Shown here piece after piece: positions 1 through 64,000 of a DNA stretch of 64,000 bases. A program made the position numbers and the translations under genes. Below the pieces are notes generated by a model. The model was not told the origin of the DNA. It did not search any database and saw only the letters and a list, made by a program, of their open reading frames with translations. The stretch is taken from NCBI RefSeq assembly GCF_003149375.1, contig NZ_QFWH01000002.1:310001-374000 (forward strand), in the 5' to 3' direction. The stretch's first letter is position 1, and the number at the start of each line of letters is the position of its first letter. The DNA is from Vampirovibrio chlorellavorus (GTDB lineage: Bacteria; Cyanobacteriota; Vampirovibrionia; Vampirovibrionales; Vampirovibrionaceae).

Positions 1-1
1 C

Positions 2-781
2 TTGGGGGTGCTGCAAACGGCCTTGCTGGTGCCCATTTTCCCCCGGTTCAGCCGGGCCGCCGCCGAGGGCAATTTTGAAGAGATCAAGCGCACTTTCAAA
101 ACCGGGGTGATTTCCCTGTGGCTGATCAGCATTCCCCTGCTGATTTTGATGATGATGTATACCGAGCCGCTCATTCGGTTGATTTTTCAGCACGGCAAGT
201 TCGATGCCCGGGCCACCGAGCTGGTGTCGCTGGCCCTGGTTTATCAGGCCTTGCAAATTATTCCCTACTTCGCCAGAGATTCCATTACCCGGGTTTTTTA
301 TGCCTTTCAGGATTCCCGAACCCCCTTAATGGTGGGTCTGCTGGCCATTGGGGTCAAAGCGGCGCTGAACTGGCTACTGGTGACCCAGTTGCACCTGGGC
401 GTGGGGGGTATTACCGCCGCTATCACGCTGGTGACCTTTATCAACATGACCTTGCTGGGCATTCTGTCCAAAAAACACATTCCGGACTTGGGATTTCGGG
501 GAATGATATTGCCCTTTGGCAAACTGGCCATGGCGGGTTTATTGATGATGGCGGCCTGTTTTGGCAGTCAGTGGTTGTTGGAATTACTGCCGCAACTTGT
601 GCCATTACTCCAAGGGTTACCGGTGGCCCCTGCCCTGTGGGAATACGGGCGGATCGCTGTGGCCGCCGCTATCGGTATTTTGGTGTACGTGCTGGTAACC
701 TTGCAGTTAAAAGTCAGTGAGGCCCAGTATTTGCAGGAGCGCATTGGCGGGCGCCTGCTGAAACGCTTTAGCCGATCTTAA
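2..781 (+). CDS. murJ: MurJ lipid II flippase, C-terminal part (cut by window edge)
   Basis: This is the last 259 residues of an MviN/MurJ-family flippase, which moves the peptidoglycan precursor lipid II across the inner membrane. The frame is open to the left edge, so the true start lies outside the window. Visible are many hydrophobic helices and the family pattern in which IPYFARDSITRVFYAFQDSRTP leads into a small-residue, asparagine-containing helix. MurJ usually has about 14 membrane segments and 500 or more residues, so roughly half is present. The stop is followed after about 40 nt by a long palindromic element (823-970). The next gene is convergent. The family assignment is firm. Confidence 0.87.
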   Translation: MGVLQTALLVPIFPRFSRAAAEGNFEEIKRTFKTGVISLWLISIPLLILMMMYTEPLIRLIFQHGKFDARATELVSLALVYQALQIIPYFARDSITRVFYAFQDSRTPLMVGLLAIGVKAALNWLLVTQLHLGVGGITAAITLVTFINMTLLGILSKKHIPDLGFRGMILPFGKLAMAGLLMMAACFGSQWLLELLPQLVPLLQGLPVAPALWEYGRIAVAAAIGILVYVLVTLQLKVSEAQYLQERIGGRLLKRFSRS

Positions 782-822
782 TAACGGCGTGTTCGTTACC
801 GACGTCCTGTAATCATCAATTG

Positions 823-970
823 GGTGAGGCAGACCCGTCGCAACCCGTTTATAACGGTTTGAGTACAGCGAGTTATAAATGGATGTTTGGCAGTGCTGCC
901 AGAAATAGTTCTATTGTGTGTTCGAGCTGCGCGCAGCTTTATATACGGGTTGCGACGGGTCTGCCTCACC
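823..970 (-). repeat. Palindromic core-and-arm element, copy A
   Basis: A 148-bp element with perfect 26-bp inverted arms at 823-848 and 945-970. Read on the minus strand, the inside carries a self-complementary CTGCGCGCAG, a hairpin GGCAGCACTGCC, and the core TAACTCGCTGTACTCAAACCG. It starts 41 nt after the murJ stop. Its right arm contains the stop codon of the convergent proline dehydrogenase gene (966-968). It matches copies B-E in its interior but has different arm sequence, with complementarity kept. Seen directly in the sequence; function unknown. Confidence 0.9.
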
Positions 971-1886
971 ATAAATTTTTCAGCAGATGTCCGGCAATGG
1001 AGGGGTTTTCCTTCAGGCGGCGGGTGCAGTAGGCAAACCAGTCCTTGCCAAAGGGGACATAAACCCGCACCCGGTGTCCGCCGTTCAGCAGAATTTGCCG
1101 CAATTCCGGATCCACGCCCAAGAGCATCTGAAATTCATACTCGTGGGGCTTTAACCGATACTGATCAATCAGGCGCAACGCTTCCCACACCAGTTCCTCG
1201 TTGTGGGTGGCAATGCCCACATAGGCTTGCTGCTTGAACATTTCTTCCAGAATAAGGGTGTAGTTTTTGTTGATGAGCGTGTGGTTGGGCCAGGCCAGGG
1301 TGCGGGGTTCCCGGTAAATGCCTTTGCAAAGCCGGAAATTGGCCGGGCTGCTAATCTTGCTCAAATTCCTCATAATCTGTCGGGCATCGCCCACGGTGCG
1401 GCGCAAGTAGGCTTGTAGCACAATGCCCACGTTATCGAATTGCCTGCGCAGCTTCAGATAGAGGGCAATGGTATCGCTGGTGCAGGCCGAATCTTCCATG
1501 TCAATGCGCACAAAAATGCGGGCTTTGGCCGCAGTGGCCACCAAATCGTGCATTATTTCGGAACACAGGGCTTTGTCCAGCAAGAGGCCCATTTGGCTCA
1601 GTTTTACGGAAATATTGGCATCTAACCGCTCTTTGGCAATGGCCTCCAGCACGGTTTTATAAAGGGCGGCGGCCTGATGGGCCTCCTGCGGTATGTGAAT
1701 AAATTCGCCCAGTACGTCAACGGTGGCCATGGCCCCTTGTTCGTTCAGCTGACGAACCGTCTCCAGCATTTCCTCCAGCGATTCTCCGGCCACATAACGC
1801 CAGGCGAATTGTTTAACCAATGCCTTGGGGGCAAAGGGTAAAGCAAGCACGACCAGTTGATCCAGAATGCGCATGGAGGCCCTCAT
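966..1886 (-). CDS. Proline dehydrogenase (monofunctional, PRODH fold)
   Basis: This FAD enzyme oxidises proline to pyrroline-5-carboxylate, passing electrons to the quinone pool, and is the first step of proline catabolism. At 306 residues it has the single-domain length and lacks the aldehyde dehydrogenase half of long PutA. Family motifs visible in order are DVLGE near residue 57, SVKLSQ, RIDMEDS, VLQAYLRR, CKGIYRE, IATHNE and, near the C-terminus, the substrate-binding pattern YCTRRLKENP. The annotated start could instead be the ATG four codons later (1874), which has an AGGG five bases upstream. No P5C dehydrogenase lies nearby. The stop codon falls inside the palindromic element 823-970. 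Confidence 0.87.
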   Translation of the reverse strand: MRASMRILDQLVVLALPFAPKALVKQFAWRYVAGESLEEMLETVRQLNEQGAMATVDVLGEFIHIPQEAHQAAALYKTVLEAIAKERLDANISVKLSQMGLLLDKALCSEIMHDLVATAAKARIFVRIDMEDSACTSDTIALYLKLRRQFDNVGIVLQAYLRRTVGDARQIMRNLSKISSPANFRLCKGIYREPRTLAWPNHTLINKNYTLILEEMFKQQAYVGIATHNEELVWEALRLIDQYRLKPHEYEFQMLLGVDPELRQILLNGGHRVRVYVPFGKDWFAYCTRRLKENPSIAGHLLKNLW

Positions 1887-2035
1887 CTCAAGCGGTTTTT
1901 TGCGTTTTCTCGCTATAAGTCTGACACTATCATAGCGGAAAATGGGGGTGGGGCGCTGTGCCTTCCTTTGGGTTCATCCCCATCATGGACAGTGGCATGA
2001 AGCAGCCTGAACCGGGAAGGCTGGGCTTATCTGTT

Positions 2036-3256
2036 TCAAATCCGGGCTGGCAAAGGCACACGTGGAGACAGCCGATCCAGCGGGGTCATGGGGCTGCCAG
2101 GTCCGTTGGCCGGACGAATCCCCAGTTCATCCTGGGCGATAATCAGGCGGTGGATCTGGCTGGTGCCCTCGTACAGGTTGAGGACACGGGCATCCCGGTA
2201 GTAGCGGGCCGCCGGGTATTCCTCGGAGAAGCCGTACCCGCCAAAGATCTGCACGGCGCTATTCGAGGCCCGAATGGCCGCTTCGGCGCAAAACAGTTTG
2301 GCCATGGAGGTTTCCCGGGTGTTGCGCACGCCCTTGTCCTTCAGGTCAGCGGCGTGTAGCACCAAAAAGCGACCGGCTTCACAGTCGGCGGCCATATCGG
2401 CAATCAGTTGTTGCAACATCTGGAACTCACCGATTTTCTGGCCAAAGGCTTCCCGTTCCATGGCGTAGCGGGTGGAAATATCAATGCAGGCCTGGCTGAC
2501 ACCCACGGATCCGGCGGCTACGCTGAAGCGTCCCTGATCCAGGCAGTACATGGCCACTTTAAAGCCTTCCCCCGGATTGCCCAGCATTTGGGATTTATGC
2601 ACCCGCACATTGTCCAAAAACAGTTCGGAGGTGATGGACGCCCGTAAACCCAGCTTGGGTTTGATTTCCCGGGTACTGAAACCGGGGGTGTCGGTTTCCA
2701 CCAAAAAGGCGCACATGCCTTTGTGGCCCTTCGATTTATCGGTCTGGGCGATGATGAGCGCCACTTGCGAGATGCAGCCGTTGGAGATCCAGGTTTTCTG
2801 GCCGTTCAGCACGTAATAATCGCCATCCGGGGTGGCCATGGTTTGCTGGTTCCCGGCGTCGCTGCCAGCGTTGGGTTCAGTCAGGCCAAAGCAACCGATG
2901 ATTTCACCGGTGGCCAGACGGGGCAGGTAGTTCTTTTTTTGTTCCTCGGTGCCGAAGTACCAGATGGGCTTTTCCACCAGAGAAATTTGCACCGAAAACA
3001 GGGTGCGGGTGGAGGAGCAGACCCGGGCGATTTCCTCGGTCATCAGGGCGTAGGAGATGTGATCGATGCCCTGTCCGCCGTATTCTTCCGGCAAAATAGC
3101 CCCGAAAAAGCCCTGATCGGCGATTTTTTTCAGCAGGTCAAAATCAAATTTGGAATCCTGATCGTTAATGGCGGCAACCGGGGCAATTTCCTGATCCGCG
3201 AATTCCTTGGCCCATTGCCAAATTTGCCGTTGTTCTTCGGTCAATTCAAAATTCAT
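2036..3256 (-). CDS. Acyl-CoA dehydrogenase
   Basis: This flavoenzyme catalyses alpha,beta-dehydrogenation of an acyl-CoA thioester, as in beta-oxidation or branched-chain amino acid breakdown. The 406 residues give the full three-domain fold: an N-terminal helical domain, a middle beta domain with CFGLTEPNAGSDAG and KTWISNG (FAD binding), and a C-terminal helical domain. The catalytic base is expected to be the Glu of LYEGTSQIHR, the position used in short- and medium-chain enzymes. The tail after RLIIAQDELG is an extra proline-rich stretch of about 30 residues. Chain-length preference cannot be read from sequence. It stands alone, with no electron transfer flavoprotein or thiolase nearby. 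Confidence 0.92.
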   Translation of the reverse strand: MNFELTEEQRQIWQWAKEFADQEIAPVAAINDQDSKFDFDLLKKIADQGFFGAILPEEYGGQGIDHISYALMTEEIARVCSSTRTLFSVQISLVEKPIWYFGTEEQKKNYLPRLATGEIIGCFGLTEPNAGSDAGNQQTMATPDGDYYVLNGQKTWISNGCISQVALIIAQTDKSKGHKGMCAFLVETDTPGFSTREIKPKLGLRASITSELFLDNVRVHKSQMLGNPGEGFKVAMYCLDQGRFSVAAGSVGVSQACIDISTRYAMEREAFGQKIGEFQMLQQLIADMAADCEAGRFLVLHAADLKDKGVRNTRETSMAKLFCAEAAIRASNSAVQIFGGYGFSEEYPAARYYRDARVLNLYEGTSQIHRLIIAQDELGIRPANGPGSPMTPLDRLSPRVPLPARI

Positions 3257-3620
3257 AATAAGTACCCCGAATCACTCTTATACTTGGTGTTGACTGGTTT
3301 TGACGCTTTTTTAAGAAACCTTGATGCTGGCAGGTGGTGTGTCATTTTATAGCATGGCTTTGCGGGTGGCTGTGTTCCCCGGAATGAAATGTACCCTCAC
3401 GAAGCGAACCACTGCAAGCATCATTATACGTTAAAACACAAACAGGCAACACTGAGGGGGCTCAAACTGCGGAAGAAGAGAATTTCCCGGTTGGCGAAAT
3501 GACCGCTGCCATTTCGGCTTTTGCGAAACGCTGATCCCCTGTTCGGAGGAGGAAAGGGCCGGGTTAATCTTTTAGGCTGAGAGTGGTTCATCCTCTGTGG
3601 AAAGCGAAGGTGTGTTGCGC
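3257..3620. other. Divergent intergenic region before the flagellar operon
   Basis: This 364-bp gap separates the acyl-CoA dehydrogenase start (minus) from motA (plus), so it must hold both promoters. I could not find a convincing sigma-70 pair, nor the sigma-28 GCCGATAA-type box expected for late flagellar genes. No convincing small gene was found. Confidence 0.5.
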
Positions 3621-4502
3621 ATGGATTTTACAACCCTGGCCGGTTTAATCCTGGGGCTCCTGATTTTAGGGGGCGCTTTGGTTTTGGGACACGTCCCGCT
3701 GAGTACCCTGTTGAACGCCGAGGCCTTGCTGGTGGTGTTTGGGGGCACCCTGACCGCCACGCTGGTCAGTTTCCATGTGCCCACGCTGAAGCGGGCGCTG
3801 CAGGCCTTGCGGGGGGGCAGCGCGGAAAGTCATCTGGAAACCCGCAAGACCATTCAGTATGTGCTGGAGGTGGTGGGCTTTGTGCGGGATGAAGGCATTT
3901 TGGCCCTGCAGCCCATTATTGAGAGTATTGAAATTCCCTTTTTTCGCAAGGGCTTGCAACTGGTGCTGGACAACCGATCGGACCAGTTTATCCGGGACAG
4001 TTTATCCACCGAGATTGAGGTGTGTTACCGGGAGAGTCAGGATTGCGCCCGCGTTTACGAAACGGCTGGCGGTTTCGCCCCCACCATGGGTATTATCGGG
4101 GCGGTGATTGGCCTCATTCATATTGTGCAGGCCTCCCATCAGCCCGCCATTTTGGGTCAGGGCGTGGCCAGCGCTTTTAGCGCCACCCTGTATGGGGTGG
4201 CCTTGTCCAACCTGTTTTTACTGCCCATTGCCGGTAAGTTGCGGCAACGGGCCCGGGATGAATGGTTTATGCTGACTTTGTTGCTGGAGGCCATTCTGTG
4301 CATTCGAGCCGGTGAGCATCCCATGATTATCGAAGAGCGACTGAACGCCTTTGTCTCAGGCTCAGACACCCTGACCGTACCTCGCCCGGGACGAAAAGCC
4401 TATGCGGCACGGCCAGAGGGATATGCCACCCCACTGCCTCCACAGGCCGTCTTGCGGGATGATTTTCTGCAAGTGGGCGCCGCTGTGGACATGATGGAAT
4501 GA
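3621..4502 (+). CDS. motA: Flagellar motor stator protein MotA
   Basis: MotA and MotB form the ion channel that powers flagellar rotation. The protein begins MDFTTLAGLILGLLI, a first membrane helix as in other MotA proteins. GGTLTATLVSF follows, then a cytoplasmic loop of about 90 residues, and the signature FAPTMGIIGAVIGLIHI before the last two helices. I chose the ATG at 3621 over the GTG at 3597 because GAAGG lies ten bases upstream and family members begin at this point. It is first in a tight plus-strand cluster, 16 nt ahead of motB. The C-terminal tail of about 50 residues after RLNAFVSG is not conserved. Confidence 0.93.
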   Translation: MDFTTLAGLILGLLILGGALVLGHVPLSTLLNAEALLVVFGGTLTATLVSFHVPTLKRALQALRGGSAESHLETRKTIQYVLEVVGFVRDEGILALQPIIESIEIPFFRKGLQLVLDNRSDQFIRDSLSTEIEVCYRESQDCARVYETAGGFAPTMGIIGAVIGLIHIVQASHQPAILGQGVASAFSATLYGVALSNLFLLPIAGKLRQRARDEWFMLTLLLEAILCIRAGEHPMIIEERLNAFVSGSDTLTVPRPGRKAYAARPEGYATPLPPQAVLRDDFLQVGAAVDMME

Positions 4503-4518
4503 AGGGGCAGGCAGGGGC

Positions 4519-5364
4519 ATGACGCACATTGGCACTCGGCGCAACCAACCGGATTCTTCCACAGTCTCTATCGCTCAGGCTGTCCCGGTGCGGGCCCTGT
4601 TCCGCAAGCTGGAGACGCTGGAACGGGAGATGGAAGCAAACGTGCATACCGGGCACAACCGTTGGATGGTGCCCTATGCCGATTTACTGACGCTGTTACT
4701 GGGCTTGTTTCTGGTATTGGTCACGGCGGCCAAGTCAGAACCCCTTCCGCAGACGCCAACGCCCAAGTCGGTTGCATCCGTCACAGCCACTCAGAAGCAA
4801 CTAAAGTCTGCGCAAAATCTGCCGAAAAAGAGAATGGCTGACTCAGACGCGCTATCCGCTCAACTAAAACAGCGCCTCCACATGCAAGGTGTGGAAATTC
4901 GTCAGCAGGAACGGGGTGTGGTCATTTCCCTGAAAGATAACATTTTGTTTGCCCCGGGCAGTGCCGATTTATCGCCGACGGCCCGCCACACCCTGCATCA
5001 ATTGATCAGTCAACTCAAAAAAACACTGGGCCCTCAGGCTCGGTTAATAAGAGTAGAAGGACATAGCGACAATACACCCATCACCACCTCCCGTTATCCC
5101 TCCAACTGGGAGTTATCCACCGCTCGGGCCACCAATATCGTGCGCTACCTGATTGAGGGCAAGCATTATCGACCCGAGCAATTGTCCGCCACCGGCTACG
5201 GGGAGTTCAAACCGGTGGCCCAGAATTCATCCATTGAAGGGAAACAGAAAAACCGCCGAGTGGATATAGTGGTATTGAATGAGAGTATGGCCCTTCAAGA
5301 ACCCCCTGCCGCCACACAGAATTTATCAGGCGCTGGCGGCATTTCCCCAAGTCGAGAGGATTGA
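4519..5364 (+). CDS. motB: Flagellar motor stator protein MotB
   Basis: MotB anchors the stator to peptidoglycan. After a basic, serine-rich N-terminus there is one membrane helix with the pattern WMVPYADLLTLLLGLFLVL. Asp55 is the predicted ion-carrying carboxylate. The periplasmic part ends in an OmpA/MotB peptidoglycan-binding domain: NILFAPGSADLSP, VEGHSDNTPI, SNWELSTARA and GYGEFKPV with NRRVDI near the C-terminus. The N-terminal extension before the helix is longer than usual (about 48 residues against about 20). It sits 16 nt after motA and 6 nt before fliL, so co-transcription is likely. Confidence 0.93.
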   Translation: MTHIGTRRNQPDSSTVSIAQAVPVRALFRKLETLEREMEANVHTGHNRWMVPYADLLTLLLGLFLVLVTAAKSEPLPQTPTPKSVASVTATQKQLKSAQNLPKKRMADSDALSAQLKQRLHMQGVEIRQQERGVVISLKDNILFAPGSADLSPTARHTLHQLISQLKKTLGPQARLIRVEGHSDNTPITTSRYPSNWELSTARATNIVRYLIEGKHYRPEQLSATGYGEFKPVAQNSSIEGKQKNRRVDIVVLNESMALQEPPAATQNLSGAGGISPSRED

Positions 5365-5370
5365 ATTTCA

Positions 5371-6156
5371 ATGGCTAGACCGACCAAGCCGAAGGATTTA
5401 AAACCCAAAGTGGAAGGCGAAGGTGGCGCAGCGGCCCCGGCGACTCCGGCTGCAGAAGGCGGTTCCGGCAGCGGTGGGAGTGGTTTCGATTTAAAGTTCA
5501 TCATCATGGTGGTGGTTATTCTGGTGGCCACTATCGGTGGTTCTGTTGGTTCTTCCTATCTTATGACCACCATGTTTGTGGTGCCCGAAATTGGCAAGCT
5601 GGCCAAGGCTGGCGGTGGCGGCCATGGGGCCGAGGGGGAAGCTCCCACGGGTCACGATGGGGCATCCACGGAAACGCCCGGAAGCCAGGTGGGCATGAAC
5701 CTGGAGCTGGATGAGTTTATGGTGAATTTAAAACCAGACCCCAGCCTGCCGGGCAGTCAGTATTTACGGGCCAAAATGGCCTTGAGCGTGAAAGTGCCCG
5801 ATGCCCAGAATTGCTACATTGAGCATCATGCCGAGGCGATCCCGCTGAAGGAGGGAACGCTGGGTGAGGGTAAGATCGTGGGGGCTGCGGCACCGGTGGA
5901 CAGAACCCTGCTGGCCAGCGGGGGGGAGGCGGGGCCCAGTTGTGAGGACGTGTTCAAGAAAAATATGTCCAAGTACGTGCCCACCATTCGGGATGTGGTC
6001 AATGGCTCCCTCATGAAACGGAATGCCACACTGCTGGCCACTCTGGAGGGGCAGGAAGCCTTGAAAGACGAAATCAAGGAACAGCTCAACGCCATTATGG
6101 CCCCGGATTATCAAGTTTTACGAGTGAATTTCCAGGATTTCATTATCCAGCGTTAG
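5371..6156 (+). CDS. fliL: Flagellar basal body-associated protein FliL
   Basis: FliL surrounds the stator and supports torque at high load. The 261-residue protein has a Gly/Ala-rich cytoplasmic leader, one membrane helix (IIMVVVILVATIGGSVGS) and a periplasmic domain. That domain contains the family pattern from MNLELDEFMVNLKPD through YLRAKMALSVKV to VLRVNFQDFIIQR at the very end. It is longer than typical FliL (about 150-180 residues) because of a Gly-rich linker after the helix and an insertion of roughly 45 residues after the second strand, with Cys residues at both ends that could form a disulfide. The position between motB and fliM supports the call. Confidence 0.86.
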   Translation: MARPTKPKDLKPKVEGEGGAAAPATPAAEGGSGSGGSGFDLKFIIMVVVILVATIGGSVGSSYLMTTMFVVPEIGKLAKAGGGGHGAEGEAPTGHDGASTETPGSQVGMNLELDEFMVNLKPDPSLPGSQYLRAKMALSVKVPDAQNCYIEHHAEAIPLKEGTLGEGKIVGAAAPVDRTLLASGGEAGPSCEDVFKKNMSKYVPTIRDVVNGSLMKRNATLLATLEGQEALKDEIKEQLNAIMAPDYQVLRVNFQDFIIQR

Positions 6157-6279
6157 GGTATAAGACGTTCAGCACGCCCTACGGAAACATCACTCTGGCA
6201 TCGGATTTTACCCGGTTTTTGTGACAGGTTCACGGTCATCAGTCATTAGTGGAAATTGACAGAGGTTCATCGATTCTGA

Positions 6280-7323
6280 ATGCTATCTCAAGAAGAAATT
6301 GATAGCCTGCTTTCCTCCCTCTCCGTAGGGGTGGATCAAAACGCGCCATCGCCCAGCACCGGTAACGCCGCCCTGGGTTCCGAGTCGGCCATGCCTTCGG
6401 CGCATCATGAGAAACGCAATTACAAGCTGTACAACTTTCGGCGGCCCGATAAATTTTCCAAGGATCACCTGCGGGCCCTGCAAACCATCCACGAAAGTTT
6501 TGCCCGGCAGCTGGGCCTGGTGCTGACCGCCTATTTGCGGATGACCGTGGAAATTGACGTGGTTTCCGTCGATCAGTTGACCTACGATGAATTTGTGCGC
6601 TCCATGCCCAGCCCCATGACCGTCAGTATTCTGGAGCTGGACCCGTTGCCGGGACAGGTGTTGCTGGGCTTTGGCTACGAGGTGACCTCCAGCGTGATTG
6701 ATCGCATGCTGGGTGGGCCGGGCACACCGGAGGCCAAGGCGCGGGAACTGACCGATATTGAGCAATCCCTGATTCGGCGGGTGCTGGATCGGGCCATTTT
6801 ATCGCTGGAAGAAGCGTGGCGTTCCATGATGAACGTGAACGCCAGTATGGTGGGCTTTGAGGAAAGCTACGCCCTCATTCAGGTGGCCACCCCGGGAGAA
6901 ATCGTGGCCCTGATTACCTTTGAAGTGAATCTGGGCAACAAGCACTCAGGGCTAATCAGTCTGTGTATTCCCTACCCGGTGCTGGAAGGGGTCATTAGTC
7001 AGCTGAGCGCTCAGCATATTTTCCACCGTCAGCAGTCTAATATCCCGTTTGAAGAGCAGGAAAAAATTCTGCAAAAACTGAATTACGCCAAAATTCCCAT
7101 TCAGGTCTTGCTGGGCGGCACCGAATTGACCGTTGGTGATCTGCTGGGTCTTTCGGTGGGGGATGTCATTCGTCTGGACAGGGCTGCCACCGATGATTTG
7201 CTGGCCTGCGTGAATGGACGCCCCAAGTTTTATTGCCGTCCCGGGCGGTTGAAAGACAAGTTGGCTGTGTATATGTATGACAGTGTGGAAATTGAGGAAT
7301 CGATTGAGGGATTTGGCCTGTGA
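6280..7323 (+). CDS. fliM: Flagellar motor switch protein FliM
   Basis: FliM is the middle layer of the C-ring and receives phosphorylated CheY. The N-terminal peptide [10 protein letters not shown] (residues 2-11) is the conserved CheY-binding motif. A CheC-like middle domain follows, and then a C-terminal SpoA domain with [28 protein letters not shown]. The length (347) is normal. A 123-nt gap separates it from fliL, so a separate promoter is possible, although none is obvious. Its last codons overlap the next start by 4 nt (ATGA), which indicates translational coupling with fliY. Confidence 0.95.
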
Positions 7324-8411
7324 TGAACGATTTGAATGGCGGCTTAACCAAAGAAGCGCTTGACGCGATTAGCGAAGTATCCAGTATCGCCATGGGTGCG
7401 GCCGGTTCCACACTGGGCATTCTGGTGGGTCAGGAGATTGAGATTGCCCCGCCTCAGATTAGTGAATACGAAAATCTGGCGGGCATGGACATCCCCTTTG
7501 GCGATGCGCCCAAGACAATTATCATGGTGCAGTTTGTCAAAGGGATTTTCACCACGGCCCTGTATATTGTTAAAAACTCCGATGTGCGCAAGCTGGCTGG
7601 CATGATGCTGGGCAGTACGGAGGAAGGCAGTGATGAGGAACTGACCGAACTGCAACTGGGCGCTGTGGGCGAGTTGATGAGTCAGATGATGAATTCGGCA
7701 GCCACCGGGATGGCCTCTGTGTTGCATGAAACGGTGGAAATCAACAATCCTGAAGTGATTCCCTATTCCAGCGATATGCTGGCCCAGTGCCTGCCCAAGG
7801 TCTTATCGGAACCGTTTGTGTTGACCAACTTACAGATGAAGGCCAACCAGGAAACGGTGCTGGAAATGATGGAGCTGCGGGTGTCATCGGAGCTGAAAGA
7901 GCAGGTGGCCCTGTTTATGTCCATTGAGGCCGCTCAGGGTGGGCCCGAAATGGCCGCCCCCGAAATGGCTACCCGTGATATGGAGGCCTCGGCCCAGATT
8001 AATGCCCACGCGGAGCCGCAACCGGCCATGGCTGGCACCGCCATGCCTCACGCCCGGGCCGCGGTGGGGAGTGGGGTTCACGTGGACCCGGTGACCGTTC
8101 GCCCGGTGGAATTTGGCTCGTTCGATCATCAGCCCAATGTGTACGGCGAGGAGAACAAGAACCTGTCTCTGGTCATGGATGTGACCCTCAACCTGACTGT
8201 GGAGCTGGGCAGAACAGAGTTGCCCATCAAGGATGTGCTGGAGTTGACCCGAGGTTCCGTCATTGAGCTGGATCGTATTGCCGGGGAGCCGGTGGATTTA
8301 ATGGCCAATGGCAAGCTGATTGCCAAGGGCGAAGTGGTGGTGATTGAAGATAACTTTGGCTTGCGGATTACCAGCATTATCTCCCCGGCGGAACGGTTGC
8401 GGGGCTTGTAA
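7320..8411 (+). CDS. fliY: Flagellar motor switch protein FliY (CheC domain plus FliN domain)
   Basis: At 363 residues this is far longer than a plain FliN. The N-terminal two thirds resemble CheC/CheX-type phosphatases: [22 protein letters not shown] near residue 12 and [23 protein letters not shown] near residue 110 are the two repeated helices carrying the Glu-Asn type active-site pattern. A linker rich in Ala, Met, Pro and His leads to a SpoA/FliN domain: [22 protein letters not shown] to [11 protein letters not shown]. By family knowledge FliY completes the C-ring and may dephosphorylate CheY-P. It overlaps fliM by 4 nt. FliY of this type is best known from Firmicutes, spirochaetes and Thermotoga. 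Confidence 0.91.
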
Positions 8412-8650
8412 GGCCTCGACTTCAGAAGGACGCTCACAAGCGGCTCTGCAAGTATCCCCCAAGTATCTCCTAAGGTAGGATAGGGGTAGATGCGAGGCGG
8501 TGTCCGCCCCGTCGGTTCTTGCCTATGGGGTTTGACCGTCGAAATGTCCGAGTGGCGAATGGCGGGATTGGGGCAAGGTGCTAAACTGAATCCAGAAAAA
8601 AGCCTGCAAACTCTGCACTTTCCAGTCAGCAATCCAGGGGAGAATGAGCC

Positions 8651-9466
8651 ATGCGCTGCTGCAAGGGCCAGCATCTGGAAGGGGTGAATTACGCGTATGC
8701 CCGGTTTCCCCAGGCCGTTTTTGAGAGCGCCTTTTTGCACGAGGCCAATTTTGCCCGGGCCACTCTGGATGAGGCCAATTTCAAGCAGGCCCGCCTGCAG
8801 GGGGCCAACCTGAATCAGGCCAGTCTGGTCAATGCCGACCTGTCGGCGGCCATTCTGGACGGGGCCAGTCTGGTGGGCGCCAACCTGGCCAGTGCGGTTT
8901 TAAAAGGCGCTTCTCTGGTAGGGGCCGACTTGCGAGGGGCCAAAATTTTTAACGCCAGTTTAACCGGGGTGGATTTAACCGATGCCAACCTGCAAGGGGC
9001 GGACTTGACCGGTACCACCCTGTTTAACGCCATTCTCTCCGGCACCAACCTGATGAGTGCCAACCTGAGCGGCGCGGATCTGGAGGGGGCCCGGCTGAAG
9101 CAGGTGAACTTGCGACAGGCCAATCTGTTTCGCATGGATATGGGGCATGAGGGACATCTGATGGCCCCGCAGGGAAACCCGTCCAGCATGGTGGAAGTGG
9201 ATCTGTCACAGGCCAATCTGGAGGGTGCCCATTTGGAAGGCGTGCCTATGCATCAGAATAACCTGCAAGAAGCCAATATGCGGCATGCCTATTTTCAGGG
9301 CACCGATATGGTTGATTCCCATCTGGAAAAAGCCGATTTGCGCGATACCAGTTTTGATGAGGAGAGCCATTTAAGCCAGGCTTTGCTGGCTGGGGCGCTC
9401 TATGATGGACAGACGCGTTTCCCGCAGGGGTTTGATCCCGCTGGAAATTTGATGCGGGAAATCTGA
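8651..9466 (+). CDS. Pentapeptide-repeat protein
   Basis: Nearly the whole 271-residue protein is made of A(N/D)LxxA-type five-residue repeats, beginning with EGVNYAYARF and running through blocks such as ANFARATLDEANF. Such proteins fold into a right-handed quadrilateral beta helix. The run is interrupted around residues 160-180 by a Met/His/Ser-containing segment. No signal peptide or membrane helix is seen. The N-terminal Cys-Cys is notable. A GGGGAG sits about nine bases before the start. Function is unknown; relatives range from gyrase protectors to structural proteins, and nothing here identifies a target. Confidence 0.85.
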   Translation: MRCCKGQHLEGVNYAYARFPQAVFESAFLHEANFARATLDEANFKQARLQGANLNQASLVNADLSAAILDGASLVGANLASAVLKGASLVGADLRGAKIFNASLTGVDLTDANLQGADLTGTTLFNAILSGTNLMSANLSGADLEGARLKQVNLRQANLFRMDMGHEGHLMAPQGNPSSMVEVDLSQANLEGAHLEGVPMHQNNLQEANMRHAYFQGTDMVDSHLEKADLRDTSFDEESHLSQALLAGALYDGQTRFPQGFDPAGNLMREI

Positions 9467-9549
9467 CGCAGAAAACCTGATGCTTGAAAGGGGGGAGTCG
9501 GATTCAACGGTTTGCCGAGGTCGGGACTTTTGAACGGGAGGGTTTGGGA

Positions 9550-9771
9550 ATGACAACGATTATGGAAGTTTGCGCTTGTCCCCGTTGTTTGTGTGAGGTG
9601 GATCACCAGGACCCCGGTGTGGTGATTAAGGGCGGTCTGTACTATTGCGGCAAACAATGTGCCGAAGGGCACCAGAATTATCCGGGGTGCGGGCACGCCA
9701 ATTGCACCTGTTACTCCCTGCCCACCGATGACATGGGCAAAGTGTCGGCGGAACGAACCGACTCACGCTAA
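9550..9771 (+). CDS. smtA: Bacterial metallothionein, SmtA-like
   Basis: A 73-residue Cys/His-rich protein that binds zinc or cadmium in a thiolate cluster. The spacing matches cyanobacterial SmtA: CACPRCLCEVD, then GGLYYCGKQCAEGH, then GCGHANCTCYSL. That gives nine Cys plus two His as candidate ligands. I chose the ATG at 9550 because it follows GGGAGGG at good spacing and aligns with SmtA N-termini; the upstream in-frame extension looks unconserved. The tail of about 17 residues after the last Cys is extra. No SmtB-type repressor gene is in the window, so regulation is not visible. A terminator follows at 9794-9827. Confidence 0.9.
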   Translation: MTTIMEVCACPRCLCEVDHQDPGVVIKGGLYYCGKQCAEGHQNYPGCGHANCTCYSLPTDDMGKVSAERTDSR

Positions 9772-9793
9772 CATAACACTTTATGCTAATGCT

Positions 9794-9827
9794 CAAAGCC
9801 CGCCACTGGTAGCAGAAGCGGGCTTTG
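9794..9827. terminator. Bidirectional hairpin terminator
   Basis: A perfect 10-bp stem (CAAAGCCCGC at 9794-9803 with its complement at 9818-9827) with a 14-nt loop, flanked by A-rich and T-rich sequence. It lies between the convergent metallothionein and fabI genes and could serve both. Confidence 0.65.
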
Positions 9828-9854
9828 AAAGGGTGTGCATTCTTTGGAGAAAGT

Positions 9855-10670
9855 TTAGAAACCCATGATGTGGAAGCCGGAATCCACGTGGATGACTTCA
9901 CCGGTGACGCCACGGGACAGATGGCTGGCCAGGAACAAGGCGGTATCGGCCACTTCGCCGGTTTCGGTGTTCCGTTTGAGGGGGGTATGTTCTTCCATGT
10001 AGCCCAGAATATTCGAGAACCCGGAAATACCACGGGCGGCCAGGGTTTTAATGGGGCCTGCGGAAATGGCGTTCACCCGAATGTTTTTCTGGCCCAAGTC
10101 GGCGGCCAGATAGCGCACGCTCATCTCCAAAGCGGCTTTGGCCACACCCATGACGTTGTAGTTTTCCACCACGCGCTCGCCACCCAGATAGGTCAAGGTC
10201 ACCACGCTGCCGCCACCGGCTTTCTCAAACAGAGGAACCGCGGCCTTGGTCAAAGCGGTCAGGGAATAGGCGCTGATGTCCTGAGCCAGCAGGTAGCCAT
10301 CACGAGACGTATCTACAAAGGAACCGGACAGATCTTCTTTTTTGGCGAAAGCCACGCTGTGTACCAGCGTATCCAGTTGGCCGAACTCCTGCCCCACGGC
10401 ATCGAATACGGACTGGATTTCAGCGTCGTTGGTGACATCGCAAGGCAAAATTAAAGAGCCTTCCAGCGTTTCCGCCAGTTCACGCACGTTTTTTTCCAGA
10501 CGCTCGCCCTGGTAGGTGAAGGCCAACCGCATGCCGGCGGCGCTGAGGGCTTGGGCAATGGCCCAGGCGATACTGGTTTTGTGGGCCACCCCAAAGATTA
10601 AGCCGGTTTTTCCGGCCAGTAAGCCTTTAACGGCGGTTTGAGGGACTTCATTGACTTCAGTGGCAGGCAT
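9855..10670 (-). CDS. fabI: Enoyl-[acyl-carrier-protein] reductase (NADH) FabI
   Basis: FabI reduces enoyl-ACP in the last step of each fatty-acid elongation round. It is a short-chain dehydrogenase fold with the FabI-type nucleotide motif GLIFGVAHKTSIAWAIAQ (residues 23-40), SVAFA after the fourth strand, and the catalytic pair Tyr171 and Lys178 (YNVMGVAK) with the extra FabI Tyr161. The length of 271 is a little above the usual 255-265 because of about 15 extra N-terminal residues. It is convergent with the metallothionein gene. engB lies about 95 nt upstream on the same strand. Confidence 0.96.
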   Translation of the reverse strand: MPATEVNEVPQTAVKGLLAGKTGLIFGVAHKTSIAWAIAQALSAAGMRLAFTYQGERLEKNVRELAETLEGSLILPCDVTNDAEIQSVFDAVGQEFGQLDTLVHSVAFAKKEDLSGSFVDTSRDGYLLAQDISAYSLTALTKAAVPLFEKAGGGSVVTLTYLGGERVVENYNVMGVAKAALEMSVRYLAADLGQKNIRVNAISAGPIKTLAARGISGFSNILGYMEEHTPLKRNTETGEVADTALFLASHLSRGVTGEVIHVDSGFHIMGF

Positions 10671-10765
10671 GGGATGCTCCTTCTCTGGATAGAATCATTG
10701 AAATATCCCCATAGCGTAGCCGGAACACACCCCGTTTTCAAACAAAAGCTCAAGCGGGCACCAGC

Positions 10766-11446
10766 CTAAGTCGTCGTTGATTCGGCCACACCTTCTGCCG
10801 AGTCCTCGCTGTCATTATCGAGGGCGGGTAACGGGGGGATGGACAACGCTTCCAGCAGGGCGGCCCAGGCTTGATCCCGGCCCGCGTTGGTTTCGGCGGA
10901 AAAGGCGATTAAGTCACTGGCGCTCAAATCCAGGGCCCGGGCGGACAGGGCCATTTGTTTGGCCACTTCGTTTTTGGACAGTTTGTCCGTTTTGGTGAGG
11001 ATGACCTGAACCCGCCTGCCGTTGTACTGAAGCCATTCATACATCTGGATATCGTTATCCTGGGGGCCATGGCGAGAGTCGATCAGCTGGATGACCAGCC
11101 GGATGCTTTCCCGCTTGGACAGGTAGGCTTCCAGATTCTTACGCCACTTCTCCTGCTCGGTTTTGGAGATTTTGGCGAAGCCGTAGCCGGGCAAGTCCAC
11201 CATTATGACTTTGTCTTTGCTGGACTTGGTTTTGGCGTAGTTGACATCGTAGAAGTTGATGTAGCGGGTTTTTCCGGGGGTGTTACTGGTGCGGGCCAGG
11301 TTTTTGCGCTGGGTCAGGCTGTTGATAAAGGAGGATTTGCCCACATTCGAGCGGCCCACCAGCACAATTTCCGGGCAGCCCTGAAAGTCGGGGCAGTCCT
11401 TTAGGCTGGGGGCGCTGATGATGTAATCGGCGGTCAGGATTTTCAT
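10766..11446 (-). CDS. engB: Ribosome-biogenesis GTPase EngB (YihA/YsxC)
   Basis: EngB is a small GTPase needed for assembly of the large ribosomal subunit. All G motifs are visible: GRSNVGKSS (G1), TPGKTR (G2), DLPGYG (G3), TKTD (G4) and SAET (G5). I place the start at the ATG at 11446 (MKILTADYI), where family members begin, although the frame runs open for 32 more codons upstream. The C-terminal tail of about 35 residues after LLEAL is acidic and not conserved. The upstream plus-strand gene is divergent and its start region is close. Confidence 0.94.
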   Translation of the reverse strand: MKILTADYIISAPSLKDCPDFQGCPEIVLVGRSNVGKSSFINSLTQRKNLARTSNTPGKTRYINFYDVNYAKTKSSKDKVIMVDLPGYGFAKISKTEQEKWRKNLEAYLSKRESIRLVIQLIDSRHGPQDNDIQMYEWLQYNGRRVQVILTKTDKLSKNEVAKQMALSARALDLSASDLIAFSAETNAGRDQAWAALLEALSIPPLPALDNDSEDSAEGVAESTTT

Positions 11447-11644
11447 GAGGGTTTCGGTTTCTCCACCAGCCAAGGGGTGGCCAATGCGTTGAAAAAGGGG
11501 ATAATAAATGAAAAAAGAATAGAAAAGAATAGTATCAGGCACGAACGGGGAAGTCGAACCCTTTTCACGGGGCGGGAGACCCGTCGAGTCAGTAGTCGGT
11601 CACAGGGCTTCTCAAAAGTTTCTCAAACTGGGGAGAATCGGTTG

Positions 11645-12511
11645 ATGCACGGGATTTACCAGCGATTAAAACGACCCTTTTTGGCCGGGGTGGCGCTGAC
11701 AGGCATGGCTTTGATGATGACGCTTTTGGGCCCGTCGATGACGTTTCCCTCTCTGACTGAGGTGGCCCAGGCGGCTGGAAACGGCTACGGCTTTGCCCCG
11801 CAGCGCTACCAAAGCGGGTACAGTTACGGGAATGGCATCTTTTTTGCCCCCTACGCCTTTACCCTTTACAGCGAGCCGAAATCAGGCGCGCAGTCTATTG
11901 GGACGATTCGCTGGAGCCATAAAACCAGCGGCAACAATATTGAGTGGATTTCTCCGGCTGGCGATCGCCATGCCATTTACGCCGATCACACCTTCTTCTG
12001 TTTCTATCCCCTGCTGGATGTGGCCATGATGGCCGTGACCAGTGATACGGACGATGGCTGGGTGGAAGTGATTTACGATCAGGCCAGTGGTAAAACCGGC
12101 TGGGTGCAAACCCGGCTGCAACCGGAACCGGCGGCGGCCAGTCCGGCCAGTGCCCAGTCCGGCTCTAAGGTAGCGGCTACGGAACCCGCCCACTTTGGGG
12201 TTTATCAGACCTGGCAGGAGTTTATGAAGCTGAATGCCAAGGCCCACGGGATCTACTGGCTGACCGGGGTGAAAGAATACAATCGCTCCATTCGCAGCAG
12301 CGATGCGGATGAGGCCAAACTCATTCCGGTGACCATTATCCGGGATTTAAAAGTCAAGCACGTCCGTGGCAACTGGCTACTGGTGGAAGTGCTGGACTTT
12401 GAGCGCAACACCCCCATTGGTTGGGTACGCTGGCGGAACGATGACGGCAAGCTGATGGTCTTTCCCAACCTGTCGGGTCAGCACATGCCTATTGTGACCA
12501 CGGCGTTTTAA
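11645..12511 (+). CDS. Secreted SH3-like domain protein, function unknown
   Basis: The N-terminus is a typical signal peptide: MHGIYQRLKRPF, then a long hydrophobic stretch, and a likely cut after VAQAA. The mature part contains two regions resembling bacterial SH3 folds, around YAFTLYSEPKSGAQSIGTIRW and PVTIIRDLKVKHVRGNWLLVEV...GWVRW, separated by an Ala/Ser/Pro linker. The Trp and Gly pattern (GWVEVIYD, GKTGWVQ, GWVRW) fits cell-wall or periplasmic ligand binding. The ATG at 11645 follows GGGGAGA at good spacing. The exact family is not recognised. Confidence 0.75.
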   Translation: MHGIYQRLKRPFLAGVALTGMALMMTLLGPSMTFPSLTEVAQAAGNGYGFAPQRYQSGYSYGNGIFFAPYAFTLYSEPKSGAQSIGTIRWSHKTSGNNIEWISPAGDRHAIYADHTFFCFYPLLDVAMMAVTSDTDDGWVEVIYDQASGKTGWVQTRLQPEPAAASPASAQSGSKVAATEPAHFGVYQTWQEFMKLNAKAHGIYWLTGVKEYNRSIRSSDADEAKLIPVTIIRDLKVKHVRGNWLLVEVLDFERNTPIGWVRWRNDDGKLMVFPNLSGQHMPIVTTAF

Positions 12512-12558
12512 CGCAAATAGAATCCGGCGGCTTTGTCATGAGCGCATTTTGAGGTGGT

Positions 12559-12855
12559 TTAGAAGAATAGCGCCCCGTTATCCATCATGCGCTGACGTTG
12601 CTCAAAGTTTTTTTTCAGCAGTCCCCGGGTGCCTTCCTGCATGGCTTGGGCGACCAGATAGTTGGTTTGGGCACTAATGCCTTGCAAGGCCAGCGCTTTA
12701 TCCTGGGCGGCCAAAGAGACCACGCTGGCCGGATTGCCATCGGCGGGGGCTGTATTGGCCAGAGCCATTCTGGCTTGATTGGCCCCAAAAGCCGCACCGG
12801 CACTATCAATGGCCAGGTTGGTCGGAAATAGGGAGAAGCCCACAGGGGGAAGCAT
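12559..12855 (-). CDS. Small orphan protein, function unknown
   Basis: A 98-residue protein, mostly Ala, Gln, Asn and Met, predicted helical, with no signal peptide or membrane helix. The ATG at 12855 (MLPPVGFSLFP) is preferred because AGGA lies about nine bases upstream; the frame also opens 11 codons earlier at a TTG. The C-terminal part (QTNYLVAQAMQEGTRGLLKKNFEQRQRMM) looks like an amphipathic helix of the kind found in small flagella- or motility-associated proteins, but that is only an impression. It is convergent with the SH3-like gene. Confidence 0.55.
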   Translation of the reverse strand: MLPPVGFSLFPTNLAIDSAGAAFGANQARMALANTAPADGNPASVVSLAAQDKALALQGISAQTNYLVAQAMQEGTRGLLKKNFEQRQRMMDNGALFF

Positions 12856-12988
12856 AACTGGTTTTCCTAACTTCGAATAAACCAACAACCATTAAGATTA
12901 TAAGTCGATTTATCCAACAAACTACACACATTAATTATTTAAAACCAGAAACCTCAAAAATGTTGATAGTTTTTGCGCCTGTTAACCC

Positions 12989-13017
12989 TATACAGTTTTG
13001 TGCGGAAGGGGTATGAT
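12989..13017 (+). promoter_or_regulatory. Probable rnpB promoter
   Basis: TATACA at 12989-12994 and TATGAT at 13012-13017 are separated by 17 bp. Initiation about seven bases later falls at 13024-13025, exactly where the first paired base of the RNase P RNA is expected. Confidence 0.6.
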
Positions 13018-13024
13018 GGCCCCT

Positions 13025-13428
13025 GAAAAGAGACGGACAAACGATCGCGGGCGTACGCGTTACGCCTGAGGAAAGTCCGGGCACCACAGAGCATGTAGCC
13101 GGGTAATGCCCGGTGCGGGCGACCGTGAGGATAGTGCCACAGAAATGATGACCGCCGATGGCCGAGCCGCAAGGCGAGGCACAGGTAAGGGTGCAACGGT
13201 GGGGTAAGAGCCCACCGGCAGGGTCGAGAGGCCCTGGCCAGGTAAACCCCGACAGGTGCAAGGTGCCGGAGATACTGTAGGCAACTGTTTACAAGTCTCC
13301 AATGGAAGCCGCATTGAATTGCAAGGGCTGCTCGTCCGCTTCCCGTATCCCGCTAGAGCTGGTTGGAAACAGCCAGTCGAGACAGATGATCGTTTACAAC
13401 AGAACCCGGCTTATGGCTGTCTCTTTTC
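13025..13428 (+). ncRNA. rnpB: RNase P RNA (bacterial type A)
   Basis: The catalytic RNA that matures tRNA 5' ends. The ends pair as helix P1 (GAAAAGAGAC at 13025 with GTCTCTTTTC ending at 13428). Universal conserved stretches are present: GAGGAAAGTCCGGGC near 13068, ACAGAAATGATGACCGC near 13140, GGTAAGGGTGCAACGG, GGTAAGAGCCCACCG and, near the 3' end, ACAGAACCCGGCTTA, which forms the P4 pseudoknot with the first. The length of about 404 nt is normal for type A. No clear intrinsic terminator follows. Confidence 0.96.
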
Positions 13429-13480
13429 ACTTTTCCGTCCGTTTTTCAGTCCGTTTCAACCCTGCGTCCGCTTAGGTGCT

Positions 13481-14098
13481 TCAGGGTACGGGTGGACCTT
13501 GTTGCGCCTCAGGCTCCGGGCTCATGGGGGCTTCCAGGGGTTGGGGCATTGCTTGCACAGGCGGTGGCGCCTCTCGGCGTATTTCCTGTGAGGGACCCTG
13601 CGAGGGACGTGGCAGACGGGGGGGCGGGGCTGTCATTGCCGCACGATTGCCACTGGGGCCTACGGTGCTTTTATCGCTGCCCGGCGGGGCTTGCTTTTCG
13701 CTACCCGTGGGCGGCGGGGGTAGTTTGTCCGGTAAAGGCTGAGGGTACTCGTTTTCCAGCAACGCATCATCTGAAATGGGCGGCAGGTTTACATCGCTGG
13801 CCATGGGGGGCTCATCCGCGTCTTTTTTACCGGCCTCTCCCGCTTTTCCACCGAAGTCAATCTCCCGGGAGTCTGACGGTACGTTGACCGTGGAGCGGGT
13901 CAGCCCATCGGCCTTGCTGTCGGGACTCATGGTGGAGGTCTGGTTGAAGGCGCCGCCAATGTCCGGGGCCGATTCTGGCAGTCGGGTATTAAAGTCCAGA
14001 TTCACGTTTTTGAAAAACAGGCTGAAAAAGATGATCAGAATCACCAGAGAAACGGCCACGGTGGAGAAAAAGAGGATTAATAAGTTCTTGGGGCCCAT
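13481..14098 (-). CDS. Single-pass membrane protein with proline-rich tail
   Basis: A 205-residue orphan. One strong membrane helix lies at residues 6-30 (LLILFFSTVAVSLVILIIFFSLFF). The rest is a low-complexity tail rich in Pro, Ser, Asp and Glu with no predicted fold. The short basic N-terminus suggests the tail is outside the cytoplasm. It lies about 60 nt downstream of the DUF366 gene on the same strand and may be co-transcribed with it and the class A PBP, which would fit a cell-wall role. No family recognised. Confidence 0.65.
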   Translation of the reverse strand: MGPKNLLILFFSTVAVSLVILIIFFSLFFKNVNLDFNTRLPESAPDIGGAFNQTSTMSPDSKADGLTRSTVNVPSDSREIDFGGKAGEAGKKDADEPPMASDVNLPPISDDALLENEYPQPLPDKLPPPPTGSEKQAPPGSDKSTVGPSGNRAAMTAPPPRLPRPSQGPSQEIRREAPPPVQAMPQPLEAPMSPEPEAQQGPPVP

Positions 14099-14161
14099 TA
14101 CACTGAGTCTCTTTCTGCTTTTGGTTCTGCTTTCTGGTTGAAATACGAGGGTTGTGGTTCC

Positions 14162-14731
14162 CTAGACCACGGCCCGGACTTTGCAACAGGATAACCGGAT
14201 GTCGGCCCACTCTTCGGCCAAAGTGCGCATGCAGGCCAGGGCAAAGGGTTCTACCTGATCGCCCATGCCCAGCTCGGTGGCCAGACCGGAGGCCTCCACC
14301 GGAGCGCCTTGCGGGTCGATATTGATCCCGGTATGAATCAGGATGGAGGTGGGGCTGAGCGTGCAAATCGACACGGACAGCTTGGCGGTGTCCTCAAAAA
14401 ACAGATCATCTCCCCGCCGCCGGATGCGGGCTTCCGGGTTTAACAGGTTGATGCGATCCTGAATGATGGAGGTGAACAGGCGCTGCAGCAGGACGCCTTC
14501 CTGCAGGGTGATGCCGAACACTTCCACAATAAAATTCAGCATTTTTTTAGAATAGATGTAGTCATCATTCAGCACGTCTTCCAGATCGACCATGCTGTCC
14601 TGATCCACTTCGCAGGGGCCGATAAACGCCACGACGGAGTCCCCCAGAATACCGTAGTTCCGGTAAATCCAGTGGTTGTTGAGTTCCTTGCCTGTATAAG
14701 GCGTTTCTTCGGGCACAAAATGATACTTCAT
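14162..14731 (-). CDS. DUF366-family protein
   Basis: A 189-residue soluble protein that I match from memory to DUF366 (PF04017), a family of unknown function found in thermophiles and scattered bacteria. Recognisable blocks are YTGKELNNHWIYRNYGILGD near the N-terminus, SVVAFIGPCEV, MVDLEDV, MLNFIVEVFG and ILIHTGIN. The ATG at 14731 is chosen because family members begin MKYHF; it lies just past the stop of the class A PBP, suggesting translational coupling. Charged Asp/Glu and two adjacent Cys near the C-terminus might bind metal, which is inference only. Confidence 0.75.
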   Translation of the reverse strand: MKYHFVPEETPYTGKELNNHWIYRNYGILGDSVVAFIGPCEVDQDSMVDLEDVLNDDYIYSKKMLNFIVEVFGITLQEGVLLQRLFTSIIQDRINLLNPEARIRRRGDDLFFEDTAKLSVSICTLSPTSILIHTGINIDPQGAPVEASGLATELGMGDQVEPFALACMRTLAEEWADIRLSCCKVRAVV

Positions 14732-14735
14732 AGCA

Positions 14736-16931
14736 CTAGTGTACACCACTTTCAGGGTTCGTGTTGGCCCCGCCGCCCGTGATTGGTAACGGCGCCGCCA
14801 GCGTGGCGGGGCGGCGGTTGGCGTTGGGATCGATGAGGGGTTTGAGTTCTCCGCTGTTGTTGTCGTTGTTCATGGGAACCCCGCCCGCGCCGGGATGCAA
14901 GGGAGAATAGCCATAGGCCGGATCGTCCACGGCTGGGGCCTTGGCGGTGGGGCTGGCGGGCGAAGCGCTGGGCTTCTCTTCATCCAGCGCTGCACTTTCA
15001 GCACTTTCCTGCTTTGGCCCCAGATACTTTTTTTCCACCAGGATTTTGGGCGGTTTGGGAAATTCAACGGCCTGAATGGGGTACATTTTGTAGTACTCCC
15101 GGGCAAAGTTACCCCACACCGTAACCGAGTTGGAACTGAAAACGCCACGCAGGGGCACGTATTTGTCGTTGCCCATCCACACGCTGCCCACCATGTCGGC
15201 GGTGAAGCCGCTGAACCAGATGTCCCGCATCTCATCGGTGGTACCCGTTTTTCCGGCAACGGCCCGACCGGGAATAATGGCGTTCTTGCCGGTTCCTTTT
15301 TCCACCACGTCCTGCAGAATGGAAATCAGGTTGTAGACCGGCCCTTCCTCAAAGCGACGCTCTGGCTGGGGGCGCTCCAGATGGATTTCTCGGCCCCGGC
15401 TGTCTTCCACTTTCATCAACACCGTGGGGGGTAGGTAAATTCCGCCACGGGCGATGGTGGAGTAGGCCGTAATCACTTCCAGCGGAGAAATCCCCGCGGA
15501 GCCCAGCAGGCTGGAGAAGTTGGCGTCAATGGGGGAGGTGATACCCGCCAGCCGGGCGGTCTCAATGACCGGATCGATGCCCATTTTTAACCCCAGTTTA
15601 ACCGTGGGGGTGTTACGAGAGAGGGTTAAGGCCTTGCGAATGGTCATAGAGCCCATGTAGCGACCGTCCCAGTTGTGGGGGCACCAGTTGCTGTAGCCGT
15701 TGTTAAAGCACACCGGACTATCGGAAATCTGGCTTTCCGGGGACACCAGCCCCAAGCGGAAGGCCGTCAGGTATACCAGCGGTTTGAAGGTGGAGCCAAT
15801 GGCCCGGTGCTGCTGGGTGGCGTGGTTGAACTGGTTTTTTTCAAAATCCCGGCCGCCCACCAGGGCCAAAATATGCCCGTTGGCCAGGTTTTGGACGATG
15901 AAGGAGCCTTCCGAAGCGCCGGAGTATTTGATTTTATCCATCTCATCATACAGCGCCTTCTCTGCCAGTTCCTGTACCGGCTGATCCATGGTGGTATAGA
16001 CTTTCAAGCCACCCTGACGCACCGCGCTGTCCCCAAACTTTTCTTTCAGTTGCTCTACCACGTACTGAATAAAGAACGGGTGCTTGGAGGGCTTGGGCAA
16101 CTGGCGGTTCAGCTCCAGTTGCTCGGTGGCGGCCTTGGCCCGTTGTTCCTCGGTAATATAGCCAAAGGTCACCATGGCTCCCAATACTTCCAGCTGACGT
16201 TTGCGGGCCGCTTTGGGGTAAGCGTAGGGGGAGATACCTTCAGGGGCCTTTAACAAGCCCGCCAGCAGGGCGCTTTCTCCAATGGTCAGGTCTCGGGCGG
16301 GTTTTTTAAAATATCGGCGGGCCGCTTTTTCAATGCCGTAGCTTTGATTGCCCCAATACACCTGGTTCAGGTACATTTCCAGAATCTTGTTTTTATCGTA
16401 GTGCCGCTCCACCCGCATGGCCAGAAGGGCTTCCGCCACCTTACGGGTAATGGCCCGTTCCGGGCTCAGAAACAGGTTTTTCACCAGCTGCTGGGTCAGG
16501 GTGCTTCCCCCTTGCACGTCCTCGCCCCGGAAGTTTGCTGACGCGGCCCGCAGGGTCCCCCGGATATCAACGCCGTTATGCTCATAAAAGCGGTTGTCCT
16601 CAATGGCCATGACCGCCCGCTGGATGTTGGGGGAAATGTCTTTCAGGGGGACCACCACCCGGTCTTCATCCCCGTGGATATTGGCAATTAGCGTGCCGTT
16701 ACGGTCGTAAATCCGGGTGCTTTCATACGGGTGCCACTCATGCAGCACCTTGACGTTGGGTAAAGCGGCGGCGGCTTCGGCCAGTTTGTTTCCCAACAGT
16801 ACGGAGAGCAGAAAAATCAGGAAGGTAAAGACCGACACCGTGGTGATGAGGATGATTAACCCCAGCCTGTCCTGAACCACTTCGCTTTTACGGCGAACGT
16901 CTACGGGCAACTCAAATTGTCGGTCAGCCAT
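14736..16931 (-). CDS. Class A penicillin-binding protein (PBP1A-type)
   Basis: A bifunctional peptidoglycan synthase. Residues 1-25 are cytoplasmic and one membrane helix follows. The GT51 glycosyltransferase domain has EDNRFYEHNGVD (catalytic Glu), GGSTLTQQLVKN, RKVAEALLAMRVER and KILEMYLNQVYWG. The transpeptidase domain has the nucleophile motif STFK, the second motif SRNT and the third motif KTGTTD. The C-terminal region of about 80 residues after EFPKPPK is disordered and Pro/Ala-rich. The length of 731 is normal. It heads an apparent operon with the DUF366 gene and the proline-rich membrane protein. Confidence 0.95.
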   Translation of the reverse strand: MADRQFELPVDVRRKSEVVQDRLGLIILITTVSVFTFLIFLLSVLLGNKLAEAAAALPNVKVLHEWHPYESTRIYDRNGTLIANIHGDEDRVVVPLKDISPNIQRAVMAIEDNRFYEHNGVDIRGTLRAASANFRGEDVQGGSTLTQQLVKNLFLSPERAITRKVAEALLAMRVERHYDKNKILEMYLNQVYWGNQSYGIEKAARRYFKKPARDLTIGESALLAGLLKAPEGISPYAYPKAARKRQLEVLGAMVTFGYITEEQRAKAATEQLELNRQLPKPSKHPFFIQYVVEQLKEKFGDSAVRQGGLKVYTTMDQPVQELAEKALYDEMDKIKYSGASEGSFIVQNLANGHILALVGGRDFEKNQFNHATQQHRAIGSTFKPLVYLTAFRLGLVSPESQISDSPVCFNNGYSNWCPHNWDGRYMGSMTIRKALTLSRNTPTVKLGLKMGIDPVIETARLAGITSPIDANFSSLLGSAGISPLEVITAYSTIARGGIYLPPTVLMKVEDSRGREIHLERPQPERRFEEGPVYNLISILQDVVEKGTGKNAIIPGRAVAGKTGTTDEMRDIWFSGFTADMVGSVWMGNDKYVPLRGVFSSNSVTVWGNFAREYYKMYPIQAVEFPKPPKILVEKKYLGPKQESAESAALDEEKPSASPASPTAKAPAVDDPAYGYSPLHPGAGGVPMNNDNNSGELKPLIDPNANRRPATLAAPLPITGGGANTNPESGVH

Positions 16932-16992
16932 TTTCTGCCATCACTCTTCATCAGCAACGTTTTTCAAACTCTGAACTGGCTTGAGAAAATCC

Positions 16993-19119
16993 TTAAACAA
17001 CCAACCGGGTGAAGCAGGCCAATTTCAGATAAAAACGATTTAGCACACTGAGAAGATTATATCTGTTTTTTCGCACTGCATCATCCGGATCGTTCACCAT
17101 GACTTTTTCAAAGAACGATTCCACGGCGGGAGACAAAGCGGACAATTGTTCGCTGAGCTGGGTATAGCTGGCGTGAATGCCTTGCGACTCAAGATGGCTC
17201 AACTGATCCAGCAGGGCCTGTTCAGCCTCGTCCCGCAAGTGAGCCGCCTGAACCAGGGCCACGGTGGCTTGCGGGTTATAATGCTGCCCCAGAATTTTAT
17301 AAATCCGGTTGGCGGGCTCATAGACCTTTTTCAGGGTGTCCTCGTTCTGGGTCAGTTGCTTCAGGGCTTCCAGACGGGTCAGTACGTCGGCCAAATCCCG
17401 TAAGGGTGAGGTGTCGGACTCCAGCACGGCGTCAATCAGGTCATACCGGTTGTCCTGCTCCAGTAACCAGCCCCGGAATCGTTGCAGGATGAACGTGTTT
17501 ACCAAATTCAGCGTGGTTTTCTCATCCTCGAATTTGGCCGTGGGGGGGGCGCTGCTCACCAGCGCCTGATAAGCCTGCCCCATCAGGGCCAGCAAATCCA
17601 CGGTCAGTTTATTTTCCAGCACCGTCTGGATAATACCGCTGGCCATGCGGCGCAGACCCAGCGGATCTTTGGAGCCGGAGGGCAGTTTTGCGTTCTTCTG
17701 GCTGAACACGGCCACGATGGTGTCAATCTTATCGGCCAGACTGACGGCAATGCCCACCGGGGACTGAGCCACCAGATCTCCCGTAAAGCGGGGCAGGTAA
17801 TGTTCAAAAATGGCTTCGGCCACCGCCTCGGGCTCTCCGGAAAGGCTGGCGTACTTGCGACCCATGGCCCCCTGGAGTTCAGTGAACTCAAAGACCATGC
17901 CGGTCACCAAATCGGTTTTGGCCAATTGGGCGGCCCGCTGAGTCAGGGCCTGTTGCGGGGCATCGTATCCCAAGGCGGCGGCTACCTGCTGGGCCAGTTT
18001 CTCCAGACGCAAGGCTTTTTCGTACATGCTGCCCAGCCCTTTTTGGAAGGTAATGCCCTTCAGGCTTTCCAGCCGGTCGATCAGGGGGATTTTTTGATCT
18101 TCCAGAAAGAAGAATCGGGCGTCTTCCAGCCGGGCGGTCAACACCTTCTCGTTGCCGTGGCGAATGGTTTCCGCGGCCTGTTTGCGCCCGTTGGAAACGG
18201 TCATAAAATAGGGCATCAGTCGGCCATCGGCGGCCCGCACCGGAAAATACTTCTGGTGGGCGGTCATGACCGTGGTGGTCACCTCTTCGGGAATGTCCAG
18301 AAAGCGCTCCTCAAAGCGTCCGACGACCACAGAGGGTTGTTCTACCAGCATGGTGACCGTATCCAGCAGGCGCTCGTTTTCCACAACGGTGCCGCCCAGT
18401 TGCTGGGCGCTGGCTTGCAGCTCTTCCCAAATGAGTTGACGACGCACACACTGATCCGCCAGCACGGCCCCTTCGGCTTTCAGTTTGTTCAGGTACTCAT
18501 CCACCGAGGCGATGGTCACCGGCCCCTGAGCCATGACCCGGTGCCCGTGGGAGACGGTGTCCGAGTTCACCGGGCCAATGCTGAGCGGCAGATGCTGGTT
18601 GTTCCACAAGGACACCAGCCAGCGAATGGGGCGGGAAAAGCGAATGGTGTTGCTGCCCCAGGCCATAAAGTGGGAGCCGCTCAGGCCAAGCACAATGCCG
18701 GGCAGCAGTTCCGCCAGCAGTTCCCGGGTGGGGCGGCCTTTAAGTTGTTGATTCAGCACCATGTAGATTTCACCCTCAATGGTTTCCTGCACCAGTTGGG
18801 TAAACTCCACGCCCAGCTTGCGGGCAAAGCCCAGACCGGCCTGGGTGGGGTTGCCCTCAGCATCCAGGGCCACCCGAATGGGCGGGCCTTTGGTTTTAAA
18901 GGTGCGTTCTGCCTGTAATTCCGGCAAGGCCTGAATGATCAGGGCCAGTCGTCGGGGGGTGACGTAAACCGCCATCTCGCCATAGGGCAATGCCTGTTCA
19001 TCCAGAGCGGCCTTGACTTTGTCGGTCAGCTCGGTGGGGGCGGACAACAGAAACTCCAGCGGGAGTTCCTCTGCGCCAATTTCCAGCAGGTATTGGTTGG
19101 AGTGAGGGGATGCGGTCAT
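16993..19119 (-). CDS. glyS: Glycyl-tRNA synthetase beta subunit
   Basis: The beta chain of the bacterial alpha2beta2 glycyl-tRNA synthetase, needed with GlyQ to charge tRNA-Gly. It begins with the family pattern YLLEIGAEELPLEFL, followed by TPRRLALI, KGPP, the VTTVMTAHQKYFPV block and FELTELQGAMGRKYA, then the ADKIDT and PSGSKDPLGLRRMASGI motifs of the HD-like region. An anticodon-binding DALR-like helical domain closes the protein. The length of 708 is normal. glyQ is not adjacent, unlike in many bacteria where glyQS are neighbours. Confidence 0.96.
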   Translation of the reverse strand: MTASPHSNQYLLEIGAEELPLEFLLSAPTELTDKVKAALDEQALPYGEMAVYVTPRRLALIIQALPELQAERTFKTKGPPIRVALDAEGNPTQAGLGFARKLGVEFTQLVQETIEGEIYMVLNQQLKGRPTRELLAELLPGIVLGLSGSHFMAWGSNTIRFSRPIRWLVSLWNNQHLPLSIGPVNSDTVSHGHRVMAQGPVTIASVDEYLNKLKAEGAVLADQCVRRQLIWEELQASAQQLGGTVVENERLLDTVTMLVEQPSVVVGRFEERFLDIPEEVTTTVMTAHQKYFPVRAADGRLMPYFMTVSNGRKQAAETIRHGNEKVLTARLEDARFFFLEDQKIPLIDRLESLKGITFQKGLGSMYEKALRLEKLAQQVAAALGYDAPQQALTQRAAQLAKTDLVTGMVFEFTELQGAMGRKYASLSGEPEAVAEAIFEHYLPRFTGDLVAQSPVGIAVSLADKIDTIVAVFSQKNAKLPSGSKDPLGLRRMASGIIQTVLENKLTVDLLALMGQAYQALVSSAPPTAKFEDEKTTLNLVNTFILQRFRGWLLEQDNRYDLIDAVLESDTSPLRDLADVLTRLEALKQLTQNEDTLKKVYEPANRIYKILGQHYNPQATVALVQAAHLRDEAEQALLDQLSHLESQGIHASYTQLSEQLSALSPAVESFFEKVMVNDPDDAVRKNRYNLLSVLNRFYLKLACFTRLVV

Positions 19120-19257
19120 AAGTCGGGTTAGCCTCGTTCGGAGTCACGCTTTACAGTGGCTCCATTCTCCTACAGGCAAACCGGTAAGGAAAGGGTTGAA
19201 TGATGGGGGCCCCGTTTGATGGGCGTCGGTCTTGAATTTGGGTGGGGGCAGCCTCAC

Positions 19258-19977
19258 CTAATTCTTTAAGGACAATGCCCGCTGATGGGCCTGCTGCTCC
19301 AGCGTGTCGTCCAAGGCGGCTAGCTGGACATTACCATAACGGCGCTGTAGCGCTTTGGCGATAATTTCATCGGCCAGCGCCGGGTTTTTGGGCAACAACG
19401 ATCCGTGCAGGTAGGTGCCGTAAAAATTATCGTGGGCCACCCCTTCAAAGCCGTCCTCTCCGTTGTTGCCGTGCCCGTGGATCACCTTGCCCAGCGGGGT
19501 CAGGCCATTTCCCAGATAGGTGCGGCCACTGTGGTTCTCAAAGCCCACCACCCGTTGCCCGTTGGGCCGTTCAATGGCCACGTTGCCGATGAAACGGGTA
19601 TCGCCTGCCACGGTATAGGCGTCAATCAGGCTCAGCCCTTTCAGTTCATCCCCGTTGTGCGGTTTGTAATAATGGCCCAGCAACTGGTACCCCCCGCAGA
19701 TGGTCAAAAACACCGCGCCCAGGGTGGCGGCGGTTCTTAAACTGTCGGCCTTCACTTTGTGCAGGTCCTGGCAGACCTGAATCTGCTGGGAGTCCTGCCC
19801 CCCGCCCATGAAATATAAATCCGCCTCTTCCGGGTTCAGCCGCTCCCCCAGACCCGGGGTCAGGATTTGCACGGCAATGCCCCGCCATTGGCAGCGTTGA
19901 TACAGGGTTAGAATATTGCCCCGGTCGCCATAGATATTCAGCTGATCCGGGTACAGGTAGGCAATGCGTAGTTCCAT
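19258..19977 (-). CDS. gatD: Lipid II isoglutaminyl synthase glutaminase subunit GatD (CobB/CobQ-like amidotransferase)
   Basis: A class I glutaminase that supplies ammonia for amidating the peptidoglycan stem peptide D-Glu. It opens with the family pattern YPDQLNIYGDRGNILTL. Cys94 in LTICGGYQLLG is the nucleophile, and His191 in YGTYLHGSLLPKNP is the partner of the triad. The length of 239 fits GatD. The usual partner MurT (Mur ligase-like) is not next to it; glyS is downstream. A cobyric-acid-type amidotransferase is the main alternative, but the short single-domain form favours GatD. Confidence 0.85.
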   Translation of the reverse strand: MELRIAYLYPDQLNIYGDRGNILTLYQRCQWRGIAVQILTPGLGERLNPEEADLYFMGGGQDSQQIQVCQDLHKVKADSLRTAATLGAVFLTICGGYQLLGHYYKPHNGDELKGLSLIDAYTVAGDTRFIGNVAIERPNGQRVVGFENHSGRTYLGNGLTPLGKVIHGHGNNGEDGFEGVAHDNFYGTYLHGSLLPKNPALADEIIAKALQRRYGNVQLAALDDTLEQQAHQRALSLKN

Positions 19978-20183
19978 CCCTTTATTGTAGGGCCTGAGCG
20001 TTATTTTGTTAATGATCGTTTACAAGCTAACATCAAATCCCGAATGTTTGCTTTTATGCTTATACAGGTTGGATGTTAGGCTGGTTGAAACGCTGGGTTG
20101 AAGGTTTTAGGGCTGAGTTGAACTAACAAGAGCGACCAGGCTGGGTTATTGGGTAGATGACCGGATCGGGAGGATGGAACTTT

Positions 20184-20339
20184 ATGATGCAGTGGCATAA
20201 AAAACGGGACGTGCTGGGTGAGAAATACGGCAGCGAGGAAGCATTGAAACAGGCTCGTGAATTGCTGCTAAAAGACGAGCAAAGCGAAGAGGCCTTTCTG
20301 GGCGCGCAGGCGGTGCTGATGCTGCAAGGCTTGCTGTAA
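20184..20339 (+). CDS. Small orphan helical protein (51 aa)
   Basis: A short protein beginning MMQWHKKRDVLGEKYG and ending VLMLQGLL, with alternating charged and hydrophobic residues that suggest two amphipathic helices. A strong GGGAGG lies ten bases before the ATG at 20184, and a good intrinsic terminator follows directly, so it looks like a real single-gene transcript. An in-frame ATG at 20157 is an alternative start. No family recognised. Confidence 0.62.
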   Translation: MMQWHKKRDVLGEKYGSEEALKQARELLLKDEQSEEAFLGAQAVLMLQGLL

Positions 20340-20364
20340 GCCTTGGTTTTTAAGAACTGGCAAG

Positions 20365-20393
20365 AACGACGGGTGTTGCTCCCGTCGTTTTTT
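20365..20393 (+). terminator. Intrinsic terminator
   Basis: A 9-bp perfect stem (AACGACGGG with its complement at 20381-20389) closed by a 7-nt loop and ending in a six-T run. It lies 25 nt after the stop of the small plus-strand gene. Confidence 0.8.
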
Positions 20394-20450
20394 GCGTTTG
20401 AATTTTTTGACTTTGAACTTTGACAGGGTGTGTCCGCTGGCAGCCCGGAT

Positions 20451-20738
20451 CTAGTTTTTGCGAATGACCTCAGAGCCAAAATCATCCAATGGGCCCATCC
20501 AGTTGCCGTAGTAAATGTTGTGGAAAAACTGTTCCGTGGTGGACTTGGTTTGCACGGAAGGTTCTTTCCACTCCTGACGGCTGCGTTGCTGGTTGGCCGT
20601 CTGAATAACTTCTGGCGAGTACCCTTTGATTTTCATGAGATCCCCGTCCGGTGCGTAGGCCAGACACGGACTGGCCAGCAATAGAAGGGCACTGGCTGTC
20701 AGAATCAATCGGTCGGCGGGGAAATGGCTGGATTTCAT
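20451..20738 (-). CDS. Small secreted orphan protein
   Basis: A 95-residue protein with a clear signal peptide (MKSSHFPADR, then a leucine-rich stretch, likely cut after CLA). The mature part is about 65 residues, hydrophilic, with an aromatic cluster FFHNIYYGNWMGP. A Cys in PCLAYA could be read as a lipobox but lacks the usual spacing, so secretion to the periplasm is more likely. Function unknown. Confidence 0.6.
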   Translation of the reverse strand: MKSSHFPADRLILTASALLLLASPCLAYAPDGDLMKIKGYSPEVIQTANQQRSRQEWKEPSVQTKSTTEQFFHNIYYGNWMGPLDDFGSEVIRKN

Positions 20739-21154
20739 GGGACTGCACTCCTTTGGGGCTTGGTAGCGCTTCGGGGGGAATATTTAAATCGGCTATCGGC
20801 AAGTTTCATCAGGACTTGAATGGAAGTTGCCAACGTAGGGCCCGGGGGCGTCCCGGCTTCCATTCAGGGCAGGCTCCCGGAAAACAGGCTGCTTTTATTC
20901 CCGCAGGCCGTGGGGTGACATCCGGCAGCGATAACGCTGAAACTTGATCTATAATTAGTTTAGAGGTGTTAGAACCGGCTCGACTCCTGATAATGGAGTA
21001 TGTTTCGCCATAAAATTAATTTTTTCATCAGGGGCTCAATATTTTTAAACGGCTGCCGATAGGATTTAGTATTCGCCCAAAGCTTACACCGGTTAACAAG
21101 TTGAACTTCGGGGCTTTGTATTCTGTTTGAACGCAAGAAAGGGACCACGCCCGC
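20739..21154. other. Divergent intergenic region
   Basis: This 416-bp gap between the secreted orphan (minus) and the TIGR04552-type gene (plus) has a perfect TATAAT at 20950-20955 on the plus strand but no matching -35 box. No small gene or strong terminator was found. Confidence 0.4.
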
Positions 21155-22372
21155 GTGTCGGATACGTTTCTTACCGATGATTCCCAGCTTCCCTCCGGCC
21201 TCCTCACAGGCACTGAAGCGGAGCTGGCCCTGACGGGATATGAGCTGAGCCTGCCGGACCCCTTCGGGATTGAAATGCCCTGGGAGGTTCTGGGGGCCAT
21301 GATTCAGGGCCGATCCTCCATTGATTTGACGGCCATGCCGGTTTACACGGAGGAAGAGGCCCGGGAGTTTGTGGCCAGTTATGGCTTTGATCTGGATTTG
21401 CCGGAAGATCAGGCCGAGATGGAAGCCTATTTTATCGAGGCAGTTCATTTTATCGAGCATCGTTTTCTGACCCGCTCCGTGGACTGGGAAGCGCTTGGTG
21501 AGCCGGTCATCCCCCTTGAGAAAATCCCGCTGTCGGTGACAGCCAACCGGAACGTGCTGGATCTCCTGTTGTTGGCCTCTCAGCCCAATCACCCCAACCG
21601 GCCCTGGGCTTGCGCCCTGCTTAAGGTGATTCACACCCTGGTTTATATCCAGAATAGCCCCCTCTACAAGCATCATGCCCAGGCCAGCGAAGCCATTCTG
21701 TCCCGCTTTCGGGAGGTATTACTGCCGCAGGGCGACGGCACCATTCTGCTGAAGGGTCGTCGGGCACGCCAACTCAGGCTGTACGCCTTTGAGGCCAAGC
21801 ATCACAAGCCCAGAGAGAGTATTCTGATTAAACTCCTTTGCAAGAAGGAAAACGTGGCTGAGAATGTGTGGGATTTGGTGGGTGTTCGTTTGGTGACCTT
21901 TCGCCCGGCGGAGGCGTTGCTGGCCGTGGATATTTTGCGGGAGCAGAAGGTCATTCTGTTTCCTAACGTCATTCCCAGTCGTTCCCGCAATATGCTGGTG
22001 GATTTTGAGCATTTGCAGGCCCTTTACGAGCAGGCCCTGTCCGAGTATCAACAGGGGCAGCGGAGCTTGCAGAGCCTTCAGGACTTCTTTCAGACCGCAG
22101 ACTACGTTCAGCCCAAAGAAGGCCCCCACAACGCCAATCCGTTGAGTTCTCCGCAGTATCGCTCCCTGCATATTACCTGCCGCCATTTGCTGCGGGTGAA
22201 ATCCGGGGCCGGGCACACGGAAACCCGCTTTGCCTTCCCCTACGAAATTCAGGTGCTGGACAAAGGCAGCTATCTGGACAGCAGAATTGGGGATGGGGCC
22301 CATGCCCAGTACAAGCAGCGTCAGTTGATTGCGGCCCGCCGACGGGTGATGGGGCCCTTGCTGAAGCCCTGA
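21155..22372 (+). CDS. TIGR04552-type protein with RelA/SpoT-like nucleotidyltransferase region
   Basis: A 405-residue protein. I match several blocks from memory to the TIGR04552 family known from myxobacteria: FVASYGFDLDLPEDQ, RNVLDLLLLAS, ACALLKVIHTLVYIQ and SILIKLLCKKENVAENVWDLVGVRLVTF. The second half looks like a degenerate (p)ppGpp synthetase fold: the DLVGVRLVT strand, PQYRSLHITCRH and FPYEIQVLDKG correspond to the IG(I/V)R, YRSLH and EIQ(I/V) motifs of RelA/SpoT. Whether the metal and nucleotide residues are complete is not certain. There is no HD hydrolase, TGS or ACT domain. It is a GTG start with AGAAAGGGA upstream. It is convergent with secF. Confidence 0.75.
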   Translation: MSDTFLTDDSQLPSGLLTGTEAELALTGYELSLPDPFGIEMPWEVLGAMIQGRSSIDLTAMPVYTEEEAREFVASYGFDLDLPEDQAEMEAYFIEAVHFIEHRFLTRSVDWEALGEPVIPLEKIPLSVTANRNVLDLLLLASQPNHPNRPWACALLKVIHTLVYIQNSPLYKHHAQASEAILSRFREVLLPQGDGTILLKGRRARQLRLYAFEAKHHKPRESILIKLLCKKENVAENVWDLVGVRLVTFRPAEALLAVDILREQKVILFPNVIPSRSRNMLVDFEHLQALYEQALSEYQQGQRSLQSLQDFFQTADYVQPKEGPHNANPLSSPQYRSLHITCRHLLRVKSGAGHTETRFAFPYEIQVLDKGSYLDSRIGDGAHAQYKQRQLIAARRRVMGPLLKP

Positions 22373-22378
22373 AACCCC

Positions 22379-22414
22379 AAGCCCTTACCAAAGGGTGGCT
22401 TGGGCAAGGGCTTT
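22379..22414. terminator. Hairpin between convergent genes
   Basis: AAGCCCTT at 22379-22386 pairs with AAGGGCTT at 22406-22413, and an alternative stem CCCAAGCC/GGCTTGGG overlaps it. The T-tracts are short, so terminator function is only likely. Confidence 0.45.
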
Positions 22415-22449
22415 AAACGTTGGGTATTGTAGCTAGTAGCTGGGCTGGC

Positions 22450-23595
22450 TTAGGCCGTGGCTGGCTTGAGTGCCTGCGGGGCCGCTGCCCGGTTGCGCCA
22501 CATGGCCAGCATGACACTGGCGTTGAAGATGCTGGAGTAGGTTCCTGCGGCAACCCCGATAATAATTGCCAAAACGAAGTCCCTGGTGGTTTCCCCGCCA
22601 AAGAAGTACAGGGCCAGCATGGTGAGCAGAACCGTGAGCGAGGTGTTGATACTGCGGGTCAGGGTCTGGTTCACGCTCATGTTCATAATGGTGACAAAGG
22701 GCAGTTTTTTGGTGTAGTAAATTTTTAAATTTTCCCGAATACGGTCAAAGACCACGATGGTGTCGTGGACGCTGAAACCAATCACCGTCAGCACAGAGGT
22801 AATGAACAGACTGTCTACCTCGGTATTGAACAGGCGACCGAACATGGCGAACATGCCCAGCAGGAAAACGGTATCGTGCAGCAACGCCACCACGGCGCAC
22901 ACGGCAAAGTCAAACTGGAAGCGATAGGTCAGGTAGCCCACAATCAGGATGTAAGCCAAAACCAGGGCCAGCAAACCGTTGCTCAGTAACTCCTTGGCCA
23001 AAGCCGGGCCAATAGAGTTTTTCTGAAGCACCGTGATGTGTCCGTACTGGCTTTCCAGATCTTTCAGGATTTCCTGATCCACCTGACCCTGCATGTGCTT
23101 GGCCCGAACAGACACGATGGAGGCAATCTCGCCGGTAGGCTGCTTTTCGTGCTGGTTCGTGGTCACGGTTGCCGTCTGGGCGCCAGCTTTTTCCGCAGAA
23201 GCGTCGCCCGTCATTGTGGGGGCTTCGGCCTGGGAGGGGGCCGTACGTTCGGCGCCGATTTCCACCGCTTTTTTATTGATGCCCACTCGGGGCTCCTGAA
23301 TTTGTACCACCGAGCCTGCGTAGCCATGCTCATCGAACACGTGCTTGATTTTTTCCACATCCGGCTGGGAAACGTGCTTGGAGAAGCCGTATTCCAGCAG
23401 GGTTCCGCCCTTGAAGTCGATGCCCAGCTTCAGTGGGGCCCGGATTTCCGGGTCCAACATGTTGGCCGCAATGTAATAGATTCCCGGCAGCAGAAAGAGC
23501 AGGGAAATGCCAATAAACAGCCAGCGGTACTTGTAGAGGTTCAAGGGGCCTTCATTGACGGTGGTAGTGGTTTCAGGGGTGATTTGTTTCGACAT
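22450..23595 (-). CDS. secF: Protein translocase subunit SecF
   Basis: SecF works with SecD to pull exported proteins through the Sec channel using the proton gradient. The first helix (WLFIGISLLFLLPGIYYIA) leads to LGIDFKGGTLLEY. The later helices include NGLLALVLAYILIVGYLTYRF, HDTVFLLGMF, VIGFSVHDTIVVFDRIREN and the NQTLTRSINTSLTVLL signature. The first periplasmic region holds an unusual low-complexity insert of about 45 residues rich in Ala, Thr, Glu and Gln. The ATG at 23595 (MSKQITPE) is preferred over the one seven codons upstream. It lies 44 nt after secD. Confidence 0.95.
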   Translation of the reverse strand: MSKQITPETTTTVNEGPLNLYKYRWLFIGISLLFLLPGIYYIAANMLDPEIRAPLKLGIDFKGGTLLEYGFSKHVSQPDVEKIKHVFDEHGYAGSVVQIQEPRVGINKKAVEIGAERTAPSQAEAPTMTGDASAEKAGAQTATVTTNQHEKQPTGEIASIVSVRAKHMQGQVDQEILKDLESQYGHITVLQKNSIGPALAKELLSNGLLALVLAYILIVGYLTYRFQFDFAVCAVVALLHDTVFLLGMFAMFGRLFNTEVDSLFITSVLTVIGFSVHDTIVVFDRIRENLKIYYTKKLPFVTIMNMSVNQTLTRSINTSLTVLLTMLALYFFGGETTRDFVLAIIIGVAAGTYSSIFNASVMLAMWRNRAAAPQALKPATA

Positions 23596-23639
23596 ATCGT
23601 GCGATCTCTTCATCAAATGCTTGTGCGGGAAGGCAAAGG

Positions 23640-24866
23640 CTAGGCCTTCACGGGGGCGCCGGTGGGCTCGCCACTGGCATTGTCAATCAGGTGTAAGAAG
23701 GTTCGGGTGACGGTAATGGCGGAGAACATGCTGACGCCCACCCCGATGGCCAGGGTCAGGGCGAAGCCTTTCACCGCGCCAGTGCCCATCACCCACAGCA
23801 ACAGGCAGGTAATGAGGGTGGTGGTGTTGCTATCGAAAATGGAGGGAAAGGCCCGGTCAAAGCCGACTTCAACCGCTTTCCACTTGGAGCGCCCGGCCCG
23901 TAACTCTTCCTTGGTCCGCTCGAAAATCAGGATGTTGGCATCCACGGCCATCCCGATACTGAGGATGAAACCGGCGATGCCCGCCAGCGTGAAGGTCACC
24001 CCAACGGTCATAAAAATGGCGAAGGTCAGCAAGGTGTAAACCAGTAGGGCCATTCCAGCCACAAAGCCCCGCATGCGGTAGCACAGAATCATAAAGGCCA
24101 GCACCAGCCCCAGTCCAATCAGTCCGGCAAAAAGACTTTGCTTGATGGAGGATTGTCCAAGCAGGGGGCCAATGGTGTTTTCTTCTACTACGTCAATGTC
24201 CACAGGCAAGGCACCGGCGTTCAGGGTATCCACCAGCTCCTTGGCGGTTTCATGGGTGAAGTTCCCCTCAATCATGCCGCTGCCATCCAGAATGGGCTCG
24301 TTCACAGCTGGGGCGGAAACCTGTTCATCGTCAAAGAAGATGCCGATGGGGGCTCGGGTGGGGGCCAGCTCACGGGTTAAATCGGCGAATTTTTTGGCGC
24401 CTGACGGGCTGAGGGTGAACTGGACAATCCACTCTCCGGATTGCTGGGTGGCCACATCGGCCTTGGTGAAGTCTTTACCGGATACACCCGTGTTGACCCA
24501 CTGGCGTTGGGCATCCAGCTTTTTAAATTCCAGCTTGCCCACCCGCCCCAGGAGGCGCTTGGCTTCATCGGGGTCTTTAACCCCGGGGATTTCCACGATC
24601 AGGCGGTTTTCTCCGGCCCGTTGAACGACCGATTCCCCAATGCCCATGCCATTCACACGGCGCTCAATCACGGTTTGCAGGCTGTCCATATCTGCCGGTC
24701 GGATTTTGGGGACGTCCGGGGTGGGCTCCGCTTGCAGAGTCAGGCGGGTGCCGCCTTTCAGGTCCAGACCCAGACGAATATTATCCTTGTCTTTGACCAC
24801 GGTCCACAGGGATGCCATGATCAGCACTACGATGATGAGCAGGTTGACTTTGGGATTTTTAAACAT
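23640..24866 (-). CDS. secD: Protein translocase subunit SecD
   Basis: SecD is the large periplasmic-domain partner of SecF. The 408-residue protein has an N-terminal helix, the D1-type motif LGLDLKGGTRLTLQ, IERRVNGMGIGESVVQ, an ENRLIVEIPGVKDPDEAKRLLG block, and six helices at the C-terminus with SIGMAVDANILIFERTKEELRAG and FDSNTTTLITCLLLW. The length resembles short SecD forms of cyanobacteria and Gram-positives rather than the 600-residue E. coli form. It is first of the secD-secF pair; yajC is not adjacent. Confidence 0.96.
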   Translation of the reverse strand: MFKNPKVNLLIIVVLIMASLWTVVKDKDNIRLGLDLKGGTRLTLQAEPTPDVPKIRPADMDSLQTVIERRVNGMGIGESVVQRAGENRLIVEIPGVKDPDEAKRLLGRVGKLEFKKLDAQRQWVNTGVSGKDFTKADVATQQSGEWIVQFTLSPSGAKKFADLTRELAPTRAPIGIFFDDEQVSAPAVNEPILDGSGMIEGNFTHETAKELVDTLNAGALPVDIDVVEENTIGPLLGQSSIKQSLFAGLIGLGLVLAFMILCYRMRGFVAGMALLVYTLLTFAIFMTVGVTFTLAGIAGFILSIGMAVDANILIFERTKEELRAGRSKWKAVEVGFDRAFPSIFDSNTTTLITCLLLWVMGTGAVKGFALTLAIGVGVSMFSAITVTRTFLHLIDNASGEPTGAPVKA

Positions 24867-25152
24867 GGGTTTATTCTCTTTTGGTCTGAATTTCTTGTAA
24901 TACCTGTCTGGTTGGGCAGCGGCTCTCTCGCGTCATTCTGCCACGTGGAAGGGGCTAATACCCGAAGCCCCCCGAAGTTTGCAGGCCCTGGCAATCAGGA
25001 GATCCTCAGCGTAAGGTTTCTAACTGGCCTTTCAGCTTTTTTCAGAAAGAAACGCGCCCGTCAAGATCTGCAATTCGGTTTATTGTAATGGAAACTGGCC
25101 CGAATGTAGAAATTTTTTGTAAAGTCAGCGGCCTGAGAGGCTAAATTGACTC

Positions 25153-26169
25153 TCAGGTGCTGGGGACTACCATTAATACCGATTTTACCGGTCGGATGAC
25201 GGGAGCCTTATTGGCGGCGTATTTGCCGAAAATGGTTTGCCCCTGATACCACAGGCTGGATGAGCTGCCACCGTCCAGAGCCATTGCTTTCACAGCGCCT
25301 CGGGCCTTTAGCAGATTGGCGACATCGCTTAGGGTAAAGCCGGAGCCGCCCGGCTTGCTGGCGTTCTGGGCCCCCATCAGCAGTAGAATGTCCCCTTTGG
25401 CGGTAATGCCCACAGCACTGCGGGCGTTCAGGGCACATACCCCGATGGGATCCCGGGTGCGCTTGCCCGCGGCGTTATAATCCACAAAGCCCTCGGCCAG
25501 ATCCTGAACCTGGGGCAGGAGCGTGGGGCCTGCCCCCAGTGAGGATTGCAGCAGGCAGTCCTTGGGGATGCTGGCATTACGGGGGGTAATGTCATATTGG
25601 GTCTGGAAAGAGCCGTTAGAGCCCTGACAGAGGTAAAGCCGCAATTCCGGGCGGTTAAAAATTTTGGGCAGGTAGGGCACCAGTTTTTCGTTGCTGACCA
25701 GATTGGGGTTGATGCGAGGATCGGCCACCAGGGAGCCGCCTTGAAAGATGAAGGAGGTGGTCAGGCTGTTGCCGGGGTCAAAAAAGCCCCCGTTGATGAT
25801 AAAAAGAGGCTTCTGGCCTGTCATGCCGGGTTGCGGGATGGACTGCCAGCCGGGCGACTTCAGGGTAAGCAGGGTTTTGGAAACTGCGGGTATCACCTTG
25901 TAACCGCTGCGGACGGGCACTTTTAAAACGAAAATTTCGCCTTGGGGAAACTGCTTGCGCTCAAGGGCCAACGGAGGTGCCACGGTGTCGGCGGTGCTTT
26001 TTTTCTCCGTGGGAGAGGCGGTCTGTTGGGCCACTCCGGCCATGTTGACGCAAAGCACCATCAATAGCCAGGCGCCAATGACTGTGGCAATCATCGAGGG
26101 CCGATACGGGGCATAACGCCGGAGTGTGGAAAAATACGATAAGGCCATAACTAAAGTGCTTTTCCTCAT
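25153..26169 (-). CDS. Secreted phosphodiester glycosidase (NAGPA/DUF2233-like)
   Basis: The domain resembles the uncovering enzyme NAGPA, which removes GlcNAc from a phosphodiester; bacterial members are thought to act on exopolysaccharide or wall polymers. Signature blocks are FIINGGFFDP near the middle, SSLGAGPTLL, VGITAKGDILLL and MALDGGSSSSLWYQG near the end. An N-terminal hydrophobic segment (MIATVIGAWLLMVLCVNMAGVA) acts as signal or anchor. The start is uncertain: ATG at 26169 or 26148 are both possible. An 8-bp hairpin sits across the stop region (25133-25158). Confidence 0.83.
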   Translation of the reverse strand: MRKSTLVMALSYFSTLRRYAPYRPSMIATVIGAWLLMVLCVNMAGVAQQTASPTEKKSTADTVAPPLALERKQFPQGEIFVLKVPVRSGYKVIPAVSKTLLTLKSPGWQSIPQPGMTGQKPLFIINGGFFDPGNSLTTSFIFQGGSLVADPRINPNLVSNEKLVPYLPKIFNRPELRLYLCQGSNGSFQTQYDITPRNASIPKDCLLQSSLGAGPTLLPQVQDLAEGFVDYNAAGKRTRDPIGVCALNARSAVGITAKGDILLLMGAQNASKPGGSGFTLSDVANLLKARGAVKAMALDGGSSSSLWYQGQTIFGKYAANKAPVIRPVKSVLMVVPST

Positions 26170-26334
26170 ACTGTAAGGATGCTCAATATGGTAACTTAAG
26201 CCCCCAAGAGCAAATATCAGTCTATTGTAAACAAAAATGTTAAGCAAAACAATTTGAGGCGCGACGACCTCAAAAGGCTTGATAAGTCTTTTTTTTGAGC
26301 TTAATTAGCATCAAATTGGCGTGAGTGGGTTTCT

Positions 26335-26340
26335 TATAAT
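26335..26340 (+). promoter_or_regulatory. Candidate -10 box for the orphan membrane gene pair
   Basis: A perfect TATAAT about 130 bp before the GTG at 26467, in an AT-rich divergent region (26170-26466). No good -35 hexamer stands at 16-18 bp, so confidence is low. A run of eight T at 26288-26296 precedes it. Confidence 0.35.
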
Positions 26341-26466
26341 AGACAAAGCAGCCCGTCGGGATTATCTGCTTCCTTGGGATCATCTTCATTCTGGAAGTTT
26401 TGCTGCGTTAAATACACCGGTATACATTGACACACTGTATCAACTGAAGAACACGAGGGCCTTGTA

Positions 26467-27525
26467 GTGGGCGGTTTTATGCCTGTTACATCCAAGTTAT
26501 TGCCTCGGCCAAGGAACTTAATGTACCTGGCGGAAGTAGCCGTGCTGACCCGCTTGGCCACTGGATTGACCCGTGTGCTGGAAAACCGGCCCTCCAAGCA
26601 GAAAAATCCCACCCTGTCCGAGGGTCAAAAAAAGCAGGCCATGGCGGAACGCTTTTTTGTGGAAATTCTGGGCACTATGGGCTATATGGCCTGTTTGCAT
26701 CTGGGGCAGGATCTGGTGGATGGGCTGACCCGATGTAAAGACCGTGTCCTGAAATTTTCCGATGAAAGTCTGGTGAAAGATCTGAAGAGTCTTGATGAGT
26801 CCCAGTTCTCAGGCATCAAAAAAATGCTGGACAAGCTCAACATCACCGTCAATGATTTAGATGCCAAGCTGAAAGAATCCGTGGCCGAAACTTATGGTCC
26901 CCAAGGATCGGCATTTAAAAGCCCTGTATTTAAAACCCTATACGAACATGAATTACCGGGCTCTACGGATAAAAAAACGCTCTTGGGGAAGGCCAACCTG
27001 GTCACGGTGAAAAACCAGTTCAAGAAAAAAGTGGAGCAGGTCGCTGAAAAAAGCGGCGTGGCTCTAGAGCATCAACAGCTGGATGCCGCTTTGAGCAAGA
27101 TTGTGAATGAAGTGAAGCCTTTGAAAGATTTCGCCAAGCGCAATAACCAGCTGGCGGTTTTGGGTATTTTTACCGGCGTGGTGGGCAGCGCGCTGGTGGG
27201 CGGTTCCTTGACCCAATGGATGAATGACCGGGTGATCGCTCCGAGTGCCAAAAAGTTTTTTAACCGCAAACAACAAAAAAAAGGGGCGATCCCGCTGGCC
27301 GCTTCCCCATTGTCCCCCGTGCCCTCTGCGGCCAGCGATCCGGCGGTGACTCACAAGGCCCTGTCTCTGGTTTCCGCTCCATCGGTAATGCCCCTTGTGC
27401 CGCCGGTGCCCGTTTATTTGCCCAACCCCAAGACACAGGCGCGTCCGCCTATTTTTAAGGCCCAGCAGCCAGTCCTTACCCCCATGAGCCTGACGCCCAA
27501 ACCCTGGCCGGGCGGTGGCGTATGA
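26467..27525 (+). CDS. Orphan membrane protein, first of a tandem pair
   Basis: 352 residues, no family recognised. Predicted membrane segments are near residues 17-36 (NLMYLAEVAVLTRLATGL), 65-85 (VEILGTMGYMACLHLGQDLV) and 225-250 (LAVLGIFTGVVGSALVGGSLTQW). Between the second and third lies a charged helical region of about 130 residues. The last 90 residues are Pro-, Ala- and Val-rich and probably disordered. The GTG start follows GAGGG at seven bases. It overlaps the next gene by 4 nt and shares its layout of two helices, a charged middle, a Gly-rich helix and a proline-rich tail, so the two look like diverged paralogues. Confidence 0.72.
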   Translation: MGGFMPVTSKLLPRPRNLMYLAEVAVLTRLATGLTRVLENRPSKQKNPTLSEGQKKQAMAERFFVEILGTMGYMACLHLGQDLVDGLTRCKDRVLKFSDESLVKDLKSLDESQFSGIKKMLDKLNITVNDLDAKLKESVAETYGPQGSAFKSPVFKTLYEHELPGSTDKKTLLGKANLVTVKNQFKKKVEQVAEKSGVALEHQQLDAALSKIVNEVKPLKDFAKRNNQLAVLGIFTGVVGSALVGGSLTQWMNDRVIAPSAKKFFNRKQQKKGAIPLAASPLSPVPSAASDPAVTHKALSLVSAPSVMPLVPPVPVYLPNPKTQARPPIFKAQQPVLTPMSLTPKPWPGGGV

Positions 27526-28457
27526 TGCATGTGCTTCAAAATACGCCCCGGGTCCTGCAAAATGTGGGCAGCAGTATTGTGAATAAACCCGGCTTTTTCC
27601 GGGATCAATCCCTTATTTTGGCCTCGTTGGCATTGGTCATTTCCCGGATTGTGGTAGCCAATATTTCAGCGGTCAAGGCTCAGGGCACTTCCGAGGGTCC
27701 GTTTCGCTACCGAGAGTCGATTCGTACCGATATGCGTGAAATCGGCGGCTTCCTGAGTGGTTTTGTCTTACTGCGGGGATTTCAGGTTTTTACCCAAAAG
27801 GCCTTGCGCAAGCATTTGGGCGTTGAAGTTTCCTCTCTGAGTGACGGCTACAGTTTCAAGCAACTTTGGCAGGATTTGACTTCCAAAACCAGACCGGCTG
27901 CCTTTAATCCGAAACTGGCCTACAGTACCGATCCGTTCATGGCTCCCGGGGAGTTAAAACCACTGGCCCGGCTGGTGTCCCGTGTCTTTGATGCGCCGAT
28001 TCTTAACGGGTTGAAAGAAAAAGCGGCTGCCCAGGTGAAAACGGAAGGCTTGTCGGAAGCTGCCGCCGCTTTGGCCAAAAACAAAGCCTTTATCGTCAAC
28101 GGCGTTTACAAACTGGCTCCCATTCTGGTGGGTTCTATTCCCAGTGTGGCTTTGGCCGGATATTTTCTGGAGCGCATGACCCGGGATCATTCCGAGCAAA
28201 TTGTGGACGCCGTGAGTAACCGTCTGGGTTCCAAGGATGAGAAACCGGCCACCTTGCCGCCCCCGACCACTCTGCCACCGCAGCCCGCCCCCAGACCGAC
28301 TGTGGCAGCCGCAGCCTCGCCAGCGGGTCTGGTACAATTTGGCATCCGACCCTTTCCTCACCCCAATGGGGCTTACCCGGTGAATCGTTGGCATGCCGTA
28401 AATCCGATGGCTCGGTTTTTTAAACCCGGTTCCCTGATGTTGAGAGTCGGGTTATGA
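27522..28457 (+). CDS. Orphan membrane protein, second of a tandem pair
   Basis: 311 residues, no family recognised. A helix near residues 30-48 (LILASLALVISRIVVANIS) is followed by MREIGGFLSGFVLLRGFQVF. A soluble region of about 120 residues comes next, then a third helix LAPILVGSIPSVALAGYFLERMT, and a proline-rich tail. The order and spacing mirror the gene it overlaps upstream, which suggests duplication and probably a shared complex. acpS follows after about 35 nt and may be co-transcribed. Confidence 0.72.
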   Translation: MMHVLQNTPRVLQNVGSSIVNKPGFFRDQSLILASLALVISRIVVANISAVKAQGTSEGPFRYRESIRTDMREIGGFLSGFVLLRGFQVFTQKALRKHLGVEVSSLSDGYSFKQLWQDLTSKTRPAAFNPKLAYSTDPFMAPGELKPLARLVSRVFDAPILNGLKEKAAAQVKTEGLSEAAAALAKNKAFIVNGVYKLAPILVGSIPSVALAGYFLERMTRDHSEQIVDAVSNRLGSKDEKPATLPPPTTLPPQPAPRPTVAAAASPAGLVQFGIRPFPHPNGAYPVNRWHAVNPMARFFKPGSLMLRVGL

Positions 28458-28493
28458 ATTGATGGGTGCCGTTTATTTTTGCAGGAGTGTCCG

Positions 28494-28925
28494 TTGAATC
28501 AACACACTTTTAGAGACTTACGCGTGGGTACCGATCTGGTTTATATCCCTCGCTTGCGCCGGAGTTATGCCCGATTGGGGCTGCGTTTTGTACAACGTCT
28601 GCTCACACCCCGGGAGTTGGCCTACTGTCAGGGAGACGGCGTTTTTCGGGAAGCGTTTTTCCTGAAACGGGTGGCTGCGCGCATCGCGGTGAAGGAAGCC
28701 GTGGCCAAGGCTCTGGGCTCGGGTCTGAATGGGCTGGGCTGGGGGCAGGGGATTGACTGGCAGGATGTGGAAGTGGTTGCCCATAAACAAAGCCCCCCCG
28801 AACTCGTTTTGAGCGGGAGGGCTCTGCAATGCGCAAGACAGTTAAACATTGAATGCTGGCGTTTCAGCCTCTCTCACGACGGCGATTATGCCATCGCTAC
28901 CGTGACCGGACTGATTAAGGTCTAA
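28494..28925 (+). CDS. acpS: Holo-[acyl-carrier-protein] synthase
   Basis: AcpS transfers the phosphopantetheine arm from CoA to acyl carrier protein. Motifs seen are [11 protein letters not shown] (metal-binding Asp), [20 protein letters not shown] (catalytic Glu and Lys) and [13 protein letters not shown] at the end. I chose the TTG at 28494 because AGGAG stands six bases upstream; the upstream in-frame TTG at 28479 would place that ribosome site inside the gene. The last codons overlap the stop of the convergent phasin-like gene (28922-28925). Confidence 0.93.
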
Positions 28926-29842
28926 GCCGTTGCCGGAGCCTCTTGCGGGGCTGGTTTGGACTCCACTGCCGGTGCTTTGCTGACAGGAGCCTTCACCGGT
29001 TTTGCCGGTTTTTTAGCAACGGGCTTTTTGGCGATGGCTTTTTTCACGGCGGGCTTGGCTACCGCTTTTTTAGCGACCGGTTTTTTGGCGGCGACTTTTT
29101 TCACGGCGGGCTTGGCGGCTGCCTTTTTAGCGACCGGTTTTTTGGCGGTGGCTTTTTTAGCGGCGGGCTTGGCGGCTGCCTTTTTAGCGACCGGTTTTTT
29201 GGCGGTGGCTTTTTTGGCGGCGGGCTTGGCTACCGCTTTTTTAGCGACCGGTTTTTTGGCGGTGGCTTTTTTAGCGGCGGGCTTGGCTACCGCTTTTTTA
29301 GCGACCGGTTTTTTGGCGGTGACTTTTTTAGCGGCGGGCTTGGCTACCGCTTTTTTAGCGACCGGTTTTTTGGCGGTGACTTTTTTAGCGGCGGGCTTTT
29401 TGGCCGTCGTTTTTTTTCTGGCGGCTTTCTTTAAATCAGAGGCCACCTTGCCAATGGTCTGGCTGGCAGAGGCAATGGCCTTGCGGAGGGTGCTGTCAAA
29501 ATCGGATTTGCTGCTTTGAAAACGCTTTTTCAGATCCTCGGCCACTTTTTTGGCTTCGTTGGGTTTGATGTCTCCCCGGGCCACCATCTCATCCACCAGA
29601 TCAGTGACCGCGTCTTTCAGCTTTTCAGCGGTCATCACGGTGGCGCCCAAGCCGATCAGAAACGCTTTTTTCAAGCCTTCCAGAGAATCATTTTTTTGAG
29701 TTTTCCGGGGGCTAACGTGTGCCTTGCCGTTGGTGCTGGCTTTACTAACCGCGGATTTCACACTGCTTTTAGTGGTTTTTTTGATGCTGGCAGGCTTCTT
29801 GGTTGCCGAACTTTTGGAGGCTGTCGCCTTCTTGGTTTTCAA
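28922..29842 (-). CDS. Phasin-like protein with histone H1-like Lys/Ala/Pro tail
   Basis: The first 50 residues are Lys/Ser/Thr-rich. Residues 54-140 form a phasin-type helical domain ([25 protein letters not shown], then [26 protein letters not shown]). From residue 155 to the end there are six 19-residue repeats built from AKKPVAKK and AKPAAKK units. This is the PhaF-like layout, in which a granule-binding helix is fused to a DNA-binding basic tail. Granule binding is inference, as no PHA synthase is in the window. GAGAGGAG lies before the ATG. A DNA-binding nucleoid protein without granule function is the alternative. Confidence 0.78.
29039..29380 (-). repeat. Six tandem 57-bp coding repeats
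   Basis: In-frame repeats within the phasin-like gene, each encoding 19 residues of Lys/Ala/Pro/Val pattern, followed by a partial unit. Copies differ by a few codons (V/A and T/A swaps). Such runs change length easily by slippage. Confidence 0.85.
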
Positions 29843-30279
29843 TGTTGAAACTCCTCTCGCTATCCAGAAATTATCAGTGTTATTGTATCATTGCTTTTTT
29901 AAATTTTATGCTTTTGCTTGTGATTCTATCCATTTGGTTAGGGAAAAACGTTGGTGATTTTGCTCAAAAGGCCTGCCAAATTTCAGTGCGCCATTTCTTC
30001 ACAAATTTTACCTGATCTTGTCCTGAATCTGCTTATACTTCCAATATCTCGGTAATCGACTGAGTCGGCAGCAGTGCTGAAAACCCAAAAGGGATGCTTA
30101 AAGCCGGGAAAAGACAATTTTTGCGCGAATTTGAAAATTCCCCCAAAAAGAGGAATTCCGCCTTGTGATGAGACTGTGGATTAAAGGTTTGGATGGCCCG
30201 GTCCGATAGTAATCTGGAAGACTTGGAACTATTTTTTAAACGCTTGAGAAAGACACTTGATTAAAAGGATTGATCCATC
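29843..30279. other. Divergent intergenic region with a possible 23-codon ORF
   Basis: This 437-bp gap separates the phasin-like gene (minus) from the orphan operon at 30280. Near its end, an ATG at 30193 opens a 23-codon frame (MARSDSNLEDLELFFKRLR, stop at 30264). AAAGG lies five bases upstream and the stop is 15 nt before the next gene. It could be a leader peptide or small protein, but it is too short to judge. Nothing else is recognised. Confidence 0.35.
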
Positions 30280-30609
30280 ATGGGACTTGCAGCCAGCCAA
30301 TCCAGGTATCTTAGCCTGACCGCCCGCAAGAACGACCTGGAATTAACCGGACAACAAATTAACCAGTCACGGTTAACGCTTGCCAATGTTCAGAATGATC
30401 TCTATAACTCCAGCACCAACCTGGAACCTGACTCTGATGAGGCCATCCGGATTCAGTTAAGGATCACCGCCATTCAGAGTCTGGATAAAGCGCTGGAGCT
30501 TCAATTGCGGCGGGTAGACACTCAGCAGCAGGCTGTACAGACCGAACTGGAAGCGGTTAAAAAAGTAATTGATAAGAATGTTGAACTTACATTCAAGACT
30601 TTTGCATAA
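30280..30609 (+). CDS. Orphan coiled-coil protein with MGLAASQ-type N-terminus
   Basis: 109 residues, helical, ending in a long coiled coil (LDKALELQLRRVDTQQQAV and on). The start MGLAASQSRYLSLTARKNDLE resembles, as I recall, the opening of many small proteins of the Melainabacteria lineage, which supports the taxonomic guess but not a function. It begins an operon of three orphan genes with gaps of about 95 and 70 nt. No signal peptide. Its size and shape would suit a chaperone or structural partner of the hydrophobic protein that follows; this is inference. Confidence 0.7.
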   Translation: MGLAASQSRYLSLTARKNDLELTGQQINQSRLTLANVQNDLYNSSTNLEPDSDEAIRIQLRITAIQSLDKALELQLRRVDTQQQAVQTELEAVKKVIDKNVELTFKTFA

Positions 30610-30705
30610 CAGCCGAAGAGAGAATCAGACTGAGGAAAATTTAGTCCATCAAGATACCGCGGATCTATCAGATTGGATAATTGACCGGGAGGTCCACCCA
30701 AAGCC

Positions 30706-31653
30706 ATGAGCTACAAAAACGATTCATACCTTGTCATTATGGGCAGCTACGATAAAGCGGGCAGCGCGGCCAAAGCCGAGCTGTTTGAAACCTATGATCG
30801 TTTGCGGGATTTGACGGTCTCGGGCCCTGCTCTCGGTGGCAGCGGCGTGGGTAAATTCGGCAGTTTGCTGATGAACGTGGCCCGCATGATCGGTGGCTCC
30901 CCTTTTCTTCCTACTTTTGGCAGCGAGGCCATTAACATTCCCGGCACGTCCTATTACTCTCCAATGTCGGGCGGAACGGGCATTTTACCGGGCGGTCAGG
31001 CCGCCTTTGGTCTGGCACCGTTTTCCAATGTGACCGGTATTACCACCGGTGGCGCGGCCCCCATTGGCAACTCAGCCATTGGGCCACTGAGTTTGTTTTC
31101 AGCGTTGGGTGCTGGCTCACTGGGGGCCAGTGCGCTGGGGTTTTCCGGATTGGGAAGCATTGGCTTTCCCATGGCCACGGGCACCATTGGTGGTGTTTTT
31201 ACTGGTGGGGCCAGTCCCATTGGTGGCGATGTGGGGGCCTTGAATGGCGGTTTTATCGCCGGGGGTGCCTCTGGTATTGGGGGGGCGGCCACGGCGGGCG
31301 GATTGGCCTTGGGTACGGCTGCCGGTGCTGGTTTCGGACGAAACTGGGTCATGCCTGCCGCAGGGATTGTCAGCGGGATTGGGGGCTTACTGACCACATT
31401 AGGGCCATTTTTCGGGCCGTTTGGTCTGGCCGCCGCCGCGGGCGGATCGATTTTAAGTGGCGTCTCCGGGGCGGTGTTGTCCAGTTTCCAGACTATTTCC
31501 AACCGATTGTTGGTGAACGCCGATACGATTTTGTCCTCCAAAATCAAAAACCTGGAAACCACGGTCAAGCAGATCGACGCGCAAGAAGAAATCTTGCGGA
31601 AGTTGCTCAAGGAATCCGTAGAAGGTGACAAAAAAGCGTTGGAAAATATCTAG
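30706..31653 (+). CDS. Gly/Ala-rich hydrophobic orphan protein
   Basis: 315 residues in three parts. Residues 1-60 are hydrophilic. Residues 60-255 are extremely Gly-, Ala- and Ser-rich and contain many GxxxG-like spacings and hydrophobic stretches (e.g. AGIVSGIGGLLTTLGPFFG). Residues 260-315 form an amphipathic coiled coil (KIKNLETTVKQIDAQEEILRK). No signal peptide. This layout resembles membrane-inserting or pore-forming proteins, but no homologous family is recognised. GGGAGGT lies about 12 bases before the ATG. Confidence 0.7.
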   Translation: MSYKNDSYLVIMGSYDKAGSAAKAELFETYDRLRDLTVSGPALGGSGVGKFGSLLMNVARMIGGSPFLPTFGSEAINIPGTSYYSPMSGGTGILPGGQAAFGLAPFSNVTGITTGGAAPIGNSAIGPLSLFSALGAGSLGASALGFSGLGSIGFPMATGTIGGVFTGGASPIGGDVGALNGGFIAGGASGIGGAATAGGLALGTAAGAGFGRNWVMPAAGIVSGIGGLLTTLGPFFGPFGLAAAAGGSILSGVSGAVLSSFQTISNRLLVNADTILSSKIKNLETTVKQIDAQEEILRKLLKESVEGDKKALENI

Positions 31654-31725
31654 GCGGAGTCTGCTTCAAAATTCGCCACTTCCCGGGTATCGCTCATTGA
31701 ACAGAGAACCACGAGATTTGTTGCC

Positions 31726-32019
31726 ATGGATCGTTCTCCGACCGGAAATTCGAATGATTCTCCTCCTCCGGCCCAGCCGCCTGTGGATCCCTATCTGTAC
31801 GCGGCCAGCCTGAATTCTTTTGTGACGGAGCGGAATCCCATTCAAATACTGGTGGGGGATATCGGCCGCATGATTCATACCCTGGCCAACCTGGGAAAGA
31901 ACCGGAAAATGGCCCAGCAGCGGATTCAGTTGCTTCAGGCCCAGGTGGAAAAAGTGGAAGGTGACATCGCCCGGGGCAATCCCAAAACCGTGGGTACCCG
32001 GCTGGACAAGTTGCGCTAG
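31726..32019 (+). CDS. Small orphan helical protein
   Basis: 97 residues. An N-terminal Pro/Ser/Asn-rich stretch is followed by helices with a basic middle (MIHTLANLGKNRKMAQQRIQLLQAQVEKVEGDIA). It is last in the three-gene orphan operon. Coiled-coil content in this and the first gene suggests that they could pair with the hydrophobic middle protein. Function unknown. Confidence 0.62.
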   Translation: MDRSPTGNSNDSPPPAQPPVDPYLYAASLNSFVTERNPIQILVGDIGRMIHTLANLGKNRKMAQQRIQLLQAQVEKVEGDIARGNPKTVGTRLDKLR

Positions 32020-32175
32020 GTCAGTTTTACTTCAGAGCTTCGCAAAATTTTTGTTTTGATTCCAGGTACCACTCTTTTTCTCAGAAGTCTGCAATCACTC
32101 CCTCCTTTATCTTACGGTCGGGAATGGAAAGGATAGGGACGTCCCGTATTTCCCTTTTAAAATGCTAACTCGAAG

Positions 32176-33195
32176 TCATTGTGTTGCCTCTTTGAAAGAA
32201 CCAAGTGATTCTTGTCTTTTAAGCCTGATTAGCTCTTCGGAGCGACATACTTTCTGAACAGTATCTAGCCAGTAGAAGTTCTTATAAGGTGAAAACACAA
32301 AACGCTTAGCATTCATACCTGTTAAAGAATTTATGGCTGCTACTTCGTACCGAGAAGCTTTTACAACTTTACCCTCATTTTCAAATGTGCCGATAAGCGC
32401 TATCTTCTTTGTTAAAGGGATACTGATTTGTGTTTTTTTTAAGGCTAGTCCCACCCCGTATAAGCCTGAATTAAAATTAGGATCACTCCAGTCAAGACTG
32501 ACAGGATTATCACAGCTTATAAAATTATCATTGTCATTTGAGTCAGCTATGTAAATATCCCAAGTTCTCTTAAAAAAGTATGGAGTATTTTCCTTCCAAG
32601 CTTCGAGTAGAAATTTCAGAAAATGGTTTTGGGTCCACTCAAATTGATAGTTATCGCTTGTAACTTTTTTCACGTATTTTTTATAGCCTTCAAAATTCAA
32701 ACTTGGATCAAATTGCTTTAGGGTGTTTTCTGTTTGGGCTCTGTAAGATTCATATTGCTTCATGTGGGCTAAATCTGTATTGAGATACCACTTCAAGACC
32801 TTATCGAACTGTTCGTTGGTATTCTCTTTGAATCGAGGAGTTCTTACAAAAAGGAGACAAATAAACTCCATCAGTGTGCAAAAGTCTTCACTATATTTAT
32901 TTGGCAGACACTCCTTTTCATCAATCCACTTTATGACTGGCGCTACCTTACTTTCAATGGCCGCGAATACTTTTTGCTCTAGGTAGTCAGGCTTTATTTG
33001 ACTATCTTCATTTACCTTCTCAATCTTATAGAGGTCGTTTTCAAAGGCTATGTTCTTAGGATATATAGAAAATTGCTTAATCGTTTTATGATCCAAAGCC
33101 CAGAGCATTGAGTTATTACTGCTATTTGGTGTGAATCTCGATAAAAGCATTTGAGGAATATAGTGATGCTTTTTGGCGGGTTTATTATCAACCAT
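32176..33195 (-). CDS. DUF4238-family protein in an AT-rich, probably acquired segment
   Basis: 339 residues starting with the family mark KKHHYIPQMLLSRFT. DUF4238 proteins have no established function and are scattered among bacteria. Later conserved-looking blocks are NDLYKIEKV, FICLLFVRTPRF, NFISCDNPVSLDW and FVFSPYKNFYWLD. No signal peptide or membrane helix is seen. Base composition differs sharply from its neighbours: in a 60-base sample (33001-33060) I counted 21 G+C, against 32 in a sample inside uvrA (48301-48360). Codon use is AT-rich as well. It sits alone between two conserved operons, which suggests recent horizontal gain. Confidence 0.82.
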   Translation of the reverse strand: MVDNKPAKKHHYIPQMLLSRFTPNSSNNSMLWALDHKTIKQFSIYPKNIAFENDLYKIEKVNEDSQIKPDYLEQKVFAAIESKVAPVIKWIDEKECLPNKYSEDFCTLMEFICLLFVRTPRFKENTNEQFDKVLKWYLNTDLAHMKQYESYRAQTENTLKQFDPSLNFEGYKKYVKKVTSDNYQFEWTQNHFLKFLLEAWKENTPYFFKRTWDIYIADSNDNDNFISCDNPVSLDWSDPNFNSGLYGVGLALKKTQISIPLTKKIALIGTFENEGKVVKASRYEVAAINSLTGMNAKRFVFSPYKNFYWLDTVQKVCRSEELIRLKRQESLGSFKEATQ

Positions 33196-33236
33196 TTATC
33201 TTGATTTCTTAATGTTTTGTTCATAAGACTGGTGGT

Positions 33237-33896
33237 TTAACTCACTACATCCTCGGCGGCGGCGTCTTCGTAGTCGCCCTCGTGGCGCTGGATTTCCGGG
33301 ATCTCAGGCTCCCCCCGGTTTTCCTTGCCGATCAGCTTCACTAAATGGGCCAAATCCTTGCGATCCGCGGTCAGCTTGAAATACTCATGAAAGTGGCGGG
33401 TCACGTTTAACTGGTAAGAGCGGCCTTCCCGGCGCTTGGTGATTAGCTTGTGCTTGAGCAGGTTAGCGATATGGTCGTAGGCCACGCTGCCCCGCCATTC
33501 AATGAGATCCGATTGCAGCACGGGGGCCTTGATGGCGATGGCGGATAAGGTGCGCAACTCCGCGGCGGACATTTCCAGCGGCATCATCTTATTGACCATA
33601 TCCCCGTACTCTTCTTTCACCTGCAAAATGTAGCCGTCCGTGTCATCAATCTCCAGCGAAGAGCCTTCCCGAAAGTTGTAATCGCCCATCAGTTCCATCA
33701 GGGCAAATTCGGTTTCCTCGTAGGGGGCGTCAATCATCTGGGCGATTTCAAGCAGAGTCAAGGCTTTGCCGGTCATAAACAACACCGACTCAATGCGCCC
33801 TTTCAGGCTTTGCCCCGCTGGCAGCTTCACCTGAAACGGCTGGGGTTGATCGTTATCCTCATCATCCGTTTCCGGGTATCCGTAATGCACGCTCAT
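33237..33896 (-). CDS. scpB: Segregation and condensation protein ScpB
   Basis: ScpB is a winged-helix partner of the ScpA kleisin in the SMC condensin. The 219 residues show two winged-helix units (SLKGRIESVLFMTGKALTLLEIAQ and LEMSAAELRTLSAIAIKAPVLQSDL to SYQLNVTRHFHEYFKL). Disordered acidic ends flank them. The family match is weaker than for scpA or smc, and some usual ScpB residues such as the RGVDS turn are replaced by RGSVAYD. The operon position makes the call safe. It overlaps scpA by 4 nt. Confidence 0.86.
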   Translation of the reverse strand: MSVHYGYPETDDEDNDQPQPFQVKLPAGQSLKGRIESVLFMTGKALTLLEIAQMIDAPYEETEFALMELMGDYNFREGSSLEIDDTDGYILQVKEEYGDMVNKMMPLEMSAAELRTLSAIAIKAPVLQSDLIEWRGSVAYDHIANLLKHKLITKRREGRSYQLNVTRHFHEYFKLTADRKDLAHLVKLIGKENRGEPEIPEIQRHEGDYEDAAAEDVVS

Positions 33897-34744
33897 CCGG
33901 CCAGTTCCTCTTGATTGTCCTGATTATTCCCTTGAGTGAGAGTATCGTTTTCGGGGGTATTACTCTCGGGGGCATCCGGGGCCACATAAACCTCGGCGTA
34001 AAATTCGTCCTGACGCATGGAAAAGCCCCCTCGGGCGGTTAAAAACAGCAGGGCCAAAAAGGCGGAAATCTTATCCAGTCGTCCCCGCTCCATAATCTCG
34101 GTCAGGGACACCTGTTCCTGATGAATCAACACCCGCTCCAGCAGGTGCCGCAGTTGGCTCACGGTGTCCTCGTGGAACTCCTCGTGGGCCATTTCCTCAA
34201 TGTCATCGGCGGTAAAGTCTGCGTAATCCATCATGCGCCGATGGCTGGCCTTTTCCACCTTTTCTTTCAGGCTGCGGCGCTTTTCCAGTTCCTCATATTT
34301 TTGCAGCTCCAGAATCAGATCTTCCAGGGTGACGTTGCGAATCCGGGGCTGTTTGGTGCTGGTGCGGCGCTTGATCACCTCATCCAACGAGCGAAAGCTG
34401 AACTTGGGCTGGATAACCCGGTTGTTGTCCATAAAATCCGGTTCCAGCAGTTCATCCAGAAACTCATCCGGTGGGTTCAGGTAATTAATGCCCGCCAGTT
34501 GATCCGATTTCATGCGCAGCAAAATGGCCAGATACAGCAGGGTTTTGCCGGTGATCTTCAGATCCGATTCTTTCAGTTCGGCCACCGCTTGCAAGTACTG
34601 ATCGGCCACTTTTACAATATCAATATTCCAGGGGTCAATTTCCCCGGATTTGGCCATTTCCACCAGCAATTCCACCCCATCGGCGGGCTTGGTGGGCTCA
34701 GAAAAAGATTCTGGCTGTGGGCTGGGTTCAGGACGCGGCTGCAA
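33893..34744 (-). CDS. scpA: Segregation and condensation protein ScpA (kleisin)
   Basis: ScpA bridges the two SMC heads and binds ScpB. The N-terminal pattern VELLVEMAKSGEIDPWNIDIVKVADQYL and KTLLYLAILLRMKS is the SMC-neck-binding helical region; the C-terminal winged helix includes SAFLALLFLTARG and VSLTEIMERG. A Pro/Ser-rich leader of about 20 residues and an Asn/Glu-rich tail are extra. It overlaps the end of smc by 17 nt and the start of scpB by 4 nt, so the three genes form one tightly coupled operon. Confidence 0.92.
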   Translation of the reverse strand: MQPRPEPSPQPESFSEPTKPADGVELLVEMAKSGEIDPWNIDIVKVADQYLQAVAELKESDLKITGKTLLYLAILLRMKSDQLAGINYLNPPDEFLDELLEPDFMDNNRVIQPKFSFRSLDEVIKRRTSTKQPRIRNVTLEDLILELQKYEELEKRRSLKEKVEKASHRRMMDYADFTADDIEEMAHEEFHEDTVSQLRHLLERVLIHQEQVSLTEIMERGRLDKISAFLALLFLTARGGFSMRQDEFYAEVYVAPDAPESNTPENDTLTQGNNQDNQEELAG

Positions 34745-37700
34745 TGGCCTGATCTCCCTCAGTTCCCGAGCTTGCGGGTGCTTCGTCGGGGCGGTGCTTG
34801 ATGCCGGTGACCTTGGTTATGCCATTTTGACGCTGGGTGACCCCGATGGTTCGCTCGGAGCATTCAATCATGGGTTTGCGCAAGGAAACCACAATAAACT
34901 GGGCCCGACGGGCTTCCCGGTTGACCATGTGAGCCAGTTTTTCGGCGTTAATCCCGTCCAGGTTCTGATCCACCTCGTCCAGGGCATAGAAAGGGGCTGG
35001 CATATAGCGCTGGATGGCGAACACAAAGGCCAATGAAGTCAGGGATTTTTCCCCGCCGCTCAGCCCCTCAATCCGAAGCATCTTTTTGCCACGGGGTTGG
35101 GCGTGAATGGTCAAGCCGCCTTCAAACGGCGAATCCGGGTTGGTCAGCATCAACTCCCCGCTGCCATCGGACAGCTCGGCGAAAATGCTGCGGAAGTTGG
35201 CGTCCACGCTTTCATAGGCCTTCATGAAGGACACCCGCTTCAGCTCATGATAGCTGGCGATTTTAACCTGAATGGTTTCCCGCTCCTGATTCAGCGTTTC
35301 AATCTTTTCGGCCAGTTCGTTGCGGCGGCCATTGACCCGATCAAATTCCTCAATGGCCAGCATATTGACCGGCTCCATGCTCTCCATCTTCTTGCTCAGG
35401 CGGGCGATGTTCTGGGTGACTTCCTCGCCGGAGGGCAATTGATCGGCCTGAATGGTGTCCGCGTCAATTTCAGCCAGCTTGAGCTGGTTGCGCACCAGTT
35501 GCAACTGGGGTTCCAGCTCTCGCTTACGGGCCTGAAAAGCCAGCATTTGCTCATCCAGTTGCTGCACGTTGCGCTCCTGAATGTTTTTCTGCTTCTCCTG
35601 CTCAATCAACAGGGCTTGCACCTGATCCCGCTCGTCCTGCAGCTTCTTGAGTTCCTCATCCAGCTCGGTGGTCTGGGCTTCCAGCTCGTTGATTTGCCTT
35701 ACGGTTAGCTGAATTTCCTCAATGGCGGCGGCTTTTTCTTTGACCATGGTAGCGCTGTGCTGGGTGAATTCCTCAATGCGCTTCTTGCTGTCCTGAATAC
35801 CCACCTGCTGGAAGTTTTTTTCCATTTCCTTGCTTTTAATGTCGGTTTGCGCGTTGCGCATCTGGGAGTCGTAGTATTCCATCTGGAATTTCACTTCCTT
35901 CATGCGCTCCCGCAGCTCATCGATCTGCTCGCTGGGCAGTTGGCTTTCAATGGCGTCCAGCTCGCCTTGCAGCGTTTGTACCGTGCTTTGGCGCTGGGCC
36001 AGATTGGCTTCCAGTGCCTGAATTTCCTTGGTCAGCCGTTCGATTTCAGCGTTCAGATCACTGACGTCCACGGCGCTTTCTTGCAGTTTACGAATCTCTT
36101 CCAGTTGGGCGTTCACCTCATCCAGCCCGGCGGAAGCCCGGGAGTATTGCTGCATGAGGGCCGTATAATCGGCTTTAACCGTTTCCATTTTGAGTTCCAG
36201 CTGGGTCAGTTGCTTTTGGTGGGTTTCCTTCTCCATCTCGGCCCGTTCCAGCCGCTTGGCCAGGGTCTGCAATTCCTGCTCAACGTTGCTGCCACCGAAG
36301 TAGTTACCGCTGCGCCCCCGATTCGATTGCGAACCGCCCGTCATGGCCCCCGATTTTTCCATCAAGCTGCCATCCAGCGTCACCATGCGGTATTTGCGCA
36401 GCAGCTTACGGGCAGCCAGGGCGTCTTCCACAATCAGGGTGTCCCCTAAGGCGTAGCTAAAGACGTCTTCGTACTGGTGATCAAATTCAATCAGGTTTAC
36501 GGCGTAATCGATGACCCCCGGGTCCCGAGGCAAGGGGGGCAGCCCCCGGAAGTTCTGGATTTTGCTCAGGGGCAAGAAGGTGGCCCGTCCGGCCCGGCTT
36601 TCTTGCAACAGACGGATGCCTTCGCTGGCCACCTGCTCGTCATCCACCACGATGTTCTGAATCCGCCCACCCAGGGCGATTTCCATGGCCAAAGCATATT
36701 CCTGATTCACATCGCCCAGCTGGGCAACGGTGCCATGCACGCCCGACATGCCCGATTTTAGAACCGTGTCCACGGCCCGGGTGAAGTTAACTTCCTCGAA
36801 GGCCCGCTGGCGGGCTTCCAGTTGCACGTATTCCCGGTGGAATTCATGATATTTGGCCTGGGTCTGGTTTAAATTGACCTTGGCCTGTCCATAGTCTCGT
36901 TGTAACTGGTTTAGTTGGGCTTCAAAGGCCTCTTTTTCATCTCCAAAAATTTTGACATCCCGGCTGAGATTGGCGTGACGACCGTTTAACACCACCAGTT
37001 TGTCAGCGCCTTCCTGATTGCTGCGCAAGCGAATATCCATTTCGTACTGGTTGCGCTTGATTTCCGCTTCCAGATCCAGCTTGTCCCGGTTGAGTCGGGA
37101 AACCACATCTTCCGCTTCCGTCAATTGCTGGCGAATGCCGCTGCGTTTCACACTCAACTCACTGCTAGAGCCGGTGAGGGCATCGAATTGCTGCTCCAGC
37201 TTCTGGGCCTCTTTGGCCTCATCGTTATACAAGGCTTGTAATTCCTTGTATTGATAATTAAAACCCTTGATGGCCTCATCCAGATCGTTGGATTTCTCCT
37301 GCATGCGCTGGATTTCTGACTGGGCTTGCTCGGCCCGCCGCTGGTTGTCTGCCGTTTTTTCCTCAATGTTCTTAATGGCGTCCTCTTTGCGGGCGATGTG
37401 GCCCTTGAGCCCTTCAATCTGCTTCTTTAGGGCGATTTGCTGATCTTCGCCCTTCTTTTTGACCTGACTGGAGAGATCCAGCAGTTGGGCGTGGGTCACC
37501 TGAATATCGGCCACCAGTTGATGGATGAGCTGCTGGGCGGATTCCTTTTGTTTGCGCGCATCCACCAGGTTTTGGTGGGTGGCGCTGATGGCTTTCTGAA
37601 TGTCCAGATACTTGGCGGCCAGCAACATGCCCTCATAGCGGTTTTTTTCATCCCGCAATTTTTGGTATTTCAGGGCATGATCCCGCTCCGTGCCCAGTTG

Positions 37701-38462
37701 TTCCAGTCGCAGGTTAATTTCATTGAGCAAAATGGTGTTGCGCTCGATGTTGGCCCCGGTGGCTTCCAGTTCCCGCTGGGCCTGTTCGATTTTGCGGTCA
37801 AACTCGGCCACCCCAGCGATTTCATCGATAATCTTGCGCCGCTCCATGGGCGACATGTTGACAATGCCCGCCACATCGCCCTGCATCATCACGTTGTAAG
37901 TGCCCGGAGAGACGTTGAACTGCCCCAGATAATCGTGGATATCGGTCAGGGTGGTGGGCTTTCCGTTCATGTAGTAGGTGCTGGTATAGCCGCTGGCGTT
38001 CCCCCGAATGCGACGGGTGATTTGCACGAATTCGCTATTGGGGCCTAAATCAGTCAGCGAAATTTCCTTCACCCCGGTCAGATCCTGGGATTCGGATACC
38101 GGCAAAGGTTCCGCGTCCTCGATGGCCGTTTCTTCAGATGGACTCTGTTCCGATCCATCGGTGCCAGAGAGTTCCAAAGGTATCTGGATGGCCGCTTTGG
38201 CCATGTCCTCGGCGCTTTTTCGGAAGGTGATGGTGACAATGGCCTCTTTGCGCTTGGAGAGGTTGTTGATGAGATCCGATAGTTTCTCGGCCCGCATGGT
38301 GCGAGAGGTGGAGAGTCCCAGGCAAAACAGAATGCTATCAATGATGTTACTTTTGCCGGAGCCGTTGGGCCCGGAAACCGTGGTAAAGCCATCCTCAAAG
38401 GGGATTACCGTCTTTTCGGCGAAGGACTTGAAGTTGTCAATGACGATTTGGTGGATGTGCAT
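34728..38462 (-). CDS. smc: Chromosome condensin SMC
   Basis: The ring-forming ATPase that organises and segregates the chromosome. Walker A GPNGSGKS is at residues 31-38. A coiled coil follows, and the hinge is around GMSGVHGTVAQLGDV to RATFLPLSKI. A second coiled coil comes next, then the signature LSGGEKSLTSLAFVFAI and Walker B PFYALDEVDQNLDG. The length of 1244 is slightly above normal, partly because of an acidic Ser/Glu/Asp-rich insertion around residues 95-135 within the N-terminal head. It heads the smc-scpA-scpB operon. Confidence 0.96.
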   Translation of the reverse strand: MHIHQIVIDNFKSFAEKTVIPFEDGFTTVSGPNGSGKSNIIDSILFCLGLSTSRTMRAEKLSDLINNLSKRKEAIVTITFRKSAEDMAKAAIQIPLELSGTDGSEQSPSEETAIEDAEPLPVSESQDLTGVKEISLTDLGPNSEFVQITRRIRGNASGYTSTYYMNGKPTTLTDIHDYLGQFNVSPGTYNVMMQGDVAGIVNMSPMERRKIIDEIAGVAEFDRKIEQAQRELEATGANIERNTILLNEINLRLEQLGTERDHALKYQKLRDEKNRYEGMLLAAKYLDIQKAISATHQNLVDARKQKESAQQLIHQLVADIQVTHAQLLDLSSQVKKKGEDQQIALKKQIEGLKGHIARKEDAIKNIEEKTADNQRRAEQAQSEIQRMQEKSNDLDEAIKGFNYQYKELQALYNDEAKEAQKLEQQFDALTGSSSELSVKRSGIRQQLTEAEDVVSRLNRDKLDLEAEIKRNQYEMDIRLRSNQEGADKLVVLNGRHANLSRDVKIFGDEKEAFEAQLNQLQRDYGQAKVNLNQTQAKYHEFHREYVQLEARQRAFEEVNFTRAVDTVLKSGMSGVHGTVAQLGDVNQEYALAMEIALGGRIQNIVVDDEQVASEGIRLLQESRAGRATFLPLSKIQNFRGLPPLPRDPGVIDYAVNLIEFDHQYEDVFSYALGDTLIVEDALAARKLLRKYRMVTLDGSLMEKSGAMTGGSQSNRGRSGNYFGGSNVEQELQTLAKRLERAEMEKETHQKQLTQLELKMETVKADYTALMQQYSRASAGLDEVNAQLEEIRKLQESAVDVSDLNAEIERLTKEIQALEANLAQRQSTVQTLQGELDAIESQLPSEQIDELRERMKEVKFQMEYYDSQMRNAQTDIKSKEMEKNFQQVGIQDSKKRIEEFTQHSATMVKEKAAAIEEIQLTVRQINELEAQTTELDEELKKLQDERDQVQALLIEQEKQKNIQERNVQQLDEQMLAFQARKRELEPQLQLVRNQLKLAEIDADTIQADQLPSGEEVTQNIARLSKKMESMEPVNMLAIEEFDRVNGRRNELAEKIETLNQERETIQVKIASYHELKRVSFMKAYESVDANFRSIFAELSDGSGELMLTNPDSPFEGGLTIHAQPRGKKMLRIEGLSGGEKSLTSLAFVFAIQRYMPAPFYALDEVDQNLDGINAEKLAHMVNREARRAQFIVVSLRKPMIECSERTIGVTQRQNGITKVTGIKHRPDEAPASSGTEGDQAIAAAS

Positions 38463-38863
38463 TACCGGTAACGACCCTTTAAAGCTCCTGAATCTCTATC
38501 GGGATGGAATCTGACGCCCATCAAGAATACGGAAACGGTTTACTGGATGTCCCAAATACTGTTTGGGTAGACGGAATTCCAAGGATGAACGACCTGGGAC
38601 AATGGATGTTGGCGCGAACGACGGTTGTCTGTGTCTCTCTAATGCTGCCAGTCGCTAACCCATTGTGCTGCACTGGCTTCACAGGCAGCGTTTTGAAAGC
38701 CGAACTCGATACATATCGTAGCACACAGGGCGTTGTCATGCGGAATTTTTCCAGTGGGCAGCTTAACGCTTGGTGATAAATCGGGGCGCATCGTTTTTGG
38801 GGTGAACGCTCTGTAAAGCGGCTGAGGCAGTTTTACTGTACGATTCCGAAAATTTCTTGTAAA
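38463..38863. other. Divergent region between smc and the M16 peptidase pair
   Basis: A 401-bp gap with divergent promoters expected. A hairpin CCCAAA/TTTGGG lies at 38551-38567. On the plus strand TAAAAT at 38860-38865 touches the first ATG, so if it is a -10 box, translation would need a later ATG. No convincing small gene was found. Confidence 0.4.
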
Positions 38864-40294
38864 ATGATGAGCATGAAAGAGGCCAAGTCTTTAAAAATCC
38901 CACACCTGTCTGAAGAAGCGCGGATGGTGACCTATGACAATGGGTATACCTTTGTGTTTGTCCCCAAGAAGGGCGATGTGTTCAACATCAGCACTTGGGT
39001 GAAAACCGGCTCCATTCATGAGGACGATCAAATCAACGGGATTTCTCACTTTCTGGAACACCTGATGTTCAAGGGGACGGCGCGTTTTAAGCCCGGCGAG
39101 TTTGACAAGGCCATGGAGTCCATGGGCGCGGTTATTAATGCCGCTACCTGGAAAGATTTTACCTTCTATTACGTGACCGGCCCCAAGGGCAAGTCCGATG
39201 TGGCCCAGTTGGGTCAAAACTTTGAACTGGCCCTGGATTTGCATTCGGATATGATGTTGGGTTCTACCATCCCGGATGAGGAAGTGGGCCCGCAGTACGA
39301 TCCCTTTGACCCTGACTATAAGGGTGAGAAACGGGAGCGCAGCGTGGTTATCGAAGAGATTTCCATGCGGGAAGATCAGCCCTGGACCAAAATTTATAAT
39401 TCCGTGAACCATATGATGTACGATGCCGGACACCCTTATCAGCGGGATGTCATTGGTACTCGTCAGATCATTGGGAACGTGCCTCGAGAAACCATTTACG
39501 AGTACTACCGGCAGTGGTATTCGCCTTCCAACATGACCACCATTGTGGTGGGTGATTTTGATTTCAATACGCTGGAAGAAAAAATCTGCCGGTATTTCGA
39601 CTTTGAAAAATTCAAAATCGCGGCCAACGGCAAGGGCGTTACCCCACGGGCCGAGCAGTTTAAAGCCCCCACCGCCCAACGTTACGATGAGGTGAAGGGC
39701 GAGTACCAGACTTCCTTCTTTATTATGGGTTTTCACGCTCCTGACCCTAAAAATCTGAAAGAGACCATTGCTCTGGATGTGGTCAGCCACGTACTGGGCG
39801 AAGGGCGCAGTTCCCGTCTAACCCAGGCTTTGCTGGAAAAACCGGCCACGCCCGTATACAACTACGTCAGTTGCGGGCAGTCCACTTTTAAGTTGGGGAA
39901 CGTGTTTTTCATTCAGGGGAACTTCAATTTCCCGGATGGGCAAAGCGATCCCAAGCCGGTTTTAAAGAAACTGGAAGCCGAGCTGGAAAAATTACTGACC
40001 ACGGAACCCATTACGGACGCGGAATTCCAGCGGGCTTTGAAAAAATTAAAGGTCAATTTCGCCGAAACCTCGGAAACCGCCTCAGGCATTGCCGAGACCA
40101 TTGGGGAGGCCATCACCGTGGTGGGCTCCATTGAGTCCTATCTGGATTATTTGACCGTGTTGAACCAGTTGGATGTGGATACGGTGAACGCCGTGGCCCG
40201 TTGCTACCTGACTTTGGACCAGGCCTACACCTCGGTCATGGTGCCGGGGGAAGGCGCTTTGAAATCTGAAGATGACGGTGAAGGAGAGGCGTAA
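38864..40294 (+). CDS. M16-family zinc peptidase, catalytic subunit
   Basis: An insulinase/pitrilysin-like metallopeptidase. The inverted zinc motif HFLEH is at residues 62-66, followed by MFKGT and by the distal Glu in VVIEEISMREDQPW. The C-terminal half has the second M16 domain with GEGRSSRLTQALL. The length of 476 is typical of M16B. No signal peptide is evident, so it is probably cytoplasmic unless exported another way. It lies 3 nt before a paralogue lacking the zinc motif, the usual arrangement of heterodimeric M16B enzymes. Three ATG codons (38864, 38867, 38873) compete as start; none has a clear ribosome site. Confidence 0.92.
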   Translation: MMSMKEAKSLKIPHLSEEARMVTYDNGYTFVFVPKKGDVFNISTWVKTGSIHEDDQINGISHFLEHLMFKGTARFKPGEFDKAMESMGAVINAATWKDFTFYYVTGPKGKSDVAQLGQNFELALDLHSDMMLGSTIPDEEVGPQYDPFDPDYKGEKRERSVVIEEISMREDQPWTKIYNSVNHMMYDAGHPYQRDVIGTRQIIGNVPRETIYEYYRQWYSPSNMTTIVVGDFDFNTLEEKICRYFDFEKFKIAANGKGVTPRAEQFKAPTAQRYDEVKGEYQTSFFIMGFHAPDPKNLKETIALDVVSHVLGEGRSSRLTQALLEKPATPVYNYVSCGQSTFKLGNVFFIQGNFNFPDGQSDPKPVLKKLEAELEKLLTTEPITDAEFQRALKKLKVNFAETSETASGIAETIGEAITVVGSIESYLDYLTVLNQLDVDTVNAVARCYLTLDQAYTSVMVPGEGALKSEDDGEGEA

Positions 40295-40297
40295 CCC

Positions 40298-41563
40298 ATG
40301 TTGAAGGTCGAGGCGCTCCCCACGGAAATTTTGAAGCTGTCCACCGGTGCTACGCTGTTACATACCCCCATTGAGACCGCCCCTCGATTGGCCATTTCCA
40401 TGTTTTTGCCGGGTGGCAATTTGCTGGATGCCGTGCCCGGTGTGTCCGATATGGTGGATCGCCTGTTGCTGAAGGGCACCACTACCCGCAATCAGGAACA
40501 GATTTCCATTGAACTGGACGGACTGACCTTAGAGGTGGACACTGACACCAAGCGGGATTACAGCGCCATTCACGCCACTTTGCTGGAAGAGGATCTGGAC
40601 ACTTCTTTTGAGCTGATCGCCGACTTTTTTTATAACGCCACGTTTAGCGAATTCGAGCGGGAAAAGCAAAAGGTGGCGGGAGAAGTGATGATGGATCTGG
40701 ACTCCCCAAAAAGCCGGGCATCCGATCAGTTTATTCGCAAACTATTTGAAAACACCCCGTACGGGATTGTGAGCAGTGTTATTCTGGATGCCCTGCCATC
40801 GCTTAATTCCGTGGCGGATCTGAAAGCCCATTATCAACGGGTGTTTACCCCCCAAAACTTAATCGTTTCGGTGGCCGGTAATATTTCGGCGGATAAAATG
40901 GCCAAGGCCCTGGAAAAATCTTTCCCCAGCGGGGCCCCAAACGCACCCGTGGTGGAGGATAGCGTACAGGCCCGGTTACGTAATTTGACTTTAACCCAGG
41001 ATGAACTGATTACCTTTGCCCGGGATGATTCTTCCCAAGCGCATATTTTTAAAGGCTGGCTGGTGCCGGAAGCCAAGCATGACGACTACGCCCCGCTGGC
41101 CTTGATGAACACCATTTTAGGGGCCGCAGGCCTGAGTTCCCGGTTGTTTTTGGAACTGCGGGACAAGCAGGGACTGGCCTACAACGTGCGCAGTACCTAT
41201 GAAGCGTATCGGCACAAAGGGTTGTTTTACCTGTACATTGGCACGGAGCCCAAGAACAAGGACAAGTGCCTGAAGGGCTTTATCGAGGAAGTGAACAAGC
41301 TGGCGGACATTCCGGTTTCCGCCGAGGAATTGGCCGATGCCAAGCGCAATATTTTAGGCCGTCGCTCCGTGTTTCTGGAGACAGCCCATCAGCAAGCCAA
41401 TTACATTGGGGCCAATTTTACGCAAGGCCGCTCCCTGGAAGAGATCGCCCGGGTGCCGGAACAGATTGAAGCGGTGACCCCGGCGGATGTGCAGCGGGTG
41501 GTGCGGCAATATCTGTTGCAACCGGCTCTGGTTTCTTTGGTAGGCCCGTCCCGAATTTTTTAA
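40298..41563 (+). CDS. M16-family peptidase-like protein, non-catalytic subunit
   Basis: A 421-residue M16 fold without the HxxEH motif: at the equivalent place it reads MVDRLLLKGT. The C-terminal domain retains the Arg/Tyr pattern LSSRLFLELRDKQGLAYNV used to bind substrate backbone in M16B heterodimers. By analogy with known alpha-beta pairs it should complete the active site of the upstream protein. GGAGAGG lies at good spacing before the ATG, inside the end of the upstream gene. A weak hairpin at about 41643-41672 may end the operon. Confidence 0.9.
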   Translation: MLKVEALPTEILKLSTGATLLHTPIETAPRLAISMFLPGGNLLDAVPGVSDMVDRLLLKGTTTRNQEQISIELDGLTLEVDTDTKRDYSAIHATLLEEDLDTSFELIADFFYNATFSEFEREKQKVAGEVMMDLDSPKSRASDQFIRKLFENTPYGIVSSVILDALPSLNSVADLKAHYQRVFTPQNLIVSVAGNISADKMAKALEKSFPSGAPNAPVVEDSVQARLRNLTLTQDELITFARDDSSQAHIFKGWLVPEAKHDDYAPLALMNTILGAAGLSSRLFLELRDKQGLAYNVRSTYEAYRHKGLFYLYIGTEPKNKDKCLKGFIEEVNKLADIPVSAEELADAKRNILGRRSVFLETAHQQANYIGANFTQGRSLEEIARVPEQIEAVTPADVQRVVRQYLLQPALVSLVGPSRIF

Positions 41564-41671
41564 CCGGAACGTTGAGCGCTTCAGTGCCCTGATGTTGTTC
41601 CCGTCTGGAGGCGACTGAAGGCTGATTGGTTTTAGCAACGTTAGGGCCGTCTTCATTTGGATGGCCTTAAT

Positions 41672-42979
41672 TTAGTAGTACCCGGCAGCCATGGGGAATG
41701 GGCTTGGCGCGCTGGCATACAAGGCGGCTTCGGGATTTAAAATGCCCGCCCCTTCCGCCAAGGGATCGGCCTGGGTGTCCACGGCGGTTTGCTGCAAAAT
41801 GGCCTTAAGTTGGGCCACGCTTAAATTGGGGTTTTGCTGCTGCATTCGCGCGATAATAGCCGCCACTTTGGGTGCGGCAAAGGAGGTACCGTCCTGCGGG
41901 CCAAATTGGGTTTCCACCCCCACGCCATCGGTGGCGATGGTGGGGTTGTAGGCGCCATCTCCCCACGAGGAGAAGCTGCCAATGGTATCATCCTGCAATT
42001 GGGGCGTATTCTGATCATCCGATGCGGCTACCGAGATAACATCGGCGCTTTGGGCCAGAAAGTTGGTGTCTCCACCCGGTGTGGCTCTGGGGAACACCTC
42101 GTTCAGCGCATGTTCGTTGCCAGCGGCCACCACCACGGCGACGCCGCTTTGAGCCGCATTGCGGGTGCTGGCCTGATAGCGGGCCCGGGCTTGCTGGAAT
42201 GCGGAGTCGGGCGCGTCCAGCCGATTGTCCACATAGGTGCTGATGGCGTTGGCCACGGGCTCCGTAACCGTGGTCACCCCATCTTTATTCACGTCCAGAT
42301 TTTGAATGTCGCTGGGTTTGAGTCCCACGTATTGGGCCAGGGCGGGGTTGGCCTGAAGGGCATGCAGGGTATCGATATACAGCTCATTGCGAGAGAAGCC
42401 CAGAGAGCCGTTAATCACCGTGCCCTTGCCGTCACGCACCACTTGATCGATTTCCCGGCTGAACACGTTAAGGGCGTCCGTGGCCCCTGTGTCGATCAAT
42501 TCATCCAGCGCTTGCTGGCTATTGAGCTTGGGAGCCGCTGGGGCCGATTTTGCCCGGGTGCTGGCCGGGCCGTCCTGAGCGGTGTCATTAATGCCTTCCA
42601 GAGCCGCTGCCCCGTTCGGGTTGTACCGACGATAAACTTCCATCACGGATTGGGCATGCTCATCCGCTTTGCCGTCTCCGGTGTAGCCCACCTCCACAAT
42701 GACGGCACTGCCCCGGTTTTTGGCGGAGGCCTGGGGGGGCTGGAAAGGCAACCCTTCCGCGTTGCCCAGCAGGCTTTGCAGCAGTTGCGCCAACGCTCCG
42801 GCTTGCCCTGCGGATCCCTCGCTGAGTAGCGGATTCCCGCCAAAGGGAAATATATCCTCAATGGAAGGCTGTGAGCCGTACGCCGATGTCTTTGGAGAGG
42901 ACCCTCCCCAGGGATTGGGATAGGTTCCGCTTACGGCCCCATTCGGGTTTGCCCAGAGGTTCAGCCCATTACTTGCCAT
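41672..42979 (-). CDS. Subtilisin-like serine peptidase (S8) with an EF-hand insertion
   Basis: 435 residues. The serine motif DGTSFAAPKVAA (Ser366) and oxyanion Asn288 (VVVAAGNEH) are clear. The histidine site appears as DEHAQSV (His108), where HGTHV would be usual. At the aspartate position I read VIVEVG, with Glu96 in place of Asp, so activity is uncertain. A textbook calcium loop, DVNKDGVTTVTE (229-240), is inserted in the catalytic domain. There is no signal peptide; the first 85 residues are low-complexity Gly/Pro/Ser. Export route and target are unknown. Confidence 0.86.
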   Translation of the reverse strand: MASNGLNLWANPNGAVSGTYPNPWGGSSPKTSAYGSQPSIEDIFPFGGNPLLSEGSAGQAGALAQLLQSLLGNAEGLPFQPPQASAKNRGSAVIVEVGYTGDGKADEHAQSVMEVYRRYNPNGAAALEGINDTAQDGPASTRAKSAPAAPKLNSQQALDELIDTGATDALNVFSREIDQVVRDGKGTVINGSLGFSRNELYIDTLHALQANPALAQYVGLKPSDIQNLDVNKDGVTTVTEPVANAISTYVDNRLDAPDSAFQQARARYQASTRNAAQSGVAVVVAAGNEHALNEVFPRATPGGDTNFLAQSADVISVAASDDQNTPQLQDDTIGSFSSWGDGAYNPTIATDGVGVETQFGPQDGTSFAAPKVAAIIARMQQQNPNLSVAQLKAILQQTAVDTQADPLAEGAGILNPEAALYASAPSPFPMAAGYY

Positions 42980-43275
42980 TCACTGTGTCTCCATCCAATG
43001 TGGCTTCGGCCACTGTGTCTTCAAGCCATGTATATTCTTGCCACACCGCCCAACGCGTCTGAATGCACCCGCCAAGCCTTGTGGGGTGCTATGCTAAATA
43101 AAAAATCATGCCTGTTTTAAATTGATTGTTTTTATGAGTTTTTTACAATGGATTTAAACTGGATAGTCCCAATCAATGCGGGCGATATCTTCGCTCACTC
43201 CCGCTCGATACAGTCTTTCAATGGGGGTGCCGGTTTTGGGTGGGCGAGCGACCCGCTCCAAACCGACTGAGGCGT

Positions 43276-43557
43276 ATGGCAGATTCCGGATTTTATACGT
43301 ACTTGCTGAAATGCGCGGATGACACGCTCTATTGCGGGTGGACGATCAATCCACAGCAACGGCTGGCCCAGCACAACGCGGGGAAAGGGGCCAAATACAC
43401 CCGGGTGCGCTTGCCGGTGCAACTGGTGGCCCAGTGGCGGTTTGACTCCAGGGCGGAAGCCATGCGTTATGAGGCCCGGATCAAGCGGTTATCTCGCAAG
43501 CAAAAGCTGGCCCTGATTCAGAGCCAGCTTGAGGACAGCGTGTCGGAGTTGCTTTAA
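43276..43557 (+). CDS. GIY-YIG endonuclease-fold protein (YhbQ-like)
   Basis: A 93-residue single-domain GIY-YIG protein. The motif reads [18 protein letters not shown] at the N-terminus, with the catalytic-type Arg in [18 protein letters not shown] and the Glu in [18 protein letters not shown]. Stand-alone members are thought to act in DNA repair or are of unknown role. The ATG at 43276 follows GAGG and aligns with family starts. Its stop overlaps by 4 nt the stop of the convergent phospholipase D family gene. Confidence 0.9.
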
Positions 43558-45155
43558 GCGGAAACTTCCAGGCGCTTGCGTTTGGGGCTGCTGCCTGCTT
43601 CCTGTGGGGGCGCTTCTTCGGTTTGGCGCTTGGGGCTCCACGGTTTGCGGGGCGGCTGATTTTTCCAGCTTTTGGTTTCATCCGCCTTGTTCCAGGAAAC
43701 GGGTTTGCTCAATTCCACCACCCCACGGCGGAATGAGAAATCATGATCGGCCTGACTGGCAAACGTACCAGCCACGTTGGGCGCGTTTTCTATCATGGTG
43801 GCAATTTCGTGGTTGGTTTTGTAGGGGATTTTGCCGCTGCCGCCATGGTCTTCCTCGGCCTCGCTGAGGGCTCCGTAGTCGCCGGTGGGTTGCACGGGGG
43901 GCTCAGCGCCCTTGCTGTCCAGGCCTAGACTGGACCAGTTGGCTGAGCCAATCAGCAGGTGCTTGCGATCAAACACGGCCCATTTGGCGTGCAACTTTTC
44001 CTCAGTGGCTTTATTCTCCTTGAAAAAGCGAATGGGAACCCCGGCGTCATCCAGCTTCTGGATACCGGCCCGACAGTTGGGGAAAATTTTGTACAGCCCC
44101 TCATCCACCAGCAGTTTGACACCTTCCTTGCCTTGCTGGGTCAGCTGGCGATGCTTCTGGATCAGGGCATCCACCACCGCTTTGTGGGTCAGGACAAACA
44201 GTTGGGCGTGGATGCTACTGTCCGCTTTGTCGATCTGCTTCAGGATTTCAGTCAATACGTCATTTTTAGCCCCTTGATCGGCTTTGTGGTGGGTGGTTTG
44301 CAGCACTTTGACACGGCCTTGATGGAAGGGTTTAATGTCCGGCAAATCCTCACTTTTTCCCTGAGAGGTGGTCCAGTCCGGCTTATAGACTTTGTGGAAG
44401 ATGTTGCGTACATCGGGGCCTTCAATGTACACGGCCCCGTCGTGATTCATGGTGGAGTGGTTGCCCCAGTTCATGCCGCCCACAATGGCCTTGCGGTTAT
44501 CCAGTATAATCAGCTTCACGTGATTTTTCAGTGCGACCTCGTTGGGATAGGTTAAAAAAGGCACGTTGAAGGCTCTCAGGCGCTCAATGGTGCGATCGTT
44601 GTGATTCGGCTCCATCAGCGTTTTGGCCTGATCCTTAAACGCCTTGGCCGGATCCCGCTCCATCACGCGGGGCTGTTGCTTGCTGTTGTCCAGCAGAATG
44701 CGCACATTGGCTTTTTGCTCCCGGTGCAAACTGATAATGCGATCCAGCAGGCTGTGGTGAATGGCCGCCCCGGGCGCGCCAGTGGCGCACTTGCGCTCCG
44801 GGTAGACTTCCGGATTTTGCAGTTCATACAGGTTCAGCATCAGCCAGGGCTTTTGCTTGCCGGAGCCGGTTTCCGCCTCTCGTATGATTTGATCGATTTT
44901 GCCGAAAATCTGCTCGCCCCCCAATAGGCTTTCCACCACGGTTTTGTCATTTTTCACGCCGTGGGCGGTTGGAATGGCGTAATGAAACACGTCCTTGGCC
45001 GGTGGCATAAAGTGCCGCACGGTGAACGCTTTATGAGATGGGGTGACCGGTTCGCTGGCCGGTTCTATCTGCGGATTGCCGTTTGCTCCCTTGGCCGCAA
45101 ACAGGACCACGGGTCGGAACGTTGTTGGTACTTTATTTGCAATAGCGTTTAACAC
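43554..45155 (-). CDS. Phospholipase D family protein with two HKD motifs
   Basis: 533 residues with two PLD active-site motifs. The first is [20 protein letters not shown] and the second is [20 protein letters not shown], both fitting HxKxxxxD. Two intact motifs in one chain predict a phosphodiester hydrolase or transferase. There are no membrane helices, unlike cardiolipin synthases, and no classical signal peptide. The last 80 residues are basic and Pro-rich. GTG start with GGAGG six bases upstream. Candidate roles are a lipase or nuclease effector or a cytoplasmic nuclease; nothing nearby decides. Confidence 0.86.
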
Positions 45156-45521
45156 AAACTCCCTCCAATTCCTTTGATACGATGCTGAATGCCAGGCACG
45201 TCAATTTTTCCGGCAACGGCAGGGCCAGTCCGCACAGAGTTTTACGCAGTCCCCATCACTCAGGGGGCTGTGTGTTTGTTGAAACCCAAATCGTTAAAAA
45301 TGCCTCACTGCCTGTGGCACGGATTACGTTGAAACTCACTTTTCTTTCAATTAACGGCCATTGTACCCGGCTCAGCTGGAAAGTCAAAGGTATTTTTAAA
45401 CAAGCAGCACAATGATGCTTGTTGGAACTCAGACGCATCAGCCCTCAATCGTCTGTCAGGCTGGGATTCCGTCCGTTTGAAATACTGAAGCGGGCACCGT
45501 GTTTTTTTTCAGCACTGGGGA
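45156..45521. other. Intergenic region, no gene seen
   Basis: A 366-bp stretch upstream of the phospholipase D family gene. It bears no convincing gene on either strand, no strong terminator and no copy of the palindromic element. It is richer in A and T near 45290-45420. Confidence 0.4.
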
Positions 45522-45724
45522 TGGCAAACGCTAAAAAAGCCCGTGGCGGGGTGCGACGGGCGGAAGGCTTGAAAGTTGGCTCTAAAAAGCTGGCTTCTAA
45601 AAAGTCGACTTCCAAACAGAGGGCTTTGAAACGAAAAAGCTACTGGCTGGGCACGTTGGCCGTGGCAAAGGCCCTGCGTTTGGGGCTAAAGGCGCCTTTC
45701 ATGGCCAGGGCGATGCGATTGTAA
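45522..45724 (+). CDS. Doubtful small basic protein
   Basis: A possible 67-residue Lys/Arg/Ala-rich protein beginning MANAKKARGGVRR. It resembles small nucleic-acid-binding peptides in composition, but it has no proper ribosome site (GGGG directly touches the ATG) and its 3' end overlaps the better supported minus-strand gene by 85 nt. It may be a chance frame. Confidence 0.28.
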
Positions 45725-45861
45725 TGATCCAGTACCCCCAGTGAGGACTGGATGACTTCTTTGCAATCTTTATAAGGGTTGTCGGCGTGTGGGTTTTGCC
45801 GCAGCATTTCAGCGTAGGCTTCGCCCAGACGACGCTCAATTTCACGCGATTGATCGTTCAT
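45640..45861 (-). CDS. Small orphan helical protein (73 aa)
   Basis: A short soluble protein, MNDQSREIERRLGEAYAEMLRQ at its start, with balanced charge and amphipathic helices ending in a basic tail. AGGGG lies nine bases before the ATG, which supports expression. It is divergent from uvrA. No family recognised. Confidence 0.6.
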   Translation of the reverse strand: MNDQSREIERRLGEAYAEMLRQNPHADNPYKDCKEVIQSSLGVLDHYNRIALAMKGAFSPKRRAFATANVPSQ

Positions 45862-46087
45862 TGCTTTATCCCCTAAGTCCCAGTTGGACTGTCCCCTAAA
45901 AACAACCAGTTATGGATGCATAAAAACCAAACGGGTGTTTTTTGTGTCAGGCAGCGTGGGGGCGAACGTCCGGTGAGTGGTCTGCTCAAAACTGGAGTGC
46001 TGGCATACATTTTATGGAAGGTGAGCAGTCTGCTTCAGATGAGCCAGAGCATCGTCAAGCCGATTGTTTTCGGTCATAATAGGGCAC

Positions 46088-48943
46088 ATGCCTACTCGCA
46101 ACCAATGGATCAAAATTACCGGCGCTCGGGTGAATAACCTGAAAAACGTGAGCTGCGATTTGCCTCACGACCAGTTGACGGTCATCACCGGGCCCTCCGG
46201 CTCCGGGAAGTCCTCCCTGGCCTTTGATACCCTGTACGCCGAAGGACAGCGCCGCTACATCGAGTCCATGTCCTCCTACGCCCGGCAGTTTTTGGCCCGT
46301 ATTGAAAAGCCGGATGTGGACAGTATTCAGCATATTCTGCCCGCCATCGCCCTGGAGCAGAAAAATTCGGTCAAAAATGCCCGCTCCACCGTGGGGACGG
46401 CGACCGAGATTTACGATTACCTGCGCTTGCTGTACGCCAACGTGGGGCAAACCCGCTGCGATGCCTGCGGTGGGGACGTTAGCCGGGCCGATCCCTTTAA
46501 AATCCAGGGCATTCTGCAAGCCTACCCGGAAGGCCAGAAAGTGTTGCTGCTGGCCCCTGTGCAGCTCAAGGAATTCGGGGTGGACGAGTTGCTTCGGCAG
46601 GGCTTCTACCGGATTTACCGCAACGGGGAAATGCAGGATCTTAACCAGGTGCGAGAAGAATTGTCCTCGCATGAGCTGGTGCGCATCGTTATCGATCGCC
46701 TGATCATCAAGCACAAGGCGCTGGGGGCCCGCTTGCTGGAATCCATTCGCAGCGCACTGACGCTGGGCAATGGCAAAATTGAGGTTCTCACACTGGAGAG
46801 CGGCGAGAGCCAGTTGTTTCAGAATGAATTCGCCTGCCTGAGCTGTCACAAGACCTTTATTGAACCCTTTGCCAATCTGTTTTCCTTTAACAGCCCCATG
46901 GGGGCTTGTCCCGCCTGCGAGGGCTTTGGCCGCATCATCGGCATCGATATGGACAAGGTCATCCCCAACAAGAACCTTAGTCTGGCTAAGGGGGCCATTC
47001 ATCCGTTTACCAAGCCCAGTTACATCGATGGCTATGAGTATCTGGCTACCGAGGCCAAAAAGCGAAAAATTCCGCTGGATAAGCCCTGGAACGAACTGAC
47101 TGACGCTCAGAAGGCTTTTGTCATTGATGGCGGCGGCGAGTTCGATGGGATTCGGGGCTTTTTCGACTGGCTGGAAACCAAGAAGTACAAGGTGCATGTG
47201 CGGGTCCTCTTGGCCAAGTATCGGGGCTATTACCCCTGCCCGGATTGCTTGGGCTCTCGTCTGCGCCGGGATGCCCTGAATGTGCGGGTGCAGGGCAAGA
47301 ATATTCTGGACATCGGGGAGATGCCCATTGCCGAGCTGGTGGGCTTTTTTGAGGCGCTGACCTTGCCGCCCACCCACCAAACCATCGCCGAACGGCTGCT
47401 TCAGGAGATTAAAAGCCGCTTGACCTACCTGAACGAGATGGGCCTCACGTACCTTACGCTCAGCCGACAGTTTCGCACCCTCTCCAACGGGGAAGCCCAG
47501 CGCATTAACCTGTCCGCCGCCCTGGGCAGTGGGCTGACTGACACATTGTACGTGCTGGATGAACCCACCGTGGGCCTGCACGCCCGGGACACGGATCGGC
47601 TGATACGCATTCTGCAAAAGCTGCGGGATCAGGGCAATACCATTGTGGTGGTGGAGCATGACCCGGAAGTGATGCTGGCTGCCGATTACATTGTGGACAT
47701 GGGGCCGTCCGGTGGAGAGGATGGCGGACGCATTGTCTATGAGGGAAAACCCAAGGGCTTGCTAAAGGTTGCCTACTCTCAAACGGCCCGCTATCTGGCC
47801 AACCCGGAATTACTGGTTCCATCCTCATCGGTTGCCAAATCAGGTGCGCCCAAAGCCAGTGTCTCTAAAAAAGAGAAGATCAACGCCAAAACTGCTCAGC
47901 CGGATTTTATTGAGATTCGGGGCGCTCGTGGCAATAACCTGAAAAACCTGACTGTGCAATTTCCAGTCAACCAGCTGGTGTGTGTCAGTGGGGTGTCCGG
48001 CTCGGGGAAATCCACCCTGATTAAGCAAACCCTGTTTGCCGCCTACGAACACAGTCAGTCCCGATCCTTGCAGCTGGATGAAGCCCCGCATGAGGAAATT
48101 CTGGGGCTGGAGCGATTCAAAGATGTGCTGATGGTGGATCAAAGTCCGCCGGGCCGCTCGGCACGCTCCAATCCGGTCACTTACGTGAAAGCCTATGATG
48201 ACATCCGCAAACTGTTTGCCGAATCTCGCAAGGCTATGATTCTGGGGATTTCCCCCGGTCATTTTTCGTTCAACACCCCGGGCGGGCGCTGCGAAACTTG
48301 TGAGGGTCTGGGCACCCTGACCATTGATATGCAATTTATGGCGGATGTGACCGTGGTCTGCCACGATTGTCAGGGTCGTCGCTTCAACCCCAACGTTTTG
48401 TCGGTGGAGGTTGAGGGTAAAAACATCAACGATGTGTTGAACATGACCGTGGATGAGGCGGTGCGCTTTTTCGCCAGCAGCCGTAAAATCAGCAACAAGT
48501 TGCTGCCCCTGCAGGAAATTGGTCTGGGCTACCTCAAGCTGGGGCAGTCCACCGCCACCCTGTCCGGCGGGGAGGCCCAGCGTCTGAAGCTGGCCAGCTA
48601 CCTGCCAGCGGGCCATGCGGAACTGGATAGCGTTCGGGTGGCTAAAGATCAGTACCTGTTTTTGTTTGATGAACCCACCACCGGCTTGCACATGGCCGAC
48701 ATCGCTTTGCTGGTGCAGGCCTTCCGGCGCTTGGTGGCGGCAGGACACTCCCTGATTGTGATTGAGCATAACATCGATTTCATCGCCCAGGCCGATTACG
48801 TGGTGGACATGGGCCCCGAAGGCGGCGCCGGTGGGGGGCAGGTTGTGGCTCAAGGCTCGGTAAGGGAAATTATGGCCAATGCGCACAGCGAAACCGGTGC
48901 TTTCCTGAAGAAGCGCCTGCAGTCCCCGGTGGCTAGCGCTTAG
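46088..48943 (+). CDS. uvrA: UvrA-family excinuclease ABC subunit A, non-canonical class
   Basis: UvrA scans DNA for bulky lesions and loads UvrB. Two ABC cassettes are present: Walker [14 protein letters not shown] and [13 protein letters not shown], Walker [11 protein letters not shown] and [10 protein letters not shown]. Zinc modules CLSCH...CPACEGFG and CETCEGLG...CHDCQG are visible. Departures from the textbook form are the first signature [11 protein letters not shown] (LSGGE is usual), [16 protein letters not shown], and a longer loop before the second Walker B ([20 protein letters not shown]). These fit a divergent UvrA class. I use the ATG at 46088; the frame begins at a TTG 24 bases earlier. 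Confidence 0.92.
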
Positions 48944-49763
48944 GGTTGCTGCTAAAAAAGTGCTTGCCCGCCCGGCCCAGCAAGTCCCAGCCCACTTGGG
49001 CCGGTAATCCGCCGCTGACCGCGTTGACGGACGTGTTCACCCACAGCTCCTGCTGATGGCTCTCGTCGATTTTAAAATCGCAGTAGCTTTGGAACCACGT
49101 GTTAATAGCCGTCCCCAAGGTGTCGTCGTCCGCCTGAAAGGTCATGGCGATGAGTCGGGCCATGTGGTCGGCGTCATCGTTCAGTGGGCCGGTTTCCAGA
49201 AACGGTTGCAGATAGTCGGCCATGCGGCCATTGTCCAGCAGCAACAGCATGCGATGCGTCGTGGCGATAATGTCTTCCGGTAAAAAGACACGACCCTGAA
49301 ACACCTCGCTGCGGGTGAGTGTACGCTGTTCCGGGTTTTTTCTCAAACGCTCCAAAGCGGCTTGCTGATAGCTCTCATAGCGGCAGTGGGTCAGTTTAAA
49401 CCCTTCAATGGAAAACAGCGTTTTGGAAACGATAAAGCGGCTCAGGGCCTGCTCCTGCGGCAGGTGATCCTCAGCGTCCATGGCCGTGAGGAGGGGTAAT
49501 AATGCGCCCTCTGCCTGGGCCAGATTCAGGCGGGGATGTTGAAAGCGCAGCCAGCCCTTCAGCAGTTTACCCGCTCCCCGGCCCACTTCGTAGGCGGAAA
49601 TTTGCGACAGTAACGCCGCTTCGCTTTCCGCCCGGGCCTGCTCCCACTTTTGACGGGATCGACTTAAAATCCGCTGGGCGATGGCTGTGCTGATTGCGGA
49701 GAACAGGTTGCCTTTGCTGAGCGTTTTTTTCAAGTGCTTGCCAGAAAATCCCAAAAGGCCCAT
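48933..49763 (-). CDS. Orphan helical protein, function unknown
   Basis: 276 residues, predicted mostly helical, no signal peptide. It contains a stretch IAQRILSRSRQKWEQARAES, aromatic-rich helices, and a run near the C-terminus (TSVNAVSGGLPAQVGWDLLG) that could be a shallow hydrophobic segment. The ATG at 49763 is chosen because GGAG lies nine bases upstream. Its stop overlaps the end of uvrA by 11 nt on the opposite strand. No family recognised. Confidence 0.68.
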   Translation of the reverse strand: MGLLGFSGKHLKKTLSKGNLFSAISTAIAQRILSRSRQKWEQARAESEAALLSQISAYEVGRGAGKLLKGWLRFQHPRLNLAQAEGALLPLLTAMDAEDHLPQEQALSRFIVSKTLFSIEGFKLTHCRYESYQQAALERLRKNPEQRTLTRSEVFQGRVFLPEDIIATTHRMLLLLDNGRMADYLQPFLETGPLNDDADHMARLIAMTFQADDDTLGTAINTWFQSYCDFKIDESHQQELWVNTSVNAVSGGLPAQVGWDLLGRAGKHFFSSNPKR

Positions 49764-49817
49764 GGCTGTGTCACTCCGTTTGCTGCGTCTATGCAACAGT
49801 ATACCGGAGGATGCTCT

Positions 49818-50900
49818 CTAGTAGGGAACAATGCGGGTTGTGGTGCCAAATGGCGGGAAAGTGGTAGTGCCGTAGGGGCGATAGGGCTGAGCGTTCAGGG
49901 TCATGCCACCCGGATAGGCATAGGGATAAACCGGGTTGTAACCGTACGGTACCTGTCCCGGGATGGGCCCGAAATAGCGATTGCCCACGCCGTAGCCATA
50001 AGGCGCTCCGTAGGGAGGGTATCCATAAGGAGCGTTGTTGTAATACCCATTTTGCGGGAGGGCGGTGTTGTTGCCCCGGTTGAGATAGTAACTGCCCGCT
50101 ACGGCCCCGGCCATCATGGCCAGTCCGGCCAAGCCCTGCCCGATTGAGGCCAGCCTGGAAGGTCCGGCCTGCTGGGCGATGTCAGGAGTACCGGAATAGC
50201 TGTCAGCGTTTCGGTTGGGCTGATCCTGAAAGAAGGGGTCGTTGGCAAACGGGTCATCCTCGCTTTGCCAAAAGCGCTTTTTCCGGGCGGGGGATGGACT
50301 GCTTTGTTGCGCGGTATTGGCCATGGCGGGGGCTAGGGTGGGAGGCATCGGGTTGCTAACCGTGGGTCGCTTGGGAGCGGTTTTACCGGCTGAGGACGGA
50401 GCGCTGGCCGGTTTTTCCGCCTGTAGTTTGGCCTGTAAATCCGCTGCCGCTTTGGCCGCTTCCGCGGGGAATAACCGGGCCAGCTCGCCCAGTAGTTCAC
50501 CGGCGTCCTGAAACCTGGGTTCACCGTATAATACGGCTTGCAGGGTATTGAGGCGCTGAATGAGTGGGCTTCCCGCTTTGGGGGCGATGAGCAATTGTTT
50601 TTCCACGCTGCTGATAAACGGTTCAGCGGGCTTCAGTTTTTCTTCCAAAGCGGCTTGTAAGGCGGCTTGCTCCGCACTGGAGGAGGCTGTTTTGCTTGCC
50701 GATGACGCCGGGGACGGTGTGGTCGTTGGTGCTTTTACCGCCGGGGCGCTGTGATCGATGAGTGGTTTGGCTTGCCAGTCCGCGGCGAAATCCGATGATG
50801 CCCAGCACGGCACCAGCCCGCTGACGCCAAAACTCAGCAGGGTAAAGAGCGCACAGCCTTTTTGAATGATGGCGGTTTTGGGGGTGGGATGACGAAACAC
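49818..50900 (-). CDS. Secreted protein with Tyr/Pro/Gly-rich C-terminus
   Basis: 360 residues. A signal peptide is visible (hydrophobic CALFTLLSFGVSGLV, likely cut after CWA). A Ser/Thr/Pro/Ala linker follows, then a helical region near residues 80-160, and a second low-complexity linker. A hydrophobic Gly/Ala segment (IGQGLAGLAMMAGAVAGSYYL) leads to a C-terminal 90 residues built from PYGYPPYGAPYGYG-like repeats. The GTG at 50900 follows AAGGA at good spacing. Such tails occur in surface or envelope proteins; function unknown. Confidence 0.7.
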   Translation of the reverse strand: MFRHPTPKTAIIQKGCALFTLLSFGVSGLVPCWASSDFAADWQAKPLIDHSAPAVKAPTTTPSPASSASKTASSSAEQAALQAALEEKLKPAEPFISSVEKQLLIAPKAGSPLIQRLNTLQAVLYGEPRFQDAGELLGELARLFPAEAAKAAADLQAKLQAEKPASAPSSAGKTAPKRPTVSNPMPPTLAPAMANTAQQSSPSPARKKRFWQSEDDPFANDPFFQDQPNRNADSYSGTPDIAQQAGPSRLASIGQGLAGLAMMAGAVAGSYYLNRGNNTALPQNGYYNNAPYGYPPYGAPYGYGVGNRYFGPIPGQVPYGYNPVYPYAYPGGMTLNAQPYRPYGTTTFPPFGTTTRIVPY

Positions 50901-51124
50901 AGGCAACGTCCTTTTTGGCAATGGGCAATTCAGTTACTTTAATAAAAGGGGCTGAATTCAAATTGTTGCCAATGACAGGGCTTGGATGCCGAAAGGGCTT
51001 CTCCACCGGTAGACTGGCGAAGTCAGCGTGAGGGGTTGCGCTCAGTCGACCCGATCTTTATCGAACGCTCACCGAGCGCTTAAAAACCCTCTGGAATGGA
51101 ATTGGAATTTTCCTGAATCGTCTG

Positions 51125-51589
51125 TCAGGCCCCGTTTCCGTATTTTCCCAAATAAAGCCCACTGGCTTCGGCGAAGCCTTCCGGCCAGTCTTTGAGGAAC
51201 TGTCTCAGGGCCACACTGGGTTCCACCTGCATTTTTTGAACTTCTTCCAAGGTGAAAAAGCCCATCTCATTCAGGTTTTCATCCAGAGTCATGGTGGGAG
51301 TGCCACCCAAGTAGCGGGCCAGCATGAATACATCAATGGTGTGCTTTATCTCCCCGGCAGCGTCCTTCAGCAGAAAATCCGCCAGGTACAGCGTTTTCTC
51401 GATGGCCACATCCAGATCAATTTCTTCCTTCATCTCCCGCACGGCGCATTCTTCCAGCCCTTCATTCAATTCCAGTGTCCCGCCCGGGAAAACCCAGAAA
51501 GGGCGGTTATTTTGCCGCACCAGCAGCAATTTGTTTTCGTGGATCAACACCACAGCCAAACGCACTTTAAAGTTGTAATTCTGAGACAT
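51125..51589 (-). CDS. Nudix hydrolase
   Basis: A 154-residue Nudix-fold protein. The Nudix box is complete: GGTLELNEGLEECAVREMKEEI, matching Gx5Ex7REuxEE. The strand VRLAVVLIHENKLLLVRQ before it and FWVFPGG are typical. Substrate class (nucleotide sugar, dNTP or other) cannot be read. The C-terminal tail of 40 residues is helical. Confidence 0.92.
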   Translation of the reverse strand: MSQNYNFKVRLAVVLIHENKLLLVRQNNRPFWVFPGGTLELNEGLEECAVREMKEEIDLDVAIEKTLYLADFLLKDAAGEIKHTIDVFMLARYLGGTPTMTLDENLNEMGFFTLEEVQKMQVEPSVALRQFLKDWPEGFAEASGLYLGKYGNGA

Positions 51590-51621
51590 AAGCTGTTCCT
51601 TGTGAAAACTGAAAAATGATC

Positions 51622-51981
51622 TTAAAGACCGGACGTGACGGGCTGGGATGCGGCGGGACGGGGCGTCTTACTGGCCTCTTGCACCTCTTGAATTTGCCGC
51701 AGCCATTGGTGTTGGCTGGTCTGTGCGTTTCCCTCCCAGCCGCCCAGGCCATGGCGTTTGTGCAGGTTAAAACTGCCAAAGCGGGAGGCGCCCCTTTCCG
51801 TTGGTTGTGCGGGGCGGGTTGGGGGTGTTTGGGTTGGGCTGGTTTCGGGCAGTCTGGGGGCGCAAGCGCACAAGCCGGTTACTAACAGCAACAGGGTCAA
51901 GGCCATAAGGGGGTAGGACTGTGGAGCGCGGAAGCGGGTGGGGCGGTGCGGGGCACTCAAGGCGGTGTGTTGATTAGGCAT
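51622..51981 (-). CDS. Small putative lipoprotein
   Basis: 119 residues. A hydrophobic stretch (YPLMALTLLLLVTGLCAC) ends in a Cys-Ala-Cys that can act as a lipobox, with the second Cys as the lipidated residue. After it comes a Pro/Thr/Arg-rich chain without predicted fold. The N-terminal 25 residues before the helix are longer than usual. It lies just downstream of the region divergent to 52082. Function unknown. Confidence 0.5.
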   Translation of the reverse strand: MPNQHTALSAPHRPTRFRAPQSYPLMALTLLLLVTGLCACAPRLPETSPTQTPPTRPAQPTERGASRFGSFNLHKRHGLGGWEGNAQTSQHQWLRQIQEVQEASKTPRPAASQPVTSGL

Positions 51982-52081
51982 GCACTTATTAAAGCACCAT
52001 GGGTGGCTTGTTTTCTATGGCTGGCCTTGATTTTGGATTGATTGCGAAGTCTGTAGCAACAAACGGCGAAATCATGTTTTT

Positions 52082-52969
52082 ATGCCTGTACAAAAGGGAT
52101 GGGGCAAGATACGTATGGTACTTGATGGCTTGAGTGGCCAGTCTTATCAGCATGCGGGCGGGCTGCCGACCGTGATGGATGTGGGGAATGTGGTTTCCCC
52201 CCCGAAGCCCGGCCAAAACAAAAGCGCCACGGAAACCTGGGCCTTGAGTGTGGGCAATTTGGCGGTGCATCAGGGGCTGGCCCATAAGATTGATAAACTA
52301 TCGGCGGCCTCAGGCTCCACCAGTGCCTCGCCACCTCCCCGCAGTTATGCCCACTGGCTGGGCTTGGGGACGGAGCAGATCAAGGCCAGCGAATTGAGCT
52401 GGAATCGTCTGGGGCAAACGGTGTCTGGCAATCTGTCCGGGAAAGGTGTACCGGCTGCAAGCACTGGTTTTTCGGCCAAAACCTTTGCCAAGGAAACCTT
52501 GGTCGATCGCAATTTCAAGCCGGTCAAAAATCTGGTGACCGGTCAGTCCGCCGGGAACCGGGGACAAGGCTTGCTGAATACCACTGGCCTGGGCCTGGTG
52601 GGTCTGGATGTGTTTCGTCACAGCCGGGATGCTTACAAAGACGCCAAAGCACAGGGAGACGGCGCGCTGGGAGCCGCAGCGGCCACCGCCACGGCCACCG
52701 GCAAATATACGTTGCGCAGCGCGGTCAGTTGGGAAGCCGCCGGTCTGGGCTTTTCGCTGGGGAAAGCCCTGGCCCCCATCAGCATTAAAGGGATCCCGGT
52801 CGGTGGGGTGCTGGCTGGCGCCCTGACGGGGATGCTGGGCCAAAAGACGGCGGATAAAGTTTTGAAAACTGGCGATCAGGACCCGGTACAACAGCGCAAG
52901 GCTATTGCAGAGGCCCTGAAAGAAAACCGGAAAACAGCCCCTTCAGAGGCCTTGCCCGTCCCGGATTAA
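52082..52969 (+). CDS. Orphan protein with Gly/Ala-rich hydrophobic centre
   Basis: 295 residues, no signal peptide. A Ser/Gly/Pro-rich first half (ATETWALSVGNLAVHQGLAHKID and on) is followed by a hydrophobic centre from GLLNTTGLGLVGLDVF, and by AALGAAAATATATGKYT and KALAPISIKGIPVGGVLAGALTGMLG. A charged tail ends the protein. The alternating Gly-rich hydrophobic segments resemble those of the 30706 protein in style, not in sequence. An ATG at 52115 is an alternative start. No family recognised. Confidence 0.65.
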   Translation: MPVQKGWGKIRMVLDGLSGQSYQHAGGLPTVMDVGNVVSPPKPGQNKSATETWALSVGNLAVHQGLAHKIDKLSAASGSTSASPPPRSYAHWLGLGTEQIKASELSWNRLGQTVSGNLSGKGVPAASTGFSAKTFAKETLVDRNFKPVKNLVTGQSAGNRGQGLLNTTGLGLVGLDVFRHSRDAYKDAKAQGDGALGAAAATATATGKYTLRSAVSWEAAGLGFSLGKALAPISIKGIPVGGVLAGALTGMLGQKTADKVLKTGDQDPVQQRKAIAEALKENRKTAPSEALPVPD

Positions 52970-53088
52970 GGCGGGCCGCATGCCGGGCGCCTTGGCGGAC
53001 GCACTCCCGTGACTCCCGGAGGGGTTGCTCTTTTGTCGCATTACGGGCCGGCTTGAGCGCTGTATAATAATGGCGTTTCAGCATCGGT

Positions 53089-54270
53089 ATGGGGCTTGCC
53101 ATTGTGTCCGAACCCGCGTCCAACTCCACGTCCAAATCCAGCAAACTCAAAGTGATGACCGTGTTCGGCACCCGCCCGGAAGCCATTAAAATGGCCCCGG
53201 TGGTTAACGCCCTGGCTGCCTGCCCGCAGGAATTTGAGTCAGTGGTTTGCGTCACTGCCCAGCACCGGGAAATGCTGGATCAGGTGCTGGATCTGTTCCA
53301 GATTCGCCCGGATTATGACCTGAACCTGATGAAGCCCAATCAGGACCTCTTCCAGATTACCACCAACGTGCTGATGGGCATGAAAGACGTGCTGGAAAAG
53401 GAGCATCCCGACGTGGTGCTGGTGCATGGCGATACCACCACCACCATGGCCACCTCTTTGGCCGCCTTTTACAAGCAAATCCCGGTGGGCCACGTGGAAG
53501 CCGGTTTGCGTACCTGGGATAAATACTACCCCTTCCCGGAAGAGATTAACCGGGTGGTCACCGATGGGATTGCCACCCTGTACTTCGCTCCCACCGAGCG
53601 TTCCCGACAAAACCTTTTAAAAACGGGGGCACGGGAAGCCCAAGTGTTCATGACCGGTAACACGGTTATTGATGCCCTGCTGTACACCTTGCACAAGCCC
53701 GATCGCAACGGCCATTTACCCATTATCCTGGACGACAGCAAGCGTCTGGTGCTGGTCACCGTGCATCGCCGGGAGAACTTCGGGGAGCCCATGCAGGAAA
53801 TTTGCCGGGCCCTGAAAGACCTGATCACCGAAGATCCTTCTCTGGAGATGGTCATTCCGGTGCATCCCAACCCCAATGTGCGGGGCATTGTGCGCCAGAC
53901 CCTGGGCGATTTGGGCCGCATTCATCTGATTGATCCGCTGGATTACGAGCCCTTTTGTCGCCTGATGGAGCGGGCTGATATCATCCTAACCGATTCCGGC
54001 GGGGTACAGGAGGAAGCGCCCTCCCTGCAAAAACCGGTGCTGGTGCTACGAGATGAAACGGAACGCCCGGAGGCGGTGGAGATGGGCACCGTCAAGCTGG
54101 TGGGGCCGCATTATGACAAGATTTTAAGTGAAACCCGCCGCCTGCTTTCCGATGACACAGCCTATCAGTCGATGGCCCGGGCCATTAACCCCTATGGCGA
54201 TGGAAAATCATCTCAGCGCATTTTGGATGCTTTACGGGCCTTTCATGAGAATCCGACACTTTTTCGGTAG
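53089..54270 (+). CDS. wecB: UDP-N-acetylglucosamine 2-epimerase (non-hydrolysing)
   Basis: Interconverts UDP-GlcNAc and UDP-ManNAc for surface polysaccharide or teichoic-type polymers. Motifs are VFGTRPEAIKMAPVV near the start, VTAQHREMLDQVLDLF, HGDTTTTMA, HVEAGLRTWD, PEEINRVVTDG, VTVHRRENFG and DSGGVQEEAPSLQKPVLVLRDETERPEA. About 20 extra Ser/Lys residues precede the usual start. A perfect TATAAT at 53063-53068 would start transcription about 14 nt before the ATG, giving a very short leader without a ribosome site. Other surface-sugar genes are not adjacent. Confidence 0.95.
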   Translation: MGLAIVSEPASNSTSKSSKLKVMTVFGTRPEAIKMAPVVNALAACPQEFESVVCVTAQHREMLDQVLDLFQIRPDYDLNLMKPNQDLFQITTNVLMGMKDVLEKEHPDVVLVHGDTTTTMATSLAAFYKQIPVGHVEAGLRTWDKYYPFPEEINRVVTDGIATLYFAPTERSRQNLLKTGAREAQVFMTGNTVIDALLYTLHKPDRNGHLPIILDDSKRLVLVTVHRRENFGEPMQEICRALKDLITEDPSLEMVIPVHPNPNVRGIVRQTLGDLGRIHLIDPLDYEPFCRLMERADIILTDSGGVQEEAPSLQKPVLVLRDETERPEAVEMGTVKLVGPHYDKILSETRRLLSDDTAYQSMARAINPYGDGKSSQRILDALRAFHENPTLFR

Positions 54271-54310
54271 AATATTCTCCAGCCCTCATTCAAATTAAAA
54301 GGTAAATTTT

Positions 54311-55141
54311 ATGATCGTTTTACTGATGCCGGGATTGACCTCCCGCTTGAAGAAGATGCTGGCCTTATTGGTGTTGTCCACGTTGTTGCCTTTGGTGGCC
54401 TTGGCCAAAGCGCCCGATAGCACCTACGCCTATGTCTCCCGGGTTTTTGACAAGCTGCAGGCCCACTGGGAGGAGCAGGTTTACGCCAACCAGTTGACCG
54501 ATAACGTGCTGACTTTTGTGCTGGATGAAGACGGCGGTTTGCACAGCAGCGGCCTGAACGTGGGGGCCAATACCGATTCGGGTCGAGCTATCCTGTCATA
54601 CCTCAAAAGTAACGCCCCGTTTGGACGTTTTCCGGTCAGCCTGCAAGGCAGTCAACTGGAGTTTAAATTCAAGCTGGACGCCGGTAGTCTGCAAATGGTC
54701 AGCTACCAACTGCTGCCCAAGCCGAATAAAGACTCCGTGATTGCCTTCGCCAGCCCGGTGGCCAACCAGCCCCAGCCGGTCTCCCTGTTTTACACCCGGG
54801 TGGGCGTGCCCGGTAAGGTGTGGGACAAGCCCGCCAGCGCCTCAGGGACTGCCGATGCCATGACCACTTACGTGGAGCAGGTGCGTCAGCAGGTCAAAAG
54901 CAACTGGCAACTGCCTCAGGATTATCCCTTTCAGCGCACCATCGCCGTGCTGATGATTGATCGGGATGGAACGTTGCTGGGTTCCAGCATCAAGCAATCT
55001 TCGGGTGATGCCACCGTGGACAAGGCGGCCTTGAATGCCATCAACACCGCTGGGGCGTTTCCGGTGGCTCCGGCCAACGTCCCTTCCCTGCCCATTACCA
55101 TTGAGTACATCTTCGAGCCGGTACTGACCAGCGCCGAATAA
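54311..55141 (+). CDS. Secreted protein with TonB/TolA C-terminal-like domain, probably duplicated
   Basis: 276 residues. Signal peptide at the N-terminus (KKMLALLVLSTLLPLVALAKA). The C-terminal part is a TonB_C-type fold: YVEQVRQQVKSNWQLPQDY, then AVLMIDRDGTLLGSSIKQSSGDATVDKAALNAI and PLPITIEYIFE. The region at residues 40-125 repeats the same order (VFDKLQAHWEE, LTFVLDEDGGLHSSGLNVGANTDSGRAILSYL, LEFKFKL), so two such domains stand in tandem. Neither ExbB/ExbD nor a membrane anchor besides the signal peptide is present. AAAGGT lies before the ATG. Confidence 0.8.
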   Translation: MIVLLMPGLTSRLKKMLALLVLSTLLPLVALAKAPDSTYAYVSRVFDKLQAHWEEQVYANQLTDNVLTFVLDEDGGLHSSGLNVGANTDSGRAILSYLKSNAPFGRFPVSLQGSQLEFKFKLDAGSLQMVSYQLLPKPNKDSVIAFASPVANQPQPVSLFYTRVGVPGKVWDKPASASGTADAMTTYVEQVRQQVKSNWQLPQDYPFQRTIAVLMIDRDGTLLGSSIKQSSGDATVDKAALNAINTAGAFPVAPANVPSLPITIEYIFEPVLTSAE

Positions 55142-55171
55142 TCTAGGCGGACGCATTGAAGATTCCGCTGA

Positions 55172-55292
55172 GTGCCTCGCCACCACGCGCTTTTAAAACT
55201 GCGTGCAGCTCTCAAGCAGACTCGGACTGCTCCGAGCAATGCTATTCAGCGGGCTGTACTCAAACAGTTAAAAACGTGTTGTGAAGGGGTAC
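55172..55292 (+). repeat. Palindromic core-and-arm element, copy B (degenerate)
   Basis: A 121-bp element. Arms at 55172-55195 and 55269-55292 match at 17 of 24 positions, so this copy is the least perfect. Its core has AAAACTGCGTGCAGCTC, a hairpin CTCGGACTGCTCCGAG and CTGTACTCAAACAGTT. It begins 30 nt after the stop of the TonB-like gene, between it and convergent topA. Confidence 0.75.
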
Positions 55293-55296
55293 ACAC

Positions 55297-55334
55297 CACA
55301 ATCCCTGATGGGCAACTGCCGATCAGGGATTGTG
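55297..55334. terminator. Long hairpin between convergent genes
   Basis: A perfect 13-bp stem (CACAATCCCTGAT at 55297-55309 with its complement at 55322-55334), with an inner GGCA/TGCC stem. It adjoins palindromic copy B and precedes the topA stop. No U-tract follows directly, so it may block transcripts or protect 3' ends rather than act as a classic terminator. Confidence 0.55.
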
Positions 55335-55386
55335 AATTGATGTTTTAAATCGGTGGGATGCAGGCTGACAACAAGCCTGCAGGGCA

Positions 55387-57786
55387 TTAGGCAGGCGTGG
55401 TTTCCACTTCCTTGCTGAAGCCGCAGCCCTTTTCCGGGCAGGCGTGGAAAGTGCCCTTTTTCAGCACTTTTTCCGTGAGCAGACTGCCGCAGTCCGGGCA
55501 TTTTTCGGCCAGGGGCTTGTTCCAGAAAGCCTGATCGCAATCCGGGTAGCGGTTGCACCCGTAGAAAATCTTGCCTCGGCGGGATTTTTTGGCCACCACT
55601 TCGCCCTGATTGCACTTGGGGCAGGTGACTCCGGTTTTTTCCTCAAAGGACTTGTTGGCCCCGCAGCCTTCCGCCTGACACTTGAGGTATTGCCCAAAGC
55701 GTCCGTGCTTCATGACCATATCGCCGCCGCACTTTTCGCATTTCTCATCGCTGGGCTGATCTTCGGGTAGGGCCTTCTGATCTTTGCTTAAGGGGCGGGT
55801 GTACTTGCACTCTGGATACCCCGTACAGCCCATAAACTGGCTACCCCAGCGGCTGGTTTTCAGGGACATGGGCTTTTCGCAATCCGGGCAGCTTTCCCCT
55901 TCCAGCAGGATGACCACTTTTTCCATTTCATCGGTGGCCTTTTTCAGGGTGGCTTCAAAGGGGCCGTAAAAATCCCGAATGACGCCTTGCCAGGGGGTGG
56001 TGTCCTCTTCAATGTCATCCAGACGGGTTTCTAGCGCGGCGGTGAAGTTGACATCCACAATGTCCTGAAAGTGCTTGACTAGCACCTGATTGACCGCTTT
56101 GCCCAATGGCGTTGGCTTTAATGCCTTGTTTTCCATAAAAACATAGCCCCGATCCTGAACGGTGGCAATGGTGGGAGCATAGGTACTGGGTCGTCCAATG
56201 CCCAACTCTTCGAGTGTTTTGACCAGACTGGCTTCGTTGAAGCGCGGCGGAGGCTCGGTAAAGTGCTGCTTGGGCTCCACTTTGGAGAGGGAAATGGCGT
56301 CTCCCTTGGCCACATCCAGCAGGGCGGAGGCGACGACTTCTTCATCATCTTCAGCCTGATAAACGGCCATATAGCCCTTGAAGATGACCTTGCTATCGGA
56401 GCCCCGCAGCAGCAGGTTTTTGCAGGCCACTTCCACGGTTTTGGTGCGGATTTGGGCCGCTTCCATCTGGGAGGCCATAAAGCGGTTCCAGATGATGCTG
56501 TAAATGCGGGCCTGCTCTTCGCTCAAGGCGTCCTTGACCATGTCCGGGGTTTTATCCACGTAAGTAGGACGGATGGCTTCGTGGGCGTCCTGCACGTTTT
56601 TCTTGCTTTTCTTGCTGTAATCGTTGGGTTCGGCCGGATAAAACTCCTTGCCGTATTGCCGCACGATGAATTCCTTGGCCGCGTCCCGGGCTTCATCGGC
56701 CACCCGGGTGCTGTCGGTTCTCATGTAAGTGATCAAACCTTCCGGGCCGTTCCCCAGATCAATCCCCTCATACAGCTTTTGGGCGATTTGCATGGTCTTT
56801 TTCACGGAATAGCCAAAGCGGGTGCTGGCTTCCCGTTGCAGGGTACTGGTGATGAAGGGCGGCTGGGGTTTTCGCCTGGATTCTCGGGAGTTGACCGCCA
56901 CCACTTCCAGCGGGTTGGATTGCAGGGTTTTCACAATCTCCTGAGCGGCTTTTTCGTTGGGGATTTCCGCTTTTTCCCCGTCAATTTTGGCCAGGTTGGC
57001 CACCATGTGGTGGGTGTCCTTGGGATCTTTTTTCAGTTCCGTGCCAATGGTCCAGTATTCCACGGGAATAAAGGCCAGCACCTCTTCCTCCCGCTCGCAA
57101 ATCAGGCGCACGGCAACGCTTTGCACCCGTCCGGCGGACAGGCCCTTGCTCACTTTTTTCCAGAGCAGCGGGCTCAGCTTGTAGCCCACCAGTCGATCCA
57201 GCACCCGGCGGGCTTGCTGGGCGTTGACGCGGGGCAGGTTGATTTCCCGGGGATGCTGAATGGCTTCCAGAATGGCGTTTTTGGTAATTTCGTGAAACTC
57301 GATGCGATGCACCTTGGCCTTGGCGTTGTCCAGCAACATGGACACGTGCCAGGCAATGGCCTCTCCCTCACGGTCAGGGTCAGCCGCCAGGTAGATGGTA
57401 TCGCACTTGCGGGCGGCTTCTTGCAGTTCCTCCACCAGGTCGGCCTTGGCCGATAGCACTTCGTACATGGGCTCGAAGTTCTGATCGATGTCCACGCCCA
57501 GCTTTTTTTCCGGGAGATCCCGAATGTGGCCCACGCTGGCCTTGATTTGAAACTTGGCCCCCAGAATTTTTTTCAGCGTCTTGGCCTTGGCCGGGGACTC
57601 TACGATGACCAGTGAGCGACCCTTGCCACCCTCTTCGGAATCGTCTTCATCCAGACCTGCGTCCGTGCTGGCTTTTTTGGTTTTGGCTTTGGCCGTGGTT
57701 TTGGTGGCCGCTGTTTTCACGGTTTTTTTGGCGGTGGGTTTGGTTGCCGTTTTGGCGGAAGTTTTGGGGGCGGAAGCTTTAGGCAT
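55387..57786 (-). CDS. topA: DNA topoisomerase I
   Basis: Relaxes negative supercoils by single-strand passage. A Lys/Ala/Thr-rich N-terminal extension of about 55 residues precedes the Toprim domain (LVIVESPAKAKTLKK, AADPDREGEAIAWH). The catalytic Tyr is Tyr354 in GLITYMRTDSTR. SAGRVQSVAVRLI marks the gate. Near the C-terminus are four zinc-ribbon units: CPDCEKPM...CTGYPEC, CEKCGGDM...CQAEGCG, CPKCNQGE...CNRYPDC and CPDCGSLL...CPEKGCG. The length of 799 is normal. The basic leader echoes the phasin-like protein. Confidence 0.96.
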   Translation of the reverse strand: MPKASAPKTSAKTATKPTAKKTVKTAATKTTAKAKTKKASTDAGLDEDDSEEGGKGRSLVIVESPAKAKTLKKILGAKFQIKASVGHIRDLPEKKLGVDIDQNFEPMYEVLSAKADLVEELQEAARKCDTIYLAADPDREGEAIAWHVSMLLDNAKAKVHRIEFHEITKNAILEAIQHPREINLPRVNAQQARRVLDRLVGYKLSPLLWKKVSKGLSAGRVQSVAVRLICEREEEVLAFIPVEYWTIGTELKKDPKDTHHMVANLAKIDGEKAEIPNEKAAQEIVKTLQSNPLEVVAVNSRESRRKPQPPFITSTLQREASTRFGYSVKKTMQIAQKLYEGIDLGNGPEGLITYMRTDSTRVADEARDAAKEFIVRQYGKEFYPAEPNDYSKKSKKNVQDAHEAIRPTYVDKTPDMVKDALSEEQARIYSIIWNRFMASQMEAAQIRTKTVEVACKNLLLRGSDSKVIFKGYMAVYQAEDDEEVVASALLDVAKGDAISLSKVEPKQHFTEPPPRFNEASLVKTLEELGIGRPSTYAPTIATVQDRGYVFMENKALKPTPLGKAVNQVLVKHFQDIVDVNFTAALETRLDDIEEDTTPWQGVIRDFYGPFEATLKKATDEMEKVVILLEGESCPDCEKPMSLKTSRWGSQFMGCTGYPECKYTRPLSKDQKALPEDQPSDEKCEKCGGDMVMKHGRFGQYLKCQAEGCGANKSFEEKTGVTCPKCNQGEVVAKKSRRGKIFYGCNRYPDCDQAFWNKPLAEKCPDCGSLLTEKVLKKGTFHACPEKGCGFSKEVETTPA

Positions 57787-58342
57787 GGACGTGGGGTACC
57801 GTTCTCAGTGTTAACAGACGCTTGTGTATGAGCACCCACCTTATATGGCAATAAGACGGTGTCTGCCATCTTAAAGTCTTTCCGCCAAAAAATGCAAGAG
57901 GTCATCTTTGCCACGGGGCGCAGGAGCAGGGGTGGCTGATTCTACAAGGTGAGTTTCTTAAATGGGCACTCAGCGGTATAATGTAACCAAAGCTTCATAT
58001 TTGTGGTATCAATAATGAGGAGTTTGCGCCACAAGATCCAGGCTGTTCGCTGAGGAGACAGGACATCGCCCGGAGTCGTCTTTTAAGGCCAGTCAAAACT
58101 GTGGCAGAGCGTAAAAAGGAAAGAAAAGGAACGACAATCGCCTGCTGGCGTGGATTGACCCCTTTAGGCTGTTTTGCTCCCCCTTTTCCGGGCCGATTTG
58201 ATGACATCACAGCTGACCCCACTCTTTGATAGCCGTATTATCCACCCCGAGCCCTGATGATGTTGGAGACTGGTTAGCGTAAACCACCTGTTCAGCAACC
58301 CCGTTCGTGAGTTTAGAGACGTGAGTTTATAGAGAGGTAGAG
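57787..58342. other. Long divergent region / possible structured leader
   Basis: A 556-bp gap between topA (minus) and the Asn/Tyr-rich secreted protein (plus). A perfect TATAAT stands at 57977-57982 with only a weak -35. If used, it gives a leader of about 350 nt before the ATG at 58343, which follows GAGAGGTAGAG. No small gene, known riboswitch or SRP/tmRNA/6S signature was recognised in it. Confidence 0.4.
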
Positions 58343-59176
58343 ATGACTCAATTCAAGTTCAACGCACTGGCCAAAAGTATTTTAAGCGCGAATTTAGCCC
58401 TGAGCTTCGTGGTGATGCCCGCCGTGGCTTTGGCCGATGGCACTTTGCAGCTGAAACCCCTTCAGGACACCACCGTTTACAGCAACAACGCCTACAACAA
58501 CAATGGCTACGGTAATGCCGGTTACAACAACAATACCGGTTATAACAGCAATGGCTATGGCAACGATTATTACAGCAACAATAACAACTACAGCTACGAC
58601 AACACCACCCTGCGGGGCCGCCTGATCTCCATTCCCAAAGGCACTTTGATGACCATTCATACCGATGTGCCCATTACCACCTATGCGGCGCACGTGGGCG
58701 ATCCCATTACCGCCACCCTGGAAAACGACATTTTTGTGAACGATGCCGTGGCCATTCCGGCGGGCAGTCAGGTGCTGGGACAGGTGGCCAACGTGAACAG
58801 CGCCTCTCATCTGGGCAAGCACGGGGACATTGACGTTCGCTTTGATAGCATTAAACTGCCCGATGGTCGGGTGGTGGCCATTAACGCCCACATCGTGACC
58901 AAAGATCAGTCCGGTGTGCTGAGAGGCGACACCTACGCCATGGATATTGCCAAAGGGGTGGGCATTGCCGCTGGGGCCACGGGCGTGGGAACCCTGATGG
59001 GGACCGCTGCCGGTGGTTTGCTGGGTAGCGTGGGCACCGGGGCCTTGTTCGGTCTGGGTGTGGGCGCGCTGGGCGGCATGGGCTACGCTTTGGCCCGCAA
59101 AGGCAAGGAAGTGGTGGTTCCCGCCGGTTCCCGGCTGAGCGTGATGGTGGACACCCCGGTGACCGTCAGCCAGTAA
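58343..59176 (+). CDS. Secreted Asn/Tyr-rich protein with VirB10-like beta region
   Basis: 277 residues. Signal peptide with likely cut after AVALA. Residues 45-92 are an Asn/Gly/Tyr repeat segment (NNNGYGNAGYNNN style). A folded part follows: GRLISIPKGTLMTIHTDVPI, IPAGSQVLGQVANVNSASHLGKHGDIDVRFDSIKLPDG and VPAGSRLSVMVDTPVTV. This resembles the beta-rich VirB10/TrbI-type or related envelope domains (IP.G..V.G.V pattern). A glycine-zipper hydrophobic stretch near residues 205-245 could insert in a membrane. Function unknown; the family link is tentative. Confidence 0.72.
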   Translation: MTQFKFNALAKSILSANLALSFVVMPAVALADGTLQLKPLQDTTVYSNNAYNNNGYGNAGYNNNTGYNSNGYGNDYYSNNNNYSYDNTTLRGRLISIPKGTLMTIHTDVPITTYAAHVGDPITATLENDIFVNDAVAIPAGSQVLGQVANVNSASHLGKHGDIDVRFDSIKLPDGRVVAINAHIVTKDQSGVLRGDTYAMDIAKGVGIAAGATGVGTLMGTAAGGLLGSVGTGALFGLGVGALGGMGYALARKGKEVVVPAGSRLSVMVDTPVTVSQ

Positions 59177-59202
59177 GGGTTCACTGCATCTCTTATCAAT
59201 TG

Positions 59203-59345
59203 GGGTCAGTATCCCTGCACAAGCCGTTTCTAAAACTGCATGCAGCCGTGGACTGTTAATGAACGCTCTTGGCATAATTGCCAAGCTCCTATTGAAGGCG
59301 TTGTACTCAAACCGTTACAAACGGCTTGTGCATGGATACTGACCC
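59203..59345 (+). repeat. Palindromic core-and-arm element, copy C
   Basis: A 143-bp element. The 27-bp arms (59203-59229 and 59319-59345) pair at 26 positions. Inside are AAAACTGCATGCAGC, hairpin TTGGCATAATTGCCAA and TTGTACTCAAACCGTTA. It starts 26 nt after the stop of the secreted Asn/Tyr-rich gene and is followed five bases later by a bidirectional terminator. Confidence 0.9.
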
Positions 59346-59349
59346 ATTT

Positions 59350-59383
59350 AAAAAAGCCCGGCTGGCATGAGTCGGGCTTTTTT
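59350..59383. terminator. Bidirectional intrinsic terminator
   Basis: AAAAAAGCCCG at 59350-59360 pairs with CGGGCTTTTTT at 59373-59383. The six-A and six-T tracts allow termination on both strands, serving the convergent genes on either side. Confidence 0.8.
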
Positions 59384-59388
59384 GAGGT

Positions 59389-59745
59389 TTACTGAAATTT
59401 GATTTTAGGCTGAATTTGCTGAATCAGGCGATCGATGCGCTTTTTATCCAGTCCCGGCAGTTTGCGGTAAAAATCCTGCACATCGGTGTAGGGACGATTG
59501 CGCATCACCTTCAGGGCGATGTCCTCATTCAGGCCGGGCAGCGTTTTTAGCTGGTTTAAGCTGTCTAGATTAACGTTGATACGCTGGGGCAAAGTGATGC
59601 TTTGCCTTAAATCGTCCTGAAAAGCCAGCTCCGGGGGGACGTAAGTGTCCCAAAATGTGGCGGCGGTGGCTGGATGTGACAAACCTTGCGCCCACGACAG
59701 CAGGAGCAACAGAATGGCAGCATGTTTCAGGGGATGGGTTCTCAT
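59389..59745 (-). CDS. Secreted helix-hairpin-helix protein (ComEA-like)
   Basis: 118 residues. Signal peptide MRTHPLKHAAILLLLLSWA with likely cut after ATA. The mature C-terminus is a ComEA-type HhH pair: INVNLDSLNQLKTLPGLNED, then YTDVQDFYRKLPGLDKKRIDRL. In competence systems such proteins bind incoming DNA, and this one may do the same in the periplasm, although other ComE proteins are not in the window. The first Ala of the usual NINTA is replaced. A GTG nine codons upstream is an alternative start. Confidence 0.78.
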   Translation of the reverse strand: MRTHPLKHAAILLLLLSWAQGLSHPATAATFWDTYVPPELAFQDDLRQSITLPQRINVNLDSLNQLKTLPGLNEDIALKVMRNRPYTDVQDFYRKLPGLDKKRIDRLIQQIQPKIKFQ

Positions 59746-59867
59746 ACGATGGAGAGCAGACGGGCTTGTCACGTTTCTGAATTCTCAACGTTTCTGGATT
59801 TTGGACACTTTCCAACCGTTAGGGTGAACAGATTCGGTTTAATGGCAGCGATGAATATAAAACCCCT

Positions 59868-60063
59868 CAAACATACTTGGCCCATGGAAATGGAGCAATT
59901 GGGCATGGGTTTGATTTTACAAGTTGTTACAAATCAGGGAAAACACTCAAGTTTTTGCCCGGGTTGGCGATACCTAAATTACAAATAAGTGGCTCGCCCA
60001 AACAGAGCCCTTATTTCCCCAACCTCCTCCCCAAGTCACGCTACCGCTTTTGGTAGCTTTTTT
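59868..60063 (+). ncRNA. Candidate structured small RNA ending in an intrinsic terminator
   Basis: At 60040-60063 a hairpin GCTACC/GGTAGC with six T is oriented only for the plus strand. No plus-strand gene precedes it: the HhH gene is on the minus strand and 59203-59345 already has its own terminator. Upstream, TATAAA at 59856-59861 may be a -10 box. Within the span, ACTTGG near 59874 pairs with CCAAGT near 60032. Internal hairpins CCCATG/CATGGG, TGATTT/AAATCA and GGGAAAAC/GTTTTTGCCC lie between. The length of about 196 nt is similar to 6S RNA, but I do not recognise a known family. Confidence 0.42.
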
Positions 60064-60085
60064 CTTATGCAGCGGTTGATAAGAC

Positions 60086-60102
60086 GGGGCTTTGCCCCTT
60101 TT
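60086..60102 (+). terminator. Small second hairpin with T-run
   Basis: GGGGC/GCCCC stem with a three-base loop and a TTTT tract, 23 nt after the terminator at 60040-60063. It may back that one up. The stem is only 5 bp. Confidence 0.4.
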
Positions 60103-60135
60103 CTCCACCGCTTGGAGGAACTTTGAAGCGCTCAG

Positions 60136-60163
60136 TTGTGCAGGGTGGAAAGATCGGTATAAT
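60136..60163 (+). promoter_or_regulatory. Promoter of the zinc-ribbon gene
   Basis: TTGTGC at 60136-60141 and a perfect TATAAT at 60158-60163, spaced 16 bp. Initiation near 60170 gives a leader of about 97 nt before the ATG at 60267. Confidence 0.6.
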
Positions 60164-60266
60164 AAAACTTTGATATGGGCGTAAAGTTCAGTTGTACCGA
60201 TGAATTTGCGCCGGGGACAAACGAGAGCATCTGTTAGATCACACAAAGCGGGATAACGGGGAACCA

Positions 60267-60722
60267 ATGCAACTGATCAAGGCGCTGGCCGCCTTTTATC
60301 AAACCTTGTTTGCGCGCGATTGCGAGCATCGACAAATCCAGCCCACCAGTGGCAAGGGTTGTGGTTCCGCCTTTTGTCCTGACTGTGGCTATAAAATTCA
60401 GGTCATGTGGACGTTGTGCCGGTGTCGTACCTGTGGCTCCAAACGCTATCCCAAACAGGGGGCGGATGGGCGAATTTCTACGCAGTACAAATACTGCCAA
60501 CACTGCGGTCAGGCCGATTATCAGATCATCAAGAAGGACAAGATCAACATCCACGAGATGAGCTACGCCTTACTGACCAAAGAGATTGACTACGCCGAGG
60601 AGCGCCTGTTTAAACCCAAGACCACCAGCAATCCGTTCGAGCGGGTGAAGGGTCTGGACATTGTGGAAGGCGAAGTCCTGCGCAGTGAACAGACGTATTA
60701 CACGCGCGGAAAAGTCTGGTAA
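60267..60722 (+). CDS. Zinc-ribbon protein, function unknown
   Basis: 151 residues. Three Cys pairs can be seen: FCPDCG, CRCRTCG and YCQHCG, suggesting one or two zinc ribbons in the first 85 residues. The rest is charged with a likely helix (MSYALLTKEIDYAEERLF) and a short basic tail. No DNA-binding or enzyme family is recognised. A strong GGGGA precedes the ATG, and a good promoter stands upstream. It is followed by palindromic copy D. Confidence 0.72.
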   Translation: MQLIKALAAFYQTLFARDCEHRQIQPTSGKGCGSAFCPDCGYKIQVMWTLCRCRTCGSKRYPKQGADGRISTQYKYCQHCGQADYQIIKKDKINIHEMSYALLTKEIDYAEERLFKPKTTSNPFERVKGLDIVEGEVLRSEQTYYTRGKVW

Positions 60723-60760
60723 CTCCACTTTTGGACAGTCGCTCCGGCCACTCTTGAAAA

Positions 60761-60905
60761 GGCAGGTATCCCTTCACCACGCGTTTCAAAAACTGCGTGC
60801 AGCTCAAACAAGTTGAGGAATTTCTTTTGGCAAAGCTGCCAAGCTCAAGTTTTTTAACTCGCTGTACTCAAACCGTTAGAAACGTGTGGTGAAGGGATAC
60901 CTGCC
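60761..60905 (+). repeat. Palindromic core-and-arm element, copy D
   Basis: A 145-bp element. The 27-bp arms (60761-60787 and 60879-60905) pair at 26 positions. Inside are AAAACTGCGTGCAGCTC, hairpin TTGGCAAAGCTGCCAA, and TTAACTCGCTGTACTCAAAC. It begins 38 nt after the zinc-ribbon stop and ends 22 nt before the convergent yggT stop. Its interior aligns almost base for base with copy A read on the other strand. Confidence 0.92.
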
Positions 60906-60927
60906 CTTTAAAATAAGACAGCCTTGC

Positions 60928-61209
60928 CTAAAATAAAGGGCGGCAGGTGAAGGGGCACTGCTGTTGCAGGAACGATTGCACCAGGCTGAGTACAAAAAAC
61001 AGCAGGATGGGGGAAAAATCAATGCCGCCCATCGGTGGGATCAGGCGGCTAAAGGGGGCCATCACCGGATCGGTAATGGCCCTGAGCCCTTGAAAGGGTT
61101 GATTGTACCAATCGATGTTGGGTAGCCAGGTCAGCAAAATGCGGGCCAGCAACAAAATTTTGTACAGGTTGCAAGCGTAAAACAGGACTTCCCAAACAGT
61201 GGTACTCAT
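60928..61209 (-). CDS. yggT: YggT-family membrane protein
   Basis: 93 residues with two membrane helices. Family pattern: ILLLARILLTWLPNIDWYN, GLRAITDPVMAPFSRLIPPMGGIDFSPILLFFVL. YggT proteins are thought to act in osmotic tolerance, cell division or thylakoid/plastid nucleoid positioning depending on lineage; the cyanobacterial homologue is one of these. It lies 12 nt after mtnP in the same direction, so co-transcription is likely. It ends with a short Cys-containing tail. Confidence 0.92.
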   Translation of the reverse strand: MSTTVWEVLFYACNLYKILLLARILLTWLPNIDWYNQPFQGLRAITDPVMAPFSRLIPPMGGIDFSPILLFFVLSLVQSFLQQQCPFTCRPLF

Positions 61210-61221
61210 TAATATTGTTCC

Positions 61222-62046
61222 TTAACCGTGACGGGACGAAGCCAGAATGTTGGCGAACTCCGGTGCTTTGCTGGCCGGTGGCATCAGTTCAATCAATTTG
61301 AACAACAGACGACGCAGCTTGGCGTTGTTCTCGTTGAACACTTCAATCACTTCCACGTGGCTGACCGGAGGAACGCCTTCCACCCCTGTATCGTAATCGG
61401 TGATCAGGGAAATGTTCAAGGGGTCCATTTCCAGTTCCTTCACCAGATGGGCTTCCGGGTACTGGGTCATGTTGATCACTTCCCAACCCTGATCGCGGAA
61501 CCACTTGGATTCGGAGCGGGTGCTGAAGCGGGGCCCCTGGATGACCACGATGGTGCCTTTGTCGTGGAAGGGGATTTGGCAATCCTTAGCCGCCTGGATG
61601 GCCAGCTGGCGCAGCTCTTCGGAGTAGGGATCGGCGGCACTGACGTGGGTGGTGATGGGGCCATCGAAGAAGGTATCGGCCCGGCCGGTGGTGCGGTCTA
61701 CGTACTGATCGCAGAATACGAACTCGCCCGGTTTAATGTGCTTTTGCAGGCTACCGGCGGCGCAGGGGCAAATGACCCGCTGGATACCCAGGGCTTTGAA
61801 GGCCCACACGTTGGCCCGGTAGTTGATTTTGTGGGGGGGCAGGGAGTGATCCCGGCCATGGCGGGGCATAAAGGCCACCCGTTTGCCGCCGACGGTGCCA
61901 ATGGTAATGGTGGCGCTGGGAGAACCGTAAGGGGTTTCCACCTTGACTTCAACGGCGTCGTCGATGAAGTTATAGAAGCCGGAACCGCCGAATACGCCGA
62001 TTTCCGCCTGATGTTCCAGTTTATCGGTGAAGGTGAAGGCAGACAT
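61222..62046 (-). CDS. mtnP: S-methyl-5'-thioadenosine phosphorylase
   Basis: MTAP cleaves methylthioadenosine to adenine and methylthioribose-1-phosphate in methionine salvage. The 274-residue PNP-family enzyme shows IGVFGGSGFYNF, AFMPRHGRDHSLPPHKINYRANVWA, FCDQYVDRTTGRADTFF, IQGPRFSTRSES and NMTQYPEAHLVKELEM, with the DYDTGVEG catalytic Asp region. The MTAP-specific His-rich block PRHGRDH is complete. It is first of a probable two-gene operon with yggT. Confidence 0.95.
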   Translation of the reverse strand: MSAFTFTDKLEHQAEIGVFGGSGFYNFIDDAVEVKVETPYGSPSATITIGTVGGKRVAFMPRHGRDHSLPPHKINYRANVWAFKALGIQRVICPCAAGSLQKHIKPGEFVFCDQYVDRTTGRADTFFDGPITTHVSAADPYSEELRQLAIQAAKDCQIPFHDKGTIVVIQGPRFSTRSESKWFRDQGWEVINMTQYPEAHLVKELEMDPLNISLITDYDTGVEGVPPVSHVEVIEVFNENNAKLRRLLFKLIELMPPASKAPEFANILASSRHG

Positions 62047-62240
62047 TGTAGAAATACTCCATAAAAGCCACAGTCATTCAGACTGCATATTGACGGGCTT
62101 CATCGTATGCAAAAGGGGCGGGGAATGCAAACGGCGCTCGGGGTTCGGGGCGGGTCGGGTAGCCTTGGTAAAACTGAAGAAAAGAAAAAAGCGACGCCGG
62201 TATTGGAGGTAATCAGAACGCGGGCATCGCTATTTAATGA

Positions 62241-62290
62241 AAATTATTCTCAACTGATGGAATTCAGAATACCCTACTTGAGAATAATTT
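62241..62290. promoter_or_regulatory. Perfect 13-bp inverted repeat, Fur-box-like
   Basis: AAATTATTCTCAA at 62241-62253 and its exact complement TTGAGAATAATTT at 62278-62290, 24 bp apart. Each half, with its flank, approximates the Fur 7-1-7 pattern: on the minus strand the first reads TGAGAATAATTTTCA, a near-palindrome (6 of 7 paired). The target gene is unclear, as mtnP starts about 195 nt away. Confidence 0.4.
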
Positions 62291-62406
62291 GCAACTGGCT
62301 ATGACAACGATGAAGATAGATTGGTCAGGGCAACCTGATGGTGCCGTTTTAATCAATATTCCTATTAAAACAAGACTTTGAGCCTGAATTCAGTTAAAAA
62401 AAGTGC

Positions 62407-62436
62407 TTGGCATTTTTAAAAAGGTTGGGTTATACT
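62407..62436 (+). promoter_or_regulatory. Promoter of tRNA-Asn
   Basis: TTGGCA at 62407-62412 and TATACT at 62431-62436 with an 18-bp spacer, 24 bp before the tRNA 5' end. Confidence 0.65.
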
Positions 62437-62460
62437 CCATCTCACAATCAAACAAAACAT

Positions 62461-62532
<72 letters not shown>

Positions 62533-62575
62533 TTTTTTATTTCTTCTTTTTGGGTTTTTTGCCAAATAATAAAAC

Positions 62576-62715
62576 GATGAGGCTGCCCTCTCAGTCCGTT
62601 TGTAGCTGTTTGAGTACAGCGAGTTTAAAAAATGTCTGGTACTCTCATCCAGAGCGCTCTCTGTTTGTTGGAGCTGGAGGCAGTTTTACAATTGTACTGA
62701 GAGGGCAGCCTCGTC
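62576..62715 (-). repeat. Palindromic core-and-arm element, copy E
   Basis: A 140-bp element. Arms at 62576-62595 and 62696-62715 pair over 20 positions with one G-T wobble. On the minus strand it reads AAAACTGCCTCCAGCTC, a self-complementary AGAGCGCTCT, and AACTCGCTGTACTCAAAC. It starts 43 nt after tRNA-Asn and lies before the stop of the convergent peptidase gene. Confidence 0.88.
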
Positions 62716-62816
62716 TTAATAAAATGCAGGCGAATCGGGTGAGGATTGCCTGCATGGATGTTTTTATGTTGGCTGGGGCTGCTTTACACGGAGCCTGCTT
62801 GCCGCCGGGTAAAGTC

Positions 62817-63998
62817 CTAAGCGGCTGATTCCGCTGGTGCGCTTGCTTGAATGAGCGTCTGGGCGCTTTGCACATAGCTGCCTTTTAAGCTGTGGTGCTT
62901 TTGCTCAAAACGCTGGAGCCCTGCCGGGGTAAAGAACCGCTTGATGCTGTTGAGCAGTCCCTTGGCCCAGTGGCTCACCTGATGGCTAAGGACTTTCAGG
63001 CTCCACTGTGCTTGAGAAGCCTGTTCGGCCGGTGGCTTTGCTTTTTGCAGGGTCTCCGTCCACTGGATGACCCGGTTCAACCGTTCCGTGGTGCGTAACA
63101 GTTTTTGCTCCTGGCGTAGGTAGCCCTGAGTGAGACTTCCTGCTTTGGGTAAATTCAGCCAGTGCTGGAGTTGTTGCCGGGTTTGCCCGTTCCGTTCCGG
63201 GGTGAGTTTGGGGCTGGTACTGTTGAGTCTGCCCAGCAGCTTGTTCAGCTTGGCTTCCACCTTCAGGGTTTTATAGTGGCTCAGTAGCTGGCCTTCTTCA
63301 AACAGTCCCCGGGTCTGACCCATCTGTTGGGCGATTTGGGCAATGCCCGTCTCGGCGGCTTTCTGCCTAGCCTCCACCTCAAAGCCTGCCCGAATGTAGG
63401 TTTTCAGGGACAGGAGTTGGGTTTTTAAGTGGCTGACTGGATTCATTTTCCCCAGCCCTTCCCGCTGGATTTCCCGCAGATTGCTCTGGGTCAAGCGGTG
63501 TTCGGCGATTTGGGTCAGAAGCCGGTGTCCGGCCTGTTGCGTGGCCGGGCTGCCGTTGCCGTGAAAGCGCAGCCCGTCGCAGATGGCTTCAAGGGCTTGG
63601 GGAGCGCTGCCGGGGAACTTGCGGGTCAGTGTTTGCAGGGCCTGTTCCCGGGTCAGGGAAGCCACCTGGTTAAACTGCCGGGCGTGGGTCAGTTCATGGG
63701 TGACCACTTCCTGCACCGGGATGGTCTGCTTGTAGCGGTTGCCCAGGAAGGTCTGCAAGGGTTGAGGCAGTTGATCCAGCCAGGGCCGCAAGAAGGGAGC
63801 CAGTTTGCTGCGGAAGGCTTTCAGCCGATCGGGTTCCACGTGCAGGCTGTGGTTTTTGCCGTCGTAAAACCCGTGGGCGCTGCCAGAGAAATCGACGCCT
63901 TCTTTGTGAATTAAATTCTGTTGGATTTCAGGCATTTCAGCGTCTTTCAACTTCAGGAATCGCTGGGCCTTGGCCAACGGGCCCTCCAGCGGCACCAC
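62817..63998 (-). CDS. Putative zinc metallopeptidase with HELTH motif (start outside window)
   Basis: At least 393 residues; the frame is open to the right edge, so the N-terminus is missing. The motif VVTHELTHARQ (HExxH at residues 101-105 of the visible part) marks a zinc peptidase of the gluzincin or related type. Upstream is an aromatic-rich stretch, GSAHGFYDGKNHSLHVEP. About 95 residues downstream GFEVEARQKAAE offers a Glu that could be the third ligand. The remaining 220 residues are helical and Gln/Leu-rich. Family not recognised; no signal peptide can be judged. Confidence 0.7.
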   Translation of the reverse strand: MVPLEGPLAKAQRFLKLKDAEMPEIQQNLIHKEGVDFSGSAHGFYDGKNHSLHVEPDRLKAFRSKLAPFLRPWLDQLPQPLQTFLGNRYKQTIPVQEVVTHELTHARQFNQVASLTREQALQTLTRKFPGSAPQALEAICDGLRFHGNGSPATQQAGHRLLTQIAEHRLTQSNLREIQREGLGKMNPVSHLKTQLLSLKTYIRAGFEVEARQKAAETGIAQIAQQMGQTRGLFEEGQLLSHYKTLKVEAKLNKLLGRLNSTSPKLTPERNGQTRQQLQHWLNLPKAGSLTQGYLRQEQKLLRTTERLNRVIQWTETLQKAKPPAEQASQAQWSLKVLSHQVSHWAKGLLNSIKRFFTPAGLQRFEQKHHSLKGSYVQSAQTLIQASAPAESAA

Positions 63999-64000
63999 CG

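Follow-up and report, generated by a model that had tools for sequence, protein, structure and literature searches.

The palindromic repeats in this part of the Vampirovibrio chlorellavorus genome raise the question of how a long hairpin stays paired when the sequence of its arms differs from copy to copy. The stretch analysed here, called the window, comprises 64,000 nucleotides (G000:C2:310001-374000) of a genome of 2.79 Mb. An initial annotation of the window had drawn attention to an 11-mer, TGTACTCAAAC, within a paired frame at 60787-60879. This 11-mer occurs exactly five times in the window, at 857 (-), 55255 (+), 59302 (+), 60863 (+) and 62608 (-), as compared to 0.5 expected occurrences with one mismatch allowed, and five occurrences were never reached in 100 shuffles. 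Each of them sits within a longer inverted-repeat element of 131-148 bp, whose near-perfect inverted repeat spans about 30 bp. The paired frame with a conserved inner part is indeed common to the copies, and the element at 60787-60879 is real, the true unit being larger, i.e. 60761-60905 plus the flanking 8-bp repeats. DNA folding yields z values of -8.8, -0.9, -7.7, -9.4 and -7.4 for the five window elements; hence, all but the copy at 55167, which has decayed, are strong hairpins. The features are as follows (CM, found with the covariance model described below; MW495066, a collinear sequence described thereafter):

823 to 970, minus strand: copy (CM); orthologues L074 (same arms) and L259:5080-5230 (very different arms, which match each other)
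55167 to 55297, plus strand: short, decayed copy with mismatched arms (CM, 91 bits; DNA fold z -0.9); orthologues L032 and L258:10963
59204 to 59344, plus strand: copy (CM); its orthologue at the corresponding MW495066 site has an arm mismatch in common with it and differs at two places, each altered on both arms
60753 to 60760, plus strand: left target duplication CTTGAAAA, a 7/8 match to the right one
60761 to 60905, plus strand: the copy in question, GGCAGGTATCCC...GGGATACCTGCC, with a near-perfect outer stem of ~27 bp (CM, 159 bits; DNA fold z -9.4; boundaries from the target duplication)
60863 to 60873, plus strand: 11-mer TGTACTCAAAC within the conserved 3' inner block AACTCGCTGTACTCAAACCGTTAGAAACG
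60906 to 60913, plus strand: right target duplication CTTTAAAA
62567 to 62574, plus strand: target duplication TAATAAAA (TTTTATTA on the element's strand; the empty site in G004 reads TTTCATTG)
62575 to 62716, minus strand: copy (CM); site empty in G004 and without the element in MW495066
62717 to 62724, plus strand: second copy of the target duplication TAATAAAA

MW495066.1 is recorded as 'Microcystis phage MaAM05, complete genome' (273,876 bp; L258 and L259 cover 98000-178011). Over ~63 kb it runs collinear with the window (85% identity), and its genes include smc, scpA/B, glyS, secDF, fliM, topA, mtnP and tRNA-Asn; five elements of the family are present as well. The sequence appears to be a Vampirovibrio chromosome contig filed under the wrong name and not a phage.

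An alignment and a covariance model were made from 39 full copies. Hereby, copies were found in three Vampirovibrio genomes only (G000, G002 and G004, about 25-35 per genome), and the model returned zero copies in the Vampirovibrio congeners G001 and G003 and zero in the remaining 377 of the 382 genomes searched for this class. For the analyses below 91 copies were fetched (25 from G000, 35 from G004, 31 from G002); G002 is a metagenome assembly, and two of the three carrier genomes may be of this kind. A pattern scan of GTDB genomes returned V. chlorellavorus NCIMB 11383 (LAPX contigs) and Vampirovibrio sp. clean456 (DAIDMR contigs) as relatives, together with scattered single matches to a 17-mer in other phyla. 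The family is without match in Rfam, plasmids and IMG/VR. Lone 11-mer matches in other genomes are ascribed to chance, and G011, a candidate second carrier with 18 such matches, was rejected because the matches lie inside an unrelated IS1-family element. This insertion sequence (L045-L060, L205-L223; ~18 copies) contains TGTACTCAAAC ~90 nt before its DDE domain, which we take as coincidence.

The family consensus reads GGTnAGnnTnCCnTCACAACACGTTTGTAAAACTGCGTGCAGCTCAAACAA, followed by a variable middle, often with a GGCA..TGCC hairpin, and by TTTTTAACTCGCTGTACTCAAACAGTTACAAACGTGTTGTGAAGGGAnnCTnACC. With a length of ~131-155 bp the elements are short, non-coding and dispersed, as miniature transposons of the MITE type are. 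Gaps between convergent genes account for 37 of 79 element positions as compared to 20 of 140 other gaps of the same loci (Fisher p = 3e-7, based on crude ORF calls), and convergent genes, judged by the longest ORFs, flank all five window copies, one of which lies beside tRNA-Asn. This enrichment is most simply explained by tolerance of insertions at such places.

When the boundaries are set at GG...CC, direct repeats of the flanks show a sharp maximum at a length of precisely 8 bp (z = 12.9, 91 copies), and flank identity over these 8 bp reaches at least 7/8 in 24 of 91 copies, where 1.1 are expected. The target duplications are AT-rich, for example AAAATAAA (L062), TTAAAATA (L075) and TTTTTAAA (L064). 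One clean empty site was found, orthologous to 62575-62716: G004 here reads TGCA-TTTCATTG-TTTGGC, with a single TTTCATTG, whereas G000 carries TTTTATTA at either side of the element; the orthologous stretch of MW495066 is also without it. Two further candidates for empty sites were discarded, since G000 and G002 hold another repeat at the site of L027 and the site of L166 is too rearranged to read. The repeat found in G000 and G002 where G004 has L027 is a different palindromic one, TTGTCATTCCCGCGCAGGCGGGAATCC...GGATTCCCGCCTGCGCGGGAATGACAA (L234; L233 near 1400). Taken together, the 8-bp duplication, the boundaries and the empty site identify a non-autonomous, MITE-like transposon and not a fixed RNA or protein site; the mobile origin considered in the initial annotation was a good guess. 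By structure and behaviour the family conforms to a MITE, the parent transposon being the single customary feature that is missing: it was not found with the IS1, IS1595, ISL3 and Y1 profiles and may be lost; we thus keep the label 'MITE-like'. The window copy at 60761-60905 (target CTTTAAAA) and the MW495066 copy L258:16597-16744 (target TAAAATAA) are independent insertions ~4 bp apart, meaning that the same intergenic spot was used twice in two strains and that some spots are hot. Due to this reuse of sites, separate insertions may account for some of the same-site pairs, L067/L168 and L177/L166 above all.

HUH Y1 transposases do not make a target duplication, and the 8-bp duplication thus points to a transposase of the DDE type. 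The IS200/IS605 or RAYT enzyme suggested in the initial annotation does not fit on two counts, namely the 8-bp duplication and the lack of a Y1 HUH transposase in the five Vampirovibrio genomes, where the Y1_Tnp profile (PF01797) matched in none and in 5 of 14 control genomes. Searches with IS1, IS1595, ISL3 and Y1 profiles found no parent with the same ends. The IS1 profile gave one weak IS1-like ORF in G000 (G000:C12, L207) and none in G002 or G004; L207 was rejected as a partner, as matching ends are not visible in an end scan that is itself weak, using a profile of four arms. IS1595 gave a single fragment in G002, and ISL3 gave none.

IS1 target duplications measure 8-9 bp, a length shared by the Vampirovibrio element. 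Scored against an arm profile built from 138 arms, the 12-nt ends of IS1, GGTGATGCTGCC and GGTAATGACTCC (verified on plasmid R100), fall in the top 9e-5 and 3e-3 of window 12-mers, a likeness that covers the first 12 nt only, was chosen post hoc and ends thereafter. Unlike IS1, the element has no IS1 transposase inside. A link to IS1, suggested by the terminal 12 nt and the 8-bp duplication, may therefore be entertained tentatively, with the odds somewhat against it.

The arms are matched within a copy and differ between copies. Arm identity amounts to 0.87 within a copy (~0.9 when the fixed A/C mismatch at position 31 is left out) versus 0.69 between copies, and arm types are continuous, with 84 different arms among 86 copies; the inner arm ends CGTTTnTAA / TTAnAAACG are the best conserved part. 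Changes on both sides are seen at 25 of the 27 pairs of the outer stem, several standard pair types occurring at many of these pairs. Same-site orthologues show 16 changes on both arms as compared to 0.3 expected, a count based on a re-checked set of same-site pairs from which L065/L185, with unmatched loops, was dropped. The pair L026/L160 alone contributes four both-arm changes, among them a paired 1-nt deletion, and its target duplications have the same internal mismatch (AAATCTCT/AAATCTTT) and the same junction, indicating one insertion and not two. Likewise, one arm mismatch is common to the 59204 copy of the window and its counterpart in MW495066, which differ in two paired changes. At the site of 823-970, the MW495066 element has two arms that agree with each other at all of 30 nt but bear little resemblance to those of the window copy.

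Four same-site pairs are found in opposite orientation, namely L067@2371/L168, L036/L203, L199/L164@1942 and L177@2001/L166. The loops of L036/L203 have the 17-mer AAAAGCGACTTTTTAAC in common and those of L199/L164 the 13-mer AGTCTGAATTTTT, both words being absent from all other copies; hence, each of these two pairs is most likely one copy turned round. L067/L168 and L177/L166 are less convincing as true flips. The exchange in L199/L164 can be mapped from four arm mismatches: the outer two have kept their place relative to the flanks, and the inner two have turned with the loop. It thus falls within the arm itself, in the variable outer part (between positions 11 and 20). Moreover, the palindrome creeps outward: six copies show an inverted match of at least 6 nt just outside their ends, as compared to 0.45 expected and never more than four in 2000 swaps. 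The clearest of these copies (L027, L166, L177) retain little direct duplication.

Reported effects of template switching are the homogenisation of arms and the inversion of spacers (PMC8604942), and it is predicted to leave behind multiple compensatory changes, extended stems and loops in inverted orientation (PMC8794818). Paired arm changes, flips and flank creep are thus published signatures of template switching, which argues for maintenance of the hairpin at the DNA level. Template switching between inverted-repeat arms, also called quasipalindrome correction, was studied in yeast genes and RNA genes in these cases (PMC8604942, PMC8794818), in contrast to the MITE-like family considered here. 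We consider it probable that the family consists of MITE-like palindromic elements of ~131-155 bp and that the match between their arms is maintained by DNA template switching or by some equivalent exchange from arm to arm. According to this scheme, a DDE transposase acting in trans, possibly IS1-like as the terminal 12 nt suggest, with its gene not found by the profile searches above, would have inserted the copies. After insertion, template switching at replication would copy a mutation of one arm to the other or erase it, the same arm-to-arm switching might occasionally flip the loop, and copying that occasionally overruns the end of the element could render the flanks palindromic too. The conserved inner blocks probably hold what the transposase or the transposition intermediate needs.

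A structured non-coding RNA or another RNA-level element, e.g. an RNase III or mRNA-stability hairpin, with a stem that selection preserves through compensatory mutations, would account for the strongly covarying outer stem and the strong folding, and such roles are known for ERIC and NEMIS (PMC2229807). However, RNA selection should favour G.U, and wobble pairs are not preferred here: arm mismatches comprise 59 GU/UG versus 89 AC/CA (which would read as a mild wobble excess if the bottom strand alone were transcribed), and single-arm changes between orthologues comprise 15 GU/UG and 16 AC/CA. The paired deletion, the loop flips and the palindromes extending into the flanks are unexpected for an RNA, the inner stem is without covariation and Rfam contains no match, so that we regard this explanation as unlikely.

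Matched arms could also arise without any arm-to-arm copying if each copy came from a transposon subfamily with its own matching ends, same-site pairs then being hot-spot reinsertions in either orientation. The independent insertion of the 60761 and MW495066 copies ~4 bp apart, the AT-rich targets and the existence of several subfamilies agree with this proposal, but L026/L160 is one insertion and yet shows four both-arm changes, and the 59204 copy shares an arm mismatch with its orthologue and yet differs from it by two. As the flipped pairs L036/L203 and L199/L164 additionally share exclusive loop words, and arm types form a continuum instead of discrete classes, separate subfamilies appear quite improbable as the source of the matching. 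Flipped orthologues, together with inner arm ends that are the most conserved part of the arms, might finally suggest a cassette inverted by a dedicated recombinase for phase variation. A site-specific crossover would leave the matching of the outer arms and the flank creep unexplained, and the exchange mapped in L199/L164 lies in the variable outer arm; we thus give this possibility very little weight. In conclusion, we assign the elements to a new MITE family, ordinary in kind, whose hairpin is probably kept matched by template switching at the DNA level. A further possibility, somewhat short of an even chance in our estimate, is that arms are rewritten and the centre flipped at a rate comparable to point mutation, making the family a natural template-switch recorder in which the hairpin persists without RNA-level selection.

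The inner part of the element is less rigid than it appeared from the window. The 11-mer had been described as identical in all copies; among copies found by the covariance model and picked without using the 11-mer, 49 of 89 keep it exactly, so that further copies without a conserved 11-mer do exist and its invariance inside the window is small-sample luck. Nor is it single-stranded throughout, as predicted RNA folds mostly pair TGTAC (mean unpaired probability 0.09-0.29), mainly with the 5' GTGCAGC block, and leave only TCAAA largely open. Since the 11-mer varies and is partly paired, an invariant single-stranded recognition site is unsupported. The central GGCA..TGCC hairpin is common (63 of 85 MFE folds) and not fixed. 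The idea of a conserved four-way junction is not sustained either, strong covariation being confined to the outer stem.

Among known systems, Correia/NEMIS elements (CREE) of Neisseria are likewise intergenic palindromic mobile elements of ~100-150 bp with many copies, terminal inverted repeats and target duplication (PMC2229807), and inversion in place has been reported for them (Elbeyioglu 2017, as cited in PMC10969869). They differ in having uniform terminal repeats with a terminal TA motif (PMC2229807), whereas the Vampirovibrio ends start with GG, the duplication is 8 bp and the arms differ between copies yet match within them. By this comparison, and with inversion included, Correia elements are the closest in behaviour. 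ERIC/IRU and the Rickettsia palindromic elements resemble the family as intergenic elements of ~100-150 bp that form a single long stem-loop from end to end (PMC2229807); unlike in those cases the host lineage is an unrelated one, no sequence match was seen, including none by Rfam, and ERIC has a 7-bp terminal inverted repeat with terminal TA (PMC2229807). The literature search returned no paper linking MITEs to template switching and no earlier account of such an element in the predatory Vampirovibrio, whose genome paper gives only a count of transposases, 13 (PMC4451040).

The family is unusual for the clarity of its DNA-level hairpin maintenance. Stem covariation normally counts as the strongest sign of a functional RNA; in this family it extends to 25 of 27 pairs, yet the signs point to DNA copying. 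Paired changes in a hairpin need not imply a working RNA, which calls for caution in covariation-based RNA discovery, and if the family is indeed such a template-switch recorder, covariation in other bacterial palindromic repeats that has been read as RNA function may have the same origin. As three genomes hold ~90 copies, two congeners lack the element and several same-site orthologues are available, the family offers a test set for the frequency of template switching in bacterial inverted repeats.

Half elements are found as well, L022, L038 and L044 consisting of the 3' half only and L225 and L231 of the 5' half only. As ends of an autonomous element they were rejected: the former three have no partner end within 2 kb, and the latter two run directly into neighbouring genes, so that the half elements look like truncations. 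The breakpoints recur at similar inner positions, following ...ACAA or preceding AACTCGC/AAGGCGC, and the half element L044 seems to provide the stop codon of a trmL-like gene.
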